DNA of 64,000 nt from Streptomyces chartreusis. Lineage in GTDB: Bacteria > Actinomycetota > Actinomycetes > Streptomycetales > Streptomycetaceae. The notes under the pieces were generated by a model, which did not search any database, was not told the origin of the DNA, and saw nothing but the letters and a program-made list of their open reading frames with translations. Position 1 is the stretch's first letter. Each line of letters begins with the position of its first letter. Below, in pieces: positions 1-64,000 of the stretch. The translations under genes and the position numbers were made by a program. The stretch covers positions 2,542,001-2,606,000 of the forward strand of contig NZ_CP023689.1 of NCBI RefSeq assembly GCF_008704715.1, given 5' to 3'.

Positions 1-64
1 GCGACTCGATGTCGGCCTTGAGCCGCTCGTAGACCGCCGCGCTCTTTCCCGTCGCCCGCACCAT
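1..64 (-). CDS. GntR-family regulator, N-terminus only (cut by window edge)
   Basis: Only the first 21 codons are inside the window. They read MVRATGKSAAVYERLKADIE, the usual opening of a GntR-family regulator, where the YERLKADI segment is helix 1 of the winged helix-turn-helix. The ligand-binding domain lies outside, so the subfamily cannot be told. Its ATG is at 64-62. It is transcribed in the same direction as the neighbouring ring-cleavage operon and could be the last gene of that group or a separate regulator. A 10-bp palindrome lies 33 bp upstream. The family assignment rests on this short stretch. Confidence 0.6.
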   Translation of the reverse strand, partial: MVRATGKSAAVYERLKADIES

Positions 65-96
65 GGAACTCCCTCGCGCTCTCGCCGTACACCAGG

Positions 97-106
97 CTGT
101 ATACAG
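97..106. promoter_or_regulatory. 10-bp palindrome CTGTATACAG upstream of GntR gene
   Basis: A perfect dyad with GTATAC at its centre, 33 bp before the GntR start codon. GntR proteins often bind short GT-TA-AC palindromes and regulate their own genes, so this is a candidate auto-operator. Only the symmetry and position are seen; binding is inferred. Confidence 0.4.
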
Positions 107-135
107 GCTAGCGGCCCGGGGTGGCGAATATCGCG

Positions 136-237
136 AGTCGTCGGGGATGCCCGTGCCGGTCAGTCGTCGGGGATGCCCGTGCCTGGTCAGTCGTCGGGGA
201 TGCCCGTGCCTGGTCAGTCGTCGGGGATGCCCGGGCC
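136..237. repeat. Four tandem copies of the dioxygenase gene 3' end
   Basis: A 22-bp core (AGTCGTCGGGGATGCCCG plus 4 bases) starts at 136, 162, 189 and 216, so the period is 26-27 bp. The copy at 216 is the coding 3' end of the extradiol dioxygenase (codons for GIPDD). The TGA stop is just outside it at 216-214. The copies at 162 and 189 keep the stop codon; the outermost at 136 has lost it. The array lies between the stop codon and the GntR promoter. Confidence 0.85.
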
Positions 238-1227
238 ACTGAGGGCGGGGACCGTCCGCTCGGGGCGGGTGAGGGAGCGGGCGCCGAGGCGGAACTGGGT
301 CAGTTTGTCGATGATGGTCTGGCCGACGGGGGTGTGGCCCCAGATGCTGATGCCCTGGTGGGTGCCGGGTTCCCAGGTGGACTCGTCGATGACCACCGGG
401 TTCCAGCCGACCTCCCACTCGAAGCCCGAGGGCGTGCGGGCGTAGTAGGAGAGCTCCTTGTCGTTGGTGTGTTGCCCCACGGACAGGGCCATGTCGAAGC
501 CGAGTTCGTGGACGCGCTGGTAGCTGCGGGCCACGTCGTCGAGGGTGGCGGCCTGGATGTTGAGGTGCTGGACGCGGGTGCGGATCGGGTCGACGGGCAG
601 GCCGCGGACGGCGGCGATGGCGATGGAGTGGTGGCGTTCGTTGACGCGCAGGAAGCGGATCTTGAGCTTCACGCCGCTGATCGTCTCGTCGATGTAGTCG
701 GTGAGACGGGCGTCGAAGACCGTGTCGAAGTAGCCGCGCATCAGGGCCGGTCTGGTGGAGGTGATGGCGACGTGGCCCATGCCCGAGTCGCCCGTGACCC
801 AGCCGGACGCGAGCATGTCGAGGGGCTGCGGCGAGAGGACGGGGCTCGTGTAGATCTCCTGGGTGATGCCCTTGGGGCCGGGGAAGCGCAGCAGGCGTTC
901 GACGCCGCGCATCCTCGCCTCCTCGGCGGATCCCCGAACGACGGGGACACCATGGGCGCGGACGCGGGCTTCGATCTGTTCGAAGGAGGCGTGGTCGTCG
1001 ATGTGCCAACCGGTCGCCACGACGTCCTCGGCCGGCCCGCGCCGCAGCAGGAAGCGGCACTCCTGGCCGTCGAGGCGGAAGCGCATCAGGCCGGTGTCGA
1101 GGTCGTCGTGGTGCATGCCGATGGCGTCGGTCCCGAAGCGGCGCCAGTCGGCGAAGCGGTCGGTCTCGATGACGATGTAGCCCAGGTGGACCGCACCGAA
1201 GACGGACGGGGAGGTGTACGGGGTCAT
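214..1227 (-). CDS. Type I extradiol (catechol meta-cleavage) dioxygenase, VOC fold
   Basis: A 337-residue ring-cleavage dioxygenase predicted to open a substituted catechol next to the diol, giving a 2-hydroxy-6-oxo-dienoate for the hydrolase encoded just upstream. The Fe(II) ligands of the two-domain type I family are visible in order: His near 152 (GMGHVAI), His near 220 (VQHLNI) and Glu near 273 (GFEWEVG). The catalytic His of the NERHHS motif and the Tyr of YARTPSG are also present. The ATG at 1227 overlaps the hydrolase stop by four bases (ATGA). A longer reading frame to 1455 runs back into the hydrolase gene and is not the start. It is third in the hydroxylase-hydrolase-dioxygenase operon. 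The substrate is unknown; a BphC/HsaC-type biaryl or alkyl catechol is possible. Confidence 0.88.
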   Translation of the reverse strand: MTPYTSPSVFGAVHLGYIVIETDRFADWRRFGTDAIGMHHDDLDTGLMRFRLDGQECRFLLRRGPAEDVVATGWHIDDHASFEQIEARVRAHGVPVVRGSAEEARMRGVERLLRFPGPKGITQEIYTSPVLSPQPLDMLASGWVTGDSGMGHVAITSTRPALMRGYFDTVFDARLTDYIDETISGVKLKIRFLRVNERHHSIAIAAVRGLPVDPIRTRVQHLNIQAATLDDVARSYQRVHELGFDMALSVGQHTNDKELSYYARTPSGFEWEVGWNPVVIDESTWEPGTHQGISIWGHTPVGQTIIDKLTQFRLGARSLTRPERTVPALSGPGIPDD

Positions 1228-2105
1228 CGGCGGCCCGCCAGGAAGTCTGTGCAGAGCCGGTTGAACAGCTCGGCGCGCTCGAACTGCACCCAGTGCCCGG
1301 TGTTGGCGACCTCGTACAGGTCGCAGTCGGGCATGCGGTCGGCCAGCATCCGGCCGCCGGACGGGCGGTTGACCCTGTCGGCCGCGCCCCACAGCACCAG
1401 GGTCGGCACGGGCAGGCGGGCCAGGCGGGTGTCGCGGGTGAAGTCCATTCGCCACAGCGTGCGCAGGGCGTTCGGGCCGGAGGGGCGGCGCAGCGGCGGG
1501 GCCGCGATCACCTCCGGGTCGATGCTGGCGCGGTAGCGCGCGTCGATGACGCCGTCGGGGACGTCGGCGGCGTTGAAGACGAGGTAGGTGCGGATGAACT
1601 TCTCCAGCTTCAGCCGCGAAGGGCCGTCGCCGGAGTAGTAGTCGAGCAGGCTGTTCAGACCCGGCGTCGGCAGCGCGCGGGTGGTGCCGACGCCGCCGGG
1701 GCCCATCAGGACCATGCGGTCGACCCGGTCGGGGGTGTCCAGGGCGAGCCGCAGGGCGCAGGCGCCGCCGTAGGAGTTGCCCACCAAGTGGGCCTTGTCC
1801 AGGCCGAGTTCGTCGAGCAGGCCGCGGATGCCGGAGGCGAGGTGGCCGAAGGGGTCCGTGCCGTCCACGCCCTTGGTGCTACGGCCGTAGCCGGGCAGGT
1901 CGGGGACGATGACCCGGTACTCCTTGGCCAGGGCGGCGATGTTGCGGGCGTAGTTGGAGACGCCCGAGGCGCCGGGGCCGCCGCCGTGCAGGAGCAGGAC
2001 CGGCGGGCCGTCGCCGGTCTCCGCGACGAAGATCTTCCTGCCGAGGACCTCGACCAGTGACTCGTGCATCGGGGTTGGTGGTGGGGTGTGAGTGTGGGTG
2101 CTCAT
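1224..2105 (-). CDS. Alpha/beta hydrolase, meta-cleavage product hydrolase (MhpC/BphD/HsaD type)
   Basis: A 293-residue C-C bond hydrolase predicted to split the ring-opened dienoate into 2-hydroxypentadienoate and a side-chain acid. The oxyanion motif HGGGPGASG near 40 is typical of meta-cleavage hydrolases. The triad is the nucleophile Ser in GNSYGG near 110, Asp in GAADRV near 242 and His in GHWVQFE near 269. The ATG overlaps the stop codon of the flavoprotein hydroxylase and its own stop overlaps the dioxygenase start, both as ATGA, so the three proteins should be made by coupled translation. The pentadienoate product fits the MhpD-type hydratase at 8626, which completes a pathway to pyruvate and acetyl-CoA. 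Confidence 0.88.
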   Translation of the reverse strand: MSTHTHTPPPTPMHESLVEVLGRKIFVAETGDGPPVLLLHGGGPGASGVSNYARNIAALAKEYRVIVPDLPGYGRSTKGVDGTDPFGHLASGIRGLLDELGLDKAHLVGNSYGGACALRLALDTPDRVDRMVLMGPGGVGTTRALPTPGLNSLLDYYSGDGPSRLKLEKFIRTYLVFNAADVPDGVIDARYRASIDPEVIAAPPLRRPSGPNALRTLWRMDFTRDTRLARLPVPTLVLWGAADRVNRPSGGRMLADRMPDCDLYEVANTGHWVQFERAELFNRLCTDFLAGRR

Positions 2106-4036
2106 GGCGTTCCTTGGGCTGCGGGCGAGGAGGACGAGGCGGGCGAGGCGGGCGAGGCGGGCGAGGCAGGCGGGGGTGTCGTTGCGGGCGGAGTACTCGC
2201 TGTGTTCGTGCGCGGGGTCAGGGTCAGTCCCTCCGGGGGCGGTGGGAGCGGGGTGCCGGTGGGGGCGGCCGCGTAGACGTAGGCGTCGGGGCGCAGCGCG
2301 AGGGTGGTGGCGCGGTGGCTGGTCAGCCAGGCGCGCAGTACGCCGTCACAGTCGACGACCGCGCCCTCGGCGGGACTTGAGCCGGCCGGCAGGACGGTCA
2401 GGGAGGGGACGCCGGCCCGCTCCCACTCGGGCTGCGGGGTCGGCAGGGCTCCGTGCAGGAGCAGCCAGCGGCCGCCGAGCACGTCGTCCAGCCGGACCCG
2501 GGTGCCGTCGGGGGCGGTGACCCAGGGCTGCGGGATCTGGTGGCCGGGGGCCGTGGTGCGGGAGGCGCGGGTACGGGAGGTGCCGGTGTGGGCCGTACCC
2601 GTGTGGGGCGTACCCGTGTGGGCTGCACCCGTGTGGGCCGTACCCGTGTCGGCCTTACCCGTGTGGGCTGCACCCATGTGGGCCGTACCGGTGTCGGCCG
2701 GCCCGGTGCGGGAAGTACCGGCGCCGGAGGCACGCCACCTACCGAACGTGATGCCGGAGGACTTGATGCGGGGCCGGTCCCGGAGGCCGTCCGCGTAGTG
2801 GGCGACCGGGATCCAGTTGGAGTCCTGGAGGCGGCCGGCGACGCCCGGTACCCGGTTCAGCAGCGGCAGCACCGCGTCCCGGACCCGGGTGACCGCGAGC
2901 CGCCGGTCGGTGATGATGCGGCCGACGAACACCGCGCGCCGCGTGACTTCCTTGACGTGCGGCTTGCGTTCGGCCTCGTAGCTGTCGAGCACCGACTCGG
3001 GCAGCTCCCCGCGCAGCACCGCGTCGAGCTTCCAGCACAGGTTCGCCACGTCACGCACGCCTGCGGCCATGCCCTGCCCGATCCACGGCGGCATCGCATG
3101 CGCGGCGTCACCGGCGAGGAAGACCCGGCCCACCCGGAATCGGGCGGCGAAGCGGACATGGTGGCTGTAGACGGTGGCGCGCAGGATCTCGATCTGGTCG
3201 GGGCCGATGCCGTACCGGGTCACCATCGCGTGGATCGCCTCGTCGGTCGTCAGGTGCCGCTCGTCGTCGCCCGGCAGGATCGGGAACTCCCAGCGGTGGT
3301 GGCCGAGCGGGGTCGGGCAGTCGACCGCCGGGCGGGCCGGGTCGCAGCGGAAGCGCAGCCGGTCGTGGTCGGGCCAGGGCTTCAGCATCTTGGTGTCGAT
3401 GACGACCCAGCGGTCCTCGTACGTCCGTCCCTCGTAGCCCACGTTGAGCTGGGCGCGGGTGAGGCTGGAGCCGCCGTCGGCGGCGATGACGTACCGGGCG
3501 CGCAGCCGTCGTACGGAGTCGTCGGCGGTGCCCACGACGGTCAGTTCCACCCCGTCGGCGTCCTGGCGCAGCCGCAGGCACTCGTGGCGCAGCCACACCT
3601 CGACATTGGGGTGGCGGGCGACTCCGTCGCGCAGGACCTGCTCCAGTGCGGGCTGGTAGAGGAACATCTGCGGCGGGTGGCCATGGCCGCGCGGTGTGGG
3701 GTGGGCGCTGAGGAAGGCGCGGCCGCGCGCGTCGACGAAGTCGAGCGGCCGGTCGGCGAGCATGTCCTGCTTCAGCCGGTCGGCCAGGCCGATGCGCTGC
3801 CAGATCCGCATGACCTCCTCGTCGGTGGAGATCGCCCGGGCCCGGGAGTAGATCTCGGCGTCGCGCTCCAGCACGACGACCCGCAGGCCCGCCGCGCCCA
3901 GCAGATTCGCGGCGGTCACGCCGGTGGGGCCGTACCCGATCACCGCCACGTCGTACTCGGCCTCGCCACCTCCGTGGTCGCCACCGCCGTCGTCGGCCCC
4001 GGCTCCGGCCCTGCTCCCGGCGCTGATCTCACTCAT
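2102..4036 (-). CDS. FAD-dependent aromatic hydroxylase (MhpA-like) with a repeat-rich linker
   Basis: A class A flavoprotein monooxygenase expected to hydroxylate a phenolic substrate to a catechol with NAD(P)H and O2. The Rossmann motif near 30-45 ([13 protein letters not shown]), the middle DG motif (ADGGSS) and the FAD ribityl motif near 310 ([15 protein letters not shown]) are all present. The protein is 644 residues, longer than the roughly 550 of MhpA. The excess is a pentapeptide-repeat linker (residues ~439-484, unit GTAHT) between the catalytic part and the C-terminal thioredoxin-like domain, plus a Pro/Ala/Ser tail with PAS repeats. A GAGGTGG ribosome site precedes the ATG. It is the first gene of the ring-cleavage operon and divergent from the amidohydrolase. 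Confidence 0.88.
2556..2720. repeat. 15-bp coding minisatellite in the hydroxylase gene
   Basis: Eleven consecutive 15-bp units (plus-strand unit GTGTGGGCCGTACCC and variants), with boundaries every 15 bp at 2556, 2571, 2586 and onward to 2706. The units from 2586 to 2705 are the most alike. The period is a multiple of three, so the array adds pentapeptides (G-T-A-H-T) without breaking the frame. Confidence 0.9.
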
Positions 4037-4080
4037 CGGGCCACCTCACTGTCGTCCCTGTCGCGGTTGCTCCGCTGCTT

Positions 4081-4130
4081 CTCGTGGCTCCGCGTGGCTC
4101 TTCGCGGCTCGTCACGGCTCATGCACGGCT
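4081..4130. repeat. Helically phased 10-bp direct repeats in the divergent promoter
   Basis: Four decamers in perfect 10-bp register (4081, 4091, 4101, 4111) each end in GGCTC with G/C-G-T/C before it. A fifth, shifted by one base, follows. They lie 45-95 bp upstream of the hydroxylase start, so they are in its leader or promoter. Repeats on one helix face suit cooperative binding by a response-regulator-like protein, but could also be slippage products. Confidence 0.45.
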
Positions 4131-4137
4131 CATTGCT

Positions 4138-4169
4138 GTAGCGTTTACTCCAATTGGAACGGACGCTAC
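4138..4169. promoter_or_regulatory. Nested 32-bp palindrome between hydroxylase operon and amidohydrolase
   Basis: A perfect TCCAATTGGA (4149-4158) is centred on the same axis as outer arms GTAGCGT (4138-4144) and ACGCTAC (4163-4169). It sits 90 bp before the amidohydrolase ATG and 102 bp before the hydroxylase ATG. It is the strongest operator candidate for joint control of both transcripts, perhaps by the IclR or GntR protein of this locus. Confidence 0.55.
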
Positions 4170-4258
4170 GGTAAGCTCGGCGTCAGGGCCGGTCAAGTGC
4201 CGGTACGACGGGAAAGCGGCCGTGCATCCACTCCCCCGAGAACGCCGAGAGGCCGCCC

Positions 4259-5308
4259 ATGACCACCGCACCCCGCCGGATCGACGTCCACCAGCACCTC
4301 GTCCCGCCCCTCTACCGCGATGCCCTCGCCAGGTCCGGCATCGTGGACGCGGGCGGTCGCGCCCTGCCGGACTGGAGTGCCGGGGCGGCGCTGGAGCAGA
4401 TGGACCTGCTGGGGACCGAGGCGGCGATCCTGTCCGTCTCCACCCCCGGCACCGGTTTCCTCGGCGACGCCGGCGAGGCAGCCGACCTGGCCCGGCGGCT
4501 CAACGACTTCTCCGCCGCCCTGACCGCCGAACACCCCTCCCGCTTCGGCTGGTTCGCCACGCTGCCGATGCCCGACGTCACCGCGTCGGCGCGGGAGGCC
4601 GAGCGGGCGCTGACCGAGCTGGGCGCCGACGGCGTCACCCTGCTCGCCAACAACCAGGGCTCCTATCTGGGCGCCGAGGGGCAGGAAGCCCTGTGGCGGG
4701 TCCTCGACGAGCACGGCGCCGTCGTTCTCGTGCACCCGGCCGACCTTCCCGCGCCCGCCGTCGAGGGCATCCCGCCGTTCGCCGCGGACTTCCTCCTCGA
4801 CACCACCCGCGCCGCGTACCTGCTGGTCCGCAACGGTGTCCCGCGCCGCTACCCGAACATCCGGTTCGTCCTCAGCCACGGCGGCGGGTTCCTGCCGTAC
4901 GCCTCCCACCGCATGGCCGTCGCGATCGCCGCCGACATCGGGCGCGGCCCGCGCGACGTCCTGGAGGACTTCCAGGGCTTCTACTTCGACACCGCGCTGT
5001 CCTCCAGCCCGGCCGCCCTGCCGACGCTGCTGGCCTTCGCCCGGCCGGGGCACGTCCTGTTCGGCAGCGACTGGCCGTTCGCACCGGCCGCGGCGGGCCA
5101 GTACTTCGCCAACGGGCTCGACGACGGTGTCGACGCCGGCACCCTCGCGGCCGTCAACCGAGCCAACGCCGAGGCGCTCTTCCCGCGCCTGGCGCAGGGC
5201 GCCCCGGTGCCGGTCCCGTCCCGGCCGCTGCCGGTGCGGCTGCGTCAGTCCGCGCAGCGGGCGGGTGCCCGGTTGTTCTTCAAGCTCGTCCAGCCCGGCG
5301 CCAAGTGA
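4259..5308 (+). CDS. Amidohydrolase-2 family protein, probable ACMSD-type aromatic decarboxylase
   Basis: A 349-residue TIM-barrel metal enzyme of the ACMSD/gamma-resorcylate decarboxylase group. Zn ligands are visible: HxH in DVHQH near residue 10, the VHPAD His near 159, LSHGGG near 205 and the catalytic Asp in FGSDWPF near 274. Members remove CO2 non-oxidatively from hydroxy-aromatic acids or aminomuconate semialdehydes. Divergence from a hydroxylase/meta-cleavage operon suggests it decarboxylates an aromatic acid to feed the hydroxylase, or acts on a side branch. A GAGAGG ribosome site lies 6 bases before the ATG. The last 30 bases of the gene are repeated 52 bp downstream. A paralogue is at 51001. 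Simple hydrolase activity cannot be excluded. Confidence 0.82.
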
Positions 5309-5361
5309 CACCGCGGCACCGCGGCTGTCCTTCAAGCTCGTCCCACCCGGCGCCGAGTGAC
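5279..5361. repeat. Duplicated 3' end of the amidohydrolase gene
   Basis: The 31 bp at 5279-5309, covering the last codons (FKLVQPGAK) and TGA, recur at 5331-5361 with two mismatches as FKLVPPGAE plus TGA. The offset is 52 bp. The second copy follows the true stop codon, so it is untranslated. This is the same type of event as at 136-237. Confidence 0.85.
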
Positions 5362-5391
5362 GTTTGCGGCCCGGTCCGCCGAGATCCCGCC

Positions 5392-7596
5392 CTACTCGAA
5401 GGCGAGGGCCGGGAACTCGGCGGTCTCGCTCAGTTCCGCCCAGACCGTCTTGCCGCGCCGGGCGTGGCGGGTGCCCCACTGCCCGGCGAGCTGGGCGACC
5501 AGCAGCAGACCGCGCCCGCCCTCGTCGAAGACGCGTGCCCGGCGCAGATGCGGGGTGGTGCTGCCGGCGTCGGAGACCTCGCACAGGAGGGAGCGGTCAT
5601 GGATGAGGCGCAGCCGGATCGGGGGTCTGCCGTAGCGGATGGCGTTGGTGACCAGTTCGCTGACCACCAGTTCCGCGACGAAGGCGAGTTCCTCCAGGCC
5701 CCAGTCCGTCAGCTTCCGGGACACGTCCGAACGGGCGCGGGCGACGACCGCCGGGTCCGCCTCCAACTCCCAGGTGGCGACCCGGTCCGCGCCGAGCGAC
5801 CGGGTACGGGCGAGCAGCAGGGCTACGTCGTCGTCCGGCCTCGACGGCAGCAGCGCCTCCAGCACGGAGTCGCAGGCCGCCTCCAGGGAGGGGGCCGGCC
5901 GGGCGAGGACCTGCCTCAGCGTGGCGAGGCCGGCGTCGATGTCGGGGGTCGGGTCCGAGGCCGCCCCGGTGGGGGCGGAAGGGTCTTCCCCGGTGGCCCT
6001 CGCAGGCGTTCGCGCCTCGATCAGGCCGTCGGTGCACAGCGCGATCAGGGTGCCCTCGGGGAGGTCGACCTCCATCGTCTCGAACGGCAGGCCGCCCCGG
6101 CCGAGCGGCGGGCCGGGAGGCAGTTCCAGGACGTCCGCCGTGCCGTCCCGGACCACCACCACGGGCGGCACATGTCCCGCGCGGGACAGGGTGCAACGGC
6201 GCGCGACGGGGTCGTAGACGGCGTAGAGGCAGGTGGCGCCGTTGTCGCGGCCGACGTCGGCCTCCGGGCCGGTGTCCGGATCGGACGACGCCTCGTTGGC
6301 CAGGCGCAGGACGACGTCGTCGAGGTGGGTGAGGAGCTCGTCGGGCGGCAGATCGATGTCGGCCAGGGTTCGCACTGCGGTCCGCAGCCGGCCCATGGTG
6401 GCGGCGGCGCGGATGCCGTGCCCGACCACGTCGCCCACCACGAGGGCCACCCGCGCGCCGGACAGCGGGATGACGTCGTACCAGTCGCCGCCCACCCCGG
6501 ACTCGGAGCCGGCCGGCAGATAGCGGTAGGCGACGTCCACGGCCGACTGCCGCGGCGCCTCCCGGGGCAGCAGGCTGCGCTGGAGGGTGAGCGCGGTGGC
6601 GCGGGCGTGGGTGTAGTGGCGGGCGTTGTCGACGGCGACGGCCGCTCGTACGGCGATCTCCTGGGCGAGGAGCAGATCCTCGTCGTCGTAGGGCTTGGCG
6701 GTGCCGTAGCGGTGGAACTCGGCGACGCCGAGCGTGGTGCCGCGGGCGCGCAGCGGCACGACCAGGGTGGAGTGGACTCGCGGGACGCCGGACGCCCTGC
6801 CGTGCTGCTGCCGGCTGGGCCGCCCGCTGCTCAGGGCCTCCGCGCACGCCGATCCCTCCGGGCAGACGTGCAGTTCCTGGGGCCGGACCGGCGGTTGCAG
6901 CCCGCCCGCGTCCGCGTCCGGTCCCTGGGCCATGCGGCGCAGGGTCAGCGGGCTCTGCCCGGCCGTGTCCTGTCCGCGCAGCACGGTGTCGAGCAGGTCG
7001 ACGGTGACCAGGTCGGCGAACTGCTCGGTGGCGAAGTCCGCCAGTTCCTGGGTGGTGCGGGCGATGTCCAGGGTGGTGCCGATGCACATGCTGGCCTCGT
7101 TCACCATCGCCGACCGCCAACGCAGCCGACGGTCCCGTTCCGCCTGGAACGCGCGGACGCCCTGCTCCGACACCCGGTCCACGTACTTCGTGGAGACGAC
7201 GTTGAGCTGCCGCGCCGCCGCGCTGACCTGCTCGGCGTCCTGGCTGAGCCGGGGCAGTTCGGCGAACAGCCGGTCGAGGACGATCTCCTCGGCCAGCCGG
7301 AAGGCGCGCAGCATCGCGCTGAGAGGCGTGCCGTGCCGGGCGAGCACCCGCGCGCGCTCCACGTCGGCGGACGGCAGCTCGATCAGATCGGGCGCTACGG
7401 CGTGCTCCAGCCCGGCCAGGGCGGCGACGACGTGCTCCACGACGTTCTCGGCGGCCGTCCGGGCCACGTCCGGGTCCTCCCACAGCGCGGGCAGTTCGTG
7501 CCGCAGGCGTTGTTCCACCTCGGCGGTGAGCTCGTCGGCGCGCAGGCCGAGCTCGTGCGCCGCGCGCGAGATGAGACCGGCGGCCGTGCGTTCCAC
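5392..7596 (-). CDS. SpoIIE-type PP2C phosphatase with RsbRD-like, GAF and RsbW-like kinase domains
   Basis: A 734-residue cytosolic regulator of partner-switching signalling. Domains in order: an all-helical N-terminal part (~10-170) like the RsbRD/RsbT-antagonist domain; a GAF domain (~175-340); a SpoIIE PP2C phosphatase (~375-590) with metal-binding Asp in [14 protein letters not shown] and CTDGLIE; and an HATPase_c_2 domain (~605-730) with [11 protein letters not shown] and GGRGLLLV. It would dephosphorylate an anti-anti-sigma factor and bind or phosphorylate another. It starts at GTG 7596. Its position between two halves of the degradation locus looks incidental, although the GAF domain might sense a small molecule. 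No dedicated sigma factor or anti-anti-sigma gene is beside it. Confidence 0.9.
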
Positions 7597-7716
7597 ACAG
7601 TCGACGTTACGCCGCTCTCGCGGATGCCTCAGACCGTACGGCGGAGGTGGCCCACCTGGGTTTCCTCGCCCCGCCGGCAGTCCTGGCGGTTCCGGATCGG
7701 TGAGCGCCGCCCGCCG

Positions 7717-8466
7717 TCAGTGCGCGCCGCGCAGGACCCGCGACAGTCCCAGCGCCGCCGTCCGTACCGCGGGCGCCAGCTGGGCGGGGCTGAAGCGGGA
7801 GCGCGGCACCGCCACCGAGAGGGCGGCGACCGCGGTGCCGCCCGCGAAGACGGGGGCCGCGATGCAGCTGACGCCGAGCGCGGCCTCCTGCTCCTCGTAG
7901 GCGAGGCCGGAGACCCGGGTCTTCTCCAGGGCCATGCGCAACCGGTCCGGGTCGGTGATCGAGTGGGGCGTCAGGCTCGGCAGCGGGCCGGCGAGCACCT
8001 CCTCGGTCAGCTCCGCGCCGGAGAACGCCAGCAGGGCCTTGCCCACGCCGGTGCAGGTCAGCGGCAGGCTGCCGCCGATGCGGGAGGGCAGCCGGAGTGC
8101 CTCGTGGCCGTGGATGCGCTCCAGGTAGACCACCTCCATGCCGTCGCGGATGCCGAGGTGCACGGTCTCGCGGGTGGCCTCGAAGAGGTCCTGGAGGAAC
8201 GGCAGGGCCGCCTCGCGCAGATCGAGCCGGTGCGGGACCAGCGAGCCCAGCTCGAACAGCTTCGCCCCGAGCCGGTACCGGGTGCCCGAGCGCTCCAGCC
8301 AGCCCAGCCGGACCAGGTCCGCCGCCAGCCGGTGCACGGTGGGCTTGGGCAGGCCGGTACGCACCGAGAGTTCCGACAGGCGGTACGGGCCTCCGCTGGG
8401 GCGGAAGCAGTCCAGGATTTCCGCGGCCTTCTCCAGCATGCTGCCGCTCGCGTTGTTCCGTGTCAC
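7717..8466 (-). CDS. IclR-family transcriptional regulator of the lower meta-cleavage operon
   Basis: A 249-residue regulator with a winged helix-turn-helix (~10-70; [20 protein letters not shown]) and an IclR effector domain (~85-245) ending in [11 protein letters not shown]. IclR proteins such as MhpR, PcaU and PobR control aromatic catabolism by binding pathway intermediates. It is divergent from mhpD-mhpF-mhpE, which it probably regulates. I chose the GTG at 8466 because GGAG lies 14 bases upstream and it adds the usual short pre-HTH tail; the alternative is the internal ATG 11 codons later. A 19-bp perfect palindrome covers the GTG, which suggests strict autoregulation. Confidence 0.9.
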
Positions 8467-8472
8467 GGAACA
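8454..8472. promoter_or_regulatory. 19-bp perfect palindrome over the iclR start codon (operator)
   Basis: TGTTCCGTGTCACGGAACA is fully symmetric about base 8463. Its right half covers the GTG start of the IclR gene and it lies 154 bp before mhpD. IclR proteins bind palindromes of this size with TTCC/GGAA-like arms. A repressor here would block iclR directly and could affect the divergent promoter. Confidence 0.7.
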
Positions 8473-8625
8473 GAGCTTGGCTCCTTCGGGGAGGGCCTGT
8501 CTATATCGAGCATGTCGAGGGCGAGCCGCCGCAGACGAATCCCGGTGGTTGCCGACAGCCGGCCCGTCATCGCAGGCCGCCCGCCCCTCGGCCGACGCCA
8601 TCCGCCACTTTCCAGGAGGCATCCC

Positions 8626-9432
8626 ATGCCGAGCCCACCCGCCGTCGTCGAAGCCGCCGATCTGCTCGCGGACGCCGCCCGCACCCGGGCCGCCTGCCCT
8701 CCGGTGCGTGAGCTGTTCGAGGGCGGTGGCGATCTGGAGACCGCGTACGCCGTGCAGCAGCTGGGCATCCGGCGCGGACTGGACGCCGGTCGCCGGATCG
8801 TGGGCCGGAAGATCGGCCTGACGTCCTTGGCCGTGCAGCGCCAACTCGGCGTGGACCGGCCCGACTTCGGGGCGTTGTTCGCGGACATGGCGGTGCCGGA
8901 CGGCGGTGAGGTGGCGGTCGGGCGGCTGCTCCAGCCCAAGGTGGAGGCCGAGGTGGCGCTCGTCCTCGGCCGGGATCTGCCGCACGGCGCGTGCACGGTC
9001 GTCGACGTGCTGCGGGCCGTGGACTTCGCGCTGCCCGCGCTGGAGATCGTCGACAGCCGGGTGCGGGGCTGGGACATCTCCCTGGTCGACACGGTCGCGG
9101 ACAACGCCTCCTGCGGCCTCTACGTCCTCGGAGCGACCCCCGTGCCGCTCACCGCCGTCGACCTGCGGACGGTGACGATGGCCATGACCCGCGGCGGCGG
9201 GACCGTCTCCGAGGGCACGGGCACCGACTGTCTCGGCGGTCCCCTCAACGCGGCGGTGTGGCTGGCCTCCGCGCTCGCCGAGCGGGGCGATCCACTGCGC
9301 GCGGGCGACCTGGTGCTGACGGGCGCGCTCGGCCCGATGGTGCCCGCCGGGCCGGGGGATGTGTTCGAAGCACATATCTCGGGGCTGGGCTCTGTGCGGG
9401 TCGGCTTCGCCAAGGAAGAGGGCGAACTGTGA
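8626..9432 (+). CDS. mhpD: 2-keto-4-pentenoate hydratase
   Basis: A 268-residue fumarylacetoacetase-superfamily hydratase that adds water to 2-hydroxypenta-2,4-dienoate to give 4-hydroxy-2-oxovalerate. The metal-binding segments [10 protein letters not shown] near 105 and PALEIVDSR near 138, followed by [10 protein letters not shown], are characteristic of MhpD/BphH/HsaE. AGGAGG precedes the ATG by seven bases. The stop overlaps the start of the dehydrogenase gene (GTGA). It takes the product of the hydrolase at 1224 and begins the lower pathway operon. This operon is on the opposite strand from the upper pathway genes and about 4.5 kb away, with the phosphatase and IclR genes between. Confidence 0.93.
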
Positions 9433-10403
9433 GCACCAAGGTCGCCGTCATAGGTTCCGGCAACATAGGCACCGACCTCATGATCAAGATCCTGCGGCTG
9501 TCGGAGTCGCTGGAGATCGCGGCGATGGCCGGTATCGACCCGGCCTCGGACGGGCTCGCCCGCGCTCGCCGGCTGAAGGTCGCCACGACCCACGACGGCG
9601 TCGAAGGGCTCGTCGCGCTGGACGAGTTCGCCGACGTGGAGATCGTCTTCGACGCGACGTCGGCCGGCGCCCACCGCCGTCACGACGAGGTGCTGCGCCC
9701 GCTCGGCCGCACCCTGGTCGACCTCACCCCGGCCGCCCTCGGCCCGTACGTCGTCCCGCCGGTCAACGGCGACGCCCATCTCGACGCCCCGAACGTCAAC
9801 ATGGTCACCTGCGGCGGCCAGGCCACCATCCCGGTCGTCGCCGCGGTGAACGCCGTGACCCCGGTCCACTACGGCGAGATCGTCGCGTCCATCGCCTCCC
9901 GTTCCGCCGGGCCCGGCACCCGCGCCAACATCGACGAGTTCACCGAGACGACCTCCGCCGCCGTCGAACGGGTCGGCGGCGCGGCGCGCGGCAAGGCGAT
10001 CATCGTGCTCAACCCGGCCGAGCCCCCGCTGATCATGCGGGACACCGTGCACTGCCTGGTCTCCGACTGCGCCACCGAGGCGGTCACCGCATCGGTCGAG
10101 GCGATGGTCGGGCGGGTGCGGAGGTACGTCCCCGGCTACCGGCTCAAGCAGAAGGTGCAGTTCGAGCGGGTGGCGTCCGACGACCCGCTGCGCACGCTGG
10201 CGCCCGGCGCCGGCGAGACCCTGAAGGTCTCCGTGTTCCTGGAGGTCGAGGGCGCCGCGCACTATCTGCCGGCGTACGCCGGGAACCTCGACATCATGAC
10301 CTCGGCCGCGCTGCGCACCGCGGAACGCATGGCCGCTCTCCACCGCTCCCGGCTCAGCCCGAACGGTGGGAGCCCCATCGCCCCGGAGGTGGCGTCCCGA
10401 TGA
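9429..10403 (+). CDS. mhpF: Acetaldehyde dehydrogenase (acylating)
   Basis: A 324-residue NAD+- and CoA-dependent dehydrogenase (MhpF/BphJ/HsaG) that converts the acetaldehyde, or propionaldehyde, channelled from the aldolase into acyl-CoA. The Rossmann motif [10 protein letters not shown] opens the protein and the catalytic Cys lies in [11 protein letters not shown] near 129. It starts at a GTG overlapping the mhpD stop and ends with an ATGA overlap to the aldolase gene. Such tight coupling suits the stable aldolase-dehydrogenase complex known for this pair. Confidence 0.95.
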
Positions 10404-11419
10404 CCCGTCTGTACGTCCAGGACGTGACCCTGCGGGACGGCATGCACGCTGTCAGGCACCGCTGCACCGTCGACCAGGCCCGCGAGATCGCCGCCGCGCT
10501 GGACGCGGCCGGGGTGGCCGCGATCGAGATCGCCCACGGCGACGGCCTCGCCGGCTCCAGCATCAACTACGGCGTCGGCGCCCACACCGACTGGGAGTGG
10601 ATCGAGGCGGTGGTGGACGCCACGCGCCAAGCGGTGCCCACGACCCTGCTGCTGCCCGGCATCGGCACCCTGCACGACCTGCGCCAGGCACACACCTTGG
10701 GCATCCGCTCGGTACGCGTCGCCACCCACTGCACCGAGGCCGACATAGCCGCCCAGCACATGGCCGCGGCGCGGGAGTTGGGCATGGACGTCGCCGGGTT
10801 CCTGATGATGTCCCACATGGCCGAACCCGCCGAACTGGCCCGTCAGGCCAAGCTGATGGAGTCGTACGGCGCCCATTGCGTGTACGTCACCGACTCCGGC
10901 GGGCGCCTCACCATGGACGGCGTCCGCGACCGCTTCCGCGCCTACCGCGACGTCCTCGACCCGGAGACCGAGCTGGGCATCCACGCCCACCACAACCTCG
11001 CCCTGGGAGTGGCCAACACGGTCGTCGCCGTGGAGAGCGGCGCGGTACGGGTGGACGCCTCACTGGCCGGGCAGGGCGCGGGCGCCGGCAACTGTCCCCT
11101 GGAAGCGTTCATAGCGGTCGCCGACCTCATGGGTTGGGACCACATGTGTGATCTGTTCCCCCTGATGGACGCGGCCGACGATCTCGTACGGCCCTTGCAG
11201 GACCGCGAGGTGAGGGTGGACCGCGAGACCCTGAGCCTCGGCTACGCGGGCGTCTACTCCAGCTTCCTGCGGCACGCCGAGTCGGCCGCCGCCCGCCATG
11301 GCCTCGACACCCGCAGCATCCTCGTCGAGGCGGGGCGCCGCCGGATGGTGGGCGGGCAGGAGGACATGATCACGGACATCGCATTGGACCTGGCCGCACG
11401 TGCGCGGGCCGCGTCCTGA
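10400..11419 (+). CDS. mhpE: 4-hydroxy-2-oxovalerate aldolase
   Basis: A 339-residue class II, divalent-metal aldolase that cleaves 4-hydroxy-2-oxovalerate into pyruvate and acetaldehyde. The [13 protein letters not shown] motif at the N-terminus and the metal-binding HAHHNLALG near 195 are diagnostic, and the C-terminal communication domain contacting MhpF is present. It is the last gene of the operon; a long hairpin 14 bp after the stop should terminate transcription. With mhpD and mhpF it forms a complete lower meta-cleavage pathway. Confidence 0.95.
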
Positions 11420-11432
11420 CCCGCACGCGCCG

Positions 11433-11466
11433 GCGCCGCGCCCTTCCGGTGGGGAAGGCGCGGCGC
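11433..11466. terminator. GC-rich hairpin after mhpE
   Basis: The arms CGCCGCGCC (11434-11442) and GGCGCGGCG (11457-11465), with one more outer pair, continue as TTCC/GGAA around a five-base loop with one bulged C. It lies between convergent mhpE and the DUF6299 gene and can serve both. There is no U-tract, as is usual in Streptomyces. Confidence 0.7.
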
Positions 11467-11491
11467 GCGGTGTTGTCGGCGTGGAGCGTCC

Positions 11492-12028
<537 letters not shown>

Positions 12029-12194
12029 TCACCCCTTCGGTGGCGAGTCCGCTCCGACCTTCGTGGATCGGTCAGAGAGTTGTCCGCGTGTTGTCACGGT
12101 TCACAGCAGGCCGTTCCGATGAGTTCGCGGCAGGAGCATGGTCTACCCATATGGACGACCCACACGGCTCGTCCGCCCTATGTGGAGGTGCGCC

Positions 12195-12392
12195 ATGTGT
12201 TCACACCAGCCTTCATGCCCTTCCTCCTCCGACACCCTCAGCGCCCATGTGGTGGCGGCACACCCCGAGCAGGGCTGGAGCCTGTTGTGCACCGGCGCCA
12301 TCCTGTTCGACGACAGCGGCGAGCTGCTGCCCGACGGCCGCGTGGTCGCCCCGCACCGGGTGCCGGCGGACCGCCTCGCGATGGCGGCGTGA
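12195..12392 (+). CDS. Small DUF5999-family protein
   Basis: A 65-residue cytosolic protein starting MCSHQPSCPSSS and containing HPEQGWSLLCTGAILFDD and ELLPDGR. This is the conserved pattern of the actinobacterial DUF5999 family. Two Cys and a His near the N-terminus could bind metal. GGAGG stands six bases before the ATG at 12195, which rules out the longer frame from 12138. In Streptomyces it commonly appears as a single-gene unit with unknown role. It ends 43 bp from the convergent RidA gene. Confidence 0.75.
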   Translation: MCSHQPSCPSSSDTLSAHVVAAHPEQGWSLLCTGAILFDDSGELLPDGRVVAPHRVPADRLAMAA

Positions 12393-12435
12393 GCACGAGG
12401 CCCAGCAGCGCGAAGCGCAGCGGTACGGCGCCGCC

Positions 12436-12834
12436 CTACGGCAGTACGGCGAAGCCGTCGAGTTCCACCATCGCCTCCTCGTCCCACAGACGCACGGCCC
12501 CGACGACCGCCATCGCCGGATAGTTCCGGCCCGCCAACCGGCTCCAGACGCGGCCGAGTTCGGCGGCATGGGTGCGGTACGCCGCCACGTCGGTGGCGTA
12601 GACGGTGACCCGGGCGAGGTCGGCCGGTGTTCCGCCGGCCGCCGCCAGCGCGGTCAGCAGATTGGTGAGCGCCCGCTCGAACTGCTCCGGCAGTGTCTCC
12701 CCCACCACCTTGCCGTCGGAGTCGAGTGCGGTCTGCCCGGCCAGGAAGACGACGCGGGAGCCGGTGGCGACGACCGCGTGCGAGAAGCCGGTGGGCGGGG
12801 ACAGCTCCGGCGGGTTGATGCGCTCGCTGCTCAC
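12436..12834 (-). CDS. RidA-family (YjgF/YER057c/UK114) protein
   Basis: A 132-residue Rid-superfamily protein. Archetypal RidA hydrolyses reactive enamines and imines to keto acids plus ammonia. The trimer-forming pattern is visible (VFLAGQTALDSDGKVVGE, LARVTVYATDVAAY, NYPAMAVVGAVRLW). The usual catalytic Arg of RidA proper (around IPARS) is replaced by the YPAMAVV context, so this is likely a divergent Rid subgroup. The GTG start at 12834 overlaps the acyl-CoA dehydrogenase stop (GTGA). In an anthraniloyl-CoA degradation context it could deaminate the 2-amino/imino intermediate formed after ring reduction, which is an attractive inference. Confidence 0.85.
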   Translation of the reverse strand: MSSERINPPELSPPTGFSHAVVATGSRVVFLAGQTALDSDGKVVGETLPEQFERALTNLLTALAAAGGTPADLARVTVYATDVAAYRTHAAELGRVWSRLAGRNYPAMAVVGAVRLWDEEAMVELDGFAVLP

Positions 12835-14012
12835 TGGCCGGCCTCCATGGTCGCGTACAACTCCTTGGCGATGATGCCGCGTTGCACCTCGCTGGCGCCC
12901 TCGTAGATGCGCGGGGCGCGCACCTCGCGGTAGAGGTGTTCGAGCAGGTGGCCGTGGCGCAGGGCGCGGGCTCCGTGCAGCTGGACCGCCGAGTCGACGA
13001 CGTACTGCGCGGTCTCCGTCGCGAGCAGCTTCGCCATCGCCGCGCGGCCCGGCACGTCGGGGGCCTTCTCGTCGTACGCCGTCGCCGCCGCGTACACCAT
13101 GAGGCGGGCCGCCTCCGTGCGCAGGGCCATTTCGGCGACCTGGTGGGCGACGGCCTGGAGGTCTCTCAACTTGCCGCCGAACGCGTCCCGTTCGGCCGTG
13201 TGGGCGAGGGTCGCGTCCAGGGCTGCCTGTGCCATGCCGACGGCGAAGGCGCCGACGCTGGGCCGGAAGAGGTTGAGGGTGCCCATGGCGACGCGGAAGC
13301 CGCGGTCGGGCTCCCCGAGCACGTCGTCGGCGGTGACGGGGACGGCGTCGAAGGTGAGGCTGCCGATGGGGTGCGGGGAGAGCATGTCGAGGCCGGTCCC
13401 GGTGAGGCCGGGGCGGTCGGCGGGGACCAGGAAGGCGGTGACGCCGCGGGCGCCGGCGCCTGGGGTGGTGCGGGCGAAGACGGTGTAGAAGTCGGCCTCG
13501 GGGGCGTTGGAGATCCAGCACTTCTCGCCGGTGAGCCGCCAGCGTGCGGTGCCGTCGGGCTCGGCGGCCGGCGACTCTCCCTCGCCCTCGCCGTCACCTG
13601 CGGCTTCGCCCTCCGCGCGCAGCTCCAGTGCCGCCGCGTCCGACCCCGCCCCGGGCTCGCTCAGTGCGAAGGCCGCGACCGCGCTCCCCTCGGCCACCCG
13701 TGGCAGCCAGCGTTCCCGCTGGGCGCGGGTGCCGTGGGCGTGCACGGGGTGCGCGCCCAGCCCCTGGAGGGCGAGTGCGGTCTCGGCCTCCGTGCAGGAG
13801 TGGGCGAGGGACTCGCGCATGAGGCACAGGTCCAACGCTCCGGAGGTGAAGAGGCGCTCCAGCAGCCCCAGCCTGCCGAGTTCGGCGACCAGGGGGCGGT
13901 TGACATGCCCCGGCTCGCCCTTGTCCGCGAGGGGGCGCAGTCGTTCGGCGGCCAGGTCGCGCAGTTCGGCACACCAGGCGGTCTGTGACGGATCGAGTGA
14001 GAATGCGGGCAT
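12831..14012 (-). CDS. Acyl-CoA dehydrogenase
   Basis: A 393-residue FAD enzyme of the acyl-CoA dehydrogenase family, making an alpha,beta-double bond in an acyl-CoA. Motifs: ALSEPGAGSDAAA near 115, WISNAPEADFY near 170, the QLHGARALRHGHLLEHLYREVR segment and RIYEGASEVQRG near the C-terminus with the likely catalytic Glu. An acidic Gly/Glu insert (~135-155) is unusual and probably a surface loop. It begins an operon with RidA. The promoter carries the same 37-bp block as the crotonase/monooxygenase operon at 22.7 kb, so it probably belongs to the same aromatic-CoA pathway, oxidising the ring-derived acyl-CoA before cleavage. Confidence 0.88.
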   Translation of the reverse strand: MPAFSLDPSQTAWCAELRDLAAERLRPLADKGEPGHVNRPLVAELGRLGLLERLFTSGALDLCLMRESLAHSCTEAETALALQGLGAHPVHAHGTRAQRERWLPRVAEGSAVAAFALSEPGAGSDAAALELRAEGEAAGDGEGEGESPAAEPDGTARWRLTGEKCWISNAPEADFYTVFARTTPGAGARGVTAFLVPADRPGLTGTGLDMLSPHPIGSLTFDAVPVTADDVLGEPDRGFRVAMGTLNLFRPSVGAFAVGMAQAALDATLAHTAERDAFGGKLRDLQAVAHQVAEMALRTEAARLMVYAAATAYDEKAPDVPGRAAMAKLLATETAQYVVDSAVQLHGARALRHGHLLEHLYREVRAPRIYEGASEVQRGIIAKELYATMEAGQ

Positions 14013-14070
14013 TGCCGACCTCCCTGGGAGCCGTCCGCGACGGACCCACTCGGCGGACCTTCTCTACGGG

Positions 14071-14107
14071 TCCCCTCGACGATATCGCGCCCCATTGACT
14101 GTCGTCA
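14071..14107 (-). promoter_or_regulatory. Shared 37-bp promoter/operator block, copy 1 (acyl-CoA dehydrogenase operon)
   Basis: Reading toward the dehydrogenase gene the block is TGACGACAGTCAA, eight variable bases, GATAT, then TCGAGGGGA. The first part contains the inverted arms TGAC-N4-GTCA. It ends 58 bp before the ATG. Compared with 22775-22811, 30 of 37 positions are identical at the same spacing. GATAT is a likely -10 region and the TGAC/GTCA dyad a likely regulator site. It also lies in the divergent region of the ligase-paaX operon. Confidence 0.75.
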
Positions 14108-14199
14108 CCAACACGATACGCTCCCCTTGCGATCCCACCTCGACGCCCGATACGCACCACGCCCGTAAGGCAGCCCACAAGGCAAGGGGGCGAACCGCC

Positions 14200-15813
14200 A
14201 TGGCCGGTCTGCACCGATCCGCCCACGTCGACACCTTCGCCCGCGAGCACCTGCCACCGCCCGACCAGTGGCCCGAGCTCCGTTTCGACCTGCCGGGGCT
14301 GCGCTACCCCGAACGGCTCAACGCCGCGGCCGAGCTGCTCGACGGCCCCGACGACGACCGGCCCGTGTTCCACACCCCGGCCGGCGACACATGGACGTAC
14401 GGCACACTGCGAGCCCGGGTGGACCGGCTCGCCCATGTGCTCACCAGTGACCTCGGAGTCGTTCCGGGCAACCGGGTGCTGCTGCGCGGCCCGACCACAC
14501 CGTGGCTGGCCGCCTGCTGGCTGGCGGTGCTGAAGGCGGGCGCGGTCGCCGTCACCGTGCTGGCCCAGCAGCGTCCGCACGAGCTGCGGACCATGTGCGA
14601 GATCGCCCGGGTGCGGCACGCGCTGTGCGACATCCGCGCCGTGGACGACCTCGCCAAGGCCGAGATGCCCGACCTGCGCATCACGACGTACGGCGGCGAC
14701 GCCCCCGACGACCTGCTGCGCCGCCCGGCCCCCGACACGCCGTACCCGGCCGTCGACACCGCCTGCGACGACGTCGCGCTCATCGCCTTCACCTCCGGGA
14801 CCACCGGACGGCCCAAGGGCTGTATGCATTTCCACCGGGATCTGCTCGCGATAGCCGACACCTTCTCGGAACATGTGCTGCAACCACATGTGGGCGATGT
14901 CTTCGCCGGCAGTCCCCCGCTCGGCTTCACCTTCGGGCTCGGCGGACTGGTCGTCTTCCCGATGCGGGCCGGCGCCAGCGCCCTGCTCCTCGAACAGGCC
15001 GGTCCCAAGCAGCTGTTGCCCGCGATCGCCGAGCACCGGGTGTCGGTGCTGTTCACGGCCCCGACGGCGTACCGCGCGATGCTCGACGAGCTCGACCCGA
15101 ACGACATCTCCTCCCTGCGCCGCTGCGTCTCGGCGGGCGAGAACCTGCCCGCCGCCACCTGGCAGGCCTGGCACGAGCGGACCGGGCTGCGCATCATCAA
15201 CGGCATCGGCGCCACCGAGCTGCTGCACATCTTCATCTCCGCCGCCGACGAGCACATCAGGCCCGGGACGACCGGCGTACCCGTCCCCGGCTGGCACGCG
15301 CGCGTGGTCGACGACGAGGGGCAGGGCCTGCCCGACGGGGAACCGGGTCTGCTGGCCGTGCGCGGCCCCGTCGGCTGCCGCTATCTCGCCGACCCGCGGC
15401 AACGCGAGTACGTGCGCCACGGCTGGAACGTCACCGGCGACACCTACGTCCGGGAGGGTGACGGCTACTTCCGCTATGTGGCCCGCGCGGACGACATGAT
15501 CATCTCGGCCGGTTACAACATCGCGGGCCCTGAGGTCGAGGAGGCCCTGCTGCGCCACCCGGACGTCCTGGAGACGGCGGTGGTGGGGCGGCCCGACGAG
15601 GCACGCGGCCAGGTCGTCGTGGCATACGCCGTGCTCAGGGAGGGTGCGCGACGCGACGCGGAGGCCCTGCGCGCGTTCGTCAAGGCGGAGTTGGCGCCGT
15701 ACAAGTCGCCGCGCGAGATCGTCTTCCTGGACGCGCTGCCGCGCACCGCGACCGGAAAGCTCCAGCGGTTCCGGCTGCGCGACGGCGGTGACCCACAGGG
15801 TGACCGGCACTGA
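14200..15813 (+). CDS. AMP-forming aryl-CoA ligase, probable 2-aminobenzoate-CoA ligase
   Basis: A 537-residue ANL-superfamily ligase that activates an aromatic carboxylate with ATP and CoA. The P-loop-like AFTSGTTGRPKGC near 196, INGIGATELLH near 335, the TGDTY hinge region and the C-terminal PRTATGKLQR Lys are intact. IGATE with the benzoate-type C-terminal half matches the benzoate/2-aminobenzoate-CoA ligase group. The anthraniloyl-/salicylyl-CoA monooxygenase in the same locus makes anthranilate or salicylate the likely substrate. An AGGGGG site precedes the ATG at 14200; the in-frame extension to 13507 overlaps the dehydrogenase gene. It forms an operon with the PaaX-type gene 15 bp downstream. 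Confidence 0.88.
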   Translation: MAGLHRSAHVDTFAREHLPPPDQWPELRFDLPGLRYPERLNAAAELLDGPDDDRPVFHTPAGDTWTYGTLRARVDRLAHVLTSDLGVVPGNRVLLRGPTTPWLAACWLAVLKAGAVAVTVLAQQRPHELRTMCEIARVRHALCDIRAVDDLAKAEMPDLRITTYGGDAPDDLLRRPAPDTPYPAVDTACDDVALIAFTSGTTGRPKGCMHFHRDLLAIADTFSEHVLQPHVGDVFAGSPPLGFTFGLGGLVVFPMRAGASALLLEQAGPKQLLPAIAEHRVSVLFTAPTAYRAMLDELDPNDISSLRRCVSAGENLPAATWQAWHERTGLRIINGIGATELLHIFISAADEHIRPGTTGVPVPGWHARVVDDEGQGLPDGEPGLLAVRGPVGCRYLADPRQREYVRHGWNVTGDTYVREGDGYFRYVARADDMIISAGYNIAGPEVEEALLRHPDVLETAVVGRPDEARGQVVVAYAVLREGARRDAEALRAFVKAELAPYKSPREIVFLDALPRTATGKLQRFRLRDGGDPQGDRH

Positions 15814-15828
15814 TCCGTACGACCTAAG

Positions 15829-16641
15829 ATGATCAACGTGTCCGACCAACATGCACCACGGTCTCTGATTGTCACGCTCTACGGCGCCTACGGCCGCCAC
15901 ATGCCCGGCCCCGTGCCGGTCGCGGAGCTGATCAGACTGCTGGCCGCGGTCGGCGTGGACGCCCCGTCCGTCCGCTCGTCGGTGTCGCGGCTGAAGCGGC
16001 GCGGGCTGCTGCTGCCGGCCCGTACGGCGCAGGGCGCGGCCGGGTACGAACTGTCGCCGGACGCCCGTCAGTTGCTCGACGACGGCGACCGCCGCATCTA
16101 CACCGCCACGCCGCCCGAGGACGAGGGCTGGGTGCTCGCGGTGTTCTCGGTCCCGGAGTCGGAGCGGCAGAAGCGGCATGTGCTGCGCTCCCGGCTGGCC
16201 GGCCTCGGCTTCGGTACGGCGGCGCCCGGTGTGTGGATCGCGCCGGCGCGGCTCCACGAGGAGGCCCGGCACACCCTTCAGCGGCTGCGCCTGGACGAGT
16301 ACGTCGACTTCTTCCGCGGCGAGCACCTCGGCTTCACGCCGACCGCCGAGGCCGTGGCCCGCTGGTGGGACCTGGCCGCGATCGCCAAGGAGCACGACGC
16401 GTTCCTCGACCGGCACGAGCCCGTGCTGCACGACTGGGAGCGGCGGGAGGACACCCCGCCCGAGGAGGCGTACCGCGACTACCTCCTCGCCCTGGACTCC
16501 TGGCGTCACCTCCCCTACACCGACCCCGGGCTGCCCGCCCGGCTGCTGCCCGAGTACTGGCCGGGCGCGCGTTCGGCCGCCGTCTTCCAGGGACTGCACG
16601 AGCGTCTGCGCGACGCGGGGGCGACCTACGCCGGTCTGTGA
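15829..16641 (+). CDS. PaaX-family repressor
   Basis: A 270-residue regulator with an N-terminal winged helix (PRSLIVTLYGAYGR, ELIRLLAAVGVDAPSVRSSV), the middle PaaX segment (GWVLAVFSVPESERQKRH, LRSRLAGLGFG) and a C-terminal helical domain. PaaX proteins repress aryl-CoA catabolic operons and are released by the aryl-CoA ester. Here the likely inducer is the product of the ligase encoded just upstream. The natural targets are the two matching promoter blocks at 14071 and 22775. The start could be ATG 15829 or GTG 15838; neither has a strong ribosome site, which fits translation coupled to the ligase gene. Confidence 0.88.
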   Translation: MINVSDQHAPRSLIVTLYGAYGRHMPGPVPVAELIRLLAAVGVDAPSVRSSVSRLKRRGLLLPARTAQGAAGYELSPDARQLLDDGDRRIYTATPPEDEGWVLAVFSVPESERQKRHVLRSRLAGLGFGTAAPGVWIAPARLHEEARHTLQRLRLDEYVDFFRGEHLGFTPTAEAVARWWDLAAIAKEHDAFLDRHEPVLHDWERREDTPPEEAYRDYLLALDSWRHLPYTDPGLPARLLPEYWPGARSAAVFQGLHERLRDAGATYAGL

Positions 16642-16667
16642 CACCGGGCACACCATGTGCCACTAAC

Positions 16668-16683
16668 GGAACCCTCAGGTTCC
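16668..16683. terminator. Short hairpin GGAACC-CTCA-GGTTCC after paaX-type gene
   Basis: A perfect 6-bp stem with a 4-base loop, 27 bp after the PaaX-family stop codon and before cysC. It has no U-tract and a modest stem, so it is a weak terminator candidate or the upstream half of the cysC control region. Confidence 0.4.
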
Positions 16684-16703
16684 TCTGCGGCTCCTCTCAA
16701 CTT

Positions 16704-16740
16704 TCTTACCTAGCGTCCATCGGGTCGTCCGCAGGTAAGA
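16704..16740 (+). promoter_or_regulatory. Leader inverted repeat immediately before the cysC ribosome site
   Basis: The arms TCTTACCT (16704-16711) and AGGTAAGA (16733-16740) enclose 21 bases. The 3' arm ends directly at the GATGAGGA that serves cysC. The RNA hairpin could expose or hide the ribosome site; as DNA it could equally be an operator. No known riboswitch was recognised. Confidence 0.45.
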
Positions 16741-16757
16741 GATGAGGACTGTTGCGC

Positions 16758-17309
16758 ATGACCACCACGCCAAGAACCCGGGGAGCCACGGTCTGGCTGA
16801 CGGGGCTGCCGAGCGCGGGCAAGACCACGATCGCCCGGCTGCTCGGAGACCGTCTGAAGACCGAGGGACACCGCGTGGAGGTCCTCGACGGCGACGAGAT
16901 CCGGCGTTTCCTCTCCGCGGGCCTGGGCTTCTCACGGGAGGACCGCAACACCAACGTGCAGCGCATCGGCCTGGTCTCGGAGGTCCTCGCGCGCAACGGC
17001 GTGCTGTCCGTCGTCCCGGTCATCGCCCCGTACGCCGACAGCCGCGAGGCGGTGCGCAAGAGGCACGAGGCGAGCGGTACGCCGTACGTCGAGGTGCATG
17101 TGGCGACCCCGGTCGAGGTGTGCAGCGAGCGGGACGTGAAGGGGCTGTACGCCAGGCAGGCCGCGGGTCGGCTGACCGGGCTGACCGGCGTCGACGACCC
17201 GTACGAGCCGCCGTCGGATCCCTCGCTGGTCCTGCCCACACAGGTCCAGTCGCCGCAGGAGTCGGCCGACGCGGTGTACGCCGTGCTGGCGGAACGGGGG
17301 CTGCTGTGA
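16758..17309 (+). CDS. cysC: Adenylylsulfate (APS) kinase
   Basis: A 183-residue kinase that phosphorylates APS to PAPS. The P-loop GLPSAGKTT, the APS-binding DGDEIRRFLSAGLGFS and the RNTNVQRIG motif are intact. I prefer the ATG at 16758, ten bases after GAGG, over the TTG two codons earlier. It is the first gene of cysC-cysD-cysN; the stop overlaps the cysD start. No PAPS reductase or sulfite reductase gene is present on either side, unlike the usual assimilatory arrangement in Streptomyces. Confidence 0.92.
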   Translation: MTTTPRTRGATVWLTGLPSAGKTTIARLLGDRLKTEGHRVEVLDGDEIRRFLSAGLGFSREDRNTNVQRIGLVSEVLARNGVLSVVPVIAPYADSREAVRKRHEASGTPYVEVHVATPVEVCSERDVKGLYARQAAGRLTGLTGVDDPYEPPSDPSLVLPTQVQSPQESADAVYAVLAERGLL

Positions 17310-18223
17310 CGGGGGCTGCGGTGACGGGGTCCGTGCTTTCGCACCTGGACGCGCTGGAGTCCGAGGCGGTGCACATCTTCCGCGAGGTGGCGGGTGAGTT
17401 CGAGCGGCCGGTGATCCTGTTCTCCGGCGGCAAGGACTCCATCGTCATGCTGCACCTGGCGCTGAAGGCGTTCACGCCGGCGCCGGTGCCGTTCGCGCTG
17501 CTGCACGTCGACACCGGGCACAACTTCCCCGAGGTCATCGACTATCGCGACCGTGTGGTGGCCGCACATGGGCTCCGGCTCCATGTGGCCTCCGTACAGG
17601 ACTACATCGACCGGGGTGTGCTGCGCGAACGTCCCGACGGCACCCGTAACCCGCTGCAGACGCTGCCGCTGACGGAGAAGATCCAGAGCGGGAGGTTCGA
17701 CGCGGTCTTCGGCGGCGGTCGCCGGGACGAGGAGAAGGCGCGGGCCAAGGAGCGGGTGTTCAGTCTCCGGGACGAGTTCTCGCAGTGGGACCCGCGCCGG
17801 CAGCGGCCCGAGCTGTGGAACCTGTACAACGGCCGGCACGCCCCCGGCGAGCACGTCCGTGTGTTCCCGCTGTCCAACTGGACCGAGCTGGACGTGTGGC
17901 AGTACATGGCGCGCGAGCACATAGAGCTCCCGAACATCTACTACGCCCATCAGCGTGAGGTGTTCCGGCGCGGCGACATGTGGCTGACCGCCGGTGAGTG
18001 GGGCGGCCCCAAGGACGGCGAGACCGTCGAGAAGCGGCAGGTCCGCTATCGCACCGTCGGCGACATGTCCTGCACCGGCGCCGTGGACTCCGACGCCGAC
18101 ACCATCGACAGGGTGATCGCCGAGATCGCCGCCTCCCGCCTCACCGAGCGCGGCGCCACCCGCGCCGACGACAAGCTCTCCGAGGCCGCGATGGAGGACC
18201 GTAAGCGCGAGGGGTACTTCTAA
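17306..18223 (+). CDS. cysD: Sulfate adenylyltransferase small subunit
   Basis: A 305-residue PP-loop ATPase subunit of ATP sulfurylase, forming APS from sulfate and ATP. The PP-loop FSGGKDSIVMLHL near 45, the FDAVFGGGRRDEE motif and the C-terminal SEAAMEDRKREGYF typical of CysD are present. It starts at a GTG overlapping the cysC stop (GTGA). A second GTG 15 bp later sits in a near-copy of the same sequence and is a possible alternative. It needs CysN, encoded two bases downstream. Confidence 0.95.
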   Translation: MTGAAVTGSVLSHLDALESEAVHIFREVAGEFERPVILFSGGKDSIVMLHLALKAFTPAPVPFALLHVDTGHNFPEVIDYRDRVVAAHGLRLHVASVQDYIDRGVLRERPDGTRNPLQTLPLTEKIQSGRFDAVFGGGRRDEEKARAKERVFSLRDEFSQWDPRRQRPELWNLYNGRHAPGEHVRVFPLSNWTELDVWQYMAREHIELPNIYYAHQREVFRRGDMWLTAGEWGGPKDGETVEKRQVRYRTVGDMSCTGAVDSDADTIDRVIAEIAASRLTERGATRADDKLSEAAMEDRKREGYF

Positions 18224-18225
18224 GC

Positions 18226-19488
18226 ATGACCGGCACGACCAGCACAGCCAACATGATCAGCACGGCCAACATGATCAGCACGGCCGTCGGCGGCATCGAC
18301 ACCCTGCGCCTCGCGACGGCCGGTTCCGTCGACGACGGCAAGTCCACCCTTGTCGGCCGGCTGCTGCACGACTCGAAGTCCGTCCTCGCCGACCAGCTGG
18401 AGGCCGTGGAACACGCCTCCCGCAGCCGTGGCCAGGACGCACCCGACCTCGCGCTGCTCACCGACGGCCTGCGCGCCGAGCGGGAGCAGGGCATCACCAT
18501 CGACGTGGCGTACCGCTACTTCGCCACGCCCCGGCGCCGGTTCATCCTCGCCGACACCCCGGGCCATGTGCAGTACACCCGCAACATGGTCACCGGCGCC
18601 TCCACCGCGGAGCTCGCGATCATCCTGGTCGACGCGCGCAACGGCGTCGTGGAGCAGACGTGCCGGCACGCGGCCGTCGCCGCCCTGCTCCGGGTCCCCC
18701 AGGTGGTCCTGGCCGTCAACAAGATGGACCTGGTCGGGTACGGGGAGAAGGAGTTCGACCGGATCGTCGAGGACTTCGCGGGCCATGCGGCGGAGCTGAG
18801 TCTGCCGGGCTTCACGCCGATTCCCGTCTCGGCACTGGCCGGCGACAACGTCGTGGAGCGCTCCGCCCACATGGACTGGTACACAGGGCCGGCGCTGCTG
18901 GAGTTCCTGGAGGAGGTCCCCGTTGGCGCCGACCCGGCGGACGCGCCCGCCCGCTTCCCCGTCCAGTACGTCATCCGGCACGGCGAAGTCCGCCACTACG
19001 CGGGCCAGTTGGCGTCCGGTGCGCTGCGGGTCGGCGACCGGGTGACCGTGCACCCGTCCGGCGAGACGTCCGAGATCACCGGCATCGACGTCCTCGGCAC
19101 GGGTGTCGCGGTGGCCCGCGCGCCGCAGTCGATCAGTGTGCGTCTCGCCGACGAGCGGGACGTCTCGCGCGGCGACATGATCACCGCGGGGGTCGGCGTC
19201 CCGGTGCTCACCAAGGAGGTGCGGGCGGCGGTCTGCCATCTGGCCGACCGGCCCCTGAAGGTCGGGGACCGCGTGCTGGTCCGGCACACGACGCGGACCG
19301 TGAAGGCGGTCGTCAAGGACCTGGCCGGCGCCGCCGAGCTGACCGCGAACGACCTCGGCCGGATCGGCCTGCGCACGGCCGAGCCGCTGGCCCTGGACGA
19401 CTACGCGACCTCTCGGCGTACGGGCGCGTTCCTGATCATCGACCCGGCGGACGGCACGACGCTGACCGCGGGCATGGTCGAGCTGTAA
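18226..19488 (+). CDS. cysN: Sulfate adenylyltransferase large (GTPase) subunit
   Basis: A 420-residue EF-Tu-like GTPase that drives ATP sulfurylase. The G1 motif is GSVDDGKST near 36, G3 is DTPGH near 109 and G4 is NKMD near 164. Domains II and III follow. The first 20 residues contain a tandem repeat (STANMI twice) not part of the usual CysN start. It begins two bases after the cysD stop. No cysC fusion is present, consistent with the separate cysC gene. Confidence 0.94.
   Translation: MTGTTSTANMISTANMISTAVGGIDTLRLATAGSVDDGKSTLVGRLLHDSKSVLADQLEAVEHASRSRGQDAPDLALLTDGLRAEREQGITIDVAYRYFATPRRRFILADTPGHVQYTRNMVTGASTAELAIILVDARNGVVEQTCRHAAVAALLRVPQVVLAVNKMDLVGYGEKEFDRIVEDFAGHAAELSLPGFTPIPVSALAGDNVVERSAHMDWYTGPALLEFLEEVPVGADPADAPARFPVQYVIRHGEVRHYAGQLASGALRVGDRVTVHPSGETSEITGIDVLGTGVAVARAPQSISVRLADERDVSRGDMITAGVGVPVLTKEVRAAVCHLADRPLKVGDRVLVRHTTRTVKAVVKDLAGAAELTANDLGRIGLRTAEPLALDDYATSRRTGAFLIIDPADGTTLTAGMVEL
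18241..18285 (+). repeat. 18-bp coding tandem repeat at the cysN 5' end
   Basis: Two and a half copies of AGCACGGCCAACATGATC (units at 18241, 18259 and partial at 18277), encoding STANMI-STANMI-STA. The unit contains an ATG each time, so internal initiation is possible. Confidence 0.9.
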
Positions 19489-19513
19489 CTCGTCCGCACC
19501 TGCCTGTCGGCCC

Positions 19514-21880
19514 TCAAGTCCCCAGCGTCAGCCGGGGCTTGGGGGCGTCGGTGCGTCCGGTCTGGGGTCGGCGGCTGCCCGCCCGGTACGGGTCCGGCCA
19601 CACGACGCCCGGACCGTCGTAGCCCTGCTCGGCCGCCGCGTGCAGGGTCCAGTTCGGGTCGTAGAGGTGGGGGCGGGCGAGGGCGCACAGGTCCGTGCGG
19701 CCCGCCAGGATGAGGGAGTTGACGTCGTCCCAGGAGGAGATCGCGCCGACCGCGATCACGGGCAGGCCGGTGGTGCGGCGGATCCGGTCCGCGTACGGCG
19801 TCTGGTACGACCGTCCGAACTCCGGGCGTTCGTCGGCCACGACCTGCCCCGTCGACACGTCGATGGCGTCGGCGCCGTGCGCGGCGAAGGCGCGGGCGAT
19901 CTCCACGGCGTCGTCGGCGCCGGTGCCGCCCTCGGCCCAGTCGGTGGCGGAGATACGGACGGTCATGGGCCGCTCCTCGGGCCATACGTTCCGTACGGCG
20001 TCGAAGACCTCCAGCGGGAAGCGGAGTCGTTTCTCCAGGGTGCCGCCGTAGGCGTCGGTACGCCGGTTGGTGAGCGGGGAGAGGAAGCCGGAGAGCAGAT
20101 AGCCGTGCGCGCAGTGCAGTTCGAGGAGGTCGAACCCGGCACGGGCGGCGCGCCAGGCGGCGGACGTGAACTGCTCGCGGATGTCGGTGAGCTGGGAGCG
20201 GCTGAGTTCGCGCGGAATCTGGCTGTCCGGCTTGTAGGGGATCGGGGACGCGGCCACGAGCGGCCAGTTGCCGTCGTCCAGTGGCTCGTCCATGCCCTCC
20301 CACATCAGCTTGGTCGAGCCCTTGCGTCCGCTGTGGCCGAGTTGCACCCCTATCGCGGTGCCGGGTGCCTGGGTGTGCACGAACTCGACAACGCGCTTCC
20401 AGGAGTCGGCCTGCCTGCCGGTGTAGAGGCCGGTGCAGCCGGGGGTGATGCGTCCCTCGGGGCTGACGCACACCATCTCGGTCATCACCAGGCCGGCGCC
20501 GCCGAGGGCGCGGGAGCCGAGGTGGACGAGGTGGAAGTCGCCGGGGACGCCGTCCGTGGCCGAGTACATGTCCATGGGGGACACGACGACCCGGTTGCGC
20601 AGGGTCAGGCCGCGCAGCCGGAACGGGGTGAACATCGGCGGTGTGCCGGTGGGGCAGCCGAAGTCGCGTTCCACGGCACCGGTGAAGCCGGCGTCGCGCA
20701 GGCGCAGGTTGTCATGGGTGACGCGGCGGCTGCGGGTGAGCAGGTTGAAGGCGAACTGCAGGGGCGGCTGGTCGAGGTAGAGCCCGAGGTTCTCGAACCA
20801 CTCCAGGCTGGCGCGGGCGGCCCGCTGGGTGGAGGCGACGACCGGTCTGCGCTCCTCCTCGTACGCGCTGAGCGCGCTCGTTATGTCGGGCTGTTCCTCC
20901 AGGCAGGCGGCGAGGGCGAGGGCGTCCTCGACGGCGAGCTTGGTGCCGGAGCCGATGGAGAAGTGGGCGGTGTGGGCGGCGTCGCCGAGCAGGACGACGT
21001 TGCCGTGCGACCAGTGCTCGTTGACGACCGTGCGGAAGGTGGTCCAGGCCGACTTGTTGGACTTCAGCGGCCGTCCGCGCAGCGCGTCCGCGAAGATCTT
21101 GGCGCAGCGGTCGACGGACCCCTGTTCGTCGAGTTCCGCGAACCCGGCGGCCTGCCAGACCTCTTCGCGCATCTCGACGATCACGGTGGAGGCGTCGGCC
21201 GCATACGGGTAGCCGTGCAGTTGCATCACGCCGTGCTCGGTCTCGGCGATCTCGAAGCGGAAGGCGTCGAAGGCGAAGTCCGCGGCGAGCCAGATGTAGC
21301 GGCAGTGGTGGGTGGCCACATGTGGGCGGAACACATGGGCGTAGGCCTCACGGGTGGCGCTGTTCACACCGTCGGCGGCGATGACCAGGTCGTACGTGTC
21401 CGCGAGCCCGGCCGGGTCGAGGGCCTCGGTGCGGAAGCGGAGTTCCACGCCGAGGTCGCGGCAGCGGTCGTGCAGGATCTCCAGGAGGCGTTTCCTGCCG
21501 AGGGCGGCGAAGCCGTGGCCGCCGGAGGTGTGCCGGGCTCCTCGGTGCACGATGTCGATGTCGTCCCACCGCACGAAGTCGTTCTGCATCGCCTCGTAGA
21601 CCGCGGGGTCGGCGTGCTCGATTCCGCCGAGGGTCTCGTCGGAGAGGACGACGCCGAAGCCGAAGGTGTCGTCGGGGGCGTTGCGTTCCCAGACGGTGAT
21701 CTCGCGGGTGGGGTCGAGGCGTTTGAGCAACGCCGCCGCGTAGAGCCCTCCGGGACCGCCGCCGATGATCGCGACGCGTAGGGGGTGGCTGGTCTTCGTC
21801 GGCGACTGCGGGTCGTGCGTGGCTGGTCGCGCAGTTCCCCGCGCCCCTGAAGTCGGGACAGTCCCCTTGGCCGACAGCAT
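19514..21880 (-). CDS. Anthraniloyl-/salicylyl-CoA monooxygenase-reductase fusion
   Basis: A 788-residue two-flavin enzyme. The N-terminal class A flavoprotein monooxygenase half has IIGGGPGGLYAA near 38 and LLGDAAHTAHFSIGSG near 295. The C-terminal half is an old-yellow-enzyme FMN barrel from about 415 (FTPFRLRGLTLRNRVVVSPM), with ELHCAHGYLLSGFLSP and ISSWDDVNSL. This architecture is that of 2-aminobenzoyl-CoA monooxygenase/reductase, which hydroxylates and reduces the ring without ring-cleaving dioxygenases, and of proteins annotated salicylyl-CoA 5-hydroxylase. GGGGAGG precedes the ATG, 3 bp after the crotonase stop. The first ~33 residues are extra and coincide with an interspersed repeat. 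Absence of a gentisate dioxygenase here favours the aminobenzoyl-CoA role. Confidence 0.9.
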   Translation of the reverse strand: MLSAKGTVPTSGARGTARPATHDPQSPTKTSHPLRVAIIGGGPGGLYAAALLKRLDPTREITVWERNAPDDTFGFGVVLSDETLGGIEHADPAVYEAMQNDFVRWDDIDIVHRGARHTSGGHGFAALGRKRLLEILHDRCRDLGVELRFRTEALDPAGLADTYDLVIAADGVNSATREAYAHVFRPHVATHHCRYIWLAADFAFDAFRFEIAETEHGVMQLHGYPYAADASTVIVEMREEVWQAAGFAELDEQGSVDRCAKIFADALRGRPLKSNKSAWTTFRTVVNEHWSHGNVVLLGDAAHTAHFSIGSGTKLAVEDALALAACLEEQPDITSALSAYEEERRPVVASTQRAARASLEWFENLGLYLDQPPLQFAFNLLTRSRRVTHDNLRLRDAGFTGAVERDFGCPTGTPPMFTPFRLRGLTLRNRVVVSPMDMYSATDGVPGDFHLVHLGSRALGGAGLVMTEMVCVSPEGRITPGCTGLYTGRQADSWKRVVEFVHTQAPGTAIGVQLGHSGRKGSTKLMWEGMDEPLDDGNWPLVAASPIPYKPDSQIPRELSRSQLTDIREQFTSAAWRAARAGFDLLELHCAHGYLLSGFLSPLTNRRTDAYGGTLEKRLRFPLEVFDAVRNVWPEERPMTVRISATDWAEGGTGADDAVEIARAFAAHGADAIDVSTGQVVADERPEFGRSYQTPYADRIRRTTGLPVIAVGAISSWDDVNSLILAGRTDLCALARPHLYDPNWTLHAAAEQGYDGPGVVWPDPYRAGSRRPQTGRTDAPKPRLTLGT
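21804..21857. repeat. Interspersed Streptomyces repeat inside the monooxygenase N-terminus
   Basis: The stretch containing GTGGCTGGTCGCGCAGTTCC followed by CCGCGCCCCTGAAG is, from memory, a half-copy of an inverted repeat scattered between genes in many Streptomyces genomes. Here it is read in frame as residues ~8-25 of the flavoprotein. Identity is by recall, not search. Confidence 0.65.
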
Positions 21881-21883
21881 CCG

Positions 21884-22711
21884 CTACCTCCCCTGCCACT
21901 TCGGCGGGCGCTTCTCCGTGAAGGACGCGTGGAACTCCGCGTAGTCCTCGCCGTTCATCAGCAGGGCCTGCGTCGACGCGTCCATCTCCACGGCCGCCGC
22001 CAGCGGCATGTCCAGCTCGGCCGTCAGCAGCGCCTTCGTCTGGGCGTAGGCGAGCGCCGGGCCGTCGGCCAGGCGGCGGGCGAGGGCCGCCGCGGCTTCG
22101 TCCGCGCCGCCCTCCTCCGTCAGCTCGCTGATGAGGCCGATCCGCTCGGCCTCGGGAGCCCGGACCGGTTCGCCCAGCATCAGCAGCCGGGTCGCGTGGC
22201 CGAGGCCGACGACCCTGGGCAGCAGGTACGCGGCGCCCATGTCGCCGCCGGACAGGCCGACCCGGGTGAAGAGGAACGCGAAGCGTGCGGTGGGGTCGGC
22301 GACCCGGAAGTCGGCCGCGAGCGCGAGTACGGCGCCGGCCCCGGCCGCCACCCCGTGCACGGCCGCGATCACCGGGAACGGGCACTCCCTGATCGCCCGC
22401 ACGGTCTGCCCGGTCATGCGGTTGAAGTCGAGGAGCTGGGCGGTGTCCATGGCGAGGGTCGCGCCGATGATCTCGTCGACGTCGCCGCCGGAGCAGAAGC
22501 CGCGGCCCTCGCCGGCCAGCACCAGGGCCCGTACCGCCTTCTCCCGGGACAGCTCCGCGAGCAGATCGCGCAGGTCGGCGTAGGCGCCGAAGGTGAGCGC
22601 GTTGAGTTTCTCGGGACGGGCGAGGGTGACGGTGACGACCCCGTCGGCGTGCTCGACCCGCAGGTGTTTCCAGTCGGGGGTGCGGGCGGCGGAGCCGGTG
22701 AAGGGACTCAT
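21884..22711 (-). CDS. Enoyl-CoA hydratase/isomerase (crotonase family)
   Basis: A 275-residue crotonase with oxyanion-hole segments GRGFCSGGDVDE near 68 and HGVAAGAGAVLALAADF near 118. The catalytic acidic position lies in RVGLSGGDMGAAYLLPR near 148. It would hydrate or isomerise a ring-derived or ring-opened CoA ester in the aryl-CoA pathway. GAGGAGG nine bases before the ATG at 22711 fixes the start; the frame extends to 22792 without support. It leads the operon with the two-flavin monooxygenase and shares its promoter block with the acyl-CoA dehydrogenase operon. Confidence 0.88.
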   Translation of the reverse strand: MSPFTGSAARTPDWKHLRVEHADGVVTVTLARPEKLNALTFGAYADLRDLLAELSREKAVRALVLAGEGRGFCSGGDVDEIIGATLAMDTAQLLDFNRMTGQTVRAIRECPFPVIAAVHGVAAGAGAVLALAADFRVADPTARFAFLFTRVGLSGGDMGAAYLLPRVVGLGHATRLLMLGEPVRAPEAERIGLISELTEEGGADEAAAALARRLADGPALAYAQTKALLTAELDMPLAAAVEMDASTQALLMNGEDYAEFHASFTEKRPPKWQGR

Positions 22712-22774
22712 GACGTGCGGCCTCCTCGGGCGGACGGCGGGCACTGGCTCAGTGAGCTCTGCTCTCCGAGCTCT

Positions 22775-22811
22775 TCCCCTCGAAGTTATCACTCAACTTT
22801 GACTGTCGTCA
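22775..22811 (-). promoter_or_regulatory. Shared 37-bp promoter/operator block, copy 2 (crotonase-monooxygenase operon)
   Basis: Toward the crotonase gene it reads TGACGACAGTCAA, eight variable bases, GATAA, then TCGAGGGGA. It ends 63 bp before the ATG, against 58 bp in copy 1. The first 13 bases are identical to copy 1. Candidate target of the PaaX-type repressor at 15829. Confidence 0.75.
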
Positions 22812-22937
22812 TGAGTGCGCGATAGCCGGAGGGCCGTGACCCGGCGGCGTCACATCCGTCACGGCTCGGCGACACCCCCGTAACGGCGGGATCAGCCGTG
22901 CGCGGCCGACCGTTCATCTGGGTAAGCCGCATGTCAG

Positions 22938-22956
22938 TCGGGACCACAGGTCCCGA
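22938..22956. promoter_or_regulatory. 19-bp palindrome TCGGGACCACAGGTCCCGA before the RsbW-like gene
   Basis: Perfect 8-bp arms around ACA, 72 bp upstream of the gene at 23029. The GGGAC/GTCCC half-sites resemble DosR/DevR boxes, but the half-sites are separated by five bases rather than four. It could be a regulator site, or a small hairpin in a leader. Confidence 0.5.
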
Positions 22957-23028
22957 ACGGCGCCCGACGAGCGGCCTCGCCGGGGGGCGCCGTACCATTC
23001 ATAAGGTTGAAAGCAGGACAGCCTGCTC

Positions 23029-23481
23029 ATGAACGGACCCGCCTTGCACGATCGCTCCGCCGCCTCCGCCTCATGGCGTATCGCGCTGCCGCACACCACC
23101 GCGGCCGTGCCTGTCGCACGCGCACTGGTCCGTACGGCGCTGGCGGAGCTGGAGCATGCCGCGGACAGCGACACGGCGGAGCTGCTCACGGCGGAGCTGG
23201 TCGCGAACGCCGTGGAGCACACCGCGGGAAGCGGCCCGATAGAGCTCGTGGTGGAGTTGCTGCCGTCCGGCTGCCAGGTCGAGGTGCACGACCCGGACCC
23301 GGCCCCGCCGGGCAACCTGACACAGCCCACCCGGGGTGAGCCCGACCCCTGGCAGGAGCACGGCCGCGGCCTGCTCCTGATCCGCACCCTCAGCTCGTCC
23401 TGCGGTCACCGCCCGACGGGCTCCGGCAAGGCGGTGTGGTTCAGACTGCCGGTCGTACCGGCCCAGCGCCGCCCGCTGTGA
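23029..23481 (+). CDS. RsbW-like ATP-binding protein (HATPase_c_2)
   Basis: A 150-residue single-domain GHKL ATPase like the many anti-sigma-factor/serine-kinase homologues of Streptomyces. The N-box is ELLTAELVANAVEHTAG near 50-70, the G1 region EVHDPDP near 88, and G2 is HGRGLLLIRTLS near 118. Such proteins bind a sigma factor or phosphorylate an anti-anti-sigma partner, but most Streptomyces paralogues are uncharacterised. No partner is adjacent. It is monocistronic and convergent with arcB, 21 bp apart. Confidence 0.85.
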   Translation: MNGPALHDRSAASASWRIALPHTTAAVPVARALVRTALAELEHAADSDTAELLTAELVANAVEHTAGSGPIELVVELLPSGCQVEVHDPDPAPPGNLTQPTRGEPDPWQEHGRGLLLIRTLSSSCGHRPTGSGKAVWFRLPVVPAQRRPL

Positions 23482-23502
23482 CGCCCCGGCGGCGCTGTGC
23501 GT

Positions 23503-24513
23503 CTAGCGTCCGAGCGTGGCCACCAGGACGGCCTTGATCGTGTGCATCCGGTTCTCCGCCTCGTCGAAGACCACCGAGTGCTCCGACTCGAAGACCTCGT
23601 CCGTGACCTCCAGCGACTGAAGACCGTACTGCTCGAAGATCTCCCGGCCGACCTTCGTGCCGAGGTCGTGGAAGGCCGGCAGGCAGTGCAGGAACCTGAC
23701 GTCCGGGTTGCCGGTGGCACGCAGGACGTCCATGGTCACCGCGTAGGGGCCGAGCGCGGCGATCCGCTCGGCCCAGACCTCCTTGGGCTCCCCCATGGAG
23801 ACCCATACGTCGGTCGCGACGAAGTCGGCGCCCCGGACCCCGTCGGCGACGTCCTCGGTCAGCGTGATGACGGCGCCGCTGTCCTCCGCCAGCTTCCGGG
23901 CCCGGGCCACGACGCCGTCGTTCGGCCAGTACTCCTCGGGCGCGACGATCCGTACGTCCATGCCGAGCAGCGCGCCGGTGATCAGGTACGAGTTGCCCAT
24001 GTTGAAGCGGGCGTCGCCCAGGTACGCGAAGGCGATCTCCTTGAGCGGCTTGTCCGAGTGCTCGGTCATGGTGAGCACGTCGGCGAGCATCTGGGTGGGG
24101 TGCCAGTCGTCGGTCAGGCCGTTGTAGACGGGCACGCCCGAGTACACCGCCAGGTCCTCCACCTTCTCCTGGCTGTCCCCGCGGTATTCGATACCGTCGT
24201 ACATCCGGCCGAGCACGCGCGCGGTGTCCTTCACGGACTCCTTGTGCCCGATCTGCGAGCCGGACGGGTCCAGGTACGTCGTGGAGGCGCCCTGGTCGGC
24301 GGCCGCGACCTCGAACGCGCAGCGCGTGCGCGTCGAGGTCTTCTCGAAGATCAGCGCGATGTTCCTGCCCCGCAGGTACTGCATCTCGACGCCGGCCTTC
24401 TTGGCGGCCTTCAGCTCCGCGGCCAGCTCGATCAGCCCCAGGAACTCCTCCTCGGTGAGGTCGAGCTCCTTGAGGAAGTGGCGGCCGGCGAGGGCGTTCG
24501 GGACAGTCGCCAT
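23503..24513 (-). CDS. arcB: Ornithine carbamoyltransferase, probably catabolic
   Basis: A 336-residue carbamoyltransferase. The carbamoyl-phosphate loop [13 protein letters not shown] near 55, [11 protein letters not shown] near 140 and the ornithine/Cys loop HCLPAFHD near 273 are complete. The length and [12 protein letters not shown] segment are those of the ArcB/long ArgF group. The gene follows arginine deiminase on the same strand 95 bp away, so it probably phosphorolyses citrulline in arginine catabolism; an anabolic ArgF role is possible. Carbamate kinase and the arginine/ornithine exchanger are not in the window. Confidence 0.9.
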
Positions 24514-24552
24514 GGGGGGCGCTCCAGAGGTACGTGAACAGGGCCCTGGAAG

Positions 24553-24580
24553 TCTATACGACGATAGGCATTTCTATACG
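24553..24580. repeat. Direct repeat TCTATACG x2 in the arcA-arcB gap
   Basis: TCTATACG at 24553-24560 and 24573-24580, 20 bp apart (two helix turns), 40-67 bp upstream of arcB. On the minus strand they read CGTATAGA and could be -10 elements or paired regulator sites. They do not match a canonical ARG box. Confidence 0.4.
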
Positions 24581-24608
24581 GCCGGTTTTCGCGGGCCTCC
24601 GCAAGGCC

Positions 24609-25832
24609 CTACACGGCCGCACGCTCGACCGGACAACTCATGCATCGCGGCCCCCCTCTCCCCCGGCCCAGCTCGCTGCCCGGGATCTCGATCACCTCGA
24701 TGCCCTGCTTGCGCAGGTGCGTGTTGGTGGTGGAGTTGCGTTCGTAGGCGACCACGACACCCGGCTCGACGGCCAGCACGTTGCAGCCGTCGTCCCACTG
24801 CTCGCGCTCGGCGGAGTGGACGTCCTGGGTCGCGGTGAGGACGCGGATCTCGCTGAGCCCGAGGGCGGCGGCGATCGCGCGGTGCATGTGCTCCGGCGGA
24901 TGGTCGGTGACCTTCAGCTCCTTCTCGCCGGTGCCCGGTTCGATGGTGTACGAGCGGAGCATGCCGAGCCCGGCGTACTGGGTGAAGACATCACCGTCGA
25001 CCATCGTCATCACGGTGTCGAGGTGCATCAGCGCACGCTTCTTGGGCATGTCGAGGGCGACGATCGTGTGCGCCGAGCCGGCGTCGAACAGCTTGTGGGC
25101 GAGCATCTCGACGGCCTGCGGGGTGGTCCGCTCGCTCATGCCGATGAGCACCGCGCCGTTGCCGATCACCAGGACGTCGCCGCCCTCGATGGTGGAGGGG
25201 AAGTCGGCCTGACCCTCGGACCAGACGTTGAACCTCTCGTCACGGAACAGCGGATGGTGCCGGTAGATCGCCTCGAAGTGCACGGTCTCGCGCTGCCGGG
25301 CGGGCCAGCGCATGGCGTTGACGGAGACACCGTCGTAGATCCATGCCGAGGTGTCCCGGGTGAAGAGGTGGTTGGGCAGGGGCGCGAGCAGGAAGTCGTC
25401 GAGCTCCATGACGTGGAAGCGCACGGAGGTCGGCTCCATGTGCGCCTCCAGGAACTCCCTCTTGGTCATGCCGCCGACGAGCGCCTCGGCCAGTTCGGGC
25501 GCCGGGAGGCTTTCGAAGGCCGCGCGGAGGTGGTCGGTGGCGAGGACCCCGTACTCCTTCTCGTCGAAGACCCGGTCCAGGACGAGCTCACGGGCCGCCG
25601 GGATCTCCAGGGACTCGGTGAGCAGGTCGCCGAACAGGTGGACGGTGACCCCGCGGTCACGCAGCACGTCGGCGAAACCGTCGTGCTCGGCGCGCGCCCG
25701 GCGCACCCACAGCACGTCGTCGAAGAGCAGGGCGTCCTTGTTGCTGGGGGTGAGCCTTTTGAGCTCGAGGTCGGGCCGGTGGAGTATGACGCGGCGCAGC
25801 CGCCCGGCCTCGGAGTCGACATGGAATCCCAT
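24609..25832 (-). CDS. arcA: Arginine deiminase
   Basis: A 407-residue deiminase that converts arginine to citrulline and ammonia. Visible signatures: [20 protein letters not shown] near 150, the substrate-binding EGGDVL near 214, [11 protein letters not shown] near 268 with the catalytic His, and the nucleophilic Cys in GGPRCMSCP near 397. The ATG at 25832 has AGGA seven bases upstream; the frame upstream is unsupported. It is the first gene of arcA-arcB. In Streptomyces this pathway could supply ATP under low oxygen or dispose of arginine. Confidence 0.93.
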
Positions 25833-25954
25833 GTCTCCATCCTGACCATCGCGGGGCCGATTCACCCCCCACTTGCCACCATCTTCTTTTCGTCCCCTTG
25901 ACGACAAGCGAGCCGGAGGATTATCGTCCACATGACGAAAAAGAGGGGGGCCGC

Positions 25955-27019
25955 ATGGCCGACATCACCCGGCGCCTGGGCTGGCGCCATCTGCGCGGCG
26001 CGCCCACGGCGCACATCCGCCACCACCGCGGCACCCGGCTGCTGCACGACGGCCCCGGACTCAGCTTCTGGTTCCGTGCGCTGACCGCCGCGATCTCCGA
26101 GGTCCCGGTCGACGACCGGGAACTGGCGATGACCTTCCACGCCCGCACCTCCGACTTCCAGGACGTGGCCGTCCAGGCGACGCTCACCTACCGGATCAGC
26201 GACCCGGCCGTGGCCGCCGCCCGCCTCGACTTCTCGATCGACCCGGACTCGGGCGCCTGGCGCGCCGCGCCCCTGGAGCAACTCGGCACCCTGCTCACCG
26301 AGACGGCACAGCAGCACGCGCTGGACGTCCTGTCCCGTACGCCGCTGTCGGCGGCACTCGTCGACGGCGTGACGGCCGTACGGGAGCGGATCGCGCAGGG
26401 CCTCGCCGGAGAGCCGCGGCTTCCCGCGACCGGCATCGAGGTGGTCGCCGTCCGTGTCGTCGCGCTGCGGCCGGAACCGGAGGTGGAGCGGGCCCTGCGC
26501 ACGCCGGCCCGTGAGCAGATCCAGCAGGAGGCGGACCGGGCGACGTACGAACGGCGGGCGGTCGCCGTCGAGCGGGAGCGGGCCATCGCCGAGAACGAAC
26601 TGGCCAGCCAGATCGAACTCGCCCGCCGCGAGGAGCAGTTGGTGGACCAGCGCGGCACGAACGCGCGGCGCGAGGCCGAGGAGCACGCGGCGGCGGACGC
26701 GGTCAGGGCCGAGGCGGAGGCGGCCCGTACGGTGCGGCTCGCGGACGCGGAGGCGGCACGCACCGTACGAATGGCCGAAGCGGAGGCCACTCGCTCCGTA
26801 CGGCTGGCCAAGGCCGAGGCCGAGGGCGCGCGTGAGGTCGGCGAGGCGCGGGCGCAGGCCCAGGCGGCCTGGCTGCGGGTGCACGGGGACGTGGACGTGG
26901 CGACGCTGAACGCCCTCACCGGGACGCGCCTCGCCGAGAACCTGCCGCGGATCGACAGCGTGACGATCTCGCCGGACGTCCTGACCGGGCTGCTCACCAG
27001 GCTGGGAACGCGGGAATGA
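25955..27019 (+). CDS. SPFH/Band 7 domain protein with hendecad coiled coil
   Basis: A 354-residue prohibitin/flotillin-like protein. The SPFH domain occupies about 50-190 ([60 protein letters not shown]). A long charged helix from 190 to 315 contains near-perfect 11-residue repeats ([11 protein letters not shown] and variants, ~258-295) fitting a right-handed coiled coil. No membrane segment or signal peptide is evident, unlike flotillins. AGGGGGG precedes the ATG. It overlaps the next gene by ATGA. Oligomeric scaffold function is family knowledge; its cargo is unknown. Confidence 0.85.
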
Positions 27020-27915
27020 GCCTCGCCCCGCGGGTCGTCCTCGTCCATCGCACCACGGAGTACGAGGAGTTGGTGGCCCGGCACGGCACGCACGGCCAGG
27101 CCGCCTTCTTCCTCTCCTCCCGGGGCCGGGACATCGAGGAGGTCGCCGAACGCCATCGCCGGGCCCGCCGGGCGCTGACGGAGGTGACCGCCGCCATCCC
27201 GCTGACCTGGCGGCAGAGCCGGGTGGAGCGCGCCGACCTGGACCGGTTCCTGTTCGGACCTGAGGACGTGGTGGTCGTGGTCGGGCAGGACGGCCTGGTC
27301 GCGAACGTGGCCAAGTACCTCGCCGGGCAGCCGGTGCTGGGCATCGACGCCGACCCCGGCCGCAACCCGGGCGTCCTGGTGCGGCACCGTCCCGAGGACG
27401 CGGCGGGATTGTTCGCGTCCGCGCAATCCGCAAGGGGCGACGTCGACGAACTCACCATGGTCGAGGCCGTCGCCGACGACACACAGCGGCTGGTGGCGCT
27501 CAACGAGATCTACCTGGGCGCCGTCGGTCACCAGACGGCCAGATACCGCCTGGGCCTGGAGGACGACGGGGGTGTCGTCGAGGCCCAGGCCTCGTCCGGG
27601 GTGCTGATCGGCACCGGGACGGGGGCGACCGGCTGGATCCGGTCGGTGTGGCAGGAGCGGGGAGGGCGGCTGCCGCTGCCCTCCCCCACCGAGGAACGCC
27701 TGCTGTGGTTCGTCCGGGAGGCCTGGCCCTCCCCGGCCACCGGTACGTCACTGGTGGCCGGGGAACTCGCCGCCGCGACCCGGCTGCGCCTGACCGTCGA
27801 GTCCGAGCGGCTGGTGGCCTTCGGGGACGGCATGGAGACGGACGCGGTCGAGCTGACCTGGGGGCAGACGGTCCGGGTCGGTGTGTGCCGGGACCGTCTG
27901 CGCCTCGTCAACTGA
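27016..27915 (+). CDS. NAD-kinase-like protein coupled to SPFH gene
   Basis: A 299-residue protein with the NAD kinase/diacylglycerol kinase fold. VVVVVGQDGLVANVAKYL (~75-95) occupies the place of the GGDGT nucleotide motif and SSGVLIGTGTGATGW near 195 that of the STPTGSTAY motif. The second Gly of GGDG is changed to Gln, and Thr is lacking, so ordinary NAD kinase activity is doubtful. It may bind or act on a different nucleotide. The ATGA overlap with the SPFH gene points to a joint function. Its stop is 3 bp from the stop of the convergent pnkp gene. Confidence 0.7.
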   Translation: MSLAPRVVLVHRTTEYEELVARHGTHGQAAFFLSSRGRDIEEVAERHRRARRALTEVTAAIPLTWRQSRVERADLDRFLFGPEDVVVVVGQDGLVANVAKYLAGQPVLGIDADPGRNPGVLVRHRPEDAAGLFASAQSARGDVDELTMVEAVADDTQRLVALNEIYLGAVGHQTARYRLGLEDDGGVVEAQASSGVLIGTGTGATGWIRSVWQERGGRLPLPSPTEERLLWFVREAWPSPATGTSLVAGELAAATRLRLTVESERLVAFGDGMETDAVELTWGQTVRVGVCRDRLRLVN

Positions 27916-27918
27916 CGG

Positions 27919-30459
27919 TCACAGCCGCGGGTCCACGGGCTCCGACTCCAGCGCCAGCACCCCGAACACCGCCTCGTGCACCCGCCACAGCGGCTCGCCC
28001 TCCGCCAGCCGGTCCAGGGCCTCCAGGCCGAGTGCGTACTCGCGGACGGCGAGGGACCGCTTGTGGTTGAGGAACCTCTTGCGCAGGCGGTCCAGGTTGT
28101 CCGGGCGCGTGTACTCGGGACCGTAGATGATCCGCAGGTACTCGCGGCCACGGCACTTGATGCCCGGCTGCACCAGACGGCCCTCCTTGCTGCGTACGAC
28201 CGCGCCGAGCGGCTTGACGACCATGCCCTCGCCGCCGCGGCCCGTCATCTCCAGCCACCAGTCGACGCCCGCCCGGACCGACTCCGGGTCACCGGTGTCG
28301 ACGTACAGGCGCCGGGTGGTCTGGAGCAGGCCGCTGCCGTCGTGCTCCACCAGCCGGTCGAGGAGCGCGAGCTGCTCGTCGTGCGGGAGCCCGGTGAGGC
28401 TGCGGCCCTGGACCGCCAGGACCTGGAAGGGGGCGAGGCGTACGCCGTCCAGGCCGTCCGTGGTCCAGCAGTAGCGGCGGTACGCCTCGGTGAACGCGGC
28501 GGCGTCCGAAGCCCGTTCGCGCTGGCGCGCCAGCAGGTCCGACACGTCGACGCCGCGCGCGGCCGCGCCCTCCAGCGCGGCCACCGCGCCGGGGAACACC
28601 GCTCCGGAGGCGGCGCCGACCGCCGCGTACTGCGAGCGCAGCAGACCCGACGCCTTCAGCGACCACGGCATCAGCTCGGCGTCGAGCAGCAGCCAGTCGG
28701 TCGCCAGCTCGTCCCAGAGCCCGGCCTCGCCGGCCGCGGTGCGGATCCGGTCGAGGATCGTCTCCGTCACCGACTCGTCGTCGAAGAACGGCCGGCCGGT
28801 GCGGGTGTAGAGCGAGCCGGTCGGGCCGTCCACTCCGAACCTCTTGAGCGCCGTCTCCGCGTCCCGGCACACCAGGGCCACGGCCCGCGAACCCATGTGC
28901 TTCTCCTCGCACACGACCCGCTCGACGCCGTCCGCCTGGTACTGCGCGAAGGCCTCCGCCGGGTGCTCCAGGTAGCCCTCGATGTGCGAGGTCGCCGTCG
29001 GCGCCATGGTCGGCGGGAGGTACGGCAGCAGCCGCGGGTCGACCGCGAAGCGGCTCATGACCTCCAGGGCCGCCGCCGCGTTCTCCTCACGGATCGAGAC
29101 ACGGCCCTGGTGCCGGGTCTCCACGACCCTGCGCCCGTGCACGTCCGCCAGGTCCAGCGGGCGGCCGTCGTGTCCGCCGGGCGCCTCGGTCCGCAGCGGC
29201 TTCGCCGGCTCATACCAGACCTGCTCCGCGGGTACGTCGACGAGCTCTCGCTCCGGCCAGCGCAGCGCGGTCAGCTTGCCGCCGAAGACGGCGCCGGTGT
29301 CCAGGCAGATGGTGTTGTTCAGCCATGTGGCGTCCGGGACCGGTGTGTGGCCGTACACCACAGCCGCGCGGCCTCGGTAGTCCTCCGCCCACGGGTAGCG
29401 CACCGGCAGCCCGAACTCGTCGGTCTCCCCGGTGGTGTCGCCGTACAGGGCGTGCGAGCGCACCCGCCCCGACGTGCGGCCGTGGTACTTCTCGGGCAGA
29501 CCGGCGTGGCAGACCACCAGCTTCCCGCCGTCGAGGACGTAGTGGCTGACGAGCCCGTCGATGAACTCCCGCACCTCGGCGCGGAACTCCTCGCTCTCGG
29601 TCTCCATCTGCTCGATGGTCTCGGCGAGTCCGTGGGTGTGCTGGACGTTGCGGCCCTTGAGGTAGCGGCCGTACTTGTTCTCGTGGTTGCCCGGCACGCA
29701 CAGCGCGTTGCCCGACTTCACCATCGACATCACGCGCCGCAGCACACCGGGGCTGTCCGGGCCGCGGTCGACGAGGTCACCGACGAAGACGGCGGTACGG
29801 CCGTCCGGGTGCACGCCGTCGCGGTAGCCCAGCGTGCCGAGCAGCGTCTCCAGTTCGGACGCGCAGCCGTGGATGTCGCCGACGATGTCGAAGGGGCCGG
29901 TGAGGTGGGTGAGGTCGTTGAAGCGCTTCTCGGTGACGACGGTGGCGTTCTCGACGTCCTCCGTACCGCGCAGCACGTGGACCTTGCGGAAGCCCTCGCG
30001 CTCCAGGTGCCTGATCGAGCGGCGCAGTTCGCGGATGTGCCGCTGGATGACCCGGCGCGGCATGTCGGCCCGGTCGGTGCGGCCCGCGTTGCGTTCGGCG
30101 CACACCTCCTCTGGGACGTCGAGGACGATGGCTATCGGCAGCACGTCGTACTTCCGCGCGAGCTCGATCAGCTGGCGGCGGGAGTCCTGCTGGACGCTGG
30201 TGGCGTCGACGACCGTACGGCGGCCGGCCGCCAGGCGCTTGCCGGCGATGTAGTGCAGGACGTCGAAGGCGTCCCGGGTCGCGCTCTGGTCGTTCTCGTC
30301 GTCGGAGACCAGGCCGCGGCAGAAGTCGGAGGAGATCACCTCGGTGGGCTTGAAGTGCCTGCGGGCGAAGGTCGACTTGCCGGAGCCCGAGGCGCCGACG
30401 AGGACGACGAGGGAGAGGTCGGTGACGGGCAGGACACGCCCGTTCGTCGCCTGGTTCAT
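27919..30459 (-). CDS. pnkp: Polynucleotide kinase-phosphatase/ligase of the bacterial RNA-repair system
   Basis: An 846-residue three-domain enzyme for healing and sealing broken RNA. The N-terminal 5'-OH kinase has P-loop GASGSGKST near 22. The central binuclear metallophosphatase has GDIHG near 191, GDLVDRGPD near 228 and GNHE near 260; it removes 2',3'-cyclic or 3'-phosphates. The C-terminal ligase-like adenylyltransferase has its nucleotidyl Lys in EEKHMGSRAV near 521. The ATG at 30459 overlaps the hen1 stop (ATGA). The pair is known to repair tRNAs cut by ribotoxins, with Hen1 2'-O-methylating the break so that it cannot be cut again. Length and motifs are complete. Confidence 0.96.
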   Translation of the reverse strand: MNQATNGRVLPVTDLSLVVLVGASGSGKSTFARRHFKPTEVISSDFCRGLVSDDENDQSATRDAFDVLHYIAGKRLAAGRRTVVDATSVQQDSRRQLIELARKYDVLPIAIVLDVPEEVCAERNAGRTDRADMPRRVIQRHIRELRRSIRHLEREGFRKVHVLRGTEDVENATVVTEKRFNDLTHLTGPFDIVGDIHGCASELETLLGTLGYRDGVHPDGRTAVFVGDLVDRGPDSPGVLRRVMSMVKSGNALCVPGNHENKYGRYLKGRNVQHTHGLAETIEQMETESEEFRAEVREFIDGLVSHYVLDGGKLVVCHAGLPEKYHGRTSGRVRSHALYGDTTGETDEFGLPVRYPWAEDYRGRAAVVYGHTPVPDATWLNNTICLDTGAVFGGKLTALRWPERELVDVPAEQVWYEPAKPLRTEAPGGHDGRPLDLADVHGRRVVETRHQGRVSIREENAAAALEVMSRFAVDPRLLPYLPPTMAPTATSHIEGYLEHPAEAFAQYQADGVERVVCEEKHMGSRAVALVCRDAETALKRFGVDGPTGSLYTRTGRPFFDDESVTETILDRIRTAAGEAGLWDELATDWLLLDAELMPWSLKASGLLRSQYAAVGAASGAVFPGAVAALEGAAARGVDVSDLLARQRERASDAAAFTEAYRRYCWTTDGLDGVRLAPFQVLAVQGRSLTGLPHDEQLALLDRLVEHDGSGLLQTTRRLYVDTGDPESVRAGVDWWLEMTGRGGEGMVVKPLGAVVRSKEGRLVQPGIKCRGREYLRIIYGPEYTRPDNLDRLRKRFLNHKRSLAVREYALGLEALDRLAEGEPLWRVHEAVFGVLALESEPVDPRL

Positions 30460-31925
30460 GCGGCCTTCGCCTCCTTCTCGTCGGTCACGTTCACATTGAA
30501 TACGGCCATCTGCGTGGGCGGCCCCACCTCTGGGTCGTCGAGCCCCACGGGCACGAACTCCACCTCGTACCCGTGCCGTTCGGCGACCGCCCGCGCCCAT
30601 GCGCGGAACTCCTCGCGCGTCCACTCGAACCGGTGGTCGCTGTGCCGGACGTGACCGGCCGGGAGGGACTCCCAGCGGACGTTGTACTCGACGTTCGGGG
30701 TCGTCACCAGGACGGTCCTCGGGCGGGCGGAGCCGAACACCGCGTACTCCAGGGCGGGCAGCCGCGGCAGGTCGAGGTGCTCGACGACCTCGCTGAGCAC
30801 GGCCGCGTCGTAGCCCTTGAGGCGGCTGTCGGTGTAGGCGAGGGAGGACTGGAAGAGCCGTACGCGCGAAGCCTGCCGCTCGCCCATCCGGTCCAGCTTC
30901 AGCCGCCGGCCGGCGATGGTGAGCGCGCGCATCGACACGTCCACGCCCACGATCTCGGTGAACGCCGGGTCCTTGAGCATGGCCTGCACCAACTGGCCCT
31001 GTCCGCAGCCGAGGTCGAGGACGCGTGCGGCGCCGGACGCCTTCAGCGCGGCCAGGATCGCGTCCCGGCGCTGCACGGCGAGCGGCGTCGGCTTCTCCTC
31101 CGCCTCCGTCTCGGCCTCCACGGCGTTGTCGATGTCCTCGACCTCGCTGTCGTCGGCCTCCGCGAGCCGTACCAGCTCCAGCCGCTCCATCGCCTCGCGG
31201 GTCAGCGACCAGCGGCGCGAGAGGTACCGGCTGGTGATCAGCTTCTGCTCCGGGTGGTCCGGCAGCCAGCCCTCACCTGCGCGCAGCAGCTTGTCGACCT
31301 CGTCGGAGGCGACCCAGTAGTGCTTGGCGTCGTCGAGGACGGGGAGCAGGACGTACAGGTGCCGCAGGGCTTCGGCGAGGGTCAGTGCCTGCGACTCCAG
31401 AACGAGCCGGACATAGCGCGAGTCGCCCCACTCGGGGAACTGCACGTCCAGCGGCACGGGCTCGACGGTCACGGCCCAGCCGAGCGGCTCGAAGAGCCGG
31501 CGTACGAGCTCCGGGCCGCCCCGGGCCGGCAGCGAGGGCACCTCGATGCGCAGCGGCAGCGGCTCGGCGGCGCGCTCGGGACGGGCATTGCACACACCCC
31601 GCATCGCGCTGGAGAACACGGCACTCAGCGCCACGGCCAGCAGCGAGGAGGCCGCGTAGGGGCGGTCGTTGACGTACTGCGCGAGCGCCGCGTCGGGGGC
31701 GCCGCCGCGGCCCTTGCCCTTGCCGCGCCTGACCAGCGCCACCGCGTCGACCTCCAGCAGCAGCGCGGCCGTGCAGCGTTGGTCGTCCGCCTCGGGGTAC
31801 AGCACATGGGCCGTGCCGTACGAGGTGGAGAACCGCTGCGCCTTCTCGGGATGCTTGTGCAGCAGGAAGCCGAGATCGGTCGCGGGGCGTTCGGGGGTCC
31901 CGGTGGTGGTGATGGTCAGGAACAC
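30456..31925 (-). CDS. hen1: 3'-terminal RNA ribose 2'-O-methyltransferase Hen1
   Basis: A 489-residue protein. The N-terminal ~240 residues (starting MFLTITTT, with FLLHKHPEKAQRFSTSYGTA) form the bacterial Hen1 domain needed for Pnkp ligase activity. An acidic linker follows (~245-275). The C-terminal methyltransferase has SAM motif DLGCGQGQLV near 305 and the metal-binding EVVEHLDLPR near 381 plus HVRHSDHRFEW near 430, as in eukaryotic Hen1. It is first in the hen1-pnkp operon. The protein slightly exceeds the usual ~465 residues because of the linker. Confidence 0.95.
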   Translation of the reverse strand: MFLTITTTGTPERPATDLGFLLHKHPEKAQRFSTSYGTAHVLYPEADDQRCTAALLLEVDAVALVRRGKGKGRGGAPDAALAQYVNDRPYAASSLLAVALSAVFSSAMRGVCNARPERAAEPLPLRIEVPSLPARGGPELVRRLFEPLGWAVTVEPVPLDVQFPEWGDSRYVRLVLESQALTLAEALRHLYVLLPVLDDAKHYWVASDEVDKLLRAGEGWLPDHPEQKLITSRYLSRRWSLTREAMERLELVRLAEADDSEVEDIDNAVEAETEAEEKPTPLAVQRRDAILAALKASGAARVLDLGCGQGQLVQAMLKDPAFTEIVGVDVSMRALTIAGRRLKLDRMGERQASRVRLFQSSLAYTDSRLKGYDAAVLSEVVEHLDLPRLPALEYAVFGSARPRTVLVTTPNVEYNVRWESLPAGHVRHSDHRFEWTREEFRAWARAVAERHGYEVEFVPVGLDDPEVGPPTQMAVFNVNVTDEKEAKAA

Positions 31926-31948
31926 GGTGGTGGGCCTTCGGATAGATT

Positions 31949-31969
31949 CTGCGCCGCGCCGGTGCGCAG
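31949..31969. promoter_or_regulatory. Inverted repeat in the hen1 upstream region
   Basis: CTGCGC and GCGCAG arms are separated by nine bases, 24-44 bp before the hen1 start. Possible operator or leader hairpin for the RNA-repair operon; short and GC-rich, so chance is plausible. Confidence 0.3.
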
Positions 31970-32038
31970 CCTGTACAACCTACCGAGCGCGAACCGGAAC
32001 CACCTGCGGTTTTCTCCCCGCAGCCCGACACACACGAC

Positions 32039-32067
32039 GGCCCCCGAGGACGTACTCCCCGGGGGCC
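32039..32067 (-). terminator. Hairpin after the F420-type oxidoreductase gene
   Basis: GGCCCCCG and CGGGGGCC arms (8 bp each) with a 13-base loop, beginning 13 bp past the stop codon at 32080. It separates this gene from hen1, which runs the same way. Confidence 0.75.
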
Positions 32068-32079
32068 GCGGGTTCGGGA

Positions 32080-33003
32080 CTACGACAGCTGGGACTGGAC
32101 CTGGGAGGAGATCAGTTCCAGGTGGTCCAGGTCGTTCAGGTCGAGGACCTGGAGGTATACGCGCTGTGAGCCCGCCTCCTGGTAGCGGCCGATCTTCTCG
32201 ACGACCTCCTCGGGGGAGCCGGCGAGCCCGTTGACCTTCAGCTCGTCGACCTCGCGGCCGATCGCGGCGGCGCGGCGGGCGACCTCCTGGTCGTCCTTGC
32301 CCACGCACACCACGAGGGCGTTGGAGTAGACGAGGTCGTCGCCCTTGCGGCCGGCCTCCTCGGCGGCGGCCCGCACCCGCCCGAACTGCCGCTCGCTGTC
32401 CTCGATCGAGGCGAACGGCATGTTGAACTCGTCGGCGTACTTGCCGGCCAGCCGCGGCGTACGGGTGGCGCCGTGGCCGCCGATCAGCACCGGAATCCTG
32501 TCCTGCGCGGGCTTGGGCAGGGCGGGCGACCCGGTGAGGTCGTAGTAGGAGCCGTGGAAGTCGAAGGTCGCGCCGGCCTCGGTCGACCACAGCCCGGTGA
32601 CGATGGCGAGCTGCTCCTCCAGCCGCGCGAACTTCTCCTTCGGGAACGGGATGCCGTACGCCTTGTGCTCCTCCTCGAACCAGCCCGCGCCGAGGCCGAG
32701 TTCGACACGGCCGCCGGACATCTGGTCGACCTGGGCGACCTGGATGGCGAGCACGCCGGGAAGCCGGAAGGTGCCGGCGGTCATCAGGGTGCCGAGCCGG
32801 ATCCGCTTGGTCTCACGGGCGAGGCCGGCGAGCGTGATCCATGCGTCGGTGGGCCCGGGCAGACCGTCCCCGGAACCCATCTTCAAGTAGTGGTCGGACC
32901 GGAAGAAGGCATCGAATCCGAGGTCCTCGGTGGCCTTCGCCACGGTGAGCAAGGTCTCGTAGGTCGCCCCCTGCTGGGGCTCGGTGAAGATGCGAAGATC
33001 CAT
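32080..33003 (-). CDS. Luciferase-like oxidoreductase, probably F420-dependent
   Basis: A 307-residue bacterial luciferase-like TIM barrel. FFRSDHYLKMG near 34, GVLAIQVAQVDQMSGGRVELGLGAGW (~83-108) and IPVLIGGHGATRTPRLAGKYADEFN near 170 are the pattern of actinobacterial LLM F420-dependent enzymes. It probably reduces or oxidises a small substrate with F420; the substrate is unknown. The start at 33003 is the first Met consistent with the family's MDLRIF opening; the upstream frame to 33270 lacks support. It is monocistronic between hen1 and a small plus-strand gene. Confidence 0.85.
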   Translation of the reverse strand: MDLRIFTEPQQGATYETLLTVAKATEDLGFDAFFRSDHYLKMGSGDGLPGPTDAWITLAGLARETKRIRLGTLMTAGTFRLPGVLAIQVAQVDQMSGGRVELGLGAGWFEEEHKAYGIPFPKEKFARLEEQLAIVTGLWSTEAGATFDFHGSYYDLTGSPALPKPAQDRIPVLIGGHGATRTPRLAGKYADEFNMPFASIEDSERQFGRVRAAAEEAGRKGDDLVYSNALVVCVGKDDQEVARRAAAIGREVDELKVNGLAGSPEEVVEKIGRYQEAGSQRVYLQVLDLNDLDHLELISSQVQSQLS

Positions 33004-33248
33004 GACTCCATCCTGCACGCCGGGACGCATGTGGACCGCACCGGTCCCCCTGGCCCCCGCCAACCCGGTCGGGTGAATTCCGTCAACGCCGAAGACGACG
33101 TCAGCCCAGGCCAGTGACCGCCCCCGACAGTGATCGTTGGCTCGGTCGGAGCCGGACCGCCCGGCCCTCGCCCCGGCCGGTCGGAGCCGGAGCGTCACCG
33201 TGTCGGCCCACTGCCACTGGGGGGGGCCGGAGGCCCGAGGAGGCCGTG

Positions 33249-33425
33249 ATGTCCGAGGAATTCGCGCCACAGCAGAGCGACGGGAACGGCCGGCCGAAAG
33301 GGCTGCTCCAGCAGATGGAGGAGCTGATGGCGGCGCTCAACGCGGACCTGTCGGCCCTGGACGCGGATCTGCAGGCCACCGGCACCCCGGGGCAGGGCCG
33401 GCGTCAGGAGGGCGAGGCGGGCTGA
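33249..33425 (+). CDS. Small hypothetical protein with amphipathic helix
   Basis: A 58-residue protein. GAGGAGG stands five bases before its ATG, unusually good evidence for so short a gene. The middle (LLQQMEELMAALNADLSALD) is a heptad-like helix likely to form a coiled coil; the ends are polar and Gly/Gln-rich. No family recognised. The longer in-frame reading from 33114 has no ribosome site. It stands alone between the divergent oxidoreductase gene and the convergent DUF6099 gene. Confidence 0.6.
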   Translation: MSEEFAPQQSDGNGRPKGLLQQMEELMAALNADLSALDADLQATGTPGQGRRQEGEAG

Positions 33426-33494
33426 CCCACCCCGCCGCCCGGCCGACCGGCCCTCGGCGCTGTGACAGTCGTCGTGCCGGGGGCTGTCGGTCGG

Positions 33495-33965
33495 CTACCC
33501 CGCCTCCCGCTCCGCCAGCACCTCGTCCCGGTCCGCCAGTCTGCGCAGCATCTCAAGGACCCGGTCCCGGGACTCGTCCGCCGCGTCGATGGCCTCCATG
33601 CACTGCCAGTACGTCGCCTCGTCGTCCGCGGCGCTTGCCAGGCCGACCAGGGCGATGCCGGCCTCGCCCAGCAGGCTCCCGAGGTTCAGCAGCGTCTGCC
33701 GCGCGTCGCCCAGCTCCGTGAGCTGGGCCGCCCGTAAGGCGCCGTCCGCGAGGTCCGGTGTGTCGAGGACCCCGCAGCCGCGCCCCGCCAGCTCCGTCAA
33801 CCCCAGCGCCTCACCGCGCAGTTCGGGTGGACCGAAGACCGCGAACCGGCTTCCTATCGCCTGAGCCAGGGCCTGCGCCTGCCACACCTCGGTCATGATT
33901 TCCGGCGCGCCCCCGCTTCCCGCCAGCGCACGCCTGCTAGTCACGATGAGCCGCACCGCGTCCAT
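33495..33965 (-). CDS. DUF6099-family protein
   Basis: A 156-residue all-helical protein starting MDAVRLIVTSRRALA and containing WQAQALAQAIGSRFAVFGPP, ELAGRGCGVLD and YWQCMEAIDAADESRDRV. I recognise this as the Streptomyces family DUF6099; its role is unknown. The ATG at 33965 is preceded by GGGGA at six bases; an in-frame extension to 34025 is possible but not conserved by recollection. The upstream region is comparatively AT-rich (34050-34130), likely its promoter. Single-gene unit. Confidence 0.75.
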   Translation of the reverse strand: MDAVRLIVTSRRALAGSGGAPEIMTEVWQAQALAQAIGSRFAVFGPPELRGEALGLTELAGRGCGVLDTPDLADGALRAAQLTELGDARQTLLNLGSLLGEAGIALVGLASAADDEATYWQCMEAIDAADESRDRVLEMLRRLADRDEVLAEREAG

Positions 33966-34163
33966 CCGCAGTCCCCGTCTGTCTGGACGCGCTGCCCACG
34001 CGTCCGCCTGAACTCCCTTGTTCACTACCCAGCGTGAAGGGCGCTGAGACGAAAAGCCAGAGGAAGACGGAAATCTGCGGACAACTTTTCGGTTGCGGTC
34101 TGCTGAATAGATACGGAGAGTTAAAGCGGACGACGACCTTCCCCGCGCGCCCGCGCCCCTTCA

Positions 34164-34490
34164 CTACGGCGCGGGAAACCTCCGCTCGTTGCGGTCGATC
34201 TTCGCGTCCAGCGCAGCCAGCACATCGATCCCGAGCACCTCACAGAGCTGCAACAGATACGCCAGCACATCCGCGACCTCGTCCGTCACGCGCGCCGCGG
34301 ACGCCGCGTCGTCCATGACCCGTGCCGACTCCTCCGGCGTCAACCACTGGAAGATCTCCACGAGTTCGGACGCCTCGACGCTGAGCGCCGCGACGAGGTT
34401 CTTCGGTGTGTGGTACGGCTGCCAGTTGCGCGCGGCGGCGAACTCGGCCAGCCTGCGCTGGAGCGCCGCCACATCAAGGGGTTCGGTCAC
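34164..34490 (-). CDS. MazG-like nucleotide pyrophosphohydrolase
   Basis: A 108-residue all-alpha NTP pyrophosphohydrolase of the short MazG/RS21-C6 type. The metal-binding pattern is clear: VEASELVEIFQWL near 38 and VTDEVADVLAYLLQLCEVLG near 70 give the ExxE...ExxD ligands. Family members hydrolyse non-canonical or excess (d)NTPs to monophosphates. The GTG at 34490 overlaps the stop of the AAA ATPase gene (GTGA), so the two are translated together. That pairing is the only clue to a special role beyond housekeeping. Confidence 0.88.
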   Translation of the reverse strand: MTEPLDVAALQRRLAEFAAARNWQPYHTPKNLVAALSVEASELVEIFQWLTPEESARVMDDAASAARVTDEVADVLAYLLQLCEVLGIDVLAALDAKIDRNERRFPAP

Positions 34491-35722
34491 GGCTCCAGGT
34501 GTACCACCGACACGCCGGCCGTCCCGGACACCCCCGACGCGTCGCTGACGGCCCCGAGCAGCCGGATGTGCCCCCGCTCGCACATCCGCGCCGCCAGCCC
34601 GGTCAACTCCCGCAGCTGGGCCGGGTCCAGCCCCCGGTCGAGCCCGTCCGCCAGCACGGTCAGCGTCTGCATCGCCGCGGGCACCTCCCCCGCGGGGTCG
34701 ACCTCCAGCACCCCGGGCCCCGTCAGCAGGACCAACGACAGCGCGAGATGACGCAGCTCACCGTCGCCCAGCCGGCCGAGCTCCGTCCGCACTCCGTCGC
34801 CCCGGTCGAGCACGCCCCGTACCGTTCCGTCCGCGAGCACCTCGGCGAGCACGTCCGCCACGGGCCCCGCGCAGCCCGCCCGCGCCGCGGCCACGAGCAG
34901 CGCATGCCGCTGTCCGCACTCGGCCCGCGTCCGCCACAGCACCTCGGCGAGGTTGTCGCACCCGCCGAGCAGCCGCCCGGACCCGGCCGGTACGGCGGCC
35001 CGCATCCGTTCGGGACGCGGGTCGCAGGCGAAGACCGACCGCAGCGCCACCACCATCTGCTCCGCGGCGGCGAGCACCCGGCGCTGCCCGTCCGTCTTGC
35101 CGGCCACCCGCAGCGGCAGCAGTGCGGTGCCGAGCCGGTCGTCGGGCAGCGGAGCCCGTGTCACCGGCGACTGACCGGCCGTGTGCCAGGCCGCCTGCAC
35201 GAAGGGGCGGCTCGGATCGCGCAGGGCCGTCTCCAGCAGGACGAGGCCGCCCGCACTGAGCCGCTCCCCCACGATTCGCAGTTCGGGCTCGGCCTGGACG
35301 GCGACGTCGAGCCGGACCGGTCCCTCGGGGCCGTCGGCCGTGCACCCGATGCGGAAGCCGCGCCGCCGCTGGGCGTCGGGCCGGGCCCGCTCCGGGACGT
35401 ACGCGACCGGGTCCGAGAACGCCTCCCCGACCCCGGCGCCGCCACCGAGCCGCGCCAGCGCCTCGTACGCCCGCAGGGCACTCGTCTTGCCGCAGCCGCT
35501 GGGCCCGGTGAGGAGCGTGAGCGGTCCGAGCGGGAACGCGGCCCGCCGGTGCCGGGCGAACGCGGACAGCCGCAGCTCGGTCAGCCGGGGCCGGCCGGGG
35601 TGCGCCGCGCCGCCCGTCGTATCGGACACGCCCGTACGGCGTTCAGAAGGATGATCGCCCGCCCGCCGCCCCTGAAGCGGTAAGGAGACGGCATCGGCAC
35701 CAGACACAAACGACACGCCCAT
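34487..35722 (-). CDS. RecF/ABC-like AAA ATPase
   Basis: About 411 residues with a P-loop (LLTGPSGCGKTSALRAY near 67) after a LTELRLSAFARHR strand, the opening of AAA_21/RecF-like ATPases. LGDGELRHLALSLVLL near 318 is the ABC signature region, LLTGPGVLEVDPAGEV near 333 resembles Walker B, and a final H-loop region is present. Such proteins act on DNA or as effectors of conflict systems. The N-terminal start is uncertain: ATG 35722 is used here, but a GTG closer to the conserved region (near 35629) or an ATG at 35764 is possible. It is translationally coupled to the MazG-like gene. Confidence 0.7.
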   Translation of the reverse strand: MGVSFVSGADAVSLPLQGRRAGDHPSERRTGVSDTTGGAAHPGRPRLTELRLSAFARHRRAAFPLGPLTLLTGPSGCGKTSALRAYEALARLGGGAGVGEAFSDPVAYVPERARPDAQRRRGFRIGCTADGPEGPVRLDVAVQAEPELRIVGERLSAGGLVLLETALRDPSRPFVQAAWHTAGQSPVTRAPLPDDRLGTALLPLRVAGKTDGQRRVLAAAEQMVVALRSVFACDPRPERMRAAVPAGSGRLLGGCDNLAEVLWRTRAECGQRHALLVAAARAGCAGPVADVLAEVLADGTVRGVLDRGDGVRTELGRLGDGELRHLALSLVLLTGPGVLEVDPAGEVPAAMQTLTVLADGLDRGLDPAQLRELTGLAARMCERGHIRLLGAVSDASGVSGTAGVSVVHLEP

Positions 35723-35807
35723 GTCCGGACCGTAGGCCCCCCGGCGGCGGGCGAACCGTTCCACCCGGGAGCCCTTCCTACGATCGGGCGACCGTAACGC
35801 CGGGCCG

Positions 35808-36197
35808 TCAGGTACCGGGAACCCCGGCGCCCTCCATCAGTCCGCTCACCTCGGTGCCGGGCGGGGTCAGCAGGAACACGTTCCGGTCGACCCGGTGCAT
35901 CCCGCTGCCCAGGCCGAAGACGACGCCGGTGCTGAAGTCGAGGACGCGCTTGGCGACCTCGTTCTCCGCCCCGGTGAGGTCCAGGAGCACCGGGATGCCC
36001 GCCATCAGCGTCTCGGCGACCTCGCGCGCGTCGCCGAACACATTGACCCGCAGAACGACGAAGCGGCGGCGGGGCTCCGTCTCCGCCTCCGGCATCGCAC
36101 GATGGTCGACCGCCGACGGCCACGCGTCGCGGCCGCGCAACGGCACGACCTGGGCGAGCCCCTCCCACTGTTCATCGGTGACGTCGTGGCTGTTCAC
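35808..36197 (-). CDS. sepF: Short SepF-family protein
   Basis: A 129-residue SepF paralogue. The SepF core is present: RRRFVVLRVNVFGDAREVAE, PVLLDLTGAENEVAKRVLDF and TGVVFGLGSGMHRVDRNVFLL. SepF tethers FtsZ to the membrane through an N-terminal amphipathic helix; here the N-terminus is short and polar and the usual long linker is missing, so membrane anchoring is unclear. Streptomyces has several SepF-like proteins in addition to the division copy. GGAG lies four to five bases before the GTG at 36197. It is divergent from the assimilatory nitrate reductase gene. Confidence 0.85.
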   Translation of the reverse strand: MNSHDVTDEQWEGLAQVVPLRGRDAWPSAVDHRAMPEAETEPRRRFVVLRVNVFGDAREVAETLMAGIPVLLDLTGAENEVAKRVLDFSTGVVFGLGSGMHRVDRNVFLLTPPGTEVSGLMEGAGVPGT

Positions 36198-36384
36198 CGG
36201 CTCCCCCCGCCTTGACTCGCCTTCAATGCCTGCACCGGCCAATTCTTACGCCAAGTCACCCGTTCGGCCCAACAGCGACACGGTGCGCGACCGCCTCACA
36301 CGCCCCACATCGCGCCACCGCAAGCCCCTCACATCGCACGACGGGCGGCTGTGTGGCCGACGTAACTCCTCATGATCAAGGGAT

Positions 36385-36400
36385 GTGACATCGACGTAAC
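36385..36400 (+). promoter_or_regulatory. GlnR-like box before the assimilatory nitrate reductase
   Basis: GTGAC, six bases, GTAAC, 52 bp before the GTG start. The Streptomyces GlnR consensus is GTnAC-n6-GaAAC with an 11-bp half-site period, so the match is good in the first half and one mismatch off in the second. A further GTAAC lies at 36362. Nitrogen control by GlnR is expected for this enzyme. Confidence 0.6.
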
Positions 36401-36452
36401 GGGCAATTCGTACGCTCCAGGCAGCACCCCGGCAGCCGGAGAAAGGCAACGC

Positions 36453-39400
36453 GTGACCTCGACCACCTCCACGTCCCAGGTCCGCACCGTCTGCGCGTAC
36501 TGCGGGGTCGGCTGCGGAATCCTGCTGGACGTCGGGATGGGGCCCGACGGGCGGCGTACGGTCCTGAAGGCGTCCGGGGACAAGGCACACCCGGCGAACG
36601 CGGGCCGGCTGTGCACGAAGGGCGCGACGACGGCCGAGATGCTGGCCGCGCCCGGCCGGCTGACGACGGCGCTGGTCAGGGGCGAGCGGGGCGAGGAGCC
36701 CGGGCCCGCCCCGATGGCGGACGCCGTGGCCCGCACCGCCGGCCGGCTGCGCGCGATCATCGACGAGCACGGGCCGGACGCGCTCGCCTTCTACGTCTCC
36801 GGGCAGATGAGCCTGGAGGCCCAGTACCTGGCGAACAAGCTGGCCAAGGGGTTCGTGGGGACGAACCAGATCGAGTCGAACTCCCGGCTGTGCATGGCGA
36901 GCGCGGGGGCGGGCTACAAGCTGTCGCTGGGGGCGGACGGGCCGCCCGGGTCGTACGAGGACTTCGACAGGGCGGACGTCTTCCTCGTGATCGGCTCGAA
37001 CATGGCCGACTGCCACCCGATCCTCTTCCTGCGGATGATGGAGCGGGTCAAGGCGGGCGCCAAGCTGATCGTGGTCGATCCGCGGCGCACCGCCACCGCC
37101 GCGAAGGCCGACCTCTTCCTCCAGATCGAGCCGGGCACCGACCTCGCGCTGCTCAACGGTCTGCTGCGGCTGCTCGTCGACAACGGCCGCACCGACCCCG
37201 GTTTCATCGCCGAGCACACCGAGGGCTGGGAGGCGATGCCCGGCTTCCTCGCCGACTACGCGCCCGCCGCCGTCGCGGAGATCACCTCTCTCGCCGAGGA
37301 CGACATCCGCGAGGCCGCCCGGCTGATCGGCGAGGCGGGCGAGTGGATGAGCTGCTGGACGATGGGGCTGAACCAGTCCACGCACGGCACCTGGAACACG
37401 AACGCCCTGGTCAACCTGCATCTGGCGACCGGAGCGATCTGCCGTCCCGGCTCGGGTCCGTTCTCGCTGACCGGGCAGCCGAACGCCATGGGCGGGCGCG
37501 AGATGGGCTACATGGGGCCGGGGCTGCCGGGGCAGCGGTCGGTGCTCGTCGAGGCCGAGCGGACCTTCGTCGAGGAGCTGTGGGAGCTGCCGCCGGGGAC
37601 GCTGCGTGCCGACGGGGTGGGCCGGGGCACCGTGGAGATGTTCCAGAAGATGGCCGACGGCGAGATCAAGGCCTGCTGGATCATCTGCACCAACCCGGTC
37701 GCCTCGGTCGCGAACCGCCGTACGGTCATCGAGGGGCTGGAGGCCGCTGAGTTCGTCGTCACTCAGGACGTGTTCGGCGAGACCGAGACCAACGCGTACG
37801 CCGATGTCGTACTGCCCGGCGCGATGTGGACCGAGGGCGAGGGCGTCTTCGTCAACAGCGAGCGCGGTCTGACGCTGACCCGGCCGGTGGCGGACCCGCC
37901 GGGCGAGGCGATGGCCGACTGGCGGATCATCGCGGCCGTGGCGTGTGCGATGGGGTACGAGAAGGGGTTCTCCTACGACAGCGCCGAGGACGTCTTCGAG
38001 GAGATACGGCGGGCCTGGAACCCGGTGACGGGCTGGGATCTGCGCGGGGTGACCTACGAGCGGCTGCGGGCCACGCCCGTGCAGTGGCCGGCGGCCGAGG
38101 TGGACGGTCCGGCGCGCAATCCGATCCGGTACGTCGACGAGGACGGCGGGCTGCGCTTCCCGACGGCGAGCGGGCGGGCGGCCTTCCATGCGCGTCCGCA
38201 CCTGCCGGCCGCCGAGATGCCGGACGACGACTATCCCTTCCTGCTGAACACCGGGCGGGTGCAGCACCAGTGGCACACGCTGACGAAGACCGGGAAGGTC
38301 GCCAAGCTCAACAAACTGAACCCGGGGCCGTTCGTGGAGGTGCATCCGCGGGACGCCCGGGAGCTGGGCATCGCCGACGGGGACCGGGTGGAGGTCGCCT
38401 CGCGGCGGGGGCGGGCGGTGCTGCCGGCCGTGGTGACCGAGCGGGTGCGGCCCGGGGGTGCTTTCGCGCCGTTCCACTGGAACGACCTGTTCGGGGAGTA
38501 TCTGAGCGTCAACGCGGTGACCAGCGACGCGGTGGATCCGATCTCCTTCCAGCCGGAGTTCAAGGTGTGCGCCGTGTCCCTGACGAAGGTCGCGGCCCCC
38601 CTGCCGGAGGCGCCGGTGCGGGCGCTGACGCCCACGGCCGTCACTCCGGGCCCGGCCGGTCCCTTCGGGCTGGAACCCGCGCCGCCGCCCGTGCTGACCG
38701 CTCAGGAACGCCTGTATCTGACCGGCTTCCTCGCCGGTATCGAGACCGGCGCGCCCGGCATCCCTGTCCTGCCGCCGGGCGCGCCCTTCAGTCCCGAGCA
38801 CGCCACGTGGGTCAACGGCGTCCTCGCCGGCATGTACTCACGGTCCGCGAGTGCCCCCGCCGCGGCGGAGGGGCCCGGCCGTGAGGTCGTGGTGCTGTGG
38901 GCCTCGCAGACCGGCAACGCCGAGGAGTTCGCCACCGCGACCGCCGAGCGGCTCGGCTCGGCGGGGCACCGGGCCACACTGGTCGGCATGGACGAGGCCG
39001 ACGTCGGCACTCTCGCCCGCAGCGCCGATCTGCTCTTCATCACGAGCACGTTCGGCGACGGCGACGCACCCGACAACGGCTCCGGCCTCTGGGACACGCT
39101 GACGGACGAGGGCGCGCCCCGGCTGGACGGCGCGCGGTACGCGGTGCTCGCCCTCGGCGACTCCTCGTACGACGACTTCTGCGGGCACGGCCGCCGCCTC
39201 GACGCGCGCCTCGACGAGCTGGGCGGGGTGCGGCTGGCCCCGCGCACGGACTGCGAGCCGGACTACGAGCCGTCCGCGGGGGCCTGGCTCGACGAGGTCC
39301 TCACGGCGCTGGGCGGCACCGAGGCCCCCGCCACCGAGAGCCCCGGGTCCGTGCCCGAGCCCGGGCTCAAGTCCGAGGTCAAGTCCGGGCGCAAGCCGGC

Positions 39401-40508
39401 TCCCGCCACCGCCCGGCTGGTCGGCAACCGGCTGCTGAGCCGGCCCGGCGCGGGCAAGGAGGTGTGCCGGTTCACGTTCGACACGAGCGGGACCCCGCTG
39501 ACGTACGAGGCGGGCGACGCGCTCGGCATACGGCCCGTCAACTCGCCCGCGCTGGTGGAGGAGTGGCTGGCGGTCACCGGAGTCGACGCCTCGGCAGCCG
39601 TGGAACTCGACGGCATCGGCGCGACGTCGTTCGCCGAGGCCCTGCACCGGCATCTCGACATCACGCGGATCACTCCGGACCTGCTGCGCTTCGCCGCCGA
39701 ACGCGTCCGCGACGACCAGGAGTTGCGCAGGCTGCTGCGGCCCGACAACAAGGACGGGCTGGCGCAGTGGAGCTGGGGGCGGCAGGCCGTGGACGTGATC
39801 GCCGAGCATCCGGTGCGGGCGGGTGCCGGAGAGTGGGCCGGGGTGCTGAAGAAGCTCCAGCCGCGTCTGTACTCGATATCGTCCAGCCCGCTCGTCGACC
39901 CGCACAGCGTGTCCCTGACGGTCTCCGTGGTGCGGTACGAGAACCTGCACGGCCGGCGGCGCGGCGGGGTCTGCTCGCCCTTCCTCGCCGACGCCGGCGC
40001 GGACACCGAGGTGCCGGTGTTCGTGCAGCGCTCCCCGCACTTCAGACCGCCCGCGGACGCCTCGACGCCGATGGTGATGGTCGGCCCTGGCACCGGGGTC
40101 GCGCCGTTCGTCGGCTTCCTCCAGGAGCGGCGCGCGCTCGGGCACCGGGCACCCAACTGGCTGTTCTTCGGCGAGCAGCACCGGGCCAGCGACTTCTACT
40201 ACGAGGAGGAGCTGACCGGACTGCTCGGCGAGGGCACCCTCGACCGTCTCGACACGGCGTTCTCCCGCGACCAGCGCAACAAGGTGTACGTCCAGGACCG
40301 GATGCGCGAGCACGGCCCCGAGCTGTGGCGGTGGCTGCAGGACGGCGCCCACTTCTACGTCTGCGGCGACGCCTCGCGGATGGCCAAGGACGTGGACCGT
40401 GCCCTGCGGGACATCGCGGTCGCGCACGGCGGGCTGGCGGAGTCCGAGGCGTCGGCGTACGTGAAGCAGCTGGCGGCGGCGAAGCGGTACGTGCGGGACG
40501 TCTACTGA
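36453..40508 (+). CDS. Assimilatory nitrate reductase fused to NADPH-flavin reductase
   Basis: A 1351-residue single-chain enzyme. The N-terminal ~700 residues are a molybdopterin nitrate reductase with an N-terminal [4Fe-4S] site (CAYCGVGCG...LCTKG, Cys near 14-52). After a linker resembling the N-terminus of sulfite reductase flavoprotein ([15 protein letters not shown]), a flavodoxin domain (~809-940; [11 protein letters not shown]), an FAD domain (~985-1200; RLYSISSSP) and an NADPH domain ([15 protein letters not shown] near 1208) follow. It would reduce cytosolic nitrate to nitrite directly with NADPH. The GTG at 36453 has GGAG-AAAGG upstream. It is monocistronic; nitrite reductase and a nitrate transporter are not in the window. 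Confidence 0.93.
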
Positions 40509-40578
40509 CTCCCACCCGCCTCGCACCGGACTCAAGGACGGCTGCAACCGGATGACGACGCCGCTGCGAGCGCAGACG

Positions 40579-41097
40579 TCAGGCCGCGGTCGTCCGGGTG
40601 AAGCGGAGCGTGCCGGTGACCGTGGTGAGGCCGCGCATCATGCCGAGCTGGTTCCAGCCCATGCCGAACTGCTCGCGGTCCACGGTGAATTCGGCCTCCA
40701 GGGTGAGCGACTTGTCGTCCGCGCCGACGAGGCGGGCGGTGACGGACTTGGGGCGGCTGATGCCGCGCACGGTGAGCTGACCGACGACGTGCACCTCCTC
40801 GCCGTCGCGCAGTTCGGCGCTGCGGACCGAGAAGGTGATCTCGGGGTGATTGGCGGCGTCGAAGAAGTCGGCGGAGCGCAGGTGCTCGTCGCGCTTGGCA
40901 CTGCGGGTGTCCAGGGAGGTGGCGTCGAGGGTGATCGTGCCGACGGCGGAGCCGTCGGACCGCACCTCGCCGTTGCCGGCGACGGCGGCGAAGGCGCCCT
41001 TCACCGTGACCAGGCCCCACATGGTCCTGTGCCGCAGGGCGACGGTGGAGGCGGTGCTGTCGAGCTGCCAGGTTCCGGTTTCGACGGCGACGGTCAT
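40579..41097 (-). CDS. YceI-family lipocalin-like protein
   Basis: A 172-residue beta-barrel YceI protein (TWQLDSTASTVALRHRTMWG, TITLDATSLDTRSAKRDEHLRSADFFD, QLTVRGISRPKSV). YceI proteins bind polyisoprenoid-like amphiphiles; many are periplasmic, but this one has no signal peptide and is presumably cytosolic, as with most actinobacterial members. It is divergent from a MarR-family gene and both probably answer to the two operators between them. A role in stress or small-molecule response is inferred from this pairing. Confidence 0.9.
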   Translation of the reverse strand: MTVAVETGTWQLDSTASTVALRHRTMWGLVTVKGAFAAVAGNGEVRSDGSAVGTITLDATSLDTRSAKRDEHLRSADFFDAANHPEITFSVRSAELRDGEEVHVVGQLTVRGISRPKSVTARLVGADDKSLTLEAEFTVDREQFGMGWNQLGMMRGLTTVTGTLRFTRTTAA

Positions 41098-41153
41098 GAT
41101 CTTTCACTCCTGAGCATCGGGGGCATCGCAGGGGGACTGCAAGGGGGGTGTAA

Positions 41154-41198
41154 TCCAAATTTGGACGACACCACACTAACCGATACTCCAAATTTGAA
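41154..41198. promoter_or_regulatory. Twin MarR operators between yceI and marR-type genes
   Basis: TCCAAATTTGGA (41154-41165, perfect palindrome) and TCCAAATTTGAA (41187-41198, one mismatch) have centres 33 bp apart, about three helix turns. They lie 57-68 bp from the YceI start and 21-32 bp from the MarR start. AT-rich palindromes of this kind are typical MarR sites. Confidence 0.8.
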
Positions 41199-41218
41199 CA
41201 ACAGATACACTCGAATTC

Positions 41219-41701
41219 ATGGCCGACCACTCCGACTGCCCCTCCGCCTCCGGCGACAGCCTGCTGCCCGTCGAGCTGCACGCCTGGATGCTGATGCTGG
41301 CCGCGACGGGAGCGGTCGAGCAGGAGCTGCGCAGCGTGGTCAAGGACCGGCTGGACGTCTCGCACGACGAGTTCCTGGTGCTGTGCCTGCTCGCCGCGGA
41401 CCCCGGCCAGGCCCTGCGCATGACGCGGATCGCCGAGCTCCTGGGCCGTCCCAAGACTCGCCTCACCTACCAGATCGCCTGCCTCCAGCACGCCGGCCTG
41501 GTCACCCGGAGGTCGGTCTGCGGCGACAAGCGCGGCGTCGAGGTCGCGCTCACGGAGAAGGCCCGAGGCCTCCTCAAGGAGGCTTCCGCGGCCCTCGCGG
41601 AGACGGTCAAGGAGGCGCTGACCCGGTTCATGGGCCCCTCCCAGCGCGAGGCGATGTGCGCGCTGATGCCCGACTTCATCGGAGAGCCGGCTCCGGAGTA
41701 G
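41219..41701 (+). CDS. MarR-family regulator
   Basis: A 160-residue winged-helix regulator. The MarR DNA-binding domain is clear (SHDEFLVLCLLAAD, LRMTRIAELLGRPKTRLTYQIACLQHAGLV, wing VCGDKRGVEVALTEKARGLL). Two Cys (residues near 57 and 102) could be redox-sensitive, but no OhrR-type N-terminal Cys is obvious. The gene is divergent from yceI; the second operator overlaps its likely promoter, so autoregulation is expected. The inducing signal is unknown. Confidence 0.9.
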   Translation: MADHSDCPSASGDSLLPVELHAWMLMLAATGAVEQELRSVVKDRLDVSHDEFLVLCLLAADPGQALRMTRIAELLGRPKTRLTYQIACLQHAGLVTRRSVCGDKRGVEVALTEKARGLLKEASAALAETVKEALTRFMGPSQREAMCALMPDFIGEPAPE

Positions 41702-41802
41702 TCCCGGCGACCGGGGGCGCGCGGACCGGCGGAGCACGTCCGCCGAACGTTCCCGGCGCGAACGCCGTCATAGCGGTACCGGCCCTCGAAGGGAGTGCCG
41801 CC

Positions 41803-42261
41803 ATGACCGCCGTACCCGTCAGTGCCCGCGTCGTGTTCCGTGCCGCAGCGGCGGTGGGGCTGGTGTGCGCGGTCGCCGGCTGCGCCGACGAACCCGAGCC
41901 CGCGGCGACTGTCACCTCTTGGCGTGAGCCCGACTCGTACACCTACACGCTGCGGTCCAGCGAGGGAGAGCGGAGCCTGATCGGTGCCTTCCGGATCACT
42001 GTCCGCGACGGTGCCGTGGTCAAGGCGGTGGGCCTCGACGACAGCGGCCGGCGCGTCGTCGACGACGTCCCGGACACGGTGCCCACCATCGGGGAGCTGC
42101 TGGGCGAGTGGCGGCAGGCGCGGCGGGACGACGCGGACAAGGCGGAGGTCGAGTACGCGCGCGACGGGCACCCGGAGCGGATCTCGCTGGACTGGATGGA
42201 GAACGCGATCGACGACGAAGCCCTCTACGTCATCAGCGACTTCGAGCCCGTCGACGGCTGA
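41803..42261 (+). CDS. Predicted lipoprotein, DUF6174-like
   Basis: A 152-residue exported protein with a signal sequence ending in lipobox VAGC (Cys near 27), so it should be anchored on the outer face of the membrane. The mature part has the pattern of DUF6174 (YTYTLRSSEG, FRITVRDGAVVKAVGLDD, TIGELLGEWRQAR, ERISLDWMENAIDDEALYVI). Function unknown. A GGGAG site lies eight bases before the ATG. It stands alone between marR and the convergent sigma factor gene. Confidence 0.8.
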   Translation: MTAVPVSARVVFRAAAAVGLVCAVAGCADEPEPAATVTSWREPDSYTYTLRSSEGERSLIGAFRITVRDGAVVKAVGLDDSGRRVVDDVPDTVPTIGELLGEWRQARRDDADKAEVEYARDGHPERISLDWMENAIDDEALYVISDFEPVDG

Positions 42262-42299
42262 CCCGGGGCCGCACGGGAGACCGTCGTCCGGAGTCGTCG

Positions 42300-43304
42300 T
42301 CAGAGGTCGTCGAGATAGTCCCGCAGCGCCTGGGAGCGGGACGGGTGGCGGAGCTTGCTCATCGTCCTGGTCTCGATCTGACGGATGCGTTCGCGGGTGA
42401 CGCCGTAGACGTGGCCGATCTCCTCCAGGGTCCGGGGGCGGCCGTCGGTGAGTCCGTAGCGAAGGGCGATGATGCCGGCCTCGCGGGCGGTCATGCCGGT
42501 CAGCAGCTCGCGGATGGCGTCCTGGAGCAGGTGGTGGGTGACTGCCTCCCAGGGGGAGGGCAGGTCGGTGTCCTCGATGAGGTCGCCGAACTCGCCGTCG
42601 CCGTCGTCGCTCAGGGCGGCGTGCAGGGAGACCGGTTCCCTGGTGTAGGCATCGATCTCGACGAGCCGCTCCACCGGTACCTCGGCCTTCGCGGCGAGTT
42701 CCTCGGGGGTCGGCATGATGCCCGTGTCCTGCATCAGCTCCCGGCGCGCGCGTGCCACCCGGTTGATGATCTCGACGGTGTGCACGGGGATCCGGATGGT
42801 GCGGCTCTGGTCGGCGAGGGCCCGGGTGACCGCCTGCTTGATCCACCAGGTCGCATAGGTGGAGAACTTGAAGCCCTTGGCGTAGTCGAACTTCTCCACC
42901 GCCCGGATGAGCCCGGCGTTGCCCTCCTGGACGAGGTCGAGGAAGTCCAGACCGCGGCCGGTGTACCGCTTGGCCACGGAGACGACGAGGCGGAGGTTGG
43001 CCTCGGTGAGGTGCGCCTTGGCCCGCCGGCCGTCCTCGATGAGGAACGCCAGCTCCTCCGCGTGGCGCCCTGGCCGCCCCTCCGCCAGGAGCCGCTCGGC
43101 GTACAGACCGGCCTCGATGCGTCTGGCGAGGTCCACTTCCTGGTCCGCGGTGAGCAGCCGGACCCGGGCGATGACGCGCAGATAGTCCTTCACCGGGTCG
43201 GTGCTGCCGCCCTGGCCTTCGAGCTGCGGCCGCGGACCGTCGGTGTCGTCGTCGGGCGGCGTCGGCGGCGCCGGGTGTGCGCCGTCCCGTTCCAGGACGC
43301 TCAT
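42300..43304 (-). CDS. Hrd-type RNA polymerase sigma factor (sigma-70 group 1/2)
   Basis: A 334-residue sigma factor close to HrdA/HrdD. Region 1.2 ([17 protein letters not shown]), the hallmark region 2 ([40 protein letters not shown]), region 3 ([17 protein letters not shown]) and region 4 ([20 protein letters not shown]) are complete, while the long N-terminal extension of HrdB is missing. It should recognise ordinary -35/-10 promoters as an alternative principal-like sigma factor. The ATG at 43304 has GGAGGGAGG upstream; an ATG 18 codons earlier is less likely. It is divergent from narGHJI. Confidence 0.92.
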
Positions 43305-43736
43305 GTGGCCTCCCTCCGCGGACGGCAGGGGAATTGCGGAAACCGCGCCGAACGCCAAGTCCGGCCTGCCGAACCGGAAACGTCGACGAATGGGATCAGC
43401 GCGCCTCCGGGCAATTCCGCGGACCCGTCAGGGAGATTGTGCTGCCGGGCACCTTTGACGACGCTTCGACTGCTCACTCATTCGAGGCTACCACCGCGAT
43501 TCCGCCGCAGACGGCCGTCCGGGAGCCGCTATTCGCTGTGATGAACCTCGCGCTTGACAGGCGTTTCAGGGGTGTGGGCAATGAAACCGAGCGGATGCTC
43601 ATTTCGCCTCCCGTCGCCCCTGCGCCCCTTGACCGAAACCCATCCACGTCATTTGCAAAGGGAATCAAAAAATAGTTTCTAGATACATCAAGGTGGCCTG
43701 AAAGAGATCCGTGCAACAGGTCCACGAGGCGCATCC
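43305..43736. other. 432-bp divergent control region between sigma factor gene and narG
   Basis: No credible gene. A TTGACA at 43553 with poor -10 and a very AT-rich patch at about 43648-43690 (TTTGCAAAGGGAATC, a run of six A, TAGTTTCTAGATA) stand out against the GC-rich surroundings. The patch ends about 50 bp before the narG start and is its likely promoter. I found no convincing FNR, DosR or GlnR consensus. Confidence 0.5.
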
Positions 43737-46700
43737 TTGCCTTCGTTCGCCGACATGCTCGTGCCGGAGGCGACCGCTCCGGCACGCCGATCCCCGAGGG
43801 AGTCACAGGGCGTGGGACGTGGCAGGGCAAGTGCGGAAAAGATCGCCGCGGAGGCGGCCGAACGGCTCCTCGCGGCCGGTCGGTTGCTCCAGCGGGCGCC
43901 GACCACACCGGAGGGACGGGCGGTCTTCCGCACGGACCAGCAGGTCAACGACGCGCCGTACCGGGAGCGCTGGGCGCACGACAAGGTGGTGCGCTCCACC
44001 CACGGCGTGAACTGCACGGGCTCCTGCTCGTGGCAGGTGTACGTCAAGGACGGACTGATCACCTGGGAGACACAGGCGACCGACTACCCCTCGACGGGCC
44101 CGGACCGCCCCGACTACGAGCCCCGCGGGTGCCCGCGCGGCGCGTCGTTCTCCTGGTACACCTACTCACCGACCCGGGTCCGCTACCCGCATGCGCGAGG
44201 TGTGCTGGTGGAAATGTTCCGTGCGGAGAAAAGCCGTGCGGGAGGGGATCCCGTGGCGGCGTGGGCGGAGATCACCGGGGACCCGGACAAAAGGCGCCGC
44301 TATCAGTCGGCGCGCGGCAAGGGCGGCCTGGTCCGGATCGGCTGGGACGAGGCGCTGGAGATCGCCGCCGCCGCGCATGTGCACACGCTGCTGGAGTACG
44401 GGCCCGACCGGATCGCGGGATTCTCGCCGATCCCGGCGATGTCCATGGCCTCGCACGCGGTCGGCGCCCGCTTCCACGCGCTGATCGGCGCGCCGATGCT
44501 GTCGTTCTACGACTGGTACGCCGATCTGCCGATCGCCTCGCCACAGGTCTTCGGCGACCAGACCGACGTCCCCGAGTCGGGTGACTGGTGGGACGCGGCC
44601 TATCTGATGCTGTGGGGCTCCAATGTGCCGGTGACACGGACCCCGGACGCGCACTGGATGGCCGAGGCCCGCTATCGCGGTCAGAAGGTCGTCGTGGTCT
44701 CGCCGGACTACGCGGACGCGACGAAGTTCGCCGACGAGTGGCTGCATCCGCATCCGGGCACCGACGGCGCGCTCGCGATGGCCATGGGCCACGTCATCCT
44801 GCGCGAGTGTTTCGTGGAGCGGCGGGTGCCGTACTTCACCGACTACGTCAGGCGGTTCACCGATCTGCCGTTCCTCGTCACCCTCGACGAGCACGAGCAC
44901 GAGCACGAGCACGAGCGGGGGCAGGGGCCGGGGCGGGAGACGGAGACGGCCACCCACACCCCCGGCGCCTTCGTGACCGCCCGGGACCTCGATCTCGCCC
45001 GGACCGCCGACGCAGCGGCGCGGCGCTGGATGCCGGTGTTCTACGACAGGGTGTCCGGCGGTCCCGTCGTGCCGAACGGCACGCTGGGCGACCGCTGGGG
45101 CAAGGCCGGTGAGGGCCGCTGGAATCTGGACCTCGGCGACGCCGAACCCCTGCTGACCTTCCACCGCCGCCCCGGCGCGACCCGTGCCGAGGTGGTGCTC
45201 CCCCGCTTCGACGAGGCCGGCGCGACGGTGCGGCGCACGGTGCCGGCGGTGCGGCTCGGCGACCGGCTGGTGACGACGGTGTTCGATCTGATGCTGGCCC
45301 AGTACGGCGTGGGACGCGACGGGCTCGGCGACTCCCGGCCGGTGCCGTACGAGGACGCGGCCACGCCCTGCACCCCCGCCTGGCAGGAGGCGATCACCTC
45401 GGTGTCCGCCGGGGCGGTGGTGCGGGCGGCACGGGAGTTCGCGCGGACCGCCGAGCAGACCCGGGGCCGCTGCATGATCGTGATGGGCGCGGGCACCAAC
45501 CACTGGTTCCACTCCGACACGATCTACCGCTCGTTCCTGTCGCTGTTGCTCCTCACGGGCTGTCAGGGCGTCAACGGCGGCGGCTGGGCCCACTACGTCG
45601 GCCAGGAGAAGGTCCGCCCGTACGCCGGGTGGCAGCAGCTGGCCACCGCCTCCGACTGGGTGCGCCCGTCACGGCAGATGGCGGGCACGCCGTACTGGTA
45701 TCTGCACACGGACCAGTGGCGCTACGAGAGTTCCGGCGCCGGCGCCCTGACCGCGCCGACCGCGTCCGGCACGCTCAGCGGTCTGCACACGGCCGACCTG
45801 GTGGCGCGCTCCGTCCGGCAGGGCTGGATGCCGTCGAGCCCCACTTTCGGCGCCAATCCGCTGCGGCTCGGCCGGCGCGTGCACGAGGACGGCGTCGACC
45901 CCGCGCAGTGGGTGGCCCGCGAGCGGGAGGCGGGCCGTCTCTCCTACGCCTGCGAGGACCCCGACGACCCGGCCAACTGGCCGCGGGTGCTGACGGTGTG
46001 GCGGGCCAACCTCATCGGCTCCTCGGCCAAGGGCAACGAGTTCTTCCTGCGGCATCTGCTGGGCGCGTCCGACAACGCCGCCGCCGAGGAGACACCGCCC
46101 GGCCTGCGGCCCCGGGAGGTGACGTGGCGGGAGGGGGCGCCGCGCGGCAAGCTCGACCTGCTGCTCGCGCTGGACTTCCGGATGACGTCCACGACCCTGT
46201 TCGCGGACCTGGTGCTGCCCGCGGCCACCTGGTACGAGAAGCACGACCTGTCCAGCACGGACATGCACCCCTACGTCCACGCCTTTTCCCCGGCGATCAG
46301 CCCGCCGTGGCAGGCGCGCACGGACTTCGAGATCTTCCACGGGCTCGCCGCCGAGGTGGCCCGGCTGGCCGCGGGGCGCCTGGAGACGGCCCACGACCTC
46401 GTCGCCACCCCGCTCCAGCACGACACCCCCGGGGAGGTGCCGCCCGACGGGCCGACCGCCCCGCAGTTCACCCTCGTCGAGCGGGACTACACGGCGATCG
46501 CCGACCGGATCGCCGCGCTCGGCCCGCTGGTCGAGGAACTGGGGGTGACGGCGAAGGGCGTGACCGTGCGGCCGGCGCGGGAGGTGACCTGGCTGGCCGC
46601 GCGGTGCGGCACGGCGGCCGCACGGCCCCTGCTGGACACGGACGTCAAGCTGTGCGAGGCGATCCTCGCCCTGTCGGGCACGACCAACGGCCGGCTCGCC

Positions 46701-47492
46701 GCCGAGGGTTTCGAGCGGCTGGCCGAGCGGTGCGGCGCGGACACCGGTCTCGCGGAGCTGGCGGCGTCGGTGGCCGAGCGGCGGGTGGAGTTCTCCGACA
46801 CCCAGGCCCGTCCGGTGCAGGTCGGCGCGAGTTTCGAGTGGTCGGGCAAGGAGGCCCCGGACCGCCGCTACTCGCCGTTCACCATCAACACCGAGCACTT
46901 CAAGCCCTGGCACACGCTCACCGGGCGGCAGCAGTTCTATCTGGACCACCCGTGGATCGCGGAGTTCGGCGAGCAACTGCCCGTGTACCGGCCGCCGTTG
47001 GACCTGACGTCGGACGTGCGCGAGGAGGACGGCCGCTCGGTGACCGTCCGCTATCTCACCCCGCACTCGAAGTGGTCCATCCACTCCGAGTACCAGGAGA
47101 ACCTGCTGATGCAGACCCTGGCCCGCGGCGGCCCGGTGATCTGGATCGGCGTGGACGACGCCGCCGCGATCGGTGTCACGGACAACGACTGGGTGGAGGC
47201 GGTCAACCGCAACGGCGTCGTGGTCGCCCGCGCGGTCGTCTCCCACCGCATGCCGCCCGGCACCGTGTTCATGTACCACGTGCAGGAACGCCTGGTGAAC
47301 GTCCCCAGGTCCGAGGCCACCGGCCGGCGCGGCGGCGTCCACAACGCCCTCACCCGCCTGCTGATCAAACCGACCCATCTCATCGGCGGCCACGCCCAGT
47401 TGTCGTTCGCGCCCAACTACTACGGCCCGACCGGCAACCAGCGCGACGCGGTCACCGTCATCCGCCGCCGCTCACAGGAGGTCGACTACTGA
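43737..47492 (+). CDS. narG: Respiratory nitrate reductase alpha subunit
   Basis: A 1251-residue molybdo-bis-MGD catalytic subunit of the membrane-bound quinol-nitrate reductase. The NarG-type HxxxCxxxC iron-sulfur motif (THGVNCTGSCSW near 88) and the downstream GCPRG Cys are intact. FSPIPAMSMASHAVGARF, WGSNVPVTRTPDAHW and SPFTINTEHFKPWHTLTGRQ are standard NarG segments. The start is a TTG seven bases after GAGG; ATG 43755 is the alternative. A Glu-His repeat insert lies near residue 385. The first gene of narGHJI, with one-base overlap to narH (TGATG). It supports anaerobic nitrate respiration, often for survival in Streptomyces. Confidence 0.96.
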   Translation: MPSFADMLVPEATAPARRSPRESQGVGRGRASAEKIAAEAAERLLAAGRLLQRAPTTPEGRAVFRTDQQVNDAPYRERWAHDKVVRSTHGVNCTGSCSWQVYVKDGLITWETQATDYPSTGPDRPDYEPRGCPRGASFSWYTYSPTRVRYPHARGVLVEMFRAEKSRAGGDPVAAWAEITGDPDKRRRYQSARGKGGLVRIGWDEALEIAAAAHVHTLLEYGPDRIAGFSPIPAMSMASHAVGARFHALIGAPMLSFYDWYADLPIASPQVFGDQTDVPESGDWWDAAYLMLWGSNVPVTRTPDAHWMAEARYRGQKVVVVSPDYADATKFADEWLHPHPGTDGALAMAMGHVILRECFVERRVPYFTDYVRRFTDLPFLVTLDEHEHEHEHERGQGPGRETETATHTPGAFVTARDLDLARTADAAARRWMPVFYDRVSGGPVVPNGTLGDRWGKAGEGRWNLDLGDAEPLLTFHRRPGATRAEVVLPRFDEAGATVRRTVPAVRLGDRLVTTVFDLMLAQYGVGRDGLGDSRPVPYEDAATPCTPAWQEAITSVSAGAVVRAAREFARTAEQTRGRCMIVMGAGTNHWFHSDTIYRSFLSLLLLTGCQGVNGGGWAHYVGQEKVRPYAGWQQLATASDWVRPSRQMAGTPYWYLHTDQWRYESSGAGALTAPTASGTLSGLHTADLVARSVRQGWMPSSPTFGANPLRLGRRVHEDGVDPAQWVAREREAGRLSYACEDPDDPANWPRVLTVWRANLIGSSAKGNEFFLRHLLGASDNAAAEETPPGLRPREVTWREGAPRGKLDLLLALDFRMTSTTLFADLVLPAATWYEKHDLSSTDMHPYVHAFSPAISPPWQARTDFEIFHGLAAEVARLAAGRLETAHDLVATPLQHDTPGEVPPDGPTAPQFTLVERDYTAIADRIAALGPLVEELGVTAKGVTVRPAREVTWLAARCGTAAARPLLDTDVKLCEAILALSGTTNGRLAAEGFERLAERCGADTGLAELAASVAERRVEFSDTQARPVQVGASFEWSGKEAPDRRYSPFTINTEHFKPWHTLTGRQQFYLDHPWIAEFGEQLPVYRPPLDLTSDVREEDGRSVTVRYLTPHSKWSIHSEYQENLLMQTLARGGPVIWIGVDDAAAIGVTDNDWVEAVNRNGVVVARAVVSHRMPPGTVFMYHVQERLVNVPRSEATGRRGGVHNALTRLLIKPTHLIGGHAQLSFAPNYYGPTGNQRDAVTVIRRRSQEVDY
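44889..44912 (+). repeat. Coding GAGCAC hexanucleotide repeat in narG
   Basis: Four exact GAGCAC units followed by GAGCGG encode alternating Glu-His (HEHEHEHE) within a variable surface loop of NarG. The unit is in frame, so copy-number change would alter length without frameshift. Confidence 0.9.
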
Positions 47493-49120
47493 TGCCGCAG
47501 GGCGAGACCAAGGTCGGACGCGTCATGGCCCAGGTGGCGATGGTGATGAACCTCGACAAGTGCATCGGCTGCCACACCTGCTCGGTCACCTGCAAACAGA
47601 CCTGGACCAACCGGTCGGGCACCGAGTACGTGTGGTTCAACAACGTCGAGACCCGCCCCGGCCAGGGCTATCCGCGCTCCTACGAGGACCAGGACAGGTG
47701 GAAGGGCGGCTGGCGGCTCAAGCACGGCCGGCTGGTGCCGCGCAGCGGCGGCCGCGCCCGGCGCCTGGCCCGCCTCTTCGCCAACCCCGAACTGCCCTCG
47801 CTCGACGACTACTACCAGCCCTGGACGTACGACTACGAGAACCTGATCGGCGCCCCGCTGGGCGACGACGTCCCCACGGCCCCGCCCCGCTCCCTGATCG
47901 ACGGCCGTCCGACACGGGTGACCTGGGGCCCGAACTGGGACGACGACCTGGGCGGGGGACCCGAGCACATCGCCGGCGACCCGGTGCTCCGGCGGATGAA
48001 CGAGCAGGTGCGGCTGGAGTACGAGCAGGCGTTCATGTTCTATCTGCCGCGGATCTGCGAGCACTGCCTGAACCCGTCGTGCGTGGCGGTGTGCCCCTCC
48101 GGGGCGCTGTACAAGCGGATCGAGGACGGCATCGTCCTGGTCGACCAGGACCGCTGCCGGGGCTGGCGGATGTGCGTGACCGGATGCCCGTACAAGAAGG
48201 TGTACTTCAACCACGCCACCGGCAAGGCGGAGAAGTGCACGATGTGCTACCCGCGCATCGAGGCGGGTCAGCCCACCGTCTGCTCCGAGACCTGCGTCGG
48301 CCGGCTGCGCTATCTCGGGGTCGTCCTCTACGACGCCGACAGGGTCGGCGAGGCCGCCGCGACCGCCGACGAACGGGACCTGTACGAGGCGCAGTTGGGC
48401 TGCTTCCTCGACCCCGAGGACCCGGTCGTGCGGCGGGCCGCCGAGGACGCCGGCATCCCGCACGACTGGATCACCGCCGCCCGGCGCTCCCCCGTGCACG
48501 CGCTGATCAGCCGGCACCGGGTGGCGCTGCCGCTGCATCCGGAGTACCGGACGATGCCGATGGTCTGGTACGTCCCGCCGCTGTCGCCGGTCGTGGAGTC
48601 CCTGACCGCCACCGGCCACGACGGGGAGGACCCGGCGAAGCTGTTCGCGGCGATCGACTCCCTGCGCATCCCGCTGGAGTACCTGGCGGGCCTGTTCACC
48701 GCGGGTGACGTGGCGCCCGTGGAGGCGGCGCTGTGCAGGCTGGCGGCGATGCGCTCCCACATGCGGCGCGTGAACCTCGGCGAGGAGCAGGACCCGGCGA
48801 TCGCCCGCTCGGTCGGGATGGACGCGGCGGGCATCGAGGCGATGTACCGGCTGCTCGCCCTCGCCAAGTACGACGAGCGCTATGTCATCCCCACCAGCTA
48901 CACGGCCGAACTGCCCGGGGACGACGCCGACGCCGGGTGCAGTCTGGACGGCCACGGCGGTCCGGGCATGTACGCGCCGGACACCTTCCACGCCCCGCCG
49001 GGTCCCGGCCCGCAGCCCGAGCACGCCGGGGCGTCGCTGCGCGGCCGTGTCAACCTCCTGAACTGGAACGGGCGCGGACGCCCCGACGGCCTCTTCCCCG
49101 GCGGCGAGGAGCGGACATGA
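47492..49120 (+). CDS. narH: Respiratory nitrate reductase beta subunit
   Basis: A 542-residue electron-transfer subunit with four iron-sulfur clusters. The ligand groups are visible in order: CIGCHTCSVTC near 24, CEHCLNPSCVAVC near 190, CRGWRMCVTGC near 222 (Trp in place of a Cys, marking the [3Fe-4S] site) and CTMCYPRIEAG...CSETC near 250. The ATG overlaps the narG stop by one base and AGGAGG lies upstream within narG. It couples NarG to the cytochrome b subunit NarI. Confidence 0.97.
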   Translation: MPQGETKVGRVMAQVAMVMNLDKCIGCHTCSVTCKQTWTNRSGTEYVWFNNVETRPGQGYPRSYEDQDRWKGGWRLKHGRLVPRSGGRARRLARLFANPELPSLDDYYQPWTYDYENLIGAPLGDDVPTAPPRSLIDGRPTRVTWGPNWDDDLGGGPEHIAGDPVLRRMNEQVRLEYEQAFMFYLPRICEHCLNPSCVAVCPSGALYKRIEDGIVLVDQDRCRGWRMCVTGCPYKKVYFNHATGKAEKCTMCYPRIEAGQPTVCSETCVGRLRYLGVVLYDADRVGEAAATADERDLYEAQLGCFLDPEDPVVRRAAEDAGIPHDWITAARRSPVHALISRHRVALPLHPEYRTMPMVWYVPPLSPVVESLTATGHDGEDPAKLFAAIDSLRIPLEYLAGLFTAGDVAPVEAALCRLAAMRSHMRRVNLGEEQDPAIARSVGMDAAGIEAMYRLLALAKYDERYVIPTSYTAELPGDDADAGCSLDGHGGPGMYAPDTFHAPPGPGPQPEHAGASLRGRVNLLNWNGRGRPDGLFPGGEERT

Positions 49121-49740
49121 GGACTGCGCTGATCCACCAGGCGGCCTCGCTGCTCCTGCTGCACCCCGGCCCCGACTGGCCGCGGCGGCTGCGTCTGGTC
49201 ACCGACAGCCTGGCCGGTGTACCGGGGGCGGACACCGAGCCGCTGTCCCGGTTCTGCGCGGCGACGGCCGGGGTCGCGGACCTGGAGCTGTCGGCGCGGT
49301 ACGTGACCACCTTCGACCGCAGCCGCCGGCGCACACTGCACCTGACGTACTACACGGACGGCGACACCCGGCGCCGCGGCCGGTCCCTGCTGGCCTGGCG
49401 GGAGTTGTACCGCGCCCACGGCTGGCAGCCGCCCACGGACGAGCTGCCCGATTTCCTGCCGCTGGCCCTGGAGTTCGCCGCCCGCTGTCCCGGGCCCGGC
49501 CGCCGGGCCCTGCTGGACCATCGCGCGGCGCTTGAGCTGCTGCGCCTGGCGCTGCGCGAGCACCGCAGCCCGTACGCCGACGTCCTGGAAGCCGTCTGCC
49601 GGACGCTGCCCGGTGCCTCGCCCGCCGACCGGGCCGCCGCCCTTCGCCTGGCCCGCTCGGGCCCGCCCGTCGAGACGGTCGGTCTGCTGCCGTTCCCCCA
49701 CCGCCCGTCGTCGCCGCACGCGCAGGAGCCCGCCCGGTGA
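49117..49740 (+). CDS. narJ: Nitrate reductase assembly chaperone
   Basis: A 207-residue all-helical TorD/NarJ-family chaperone needed to insert the molybdenum cofactor into NarG before membrane attachment. LLLLHPGPDWPRRL near 13, YVTTFDRSRRRTLHLTYYTD near 62 and ELPDFLPLALEFAA near 105 match NarJ. Start and stop both overlap neighbouring genes by four bases (ATGA with narH, GTGA with narI). Confidence 0.93.
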   Translation: MRTALIHQAASLLLLHPGPDWPRRLRLVTDSLAGVPGADTEPLSRFCAATAGVADLELSARYVTTFDRSRRRTLHLTYYTDGDTRRRGRSLLAWRELYRAHGWQPPTDELPDFLPLALEFAARCPGPGRRALLDHRAALELLRLALREHRSPYADVLEAVCRTLPGASPADRAAALRLARSGPPVETVGLLPFPHRPSSPHAQEPAR

Positions 49741-50414
49741 AGCATCTGCACATCGCCCTGTGGGGCGTACTCCCCTATCTGGTCCTCACCGTCCTGGTCG
49801 CCGGGACCGCCTGGCGCTACCGCTACGACCGCTTCGGTTTCACCACCCGCTCCAGCCAGCTGCACGAGCACCGCCTGCTGAGCGTCGGCGGGCCGCTGTT
49901 CCACTACGGGCTGTTCTTCGTGGCGGCCGGGCACGCCGTCGGCCTGCTGGTGCCGGAGTCGTTGACCGAGCGCGTCCACGTGCATGAGTGGCTGTACCAC
50001 GCCAACGCCCTGGTCGTCGGCGGGACCGCGGGCCTCACCACCCTCGCGGGCCTGGCGGTCCTGCTGTACCGGCGGCTGCGCGTGCCCGCCGTCCGGGCCG
50101 CGACGAGCCGCAGCGACCGCGCGGTGTACCCGCTCCTCGCCTGTGTCCTGCTCGCCGGGCTCACCGCGACCGCGACGACGCTGCGACCGGACTCCTACGA
50201 CTACCGGCTCGGCGTCTCGGTGTGGTTCCGCTCGCTGCTGGTCCTCGACCCGGACGTCCCGGCCATGTCGGGGGCGCCGTTCGCCTATCAACTGCACGCC
50301 CTGCTCGGCATGGCCCTGTTCGCGCTGTGGCCCTTCAGCCGTCTGGTCCACGCCTTCACCGCACCGCTCGGCTATCTGGCCCGCCCTTACGTCGTCTACC
50401 GCTCCCGCGGCTGA
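49737..50414 (+). CDS. narI: Respiratory nitrate reductase gamma (cytochrome b) subunit
   Basis: A 225-residue membrane subunit with five hydrophobic segments. It oxidises quinol and passes electrons to NarH through two hemes b. His ligands are expected among FHYGLFFVAAGH near 55-66 and the pair near 187-205 (YQLHALLG, LVHAFTAP). It starts at a GTG overlapping the narJ stop. It ends the operon, immediately followed by a 19-bp stem hairpin. Confidence 0.95.
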   Translation: MKHLHIALWGVLPYLVLTVLVAGTAWRYRYDRFGFTTRSSQLHEHRLLSVGGPLFHYGLFFVAAGHAVGLLVPESLTERVHVHEWLYHANALVVGGTAGLTTLAGLAVLLYRRLRVPAVRAATSRSDRAVYPLLACVLLAGLTATATTLRPDSYDYRLGVSVWFRSLLVLDPDVPAMSGAPFAYQLHALLGMALFALWPFSRLVHAFTAPLGYLARPYVVYRSRG

Positions 50415-50454
50415 CGGAGAGGCGGCCGGCGCTGTGCGCCGGCCGCCTCTCCGT
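50414..50454. terminator. Very strong bidirectional terminator after narI
   Basis: A 19-bp perfect stem with a three-base TGT loop, starting at the last base of the narI stop codon. The apex reads GGCGGCCGGCGC-TGT-GCGCCGGCCGCC. It lies between convergent narI and the secreted-protein gene and should stop both. Confidence 0.92.
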
Positions 50455-50481
50455 TGCCTCCGTGGCGACGCAGGACGCGTC

Positions 50482-50769
50482 TCAGAAGGCGGAGTTGCTG
50501 CAGCCCATCTCCGAACCGAGGTGGGTGCTCTGGCTGGCCGGGTTGCCCTCACCGTTGAGGCCGTTGCCCAGCACGCCGTTGAGGATGCCGACCACACCGA
50601 GGATGTCGATGTTCAGGTCGTGGGACTTGCACTGGGTGCTCTGCTGGACTTTGTACGCGTTGCCCTGGCCGTCGCCGTCCATGCCCGCGGCGTGGGCGGA
50701 ACCGACGGACAGGACTCCGACGCTGCTGAGGGCGGCGACCAGGACGGCGGCCTTACGAAGCTTGTGCAT
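50482..50769 (-). CDS. Small secreted protein, unknown function
   Basis: A 95-residue precursor with a clear signal peptide (RKAAVLVAALSSVGVLSVGS, cleavage after AHA near 28). The mature ~67 residues are Gly/Asn-rich with a hydrophobic centre (LNIDILGVVGILNGVLGNGL) flanked by two Cys (QCKSH and GCSNSAF) that could form one disulfide. This composition is reminiscent of cell-surface proteins of aerial hyphae such as rodlins and chaplins, but no diagnostic match was recognised. GGAGATGAC precedes the ATG. Divergent from the amidohydrolase with a 231-bp gap. Confidence 0.75.
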   Translation of the reverse strand: MHKLRKAAVLVAALSSVGVLSVGSAHAAGMDGDGQGNAYKVQQSTQCKSHDLNIDILGVVGILNGVLGNGLNGEGNPASQSTHLGSEMGCSNSAF

Positions 50770-51000
50770 GTCATCTCCGGTGAAGCGAGGTGGATGCGAT
50801 ACGTGAAGGATCGACTCCTTACCGGAAATGGACATTAGTGAGAAATGCCCCAAATAATCCTTTGACGCGCCGAGTTTCTCGATCTCATCCCGTTCACACC
50901 CGCCCACGCCTCCCTCCCGATGGAAGGAGTGCAAATGCCCGGTTAGCATACTTTTATGGCGCCGTTGTGGGGGTACGCCATCGAGGAGGCTCGGACGGGC

Positions 51001-51984
51001 ATGGCAGATCCCGCACACACGGACCCGGGACGCATCGACGTCCATCAGCACGTCATCCCACCCGCCCGCGGACAGGCCATGGCAGGCCGCGCCGCGGCCG
51101 TCGGCTGGCCGGCGCCCGCGTGGGACGAACAGAGCGCGCTCGCCATGATGGACCGGCGCGAGATCGCCACCGGAATGCTGTCGTACGCCGCACCGCTCGC
51201 CGGCCCCGACGATCCCGCCACCGCACGCGAGGTGGCCCGGAGCGTCAACGAGTTCACGGCCGAGCTGGTGAAGAACCGGCCCGACCGCTTCGGCCACTTC
51301 GCCGTCCTCCCGCTCCCGGACGTGGACGGCGCGCTCGCCGAGGCGGCGCATGCCCTCGACGAACTGGACGCGGACGGCGTCCTCGTCCTGTCCAACGCGC
51401 ACGGCCGCTATCTCGGCGACCCGGCGTTCGAGCCGCTGTGGGCCGAACTCGACGCCCGCTCCGCCGTGGTCCTGGTCCATCCGACCGCGCCGCCGGGCCC
51501 TCCGATGGCGGATGTGCCGCTTCCGCTGGTCGACTTCCCCTACGACACGACCCGCGCCGCACTGCACATGACCATGCGGGGCGTGCCGCGCCGTTACCCC
51601 CGGATGCGGATGATCCTCCCGCACGCCGGTGGCTTCCTGCCGTACGCCGCCCAGCGCTTCGCCCTCGCCGCCCGGCTGCACACGGACGCGACCGGCGACG
51701 GCGGCGGCACGACACCCGAGGGCTTCCTGACGGACCTGCGGCGCTTCTACTTCGACACCGCCATCTCGACCGGCCCGGCGACCCTGCACGCCCTGCTCGC
51801 CTTCGCCGCGCCCGATCACATCCTGTACGGCAGCGACTTCCCCATGCTCCCCGAGGACTGGGGCACCGACTTCGACACCGCGCTGGGCGCCTACCCGAAC
51901 TGGGAGCCGGGCCGGCTCCACGCCATCGATCGCGGCAACGCCGAACTCCTGATTCCGCGGCTGGCCCGGACACCCGTGACGTGA
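51001..51984 (+). CDS. Second amidohydrolase-2 family protein (ACMSD-like)
   Basis: A 327-residue paralogue of the protein at 4259, with DVHQHVIPP near 13, VLVHPTAPP near 159, ILPHAGGFLPYAAQRF near 204 and LYGSDFPMLPEDW near 276 carrying the metal and catalytic residues. It probably performs a decarboxylation or hydrolysis on an aromatic or cyclic acid. The start was put at ATG 51001, preceded by GAGGAGG at eleven bases; ATG 50956 is in frame. Its stop is 43 bp from the end of the hydroxyphenylglycine operon. It may be unrelated to it, or may act on a hydroxybenzoate-like by-product such as 4-hydroxybenzoylformate. Confidence 0.82.
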   Translation: MADPAHTDPGRIDVHQHVIPPARGQAMAGRAAAVGWPAPAWDEQSALAMMDRREIATGMLSYAAPLAGPDDPATAREVARSVNEFTAELVKNRPDRFGHFAVLPLPDVDGALAEAAHALDELDADGVLVLSNAHGRYLGDPAFEPLWAELDARSAVVLVHPTAPPGPPMADVPLPLVDFPYDTTRAALHMTMRGVPRRYPRMRMILPHAGGFLPYAAQRFALAARLHTDATGDGGGTTPEGFLTDLRRFYFDTAISTGPATLHALLAFAAPDHILYGSDFPMLPEDWGTDFDTALGAYPNWEPGRLHAIDRGNAELLIPRLARTPVT

Positions 51985-52018
51985 CCGCGGGCGGGCCGCA
52001 TCGCTCAACTGCCCGCGG
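51985..52018. terminator. Inverted repeat between convergent amidohydrolase and hmo genes
   Basis: CCGCGGGC and GCCCGCGG arms with an 18-base loop fill the 43-bp gap between the two stop codons. Probable bidirectional terminator for both transcripts, moderate in strength. Confidence 0.55.
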
Positions 52019-52027
52019 CAGGCCGGG

Positions 52028-53116
52028 CTATGTGTGACGGCACGTGGGCAGGGCGACCCCGGACGGGGCGAAGTCGGCGACCGTCGGTGCGCCCATCAGG
52101 GCCATGACCTCCTCGAACTCGTCGATGAGCAGGCGCAGGACCCCGGCGACACCCTCGGCGCCGGAATGGGCGAGGCCCCAGAGGGCCGGGCGGCCCGTCA
52201 GTACCGCGTCGGCCCCCATGCACAGGGCCTTGGCGATGTCCGCGCCGTGGCGGATCCCGCCGTCCAGGACGACCTGGCATCGGCCGTCGACGGCGGCCAC
52301 GATCTCCGGCAGGCACTCCGGCGCGCTCGTGGCGAAGTCGAGCTGGCGGCCGCCGTGGTTGGAGACGATGAGCCCGGACACGCCGTGCTTGACGGCCAGT
52401 TCGGCGTCCTCGGCGGTCAGAACACCCTTCAACACCAGCGGCAGGGACGTCAGTTCACGCAGCCAGGCGAGGTCGTCCCAGGTGATGGAGGCGTCGAACT
52501 GCTCCATCGAGTGCCTCGCGATGGCGGACTCCCCGTCCCGGCTGCCGTGGGACGCGGCCATGACCTCCGGCGACAGGTTGACCGCGCGGATGCCGGCAGG
52601 GACGGCGAACCCGTTGGCGGCGTCCCGGGGGCGGGACGCGACCCGGGGCGCGTCGACCGTCAGCACCAGCGCGCGGAATCCGGCGGCCTCGGCCCGGTGG
52701 ACGAGGTCCGCGAGCAGATCGCGGCGCTTGAGCCAGTACAGCTGGAGCCACAGGGGCCCGCTCGCCGCCGCCGCGATGTCCTCCAGGGTCCGGCTGGCGA
52801 ACATGCTGACCGTGAGCAGCGCGCCGGCCTCGCCCGCGGCCCGCGCCGTCGCCACCTCGCCCTCCGGGTCGGCGAGCCGGTGATAAGCCATGGGGGCGAT
52901 GCCCAGCGGGGCCGCCAGCCGCGCACCCAGCAGTTCCGTGCCGGGGTCGCAGCGGGAGACGTCGACCAGGCAGCGCGGCCGCAGCCGGATGCGGTCCAGC
53001 GCCTCCCGCCCCGCCGTCAGCATCGACTCGGTGCCGCTGCCGCCCGCGAGGAAGTCCCAGACCGGCCCCGGCAACCGGCCCTTGGCCGCTGCCTCGTACG
53101 TGCGCAGCGTCAGCAC
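52028..53116 (-). CDS. hmo: 4-hydroxymandelate oxidase (FMN alpha-hydroxy-acid oxidase family)
   Basis: A 362-residue FMN-dependent TIM barrel of the glycolate oxidase/mandelate dehydrogenase family. The active-site SNHGGRQLD near 267, PLVLKGVLTAEDA near 245 and VVLDGGIRHGADIAKAL near 292 are intact. In this operon it should oxidise 4-hydroxymandelate made by HmaS to 4-hydroxyphenylglyoxylate, the substrate of HpgT. It starts at a GTG with GGAGAGAACAAG upstream. It is the last gene of the operon, 63 bp after hpgT. Outside this context a lactate or glycolate oxidase would be equally possible. Confidence 0.88.
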   Translation of the reverse strand: MLTLRTYEAAAKGRLPGPVWDFLAGGSGTESMLTAGREALDRIRLRPRCLVDVSRCDPGTELLGARLAAPLGIAPMAYHRLADPEGEVATARAAGEAGALLTVSMFASRTLEDIAAAASGPLWLQLYWLKRRDLLADLVHRAEAAGFRALVLTVDAPRVASRPRDAANGFAVPAGIRAVNLSPEVMAASHGSRDGESAIARHSMEQFDASITWDDLAWLRELTSLPLVLKGVLTAEDAELAVKHGVSGLIVSNHGGRQLDFATSAPECLPEIVAAVDGRCQVVLDGGIRHGADIAKALCMGADAVLTGRPALWGLAHSGAEGVAGVLRLLIDEFEEVMALMGAPTVADFAPSGVALPTCRHT

Positions 53117-53179
53117 CTTGTTCTCTCCGTTCTCCGAAAGGTGGATGGTGGGGTGTGCAGTCGGCCCGGTCGCGTGCCG

Positions 53180-54514
53180 TCAGGCGGCGGTGGCGGTGAG
53201 CTGCGCGGTGATGAAGGCGGCCAGCCTGGCGACGCCCTCGGTGATCTCCTGTGGGCTCTGGGAGCTGCACGACAGCCGCAGCCGGCGGGTGCCGCCCCCG
53301 TCGAGGTGGAAGTCGGACATCGGGGTCCACAGCACGCCGAAGGCGCGTGCGGAGAGTTCCAGGGCCCGGTGGTCGGCGGTGAAGGGGACGTCGACGACGA
53401 GGAAGAAGCCGCCGTCGGGACGGTTCCAGGAGATGCCCAGCTCCGCGCGGCGCCGCGCGGGGAAGTGCCGCTCCAGTTCGTCGAGCAGCGTGTCCATGTT
53501 GGTGCGGTAGTGGGCGATGGTGCGGGCGTTCGCCTCGCGGAGCCGGCAGTCGCTCTCGATGAGCAGTCCGCCGATGACCGCCTGGCTGACGGCGGAGGTG
53601 TTGACCGTGGTCATGCTCTTGATCTTCGACAGCTCGTCCGCGAGCAGTGAGCGCCCGCCGGCGGGGCCGACGACCTCCTGGTCGGCGATGACGTAGCCGA
53701 CGCGGGCTCCGGGCAGCGCCGTCTTGGCGAAGGAGCCGAGATGCACCACCCGCCGGCCGCGGTCGAGGGCCTTCAGTGTGGGGCGGGCCGGGCCGGTGCG
53801 GACGAAGAAGCCGTAGGGGTCGTCCTCCAGGACGAGCAGGTCCTCGTCCGTCGCCACCTCCAGCAGGCGTTCACGGGCCGCGAGGCTCATGCTCCCCCCG
53901 GACGGATTGGCGAAGTCAGGGACCGTGTAGAAGGCCCGCGGGCATTCACCGGCCTCCCGGCTCGAGCGCACCGCCGCGAGCACGGCCTCCGGGTCCGGTC
54001 CGGCGGGGCCCTCGGGTACGGGGCGCACCCGGATGCCCAGCAGCCGGGCCGCGCCCGTGATGCCGACGTAGCAGGGGGAGCTGACCAGCAGAGTGTCCTC
54101 GGGGCGGGCGAAGAGTGCCCGCAGGGTGAGGAGCATGGCCTCCTGGCAGCCGGTCGTCACCACGATCGCCTCCGGCGGGACGTGGATGCCCTCGTCGTTG
54201 GCGACCGTCCTGGCGATCAGTTCGTGGATGAGGCCGTTGGTGCGGCCGTACTGGAACAGCTGGGTGCGTACCCGGTCGCGGGACCAGCAGAGTTCCTTCT
54301 CCAGGTAGGTGGTGTAGGTGAGGAGGTGGCGGGCGAGGTCCTCCGGTTCGAAGTCGCCCTCGGTGGGCCGACCGGGGGCGAAGGAGATGGCGTCGGGGAA
54401 GCGGCCGACGACCTCGTTGAGGAAGTTCATCGCGTCGAGCACCGGGTCGCTGAGCGATCCGTGCAGCTCGGCGAGCGACAGGGCCTGCGGGAGTGGTGGC
54501 GCTGCTCGGGTCAC
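53180..54514 (-). CDS. hpgT: 4-hydroxyphenylglycine aminotransferase
   Basis: A 444-residue fold-type I PLP aminotransferase of the HpgT group. LFQYGRTNGLIHELIA near 85, VTTGCQEAMLL near 118, YTVPDFANPSGGSMS near 197 and the PLP Lys in HLGSFAKTALPGARVGY near 260 are visible. It would transfer an amino group, normally from tyrosine, to 4-hydroxyphenylglyoxylate, giving L-4-hydroxyphenylglycine and regenerating 4-hydroxyphenylpyruvate. The GTG start is four bases after the tyrA stop. Presence with hmaS and hmo makes this assignment much firmer than sequence alone. Confidence 0.9.
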   Translation of the reverse strand: MTRAAPPLPQALSLAELHGSLSDPVLDAMNFLNEVVGRFPDAISFAPGRPTEGDFEPEDLARHLLTYTTYLEKELCWSRDRVRTQLFQYGRTNGLIHELIARTVANDEGIHVPPEAIVVTTGCQEAMLLTLRALFARPEDTLLVSSPCYVGITGAARLLGIRVRPVPEGPAGPDPEAVLAAVRSSREAGECPRAFYTVPDFANPSGGSMSLAARERLLEVATDEDLLVLEDDPYGFFVRTGPARPTLKALDRGRRVVHLGSFAKTALPGARVGYVIADQEVVGPAGGRSLLADELSKIKSMTTVNTSAVSQAVIGGLLIESDCRLREANARTIAHYRTNMDTLLDELERHFPARRRAELGISWNRPDGGFFLVVDVPFTADHRALELSARAFGVLWTPMSDFHLDGGGTRRLRLSCSSQSPQEITEGVARLAAFITAQLTATAA

Positions 54515-54518
54515 CGGT

Positions 54519-55433
54519 TCAGGCCCCTCTCGGCGCGGCCGCGAAGGCCGTACTCAGGTTCGGTCCGGGCGTCGTGCTGCGGGCGGGGATGCGGGCCCGG
54601 CCCTGGATGCCGCGGACCAGGGCCGTGGAGAGCAGCTCCGTGTGGGCGCGCCGCTGTTCCGGCTCCCGTACGGTGCCCAGCCCGCGCAGGGCGTCGACCA
54701 CCTGGTGCAGGTCGAGCGCGAACTCGGCGAGGACGTCGGCGACGGCGACGGCGTTGGAGCCGAGGATGTCGGTCCACAGCTCGGCGCTGCCCGCGGCGAG
54801 GCGGGTCACGTCCTGGAGTCCTTGTCCGGCGAGCCCCAGCTGGGTCTGCTCGCCGTGCAGCAGACGTGCCGCGAGCAGGCTCGACACCAGGTGCGGGGCG
54901 TGCGAGGTGAGGGCGACCGCGCGGTCGTGCTCCGCGTGGGCCATCACGACGGGCCGGGCCCCGCACAACTCGGCCAGCCGACGGGCGCGTTCGACGGCCT
55001 GCACGCGGGTCTCCGGTGAGGGGGTGAGCACCCAGGGCCGGCCTTGGAACAGGTCGTCCTTCGCGGCGAGCGGCCCGGACTGCTCCCGGCCGCCCATGGG
55101 GTGCCCGCCGACGAAACGGGTCAGGTCGCAGCCGGCCCTCGCGGCCTGTCGCTGCGGCAGTTCCTTGACGCTCGCCGCATCGGTGAAGTCGTGCGCGAGG
55201 TCCTGCGTCTGGTGCTCCTTGAGTGCCGCCGCGACGTGCTGCGGCGGCACCGCGAGAACGGCGAGATCGACCGGCTCGCGAGGTCTTCCCGCGATGCCGG
55301 CCCCGAGGTCGGCGGCGATGCGCGCCGCCTCGGGGTTCGTGTCGATCAGATAGGTGGTCACGCCCCGGCCCCGAAGGGCCAGGGCGATCGAGGTACCGAT
55401 CAGGCCGGTTCCGACCACTGCGGCACTGCGCAT
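54519..55433 (-). CDS. tyrA: Prephenate dehydrogenase supplying 4-hydroxyphenylpyruvate
   Basis: A 304-residue TyrA-type NAD+ dehydrogenase with Rossmann motif VVGTGLIGTSIALAL at the N-terminus, GGHPMGGREQSG near 108 (prephenate-binding His) and HDRAVALTSHAPHLVSSLLA near 168. It converts prephenate to 4-hydroxyphenylpyruvate, the starting compound of the hydroxyphenylglycine route. Such a dedicated copy is usual in Hpg antibiotic clusters and indicates secondary metabolism. The ATG overlaps the stop of the PhyH gene by one base (TGATG). Confidence 0.92.
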   Translation of the reverse strand: MRSAAVVGTGLIGTSIALALRGRGVTTYLIDTNPEAARIAADLGAGIAGRPREPVDLAVLAVPPQHVAAALKEHQTQDLAHDFTDAASVKELPQRQAARAGCDLTRFVGGHPMGGREQSGPLAAKDDLFQGRPWVLTPSPETRVQAVERARRLAELCGARPVVMAHAEHDRAVALTSHAPHLVSSLLAARLLHGEQTQLGLAGQGLQDVTRLAAGSAELWTDILGSNAVAVADVLAEFALDLHQVVDALRGLGTVREPEQRRAHTELLSTALVRGIQGRARIPARSTTPGPNLSTAFAAAPRGA

Positions 55434-56350
55434 CAGTGATTGCTCCACAGCAGCGGCAGGAACTCGGGGTCGCTGTAGTCGGGCCTGCCGTCGGCACCGC
55501 GGCGGACGAGGACGTCGTGGTTGTAGGCGACCTTGGTGCCGTCCGAGCGGAAGAAGTCGCGGTAGCGGTTCTCGCCGTCCTGGAGGTGGAAGGAGATGGC
55601 GCGGCGCGGGCGGTCGCTGACGTTGGCACCGCTGCCGTGGTAGGTGCGGCAGTGGTGGAAGTTCACATGCCCCTTGGGGATGAGGACCGGGATCTTGCGG
55701 ACCTCGACGCCGTTGTAGGCGGCGTTCTCCTCCAGCATCACGTCCAGTTCGGAGCGGTCGCGCTCGGCGAAGTGGAGCGAGGTGCTGTCGTTGTCGGCGG
55801 TCTCCTTCCACACGTGGCTGCCGTCGACCATCGTGATGGTGCCCATCTCCTCGTCGCAGTCGTGGAAGGGGATGAACGCGGTCAGCATCCGCTCCGAGGT
55901 GGACGTGGACCAGTAGTGCCGGTCGAAGTGCCAGGGCACGATGTTCGACTGCTCCTGCGCCACCGGCGGCTTGTAGATGAGGGTCGACTGGAACACCCGT
56001 ATCTGCTCGGCCTCGGCGAGCCGTGCGGCCACCGCGCCCAGCAGGGGCTTGCGCAGGATGCGGCCGATGGTGTCGTCCTCGTAGTGGATGTAGTCGTTGT
56101 GCCGCTGCACGGGACCGTGCTCCGGCTCCCAGTACGCCAGCTTGGGCGGGCGGGCCGGCAGGGTACGGTCGCGGTGGCCGCCGTAGAAGCGCTCGCTGGC
56201 GGCCTCCAGCTGCTCGACCTCCTCGTCGGTGAACAGCTTCTTCGACAGGTACCAGCCGTGCTCGACGTAGAAGTCGACGTCCTCGTCGGTCGGAAGGAGG
56301 GCGCGCTCCTCGTCGGTGAGGGTGAAGTTCCGGGAGTCCTGCACAGTCAT
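55433..56350 (-). CDS. Phytanoyl-CoA dioxygenase (PhyH)-family iron oxygenase
   Basis: A 305-residue non-heme Fe(II)/2-oxoglutarate oxygenase. The facial triad is HxD in PWHFDRHYW near 137 and a distal His in RTYHGSGANVSDRPRRA near 237, with an Arg that would bind 2-oxoglutarate. PhyH enzymes of biosynthetic clusters hydroxylate, halogenate or desaturate amino-acid units; the Asp in HxD argues against halogenation. It lies between hmaS and tyrA in one operon, so its substrate is probably the hydroxyphenylglycine unit or the assembled product. It is not part of the known Hpg pathway and is thus a tailoring enzyme candidate. Confidence 0.85.
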   Translation of the reverse strand: MTVQDSRNFTLTDEERALLPTDEDVDFYVEHGWYLSKKLFTDEEVEQLEAASERFYGGHRDRTLPARPPKLAYWEPEHGPVQRHNDYIHYEDDTIGRILRKPLLGAVAARLAEAEQIRVFQSTLIYKPPVAQEQSNIVPWHFDRHYWSTSTSERMLTAFIPFHDCDEEMGTITMVDGSHVWKETADNDSTSLHFAERDRSELDVMLEENAAYNGVEVRKIPVLIPKGHVNFHHCRTYHGSGANVSDRPRRAISFHLQDGENRYRDFFRSDGTKVAYNHDVLVRRGADGRPDYSDPEFLPLLWSNH

Positions 56351-56402
56351 GGTCTTCCTTACGCGTACGTGGATCGATGGACGGTTGCGCGAGGTACCCG
56401 GG

Positions 56403-57467
56403 TCAGGAGGTGGCCTTCTCACGGGCCACGGCCTCGTAGAGCGCCTTGATGTTGCCGCTGCCGAAGGTGCGGGCGCCGTGCCGGTCGATGACCTCCCAGA
56501 AGTAGGTCTTCCGCACGTGCTGGGACTGGGTGAAGATCTGGAACACCTGGCCCCAGTGGTCCTCGTCGATCAGCACGTTGGTCCGGCGCAGGTCCTCGAC
56601 CTGGAGGTTCATGCTGGCGAAGCGCTCCTGGAGCTGGTCGTAGTAGGAGCCGGGAGTCTGGAGGAACTTCACGCCCCGGTTCTCCAGGGTCTGCACGGTG
56701 CCGACGATGTCGTCGCACAGCAGCGCAAGGTGCTGCACACCGGCGCCGCCGTGGCGGGCGAGGAAGGTGTCGATCTGGCCGGGCTCGCGGTCGGCGACCG
56801 GCTCGATCAGCGTGAAGGTCACCTTCCCGGAGGGGCTCTGGACCACCTTGGAGTCCATGGCCTGGGTGCCGACCTCGATGAACTCCTCGAAGATCTGGGA
56901 GAACCCGAAGACCTTCTCGTAGAAGGCGACCGTGGGCCGCAGTTGCCCCGCGGGCAGGCAGATCGCCGCGTGGTCGACGGTGCTCAGGAGGTGCTCGCCC
57001 TCGTCGGGGTCCGGGGCGATGATGTCCATGACGCCGGGCAGGAACTGCTCGCGGTCACCCGAGCGCTGGACGAAGCGGTGCGCGACGTCCCCGAAGCCCA
57101 GGACCGACGCGGTGACGACCTCGGTGCCGTCCTTGCTGTGGACGGCGGGCTGCTCGACCGGGGTGGCACCCCGCTCGACCGCGAGCTCGAAGGCCTTCGT
57201 GGCGTCGGTGACTTCGAAGGCGATGTTGGCGACGCCGTCGCCGTGCCGGGCCACGTACTCGGCGGCCGGGTGGGCGGGGCTCAGGGCGGAGGTGAGGACG
57301 ACCTCGATGCCGCCCTGGCGCAGCAGCAGCGAGCGGTGGTGCGGCTGCCCGGTCTCGGGGCCGGCCTGCCCGCATATTCGGAAACCGAACGCGGTGCACA
57401 GGTAGAAAGCGGACTGCTGGGCGTCCCCGACGTAGAACTCGACGTGGTCTACGGCTCCGATGTCCAT
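56403..57467 (-). CDS. hmaS: 4-hydroxymandelate synthase (HPPD family)
   Basis: A 354-residue two-domain VOC-fold iron enzyme. The ligands are His in VDHAAICL near 167, His in VQHLALLCDD near 244 and Glu in TYFWEVIDRHG near 325. It is homologous to 4-hydroxyphenylpyruvate dioxygenase; HmaS oxidises the benzylic carbon instead of the ring, giving 4-hydroxymandelate. Distinguishing the two by eye is uncertain, but co-occurrence with hmo, hpgT and tyrA strongly supports HmaS. The FSQIFEEFIEVGTQAMDSKV region and SYYDQL are typical of both. Confidence 0.9.
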   Translation of the reverse strand: MDIGAVDHVEFYVGDAQQSAFYLCTAFGFRICGQAGPETGQPHHRSLLLRQGGIEVVLTSALSPAHPAAEYVARHGDGVANIAFEVTDATKAFELAVERGATPVEQPAVHSKDGTEVVTASVLGFGDVAHRFVQRSGDREQFLPGVMDIIAPDPDEGEHLLSTVDHAAICLPAGQLRPTVAFYEKVFGFSQIFEEFIEVGTQAMDSKVVQSPSGKVTFTLIEPVADREPGQIDTFLARHGGAGVQHLALLCDDIVGTVQTLENRGVKFLQTPGSYYDQLQERFASMNLQVEDLRRTNVLIDEDHWGQVFQIFTQSQHVRKTYFWEVIDRHGARTFGSGNIKALYEAVAREKATS

Positions 57468-57511
57468 GCCGTGCCTTTCTTTTTGAATGATCGACAGGTG
57501 TGGCCGGCGCG

Positions 57512-58033
57512 TTATCGGACGGCCGACAATTCTGCTGCATCGATATTCTGCGGCGACCAGAATCCGTAGTCGCCCCGACGGTAGAGCAGTGGTTCACGGG
57601 GGAAGACCGCGGTGCCTTCCACCCGGGCTATGAAGAGCCAGTGGTCGCCCACCTCGATCGCGTTCTCGACTTTGCATTCCGCATAGCTGAGGGCGATGTC
57701 GACGAGCAGTGGCGCGCCTTGGGCGACGGCGGAGGGCCGCCACCGCGTGTTCGCGAACTTGTCCGTGGCCTTGCTCGCGAAGACCTGCGAGGCGACCTGG
57801 CCGGACGTGGCGAGGAAGTTCACCGCGAACGCCTGCGACGACATGATCGCCGGGAGCGTCCGGGAGCCCTTGCCCACGGAGATGAGCAGTGACGGATCAG
57901 CCGCCGAGACCGCGCACACCGCGTTGCTGGTGAATCCGAACGGCTGCCCTTCTCCGTCCATCGCGGTGACGATCGCAATGGGAGTGGGGAAAGAGCCGAA
58001 GAGTTCGCTGAACCGTGCAGAACCTACGTCCAT
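57512..58033 (-). CDS. Flavin reductase, partner of the luciferase-like monooxygenase
   Basis: A 173-residue flavin reductase of the HpaC/ActVB type (FGSFPTPIAIVTAMDGEG, FTSNAVCAVSAADPSLLISV, FAVNFLATSGQVASQVFA). It would make free FMNH2 from NAD(P)H for a two-component monooxygenase; the luciferase-like enzyme at 61811 in the same operon is the obvious client. Its stop lies 44 bp before hmaS. The gene sits 12 bp after the exporter gene. Confidence 0.88.
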   Translation of the reverse strand: MDVGSARFSELFGSFPTPIAIVTAMDGEGQPFGFTSNAVCAVSAADPSLLISVGKGSRTLPAIMSSQAFAVNFLATSGQVASQVFASKATDKFANTRWRPSAVAQGAPLLVDIALSYAECKVENAIEVGDHWLFIARVEGTAVFPREPLLYRRGDYGFWSPQNIDAAELSAVR

Positions 58034-58045
58034 GAAATCCCCCGG

Positions 58046-59290
58046 TTATTCTGCGGTGGCGCCCACGAGAGTTTCCTCCCGCGCGGCTATTGCGAGGCCG
58101 AAAGCACGTACCGTCAGAGGCAGCATGATCGCGCCGAATCCGGTGAGAGCGATCGCGAGCACGAGGACGAGCCGTTGCGGGCTCACGTCGTTCCCGGAGC
58201 CGGCCACGAGAAGACCGGCGATCGGCAGGGCCATCATGTTGAGCAGATAGAAGGGCCCCATCACCTTTCCCAGGTGCTCCTCCGGCAGGACCTTGATCCG
58301 CTGCGTGCGGTTGAAGACGTTGAAGTACGTCACGCCGACCATGGCCGCCACGAACGCCGGGGCGTACAGCAGCATGGAGTCGGCGAACCCGATGAGCAGC
58401 AGGCAGGCGCAGAGAAGGGCGAGGCCGAAGACTCCGAGCATCCGCACGTCGACCCGGCGCAGCACCAGCGGAATCACCAGGAGATTGACGATTCCGAGTA
58501 CGCCGATGCAGATGTTGAGCAGGGCGAACGACGATTCGGGGGCGTGGAACACGCCCGTGACGAGTGCTGCGTTCGCGGCGAGCACCGTGGCGAAGACCAG
58601 GTTGATCGAGAAGTTCAGCGAGGCCAGCAGGACCAGCGGCCTGCTGCCGGCCAGCAGAGACCAGCCCAGGCGGAGTTCGGCGAGGATCTCGCGCGCTCCG
58701 CCGCTGCCGGGCGAGCGCAGCCCGCGCGGCAGCGGCAGCCAGCAGGCCGCCCCCGCGAAGAAGATCGCCGCGGCGCCGCCCAGCAGCCAGACCTTGTCGA
58801 TGAAGGCCACGCCGAGCATGGCGAGGGCGGGGCCGACGGCCATCGCCGACACCTCCATGCTCTGCACCAGGCCCTGGATCTTGGCCAGTTCGGTGCCCTT
58901 GGCGAGCTGCGGCACCACCTTCTCGACGGACATCCGGACCGGCGCCATCAGCAGGGACAGCAGCGCCCCGGAGGTCATCAGGATCGGTGTCAGCAGCGAA
59001 GGTGCGGCCAGGCAGCCGATGAGGGCGCCCGTCAGGACGACACCTCGGCCGGCGGTGACGACGGAGAACAGCCGTGAGCCGCCGTCCCGGTCGGCGAGGA
59101 GGCCCGCGAACGGATACGCCAGCAGGGCGGGCAGCCACTCGATGGCATAGGCGAATCCGAGGGCGGACACCTCTTCGGTGTCCTGGAAGATCAGCAGAGG
59201 AACGGCGAACAACACCATCTGCTCTGCGACGATTCCGAGGAGGACACCGCAGGCGAAAAGCCTTTGGTGCAGCGCTGATCCCTTGGTCAT
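58046..59290 (-). CDS. MFS exporter
   Basis: A 414-residue integral membrane protein with about 12 hydrophobic segments and MFS features (GLLADRDGGSR loop after TM2, PEEHLGKVMGPFYLLNM in the second half). It resembles the drug-efflux/enterobactin-exporter-like MFS_3 group. Its place inside the hydroxyphenylglycine operon suggests it exports the product and gives self-resistance. A TAA stop ends the gene, which is uncommon in this GC-rich DNA. 52 bp separate it from the upstream ATP-grasp gene. Confidence 0.85.
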   Translation of the reverse strand: MTKGSALHQRLFACGVLLGIVAEQMVLFAVPLLIFQDTEEVSALGFAYAIEWLPALLAYPFAGLLADRDGGSRLFSVVTAGRGVVLTGALIGCLAAPSLLTPILMTSGALLSLLMAPVRMSVEKVVPQLAKGTELAKIQGLVQSMEVSAMAVGPALAMLGVAFIDKVWLLGGAAAIFFAGAACWLPLPRGLRSPGSGGAREILAELRLGWSLLAGSRPLVLLASLNFSINLVFATVLAANAALVTGVFHAPESSFALLNICIGVLGIVNLLVIPLVLRRVDVRMLGVFGLALLCACLLLIGFADSMLLYAPAFVAAMVGVTYFNVFNRTQRIKVLPEEHLGKVMGPFYLLNMMALPIAGLLVAGSGNDVSPQRLVLVLAIALTGFGAIMLPLTVRAFGLAIAAREETLVGATAE

Positions 59291-59342
59291 GACTTCGGTC
59301 GCTCCCTTTTGCTCGGCCGGCCGGGGCCCGGCGCGAGACGGC

Positions 59343-60587
59343 TCACTCCGGCACCGGAACGGTCTCGATGCGGAATCCAGCGATGATCTTGCGAATGTCC
59401 GCCTCCACGGCCGCCTCGTCGCCGGTCAGGATGAACCGCCCGCTGTGCACCGCGTCATAGCTGCCGCCCGGCTGGAGCACTTCTCCGGGGCTCGGCACCA
59501 ACTCGCGCCATACCGTGGGGAATTCGTCGCTCATCGGAGTCGAGGTGACGACCTTCGCGGGGAGACCGCCGGGCTTCGGAATGATGAGCCAGCCGCCCGA
59601 GGGGTCATCCGGCATCGGCGGAAGCGTCACCCGTCCCTCGCAGAGGGCGTCCAGCCAGACCTCGAAGAGGTTGACCCCGAAGAGTTTCTCCGTGAGATAC
59701 GGCACCTCGGCCCCGCCGATACGGCCCGCGATCTCCAGGAAGACGAGGTCCTCGTCGGCCGTGACGAAGAGTTCGAGGTGGAACGGCATGGAAGTCATGC
59801 CGAGGGCGGACACGCAGCGCCGGGCGAATTCCTCGATGCGGCCGCGCAGCGGGGATTCCTGGACGACGACCGAACCGAGCGGCTGTCCGCCGGCCTCGAA
59901 GGCGAGGCAGTCGTTGATGTAGCGGGACACCGCCATGAACGGGATGCCGGCGTCCTCGCCCGCGAATCCGTCCACGTGGAAGATGGACCCCTCGATGAAC
60001 TCCTCGAGTTCGTAGTCGTCGGTGTCGATCTGCTCCAGCAGCTTCGAAAGCGTGCCTTCGTCGTCGACGCGGTGCACTCCCATGCTGGCCGCGCCGGACA
60101 CCGGCTTGAGGATCAGCGGGAACCCGGTCGTACGGGCGAAGTCCACCGCGGAATCGGCACCGTCGCAGGAGGCGAACCGGGGTACCCGGACGCCGGCTTC
60201 CGCGACCAGTTCCTTCATCCTCAGCTTGTTGCGGTAGACCGCGACGTCCTCGGGGCGCGGGCCGGGAATGCCGAGCGCCTCGCGCACCTCGGCCGCGATG
60301 CCGAGCGTGAACTCGGAGACGGCGATGAGCCGGTCGACCGGACCGACCTCGTCCGCGACCCCCCGGACCGCTCCGCACAGCGCGTCGAAGTCGTTGACGT
60401 CGCCGACCTCGACGAGCGCGGCGATGTGCGCGGGGTCCGCGAGGACGCCGGTGGCGCCGACCGGGTCGACCACGTAGCTGACGCGGTGCCGCTCATGGTC
60501 GATGAGTTCCTCGAAGCGGCCGAGGGAGAAGTCCCAGCGCTGTCCGTCGGGGAACCTGGGCCAGCGGTTGACGACAACAATGTGCAC
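59343..60587 (-). CDS. ATP-grasp carboxylate-amine ligase (1)
   Basis: A 414-residue ATP-grasp enzyme. The N-terminal pre-grasp domain starts HIVVVNRWPRFPDGQRW. The ATP-binding part has FPLILKPVSGAASMGVHRV near 155, YELEEFIEGSIFHVDGF near 190 and the Mg-binding LEIAGRIGGAEVPYL near 275. A C-terminal ~90-residue domain follows. Such ligases form amide bonds between an acyl phosphate and an amine, building dipeptides without NRPS. It starts at a GTG three bases after the stop of the second ligase, with GGAGGAG upstream. Substrates unknown; Hpg is the natural candidate for one partner. Confidence 0.88.
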   Translation of the reverse strand: MHIVVVNRWPRFPDGQRWDFSLGRFEELIDHERHRVSYVVDPVGATGVLADPAHIAALVEVGDVNDFDALCGAVRGVADEVGPVDRLIAVSEFTLGIAAEVREALGIPGPRPEDVAVYRNKLRMKELVAEAGVRVPRFASCDGADSAVDFARTTGFPLILKPVSGAASMGVHRVDDEGTLSKLLEQIDTDDYELEEFIEGSIFHVDGFAGEDAGIPFMAVSRYINDCLAFEAGGQPLGSVVVQESPLRGRIEEFARRCVSALGMTSMPFHLELFVTADEDLVFLEIAGRIGGAEVPYLTEKLFGVNLFEVWLDALCEGRVTLPPMPDDPSGGWLIIPKPGGLPAKVVTSTPMSDEFPTVWRELVPSPGEVLQPGGSYDAVHSGRFILTGDEAAVEADIRKIIAGFRIETVPVPE

Positions 60588-60590
60588 GGG

Positions 60591-61814
60591 TCACTCCTCC
60601 GTCGCCGCGGGAACCGTCTTGATCGACAGGGTTCGCCGGGTGAACTCGATTGCTTCTTCCAGCTCCTGGGGCGAGTCGGCGGCGAGCACCGCGTACGCGG
60701 TCCGCTGGAGTGACGAGGAAGCGGGGCCGACGGTGTCGCCGACCGCCACCCTGAACGCGGCGTCCACGACGGCGGGGTGCTCCCGGACCTCGTCCAGCCC
60801 GTCCAGGGCGATGACCTCGCCGGGGTCGGAGACCAAGAAGAGGCTGGCGGCGTGCCGTACCGGCCCCTGCGGCGGCGGTGGCAGTTCGGCGCCGACGGCG
60901 AGCCGCACGACCATCTCGTGCCAGTCGATCCCGTACGCCAGGGAGCAGAGCTCCATGATGTGGTCGCCGGGCGTGCGGACCGCCACCTCCATCACGGCCG
61001 GCCCCGCACTCGTCAGCCGGAACTCCAGGTGGACGATTCCGGTGCGCATCCCGATGGCGGTCAGGACCGAGCGGCCGAGTTCGGCGACCCGTTCGGCGTC
61101 CGCCGCCGGCAGGGGCGCCGCGACCCGGTGGGCGAGCTCGATGAAGCGGGGCGGGCCCGTGGTGGTCTTGGCGGTCAGGTTCGCGAACCAGATCTCGCCG
61201 TCCCGGACCAGGGCCTCCCAGCTGTACTCGGGTCCCTCCAGCGCGCTCTCCACCAGCAGCGGCCGTTCCGCGGCCCGGCGGTGTGCGGCATCGTCGAAGG
61301 CGGCCGCGTCGGCCACCAGTTCGACGCCGGCGCTGCCGGCCGACGACAGCGGCTTCACCACCACGGGCAGCCGGGCGCCGGCCCACTCGGCCGAGGCCGG
61401 CAGGTCGTCGGTCAGGAGGTACTCGGGCTGGCCGATGCCGTGGGCGCGGAAGCGTCCTCGCTGGAGTGCCTTGTTCCGGGAGACGACGGCCGCTTGGAGG
61501 GACGGTCCGGGCAGTGCGAAGCGGTCCTGGGCCATGGCGGCGCCGAGGACGTGCGACTCGGTGAACGCGAGGATCCCGTCCGGCCGGCTCTCCAGCGCGG
61601 CCGCGTGGACGGTCTCGGCCCACAGCTCGTCCAGCGAGCCGTACCTGCCCCCGCTCGGCTCGACGGCGTCGACCAGGTCCTCGATCGCGCCGGCCCAGTC
61701 CCGCGCCTCGATGGCGCGCACCCGCAGGCCGAGTCGCCGGGCGGCCGCCACGTACGGGCGGCCCATCATCCCGACGCCGACGAGCAGCAGCTCCCGCTCA
61801 CCGTGCTCGCTCAT
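60591..61814 (-). CDS. ATP-grasp carboxylate-amine ligase (2)
   Basis: A 407-residue ATP-grasp enzyme with LLLVGVGMMGRPYVAAARRL at the N-terminus, LPVVVKPLSSAGSAGVELV near 145, PLLVESALEGPEYSWEALV near 180 and EVAVRTPGDHIMELCSLAYG near 275 carrying the metal ligands. It differs clearly from the neighbours, so three ligases with distinct specificities are present rather than recent duplicates. The ATG at 61814 overlaps the stop of the luciferase-like gene (ATGA). Confidence 0.88.
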   Translation of the reverse strand: MSEHGERELLLVGVGMMGRPYVAAARRLGLRVRAIEARDWAGAIEDLVDAVEPSGGRYGSLDELWAETVHAAALESRPDGILAFTESHVLGAAMAQDRFALPGPSLQAAVVSRNKALQRGRFRAHGIGQPEYLLTDDLPASAEWAGARLPVVVKPLSSAGSAGVELVADAAAFDDAAHRRAAERPLLVESALEGPEYSWEALVRDGEIWFANLTAKTTTGPPRFIELAHRVAAPLPAADAERVAELGRSVLTAIGMRTGIVHLEFRLTSAGPAVMEVAVRTPGDHIMELCSLAYGIDWHEMVVRLAVGAELPPPPQGPVRHAASLFLVSDPGEVIALDGLDEVREHPAVVDAAFRVAVGDTVGPASSSLQRTAYAVLAADSPQELEEAIEFTRRTLSIKTVPAATEE

Positions 61815-62869
61815 GACGACTGCTCTTCGAGGCGCCGGATCAGCGGCTCGACGTTGGTGAAGAAGTTCCGCATCTCGTCGCGGGTCGGCCAGCCGGAGAA
61901 GATGAACTCGCTGATGCCCGCGGCCTTGTAGCTGTGGATGTACGTCGCCACTTCCTCGAAGCTGCCGACGATGCACAGCGCCGGGCCGCCGCGGTAGGCG
62001 ACGGCGCCGGTCCAGATGTACGGCGACAGCCACTCGTCGGCCGCTTCGTCGGCGAGCTTGTAGGAGGACTTCACCGCCTCGGAGTCGGTGGTGTTCACCC
62101 ACTGGCGGATCCACGCGGCGTGGTCCTCGTCCGGGTTGCGCATGAGGTGGGCGAGCTCCGCCACCGCTTCCTCGCGGGTGGGCCGGGCCAGCACATGCAT
62201 CCGGGTGCCCACCCGGCAGCCCTTGTCGATCAGGGGCCGGGCCGCCTCGGCGATCCCCTCGGGGGTGTCGCCGTAGCGCAGCCAGCAGTCGCCGGAGGCC
62301 AGCGCCGTCTGCTGGGCCACGGCGGAGGCACCGCTGATGTAGATCTCGGGCCTGCCGCCGTCCTTGTGGCCGAGGCCCAGCGCCGCGTCCTTGACGGTGT
62401 AGTGGTGGCCGTCGTAGCTCAGCGGCGACTCGCCCTCCCAGAGGCCGCGGATGACCTCGAGGAACTCGTTGCAGCGCGCGTAGCGCTCGTCGTGGCTGAG
62501 GAAGTCGCCGTAACCGGCCTGCTCCGCGGGGGAGATGCCGGAGACGATGTTGAGCGAGATGCGTCCGTCCGACATCCAGGACAGCGTGTTGACGACCTGC
62601 GCGAACAGGGTCGGCGACATCAGGCCGGGACGGTAGGCGAGCATGAACTTGACGCGTTCGGTCACCTGCGAGAGCGCGCCGAGCACCGGCAGCGGGTCGG
62701 GCAGGTAGTTGGAGATGCCGAACAGCAGGCTGTCGACGCCGAGTTCCTCGGCCTCCTGGACGAAGTCGACGACCTCGCCCATGTCGAGCTTGCCGATCTT
62801 GTACGTGTCGGTCGGCGTCGACTGCCCCGTGTCGGGCGGCGAGCACCAGTGAAAGCGCAGAGCGTCCAT
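61811..62869 (-). CDS. FMNH2-dependent luciferase-like monooxygenase (SsuD-like)
   Basis: A 352-residue TIM-barrel monooxygenase resembling alkanesulfonate monooxygenase (RFHWCSPP start, FMLAYRPGLMSPTLFAQVVN, RISLNIVSGISPAEQAGYGD, FLSHDERYARCNEFLEVIRG, PEIYISGASAVAQQTA). With the flavin reductase at 57512 it makes a two-component system. A sulfonatase role is unlikely in this operon. SsuD-type enzymes in natural-product clusters perform N-oxygenation, oxidative decarboxylation or ring oxidation. Its placement between two ligase genes suggests that it modifies the amino-acid unit or the coupled peptide. Confidence 0.88.
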   Translation of the reverse strand: MDALRFHWCSPPDTGQSTPTDTYKIGKLDMGEVVDFVQEAEELGVDSLLFGISNYLPDPLPVLGALSQVTERVKFMLAYRPGLMSPTLFAQVVNTLSWMSDGRISLNIVSGISPAEQAGYGDFLSHDERYARCNEFLEVIRGLWEGESPLSYDGHHYTVKDAALGLGHKDGGRPEIYISGASAVAQQTALASGDCWLRYGDTPEGIAEAARPLIDKGCRVGTRMHVLARPTREEAVAELAHLMRNPDEDHAAWIRQWVNTTDSEAVKSSYKLADEAADEWLSPYIWTGAVAYRGGPALCIVGSFEEVATYIHSYKAAGISEFIFSGWPTRDEMRNFFTNVEPLIRRLEEQSS

Positions 62870-62889
62870 GTTGAGTGTTCCCTTTCAGT

Positions 62890-64000
62890 TCAGGCGCCGA
62901 GAACGCGCACCCGGTCACCGATCTCGGACCAGCGTTCGTGGGCCTCTTCGGGGGAGTCCGCGATGAACACGACGGCGGCGACCCGGCAGCTGTAGTCCGC
63001 CTCGTCCGTCTTGATCCCGGCACCCGGCTCGATGAGGACGGGGCTCGCGACGACCCACGGCTCGGCCGTCAGTTCCTCCCAGCCGTCGAGCCGTGCGTAC
63101 GAACCGGCTCCGCCCGCGGTCAGGAAGCGGATTCCGGCGGCCTTGGCGGCGGGCTCGCGATGCGCCTGCGCGCTCACCGGGTCGGCGCCGGTGAGGTCCG
63201 CGAGGACCCGGCCGGGCAGCACGAGGCCGGTGGCCATCTCCATGAGTTCGGTGATCTTGTCCCCGGGCAGCCGCGCGGCGACCTCCATGAGGACCGGGCG
63301 GCCCTCGTCGAGGCGCAGCTCGCAGTGGAACGGCCCCGCCGTGATCCCGACGGCCCTGACGACGTCGGTGGCGTACGAGGCCATCGCGTCGCGGGCGCCG
63401 TCGTCGACCGGGGCCGGGGTGAGGTGTCCGAGCTCCAGGAACCGGGGCTCGGGGCCGAGCAGTTTGCGGGTGACGGCCACGACGACGACCTCGCCGTCGT
63501 GCACATAGCCGTCGGCGCTGTACTCCGCGCCGGGCACGTACTGTTCGAGGATCGCGTCGGTGGTCAGCGCCCGGTCGAACTCGAGGCCCTCCTCGGCGTG
63601 CATCGCGGCCAGCGCGGCGCGCGCCTCCTCGACGGTGTCGACGCGGGACACATGGACGCTGCCGCCGGAGTCGACCGGCTTGATGACGGCGGGGAAGCCC
63701 ACGTACGCGCAGGCGTCGTCGATCTCCTTCGGATCGCCGACCACGATGAACTTCGGAACCTCAAGTCCGGCCGCGGCCACCGCCTCGCGCATGCTCGCCT
63801 TGTGGCGGACCTTGTCGACGGCGTCGAGGTCCAGGCCGGACAGCCCGAGGAGGGCCGACAGCCGTGCGGCGGCCGGCACGTAGTACTCGCCGCCGGCGAC
63901 GACGGCGTGGATGGGGTTCCGCCCGTGGGCACGCTCGACGGCCGCCTCCAGGGCAGCGTTGTCATTGGTGTCCACCGTGAGTATCTCCGTGGCCAGCGAG
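62890..64000 (-). CDS. ATP-grasp carboxylate-amine ligase (3), N-terminus beyond the window
   Basis: At least 369 residues are inside; the frame is open to the right edge. VVAGGEYYVPAAARLSALLGL, FPAVIKPVDSGGSVHVSRV, LEQYVPGAEYSADGYV and LMEVAARLPGDKITELMEMA give the ATP-grasp pattern with the EVAARLPG metal site. A GTG at 63975 could start a shorter protein, but the preceding residues (SLATEILT before VDTNDN) look like the middle of the pre-grasp domain, so the gene most probably continues. It is the most upstream visible gene of the operon, 20 bp before the luciferase-like gene. Confidence 0.85.
   Translation of the reverse strand, partial: SLATEILTVDTNDNAALEAAVERAHGRNPIHAVVAGGEYYVPAAARLSALLGLSGLDLDAVDKVRHKASMREAVAAAGLEVPKFIVVGDPKEIDDACAYVGFPAVIKPVDSGGSVHVSRVDTVEEARAALAAMHAEEGLEFDRALTTDAILEQYVPGAEYSADGYVHDGEVVVVAVTRKLLGPEPRFLELGHLTPAPVDDGARDAMASYATDVVRAVGITAGPFHCELRLDEGRPVLMEVAARLPGDKITELMEMATGLVLPGRVLADLTGADPVSAQAHREPAAKAAGIRFLTAGGAGSYARLDGWEELTAEPWVVASPVLIEPGAGIKTDEADYSCRVAAVVFIADSPEEAHERWSEIGDRVRVLGA

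Follow-up and report, generated by a model that had tools for sequence, protein, structure and literature searches.

4-Hydroxyphenylglycine (Hpg) is a key residue in clinical antibiotics, and the NRPS-free synthesis of Hpg peptides is an active aim (PMC13338154). The window analyzed here is a 64,000-nucleotide stretch of the Streptomyces chartreusis genome (bases 2542001 to 2606000 of a 9.9-Mb single contig), in which Hpg biosynthesis genes share one operon with three ATP-grasp ligase genes. This raises the question of whether Hpg is built into peptides by this operon without an NRPS, as an earlier note on the same sequence had proposed. The best explanation is probably an NRPS-free pathway that ligates L-Hpg, presumably oxidized by PhyH, into a short oxidized oligopeptide; this is inferred from sequence, and no product, expression, or enzyme assay supports it.

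Gene content of the operon

The operon comprises 11 minus-strand genes, all open, from the end of hmo at 52028 to the start of lig1 at 64134, transcribed in the order lig1, luc, lig2, lig3, MFS, flavin reductase, hmaS, phyH, tyrA, hpgT, and hmo. Window numbering was retained after a 59-kb extension to the right, and lig1 is the only operon gene that crosses the window edge, reaching 134 bases beyond it. The genes are nearly contiguous, with intergenic gaps of −20 to +63 nt, and plausible ribosome-binding sites are present at most of them. Pfam and NCBIfam matches back every family call. The 11-gene minus-strand operon and the family calls claimed in the earlier note thus held in gene content, with gene ends partly corrected: lig1 starts outside the window, and the TyrA frame is 54519 to 55433 rather than 54511 to 55629.

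The Hpg genes lie at the distal end of the operon. TyrA (54519 to 55433, minus strand) exceeds the prephenate dehydrogenase cutoff (NF005112, 359 versus 294 bits). HmaS (56403 to 57467, minus strand) passes the HPPD family threshold (TIGR01263), and automatic annotation would therefore label it HPPD. Its nearest solved chain is the hydroxymandelate synthase 2R5V (PCZA361.1; 343 bits), compared with 254 bits for the HPPD chain 1T47. The HmaS motif GNIKALYEAV has Ile where the canonical HPPD of the same genome has Phe, a position that distinguishes hydroxymandelate synthase from HPPD activity, and the His/His/Glu metal triad is intact. On the basis of the solved relatives, the Ile, and the metal triad, HmaS is likely a 4-hydroxymandelate synthase and not an HPPD, although it has not been assayed. 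Hmo (52028 to 53116, minus strand; PF01070, E 7e-129) is a predicted FMN-dependent 4-hydroxymandelate oxidase whose top solved relatives include the 4-hydroxymandelate oxidase 5ZZP (E 2e-91). HpgT (53180 to 54514, minus strand; PF00155, E 3e-29) is a PLP aminotransferase assigned as 4-hydroxyphenylglycine aminotransferase because its homologs occur in Hpg-NRPS clusters; proteins 58% identical to it adjoin HmaS-like, MbtH, and NRPS genes on plasmids. The criterion for an L-Hpg pathway, clustered genes for TyrA, Hmo, HpgT, and an HmaS that is not an HPPD, is met, and a complete route from prephenate to L-Hpg is likely encoded. This rests on homology and active-site residues; substrate turnover is inferred, without an assay.

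The PhyH-family Fe(II)/2-oxoglutarate oxygenase (minus strand; PF05721, E 1e-22) occupies 55433 to 56350 within an ORF extending to 56422, its start most likely being the internal ATG at 56350, which matches the starts of relatives. Its WHFD...TYHG...RRA motif is kept in 10 aligned members.

The three ligases are encoded by lig1 (minus strand, 62890 to 64000 and on to 64134; GTG start, ribosome-binding site GAGGAAT), the first biosynthetic gene, and by lig2 (60591 to 61814) and lig3 (59343 to 60587), both also on the minus strand. They are mutually divergent, with about 24 to 31% identity in cross-matches. PF13535 is present in all three (E 1e-25 in lig1), and LAL_C2 (PF18603) is present in lig1 (E 1e-7) and lig2. 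The nearest solved chains are the L-amino acid ligases 3VOT, 4WD3, and BacD, with lig2 related to 3VOT/4WD3 and lig3 nearest to 4WD3 (E 4e-21). The criterion for an ATP-grasp L-amino acid ligase, the fold family plus similarity to a solved enzyme of this type, is met by each, and all three are likely L-amino-acid-ligase-type enzymes, with peptide bond formation and substrates inferred. Among the family models for the known ligases of the bacilysin, tabtoxin, rhizocticin, and dapdiamide pathways, none reaches its cutoff. A nonpeptide product, in which the ATP-grasps make amides with non-amino-acid partners or activate carboxylates for another reaction, can be considered, since ATP-grasp families other than these accept non-alpha-amino carboxylates (PMC12568646). 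This alternative is unlikely, however, given that the closest relatives of all three are L-amino acid dipeptide ligases and two carry LAL_C2.

Luc (61811 to 62869, minus strand; PF00296, E 1e-50) belongs to the FMNH2-dependent luciferase-family monooxygenases, with SsuD as its closest solved relative family. Equivalents of SsuD Arg226 and Arg297 are retained in all 14 family members aligned, and the reductase partner is shared; Cys54, Trp196, and Tyr331 are replaced throughout the 14. These five residues have active-site roles in SsuD, and no paper on these roles was found in the open-access literature searched. That luc is a true SsuD was rejected, as its equivalog score is 187 bits against a cutoff of 518, besides the three replacements. 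SsuD-like chemistry (FMNH2/O2 oxidation of an anionic substrate) remains possible; the substrate itself is probably anionic, which is inferred from sequence, and the reaction is not established. The flavin reductase (57512 to 58033, minus strand; PF01613, E 1e-34) is the likely supplier of FMNH2 to luc, an inference from sequence alone, and the MFS exporter lies at 58046 to 59290 (minus strand; PF07690, E 2e-19).

The search for an NRPS and other partners

Condensation domains were searched for with a profile made from the genome's own NRPS, which recovered the positive control L089. None was found in the window or in the 59 kb to its right, nor in stretches of about 48 to 54 kb around the operon from four other Streptomyces species, where roughly 15 to 28 kb was read on either side. 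An NRPS with an Hpg-specific adenylation domain just outside the window would have refuted the proposal, and the rightward extension suggested in the earlier note revealed a small ORF, a LuxR-type regulator, and a modular PKS but no NRPS. The criterion for an NRPS-linked Hpg cluster, condensation domains in or adjoining it, is not met.

An NRPS encoded at another locus might instead draw its Hpg from the operon, with the ATP-grasps being unrelated. The genome holds several NRPS loci, one of which, at 335 to 380 kb, lies beside Hpg genes. That large-NRPS locus, however, has its own complete tyrA/hpgT/hmaS/hmo set, 50 to 53% identical to that of the operon, and the operon's set is therefore not the supplier of that NRPS. 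In addition, the 11 genes stay together in other species without a condensation domain in the flanks read, and the ATP-grasp linkage is strict. The supplier explanation is thus very unlikely, and the genome probably has two Hpg routes, one for each machinery, as inferred from sequence. An NRPS at another locus that works in trans is still possible and cannot be excluded by sequence alone.

The modular PKS cluster at 67 to 91 kb (extended coordinates) is only about 3 kb from the operon, and the operon could be half of a hybrid with it. This is very unlikely: the PKS comes with accessory genes of its own, and it was rejected as part of the operon since no PKS was detected in the operon flanks of the four other species.

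A 68-amino-acid ORF (64190 to 64396) lies directly upstream of lig1, and a LuxR-type gene with one TTA codon (64593 to 65444) diverges from it. All loci with a close luxR homolog (12 stretches, two of them from the same species) have, no more than about 0.4 kb away, a small ORF bearing D[VI]GWN, and this pair of regulator and small peptide is found beside the operon and beside other ATP-grasp clusters. The D[VI]GWN small ORF had no independent match in 2.2 Mb of other sequence, which was nonrandom and fetched for other reasons.

Pheganomycin-type PGM1 systems pair an aryl-glycine unit with an ATP-grasp ligase in Streptomyces. A similar hybrid here would have a ligase place Hpg on the N terminus of a ribosomal peptide, with the 68-amino-acid ORF as the precursor. 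Read in the direction of the operon, this ORF comes first, and it has a good ribosome-binding site, and its C-terminal DVGWN is conserved and occurs as repeats in L050 and L052. However, the operons of G285 and S. djakartensis, which hold all 11 enzymes, lack both luxR and the small ORF, and no close homolog of the regulator was found in either genome. The requirement for a conserved precursor is not met, and the small ORF tracks the LuxR gene even in clusters without Hpg genes. The hybrid is therefore very unlikely, and because these two operons lack both genes, the regulator and the small ORF seem unneeded for biosynthesis.

Conservation of the operon and recurrence of its proposed oxidative core

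Streptomyces sp. uw30, S. djakartensis, and G285 keep all 11 genes in synteny, with protein identities of 79 to 96%, which indicates that their grouping is beyond chance. The operon flanks vary between species while the operon stays syntenic, and lig1 to hmo therefore form a unit. The S. monashensis operon has lost lig2, and its MFS protein is reduced to the last 55 residues; either lig2 is dispensable or this copy is decaying, and both are possible. In Streptomyces sp. H27-S2, the sole trace is a 95-residue lig1 remnant.

From 393 Streptomyces genomes drawn, 69 had HmaS-like genes at the threshold used, and 65 loci were read. ATP-grasp ligases lie near HmaS in 5 of the 65, exclusively the five orthologous operons. 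In most of the remaining loci, NRPS or carrier-protein machinery is found with the Hpg genes. Of the 51 more distant loci, about half have a condensation domain in the stretch read; that stretch (about 10 kb on each side or to the contig end) may have been too short for the rest. PhyH accompanies the Hpg genes in 19 of the 65 loci, which include nine clusters, one of which, read closely, has nitrosuccinate lyase and diazotase-like genes. By linkage, PhyH likely fits the Hpg module better than the ligase core. In the 393 genomes, lig1 homologs of at least 78% identity occur only in the five Hpg operons, the next best being 60%; because it is present in all five and has no closer homolog elsewhere in the searched genomes, lig1 is inferred to be the likeliest Hpg-specific ligase.

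A luc search matched 13 genomes. Outside the Hpg operons, luc and MFS are adjacent, and lig3 homologs of 61 to 63% identity adjoin them in seven loci without Hpg genes (L046 and L075 to L080); L081 and L082 have luc and MFS with more distant ATP-grasps. One of the seven, L075, is a second luc-MFS-lig3 cassette in the S. chartreusis genome itself, at 4.305 Mb. The accompanying modules differ. L046 carries PLP synthase and ornithine-cyclodeaminase-like genes, as for diaminopropionate, with a haem-oxygenase-like oxidase. L079 carries glutamate mutase E, a B12-binding protein, and an asparagine-synthetase-A-like enzyme, and L076, L078, and L080 resemble it as judged from gene order and size. L081 carries glutamate mutase E and a desaturase. 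A PP-loop-like protein of about 500 amino acids (GGGKDS motif) in L075 to L080 has no Pfam, NCBIfam, or PDB family match. On a Pseudoalteromonas plasmid, a 47% luc homolog adjoins two ATP-grasps and an NAD(P)H-dependent oxidoreductase. Sulfite chemistry of luc, suggested by a TauE exporter beside luc in L075 and L077, was rejected; no TauE was seen in the other luc loci that were scanned. The linkage pattern suggests that the operon has two parts: the Hpg genes, PhyH, and probably lig1 as one module, and luc, MFS, lig3, and reductase as an oxidative core.

Proposed pathway and relation to known systems

In the proposed NRPS-free pathway, TyrA would convert prephenate to 4-hydroxyphenylpyruvate, which HmaS would convert to 4-hydroxymandelate and Hmo to 4-hydroxyphenylglyoxylate, and HpgT would aminate the latter to L-Hpg. 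PhyH may oxidize either Hpg itself or a precursor on the way to Hpg, as the linkage of PhyH to the Hpg genes suggests. The ATP-grasp ligases would activate a carboxylate as an acyl phosphate and couple Hpg with between one and three more units, with lig1 acting on Hpg and lig3 paired with the luc core. Luc and flavin reductase are inferred to oxidize a unit that the operon has in common with the non-Hpg clusters, and the MFS protein would export the product, a short oxidized peptide-like metabolite.

The central claim of the earlier note, an NRPS-free Hpg route tied to three ATP-grasp ligases, held in the sequence, the rightward extension, the four-species synteny, and the 65-locus HmaS survey. 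Its proposed N- or C-oxidation needs refinement: luc-MFS-lig3 recurs without Hpg genes, and luc does not obviously act on Hpg. Its joining of Hpg to two or three other units is left undecided, as lig2 is missing from one relative and the product has not been identified. The note could name no described cluster with this gene set, and this held within the open-access literature searched, without a MIBiG or antiSMASH comparison: no matching cluster was found in the PMC papers searched for ATP-grasp with Hpg, 4-hydroxymandelate synthase, luciferase-like monooxygenase, methylaspartate, or PhyH. The combination is new in that literature, and the component types are already known.

NRPS-type Hpg pathways (glycopeptide, CDA, and nocardicin) use the same TyrA, HmaS, Hmo, and HpgT, and the operon's set is about 47 to 60% identical to NRPS-linked sets; the operon, however, lacks an NRPS, carrier protein, and MbtH, has three ATP-grasp ligases instead, and carries PhyH in addition. 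With the ATP-grasp oligopeptide pathways (bacilysin BacD, tabtoxin TabS, rhizocticin, and dapdiamide DdaF), it shares stand-alone ligases for amide bonds, an oxygenase, and an MFS exporter but differs in its Hpg building block, its three ligases, and its SsuD-like two-component monooxygenase. Compared with pheganomycin-type PGM1 systems, its aryl-glycine route differs, and no precursor peptide is common to the five operons.

A bolder reading, compatible with the evidence but less likely than not, is that these loci form an undescribed modular class of ATP-grasp peptide pathways. A fixed core (SsuD-like monooxygenase, MFS, lig3, and usually flavin reductase) would make a common oxidized warhead, and swap-in modules would supply a variable residue, namely Hpg with PhyH here, diaminopropionate in L046, and 3-methylaspartate in L076 to L081; luc would carry out a reaction not known among its relatives, such as the conversion of an amino acid, once ligated, to an aldehyde or N-oxide. 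Hpg-accepting stand-alone ligases, if this activity is true, would be useful catalysts, and the relatives of the operon suggest a family of swap-in amino acid modules around one shared oxidative core.

Luc-MFS-lig3 cassettes outside the Hpg operon

The S. chartreusis genome carries a second luc-MFS-lig3 cassette at 4.296 to 4.316 Mb (L075). Both this cassette and that of another fetched stretch, L077, are accompanied by a TauE-type sulfite exporter and an approximately 500-amino-acid PP-loop-like protein, which belongs to no known family. Four other luc/lig3 clusters (L076 and L078 to L080, of which L079 was read in detail) carry glutamate mutase and asparagine-synthetase-A-like genes, a gene content from which a 3-methylaspartate or methylasparagine unit may be inferred, from sequence alone. 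A Pseudoalteromonas xiamenensis plasmid (L119) encodes a luc homolog (47%) alongside two ATP-grasps, together with an NAD(P)H-dependent oxidoreductase, DUF6421, a branched-chain transaminase, and a DAHP synthase/chorismate mutase.

Two loci are likely decaying copies of the operon, namely, that of Streptomyces sp. H27-S2 (L042, 9896 to 10288), where only a remnant of lig1 is left, and the S. monashensis operon (L083), which is without lig2 and has its MFS gene reduced to a 55-residue remnant.

Other Hpg gene sets and the neighboring PKS cluster

A second complete Hpg gene set, adjoining a large NRPS, is present at 335 to 380 kb of the same genome (L088 to L090). Hpg genes are also paired with PhyH in nine Streptomyces clusters (L099 to L107). 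L100, the only one of these read in detail, encodes a nitrosuccinate lyase (692 bits versus a cutoff of 650), a flavoprotein, an AvaA6-like diazotase, a ketosynthase, a carrier protein, and an adenylation enzyme, and this set could represent a diazo or N-N pathway acting on an Hpg-type substrate. To the right of the Hpg operon, a cluster (extended coordinates 67462 to 107749) was read by eye as encoding a modular PKS that has a terminal reductase domain, amine oxidases, an imine-reductase-like protein, an aminotransferase, and SARP regulators; on this reading, it resembles a polyketide alkaloid cluster.

A LuxR-type regulator and a divergent small ORF

Immediately right of the window (extended coordinates 64190 to 65444), a LuxR-type gene lies divergent from a small ORF bearing a D[VI]GWN motif toward its C terminus. 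Such a small ORF lies divergent from luxR in all 12 stretches with a close luxR homolog (the present locus, L043, L041 and L083 from one species, L050 to L056, and L062) and is absent from 2.2 Mb of other fetched sequence. Nine stretches (L049 to L056 and L062; L054 was read in detail) represent a further ATP-grasp cluster type, having a lig2 homolog at 50 to 54%, an aminodeoxychorismate-synthase-like enzyme, a PapC-like dehydrogenase, and two-domain ATP-grasps, and the LuxR/D[VI]GWN pair accompanies most of them. The motif is repeated up to three or four times in the L050 and L052 small ORFs, and some of the small ORFs have a signal-peptide-like N terminus. No relevant paper was found for the motif string in the open-access literature searched. 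The LuxR-type protein and the small ORF may be regarded as a candidate peptide-signal/regulator pair of ATP-grasp clusters.
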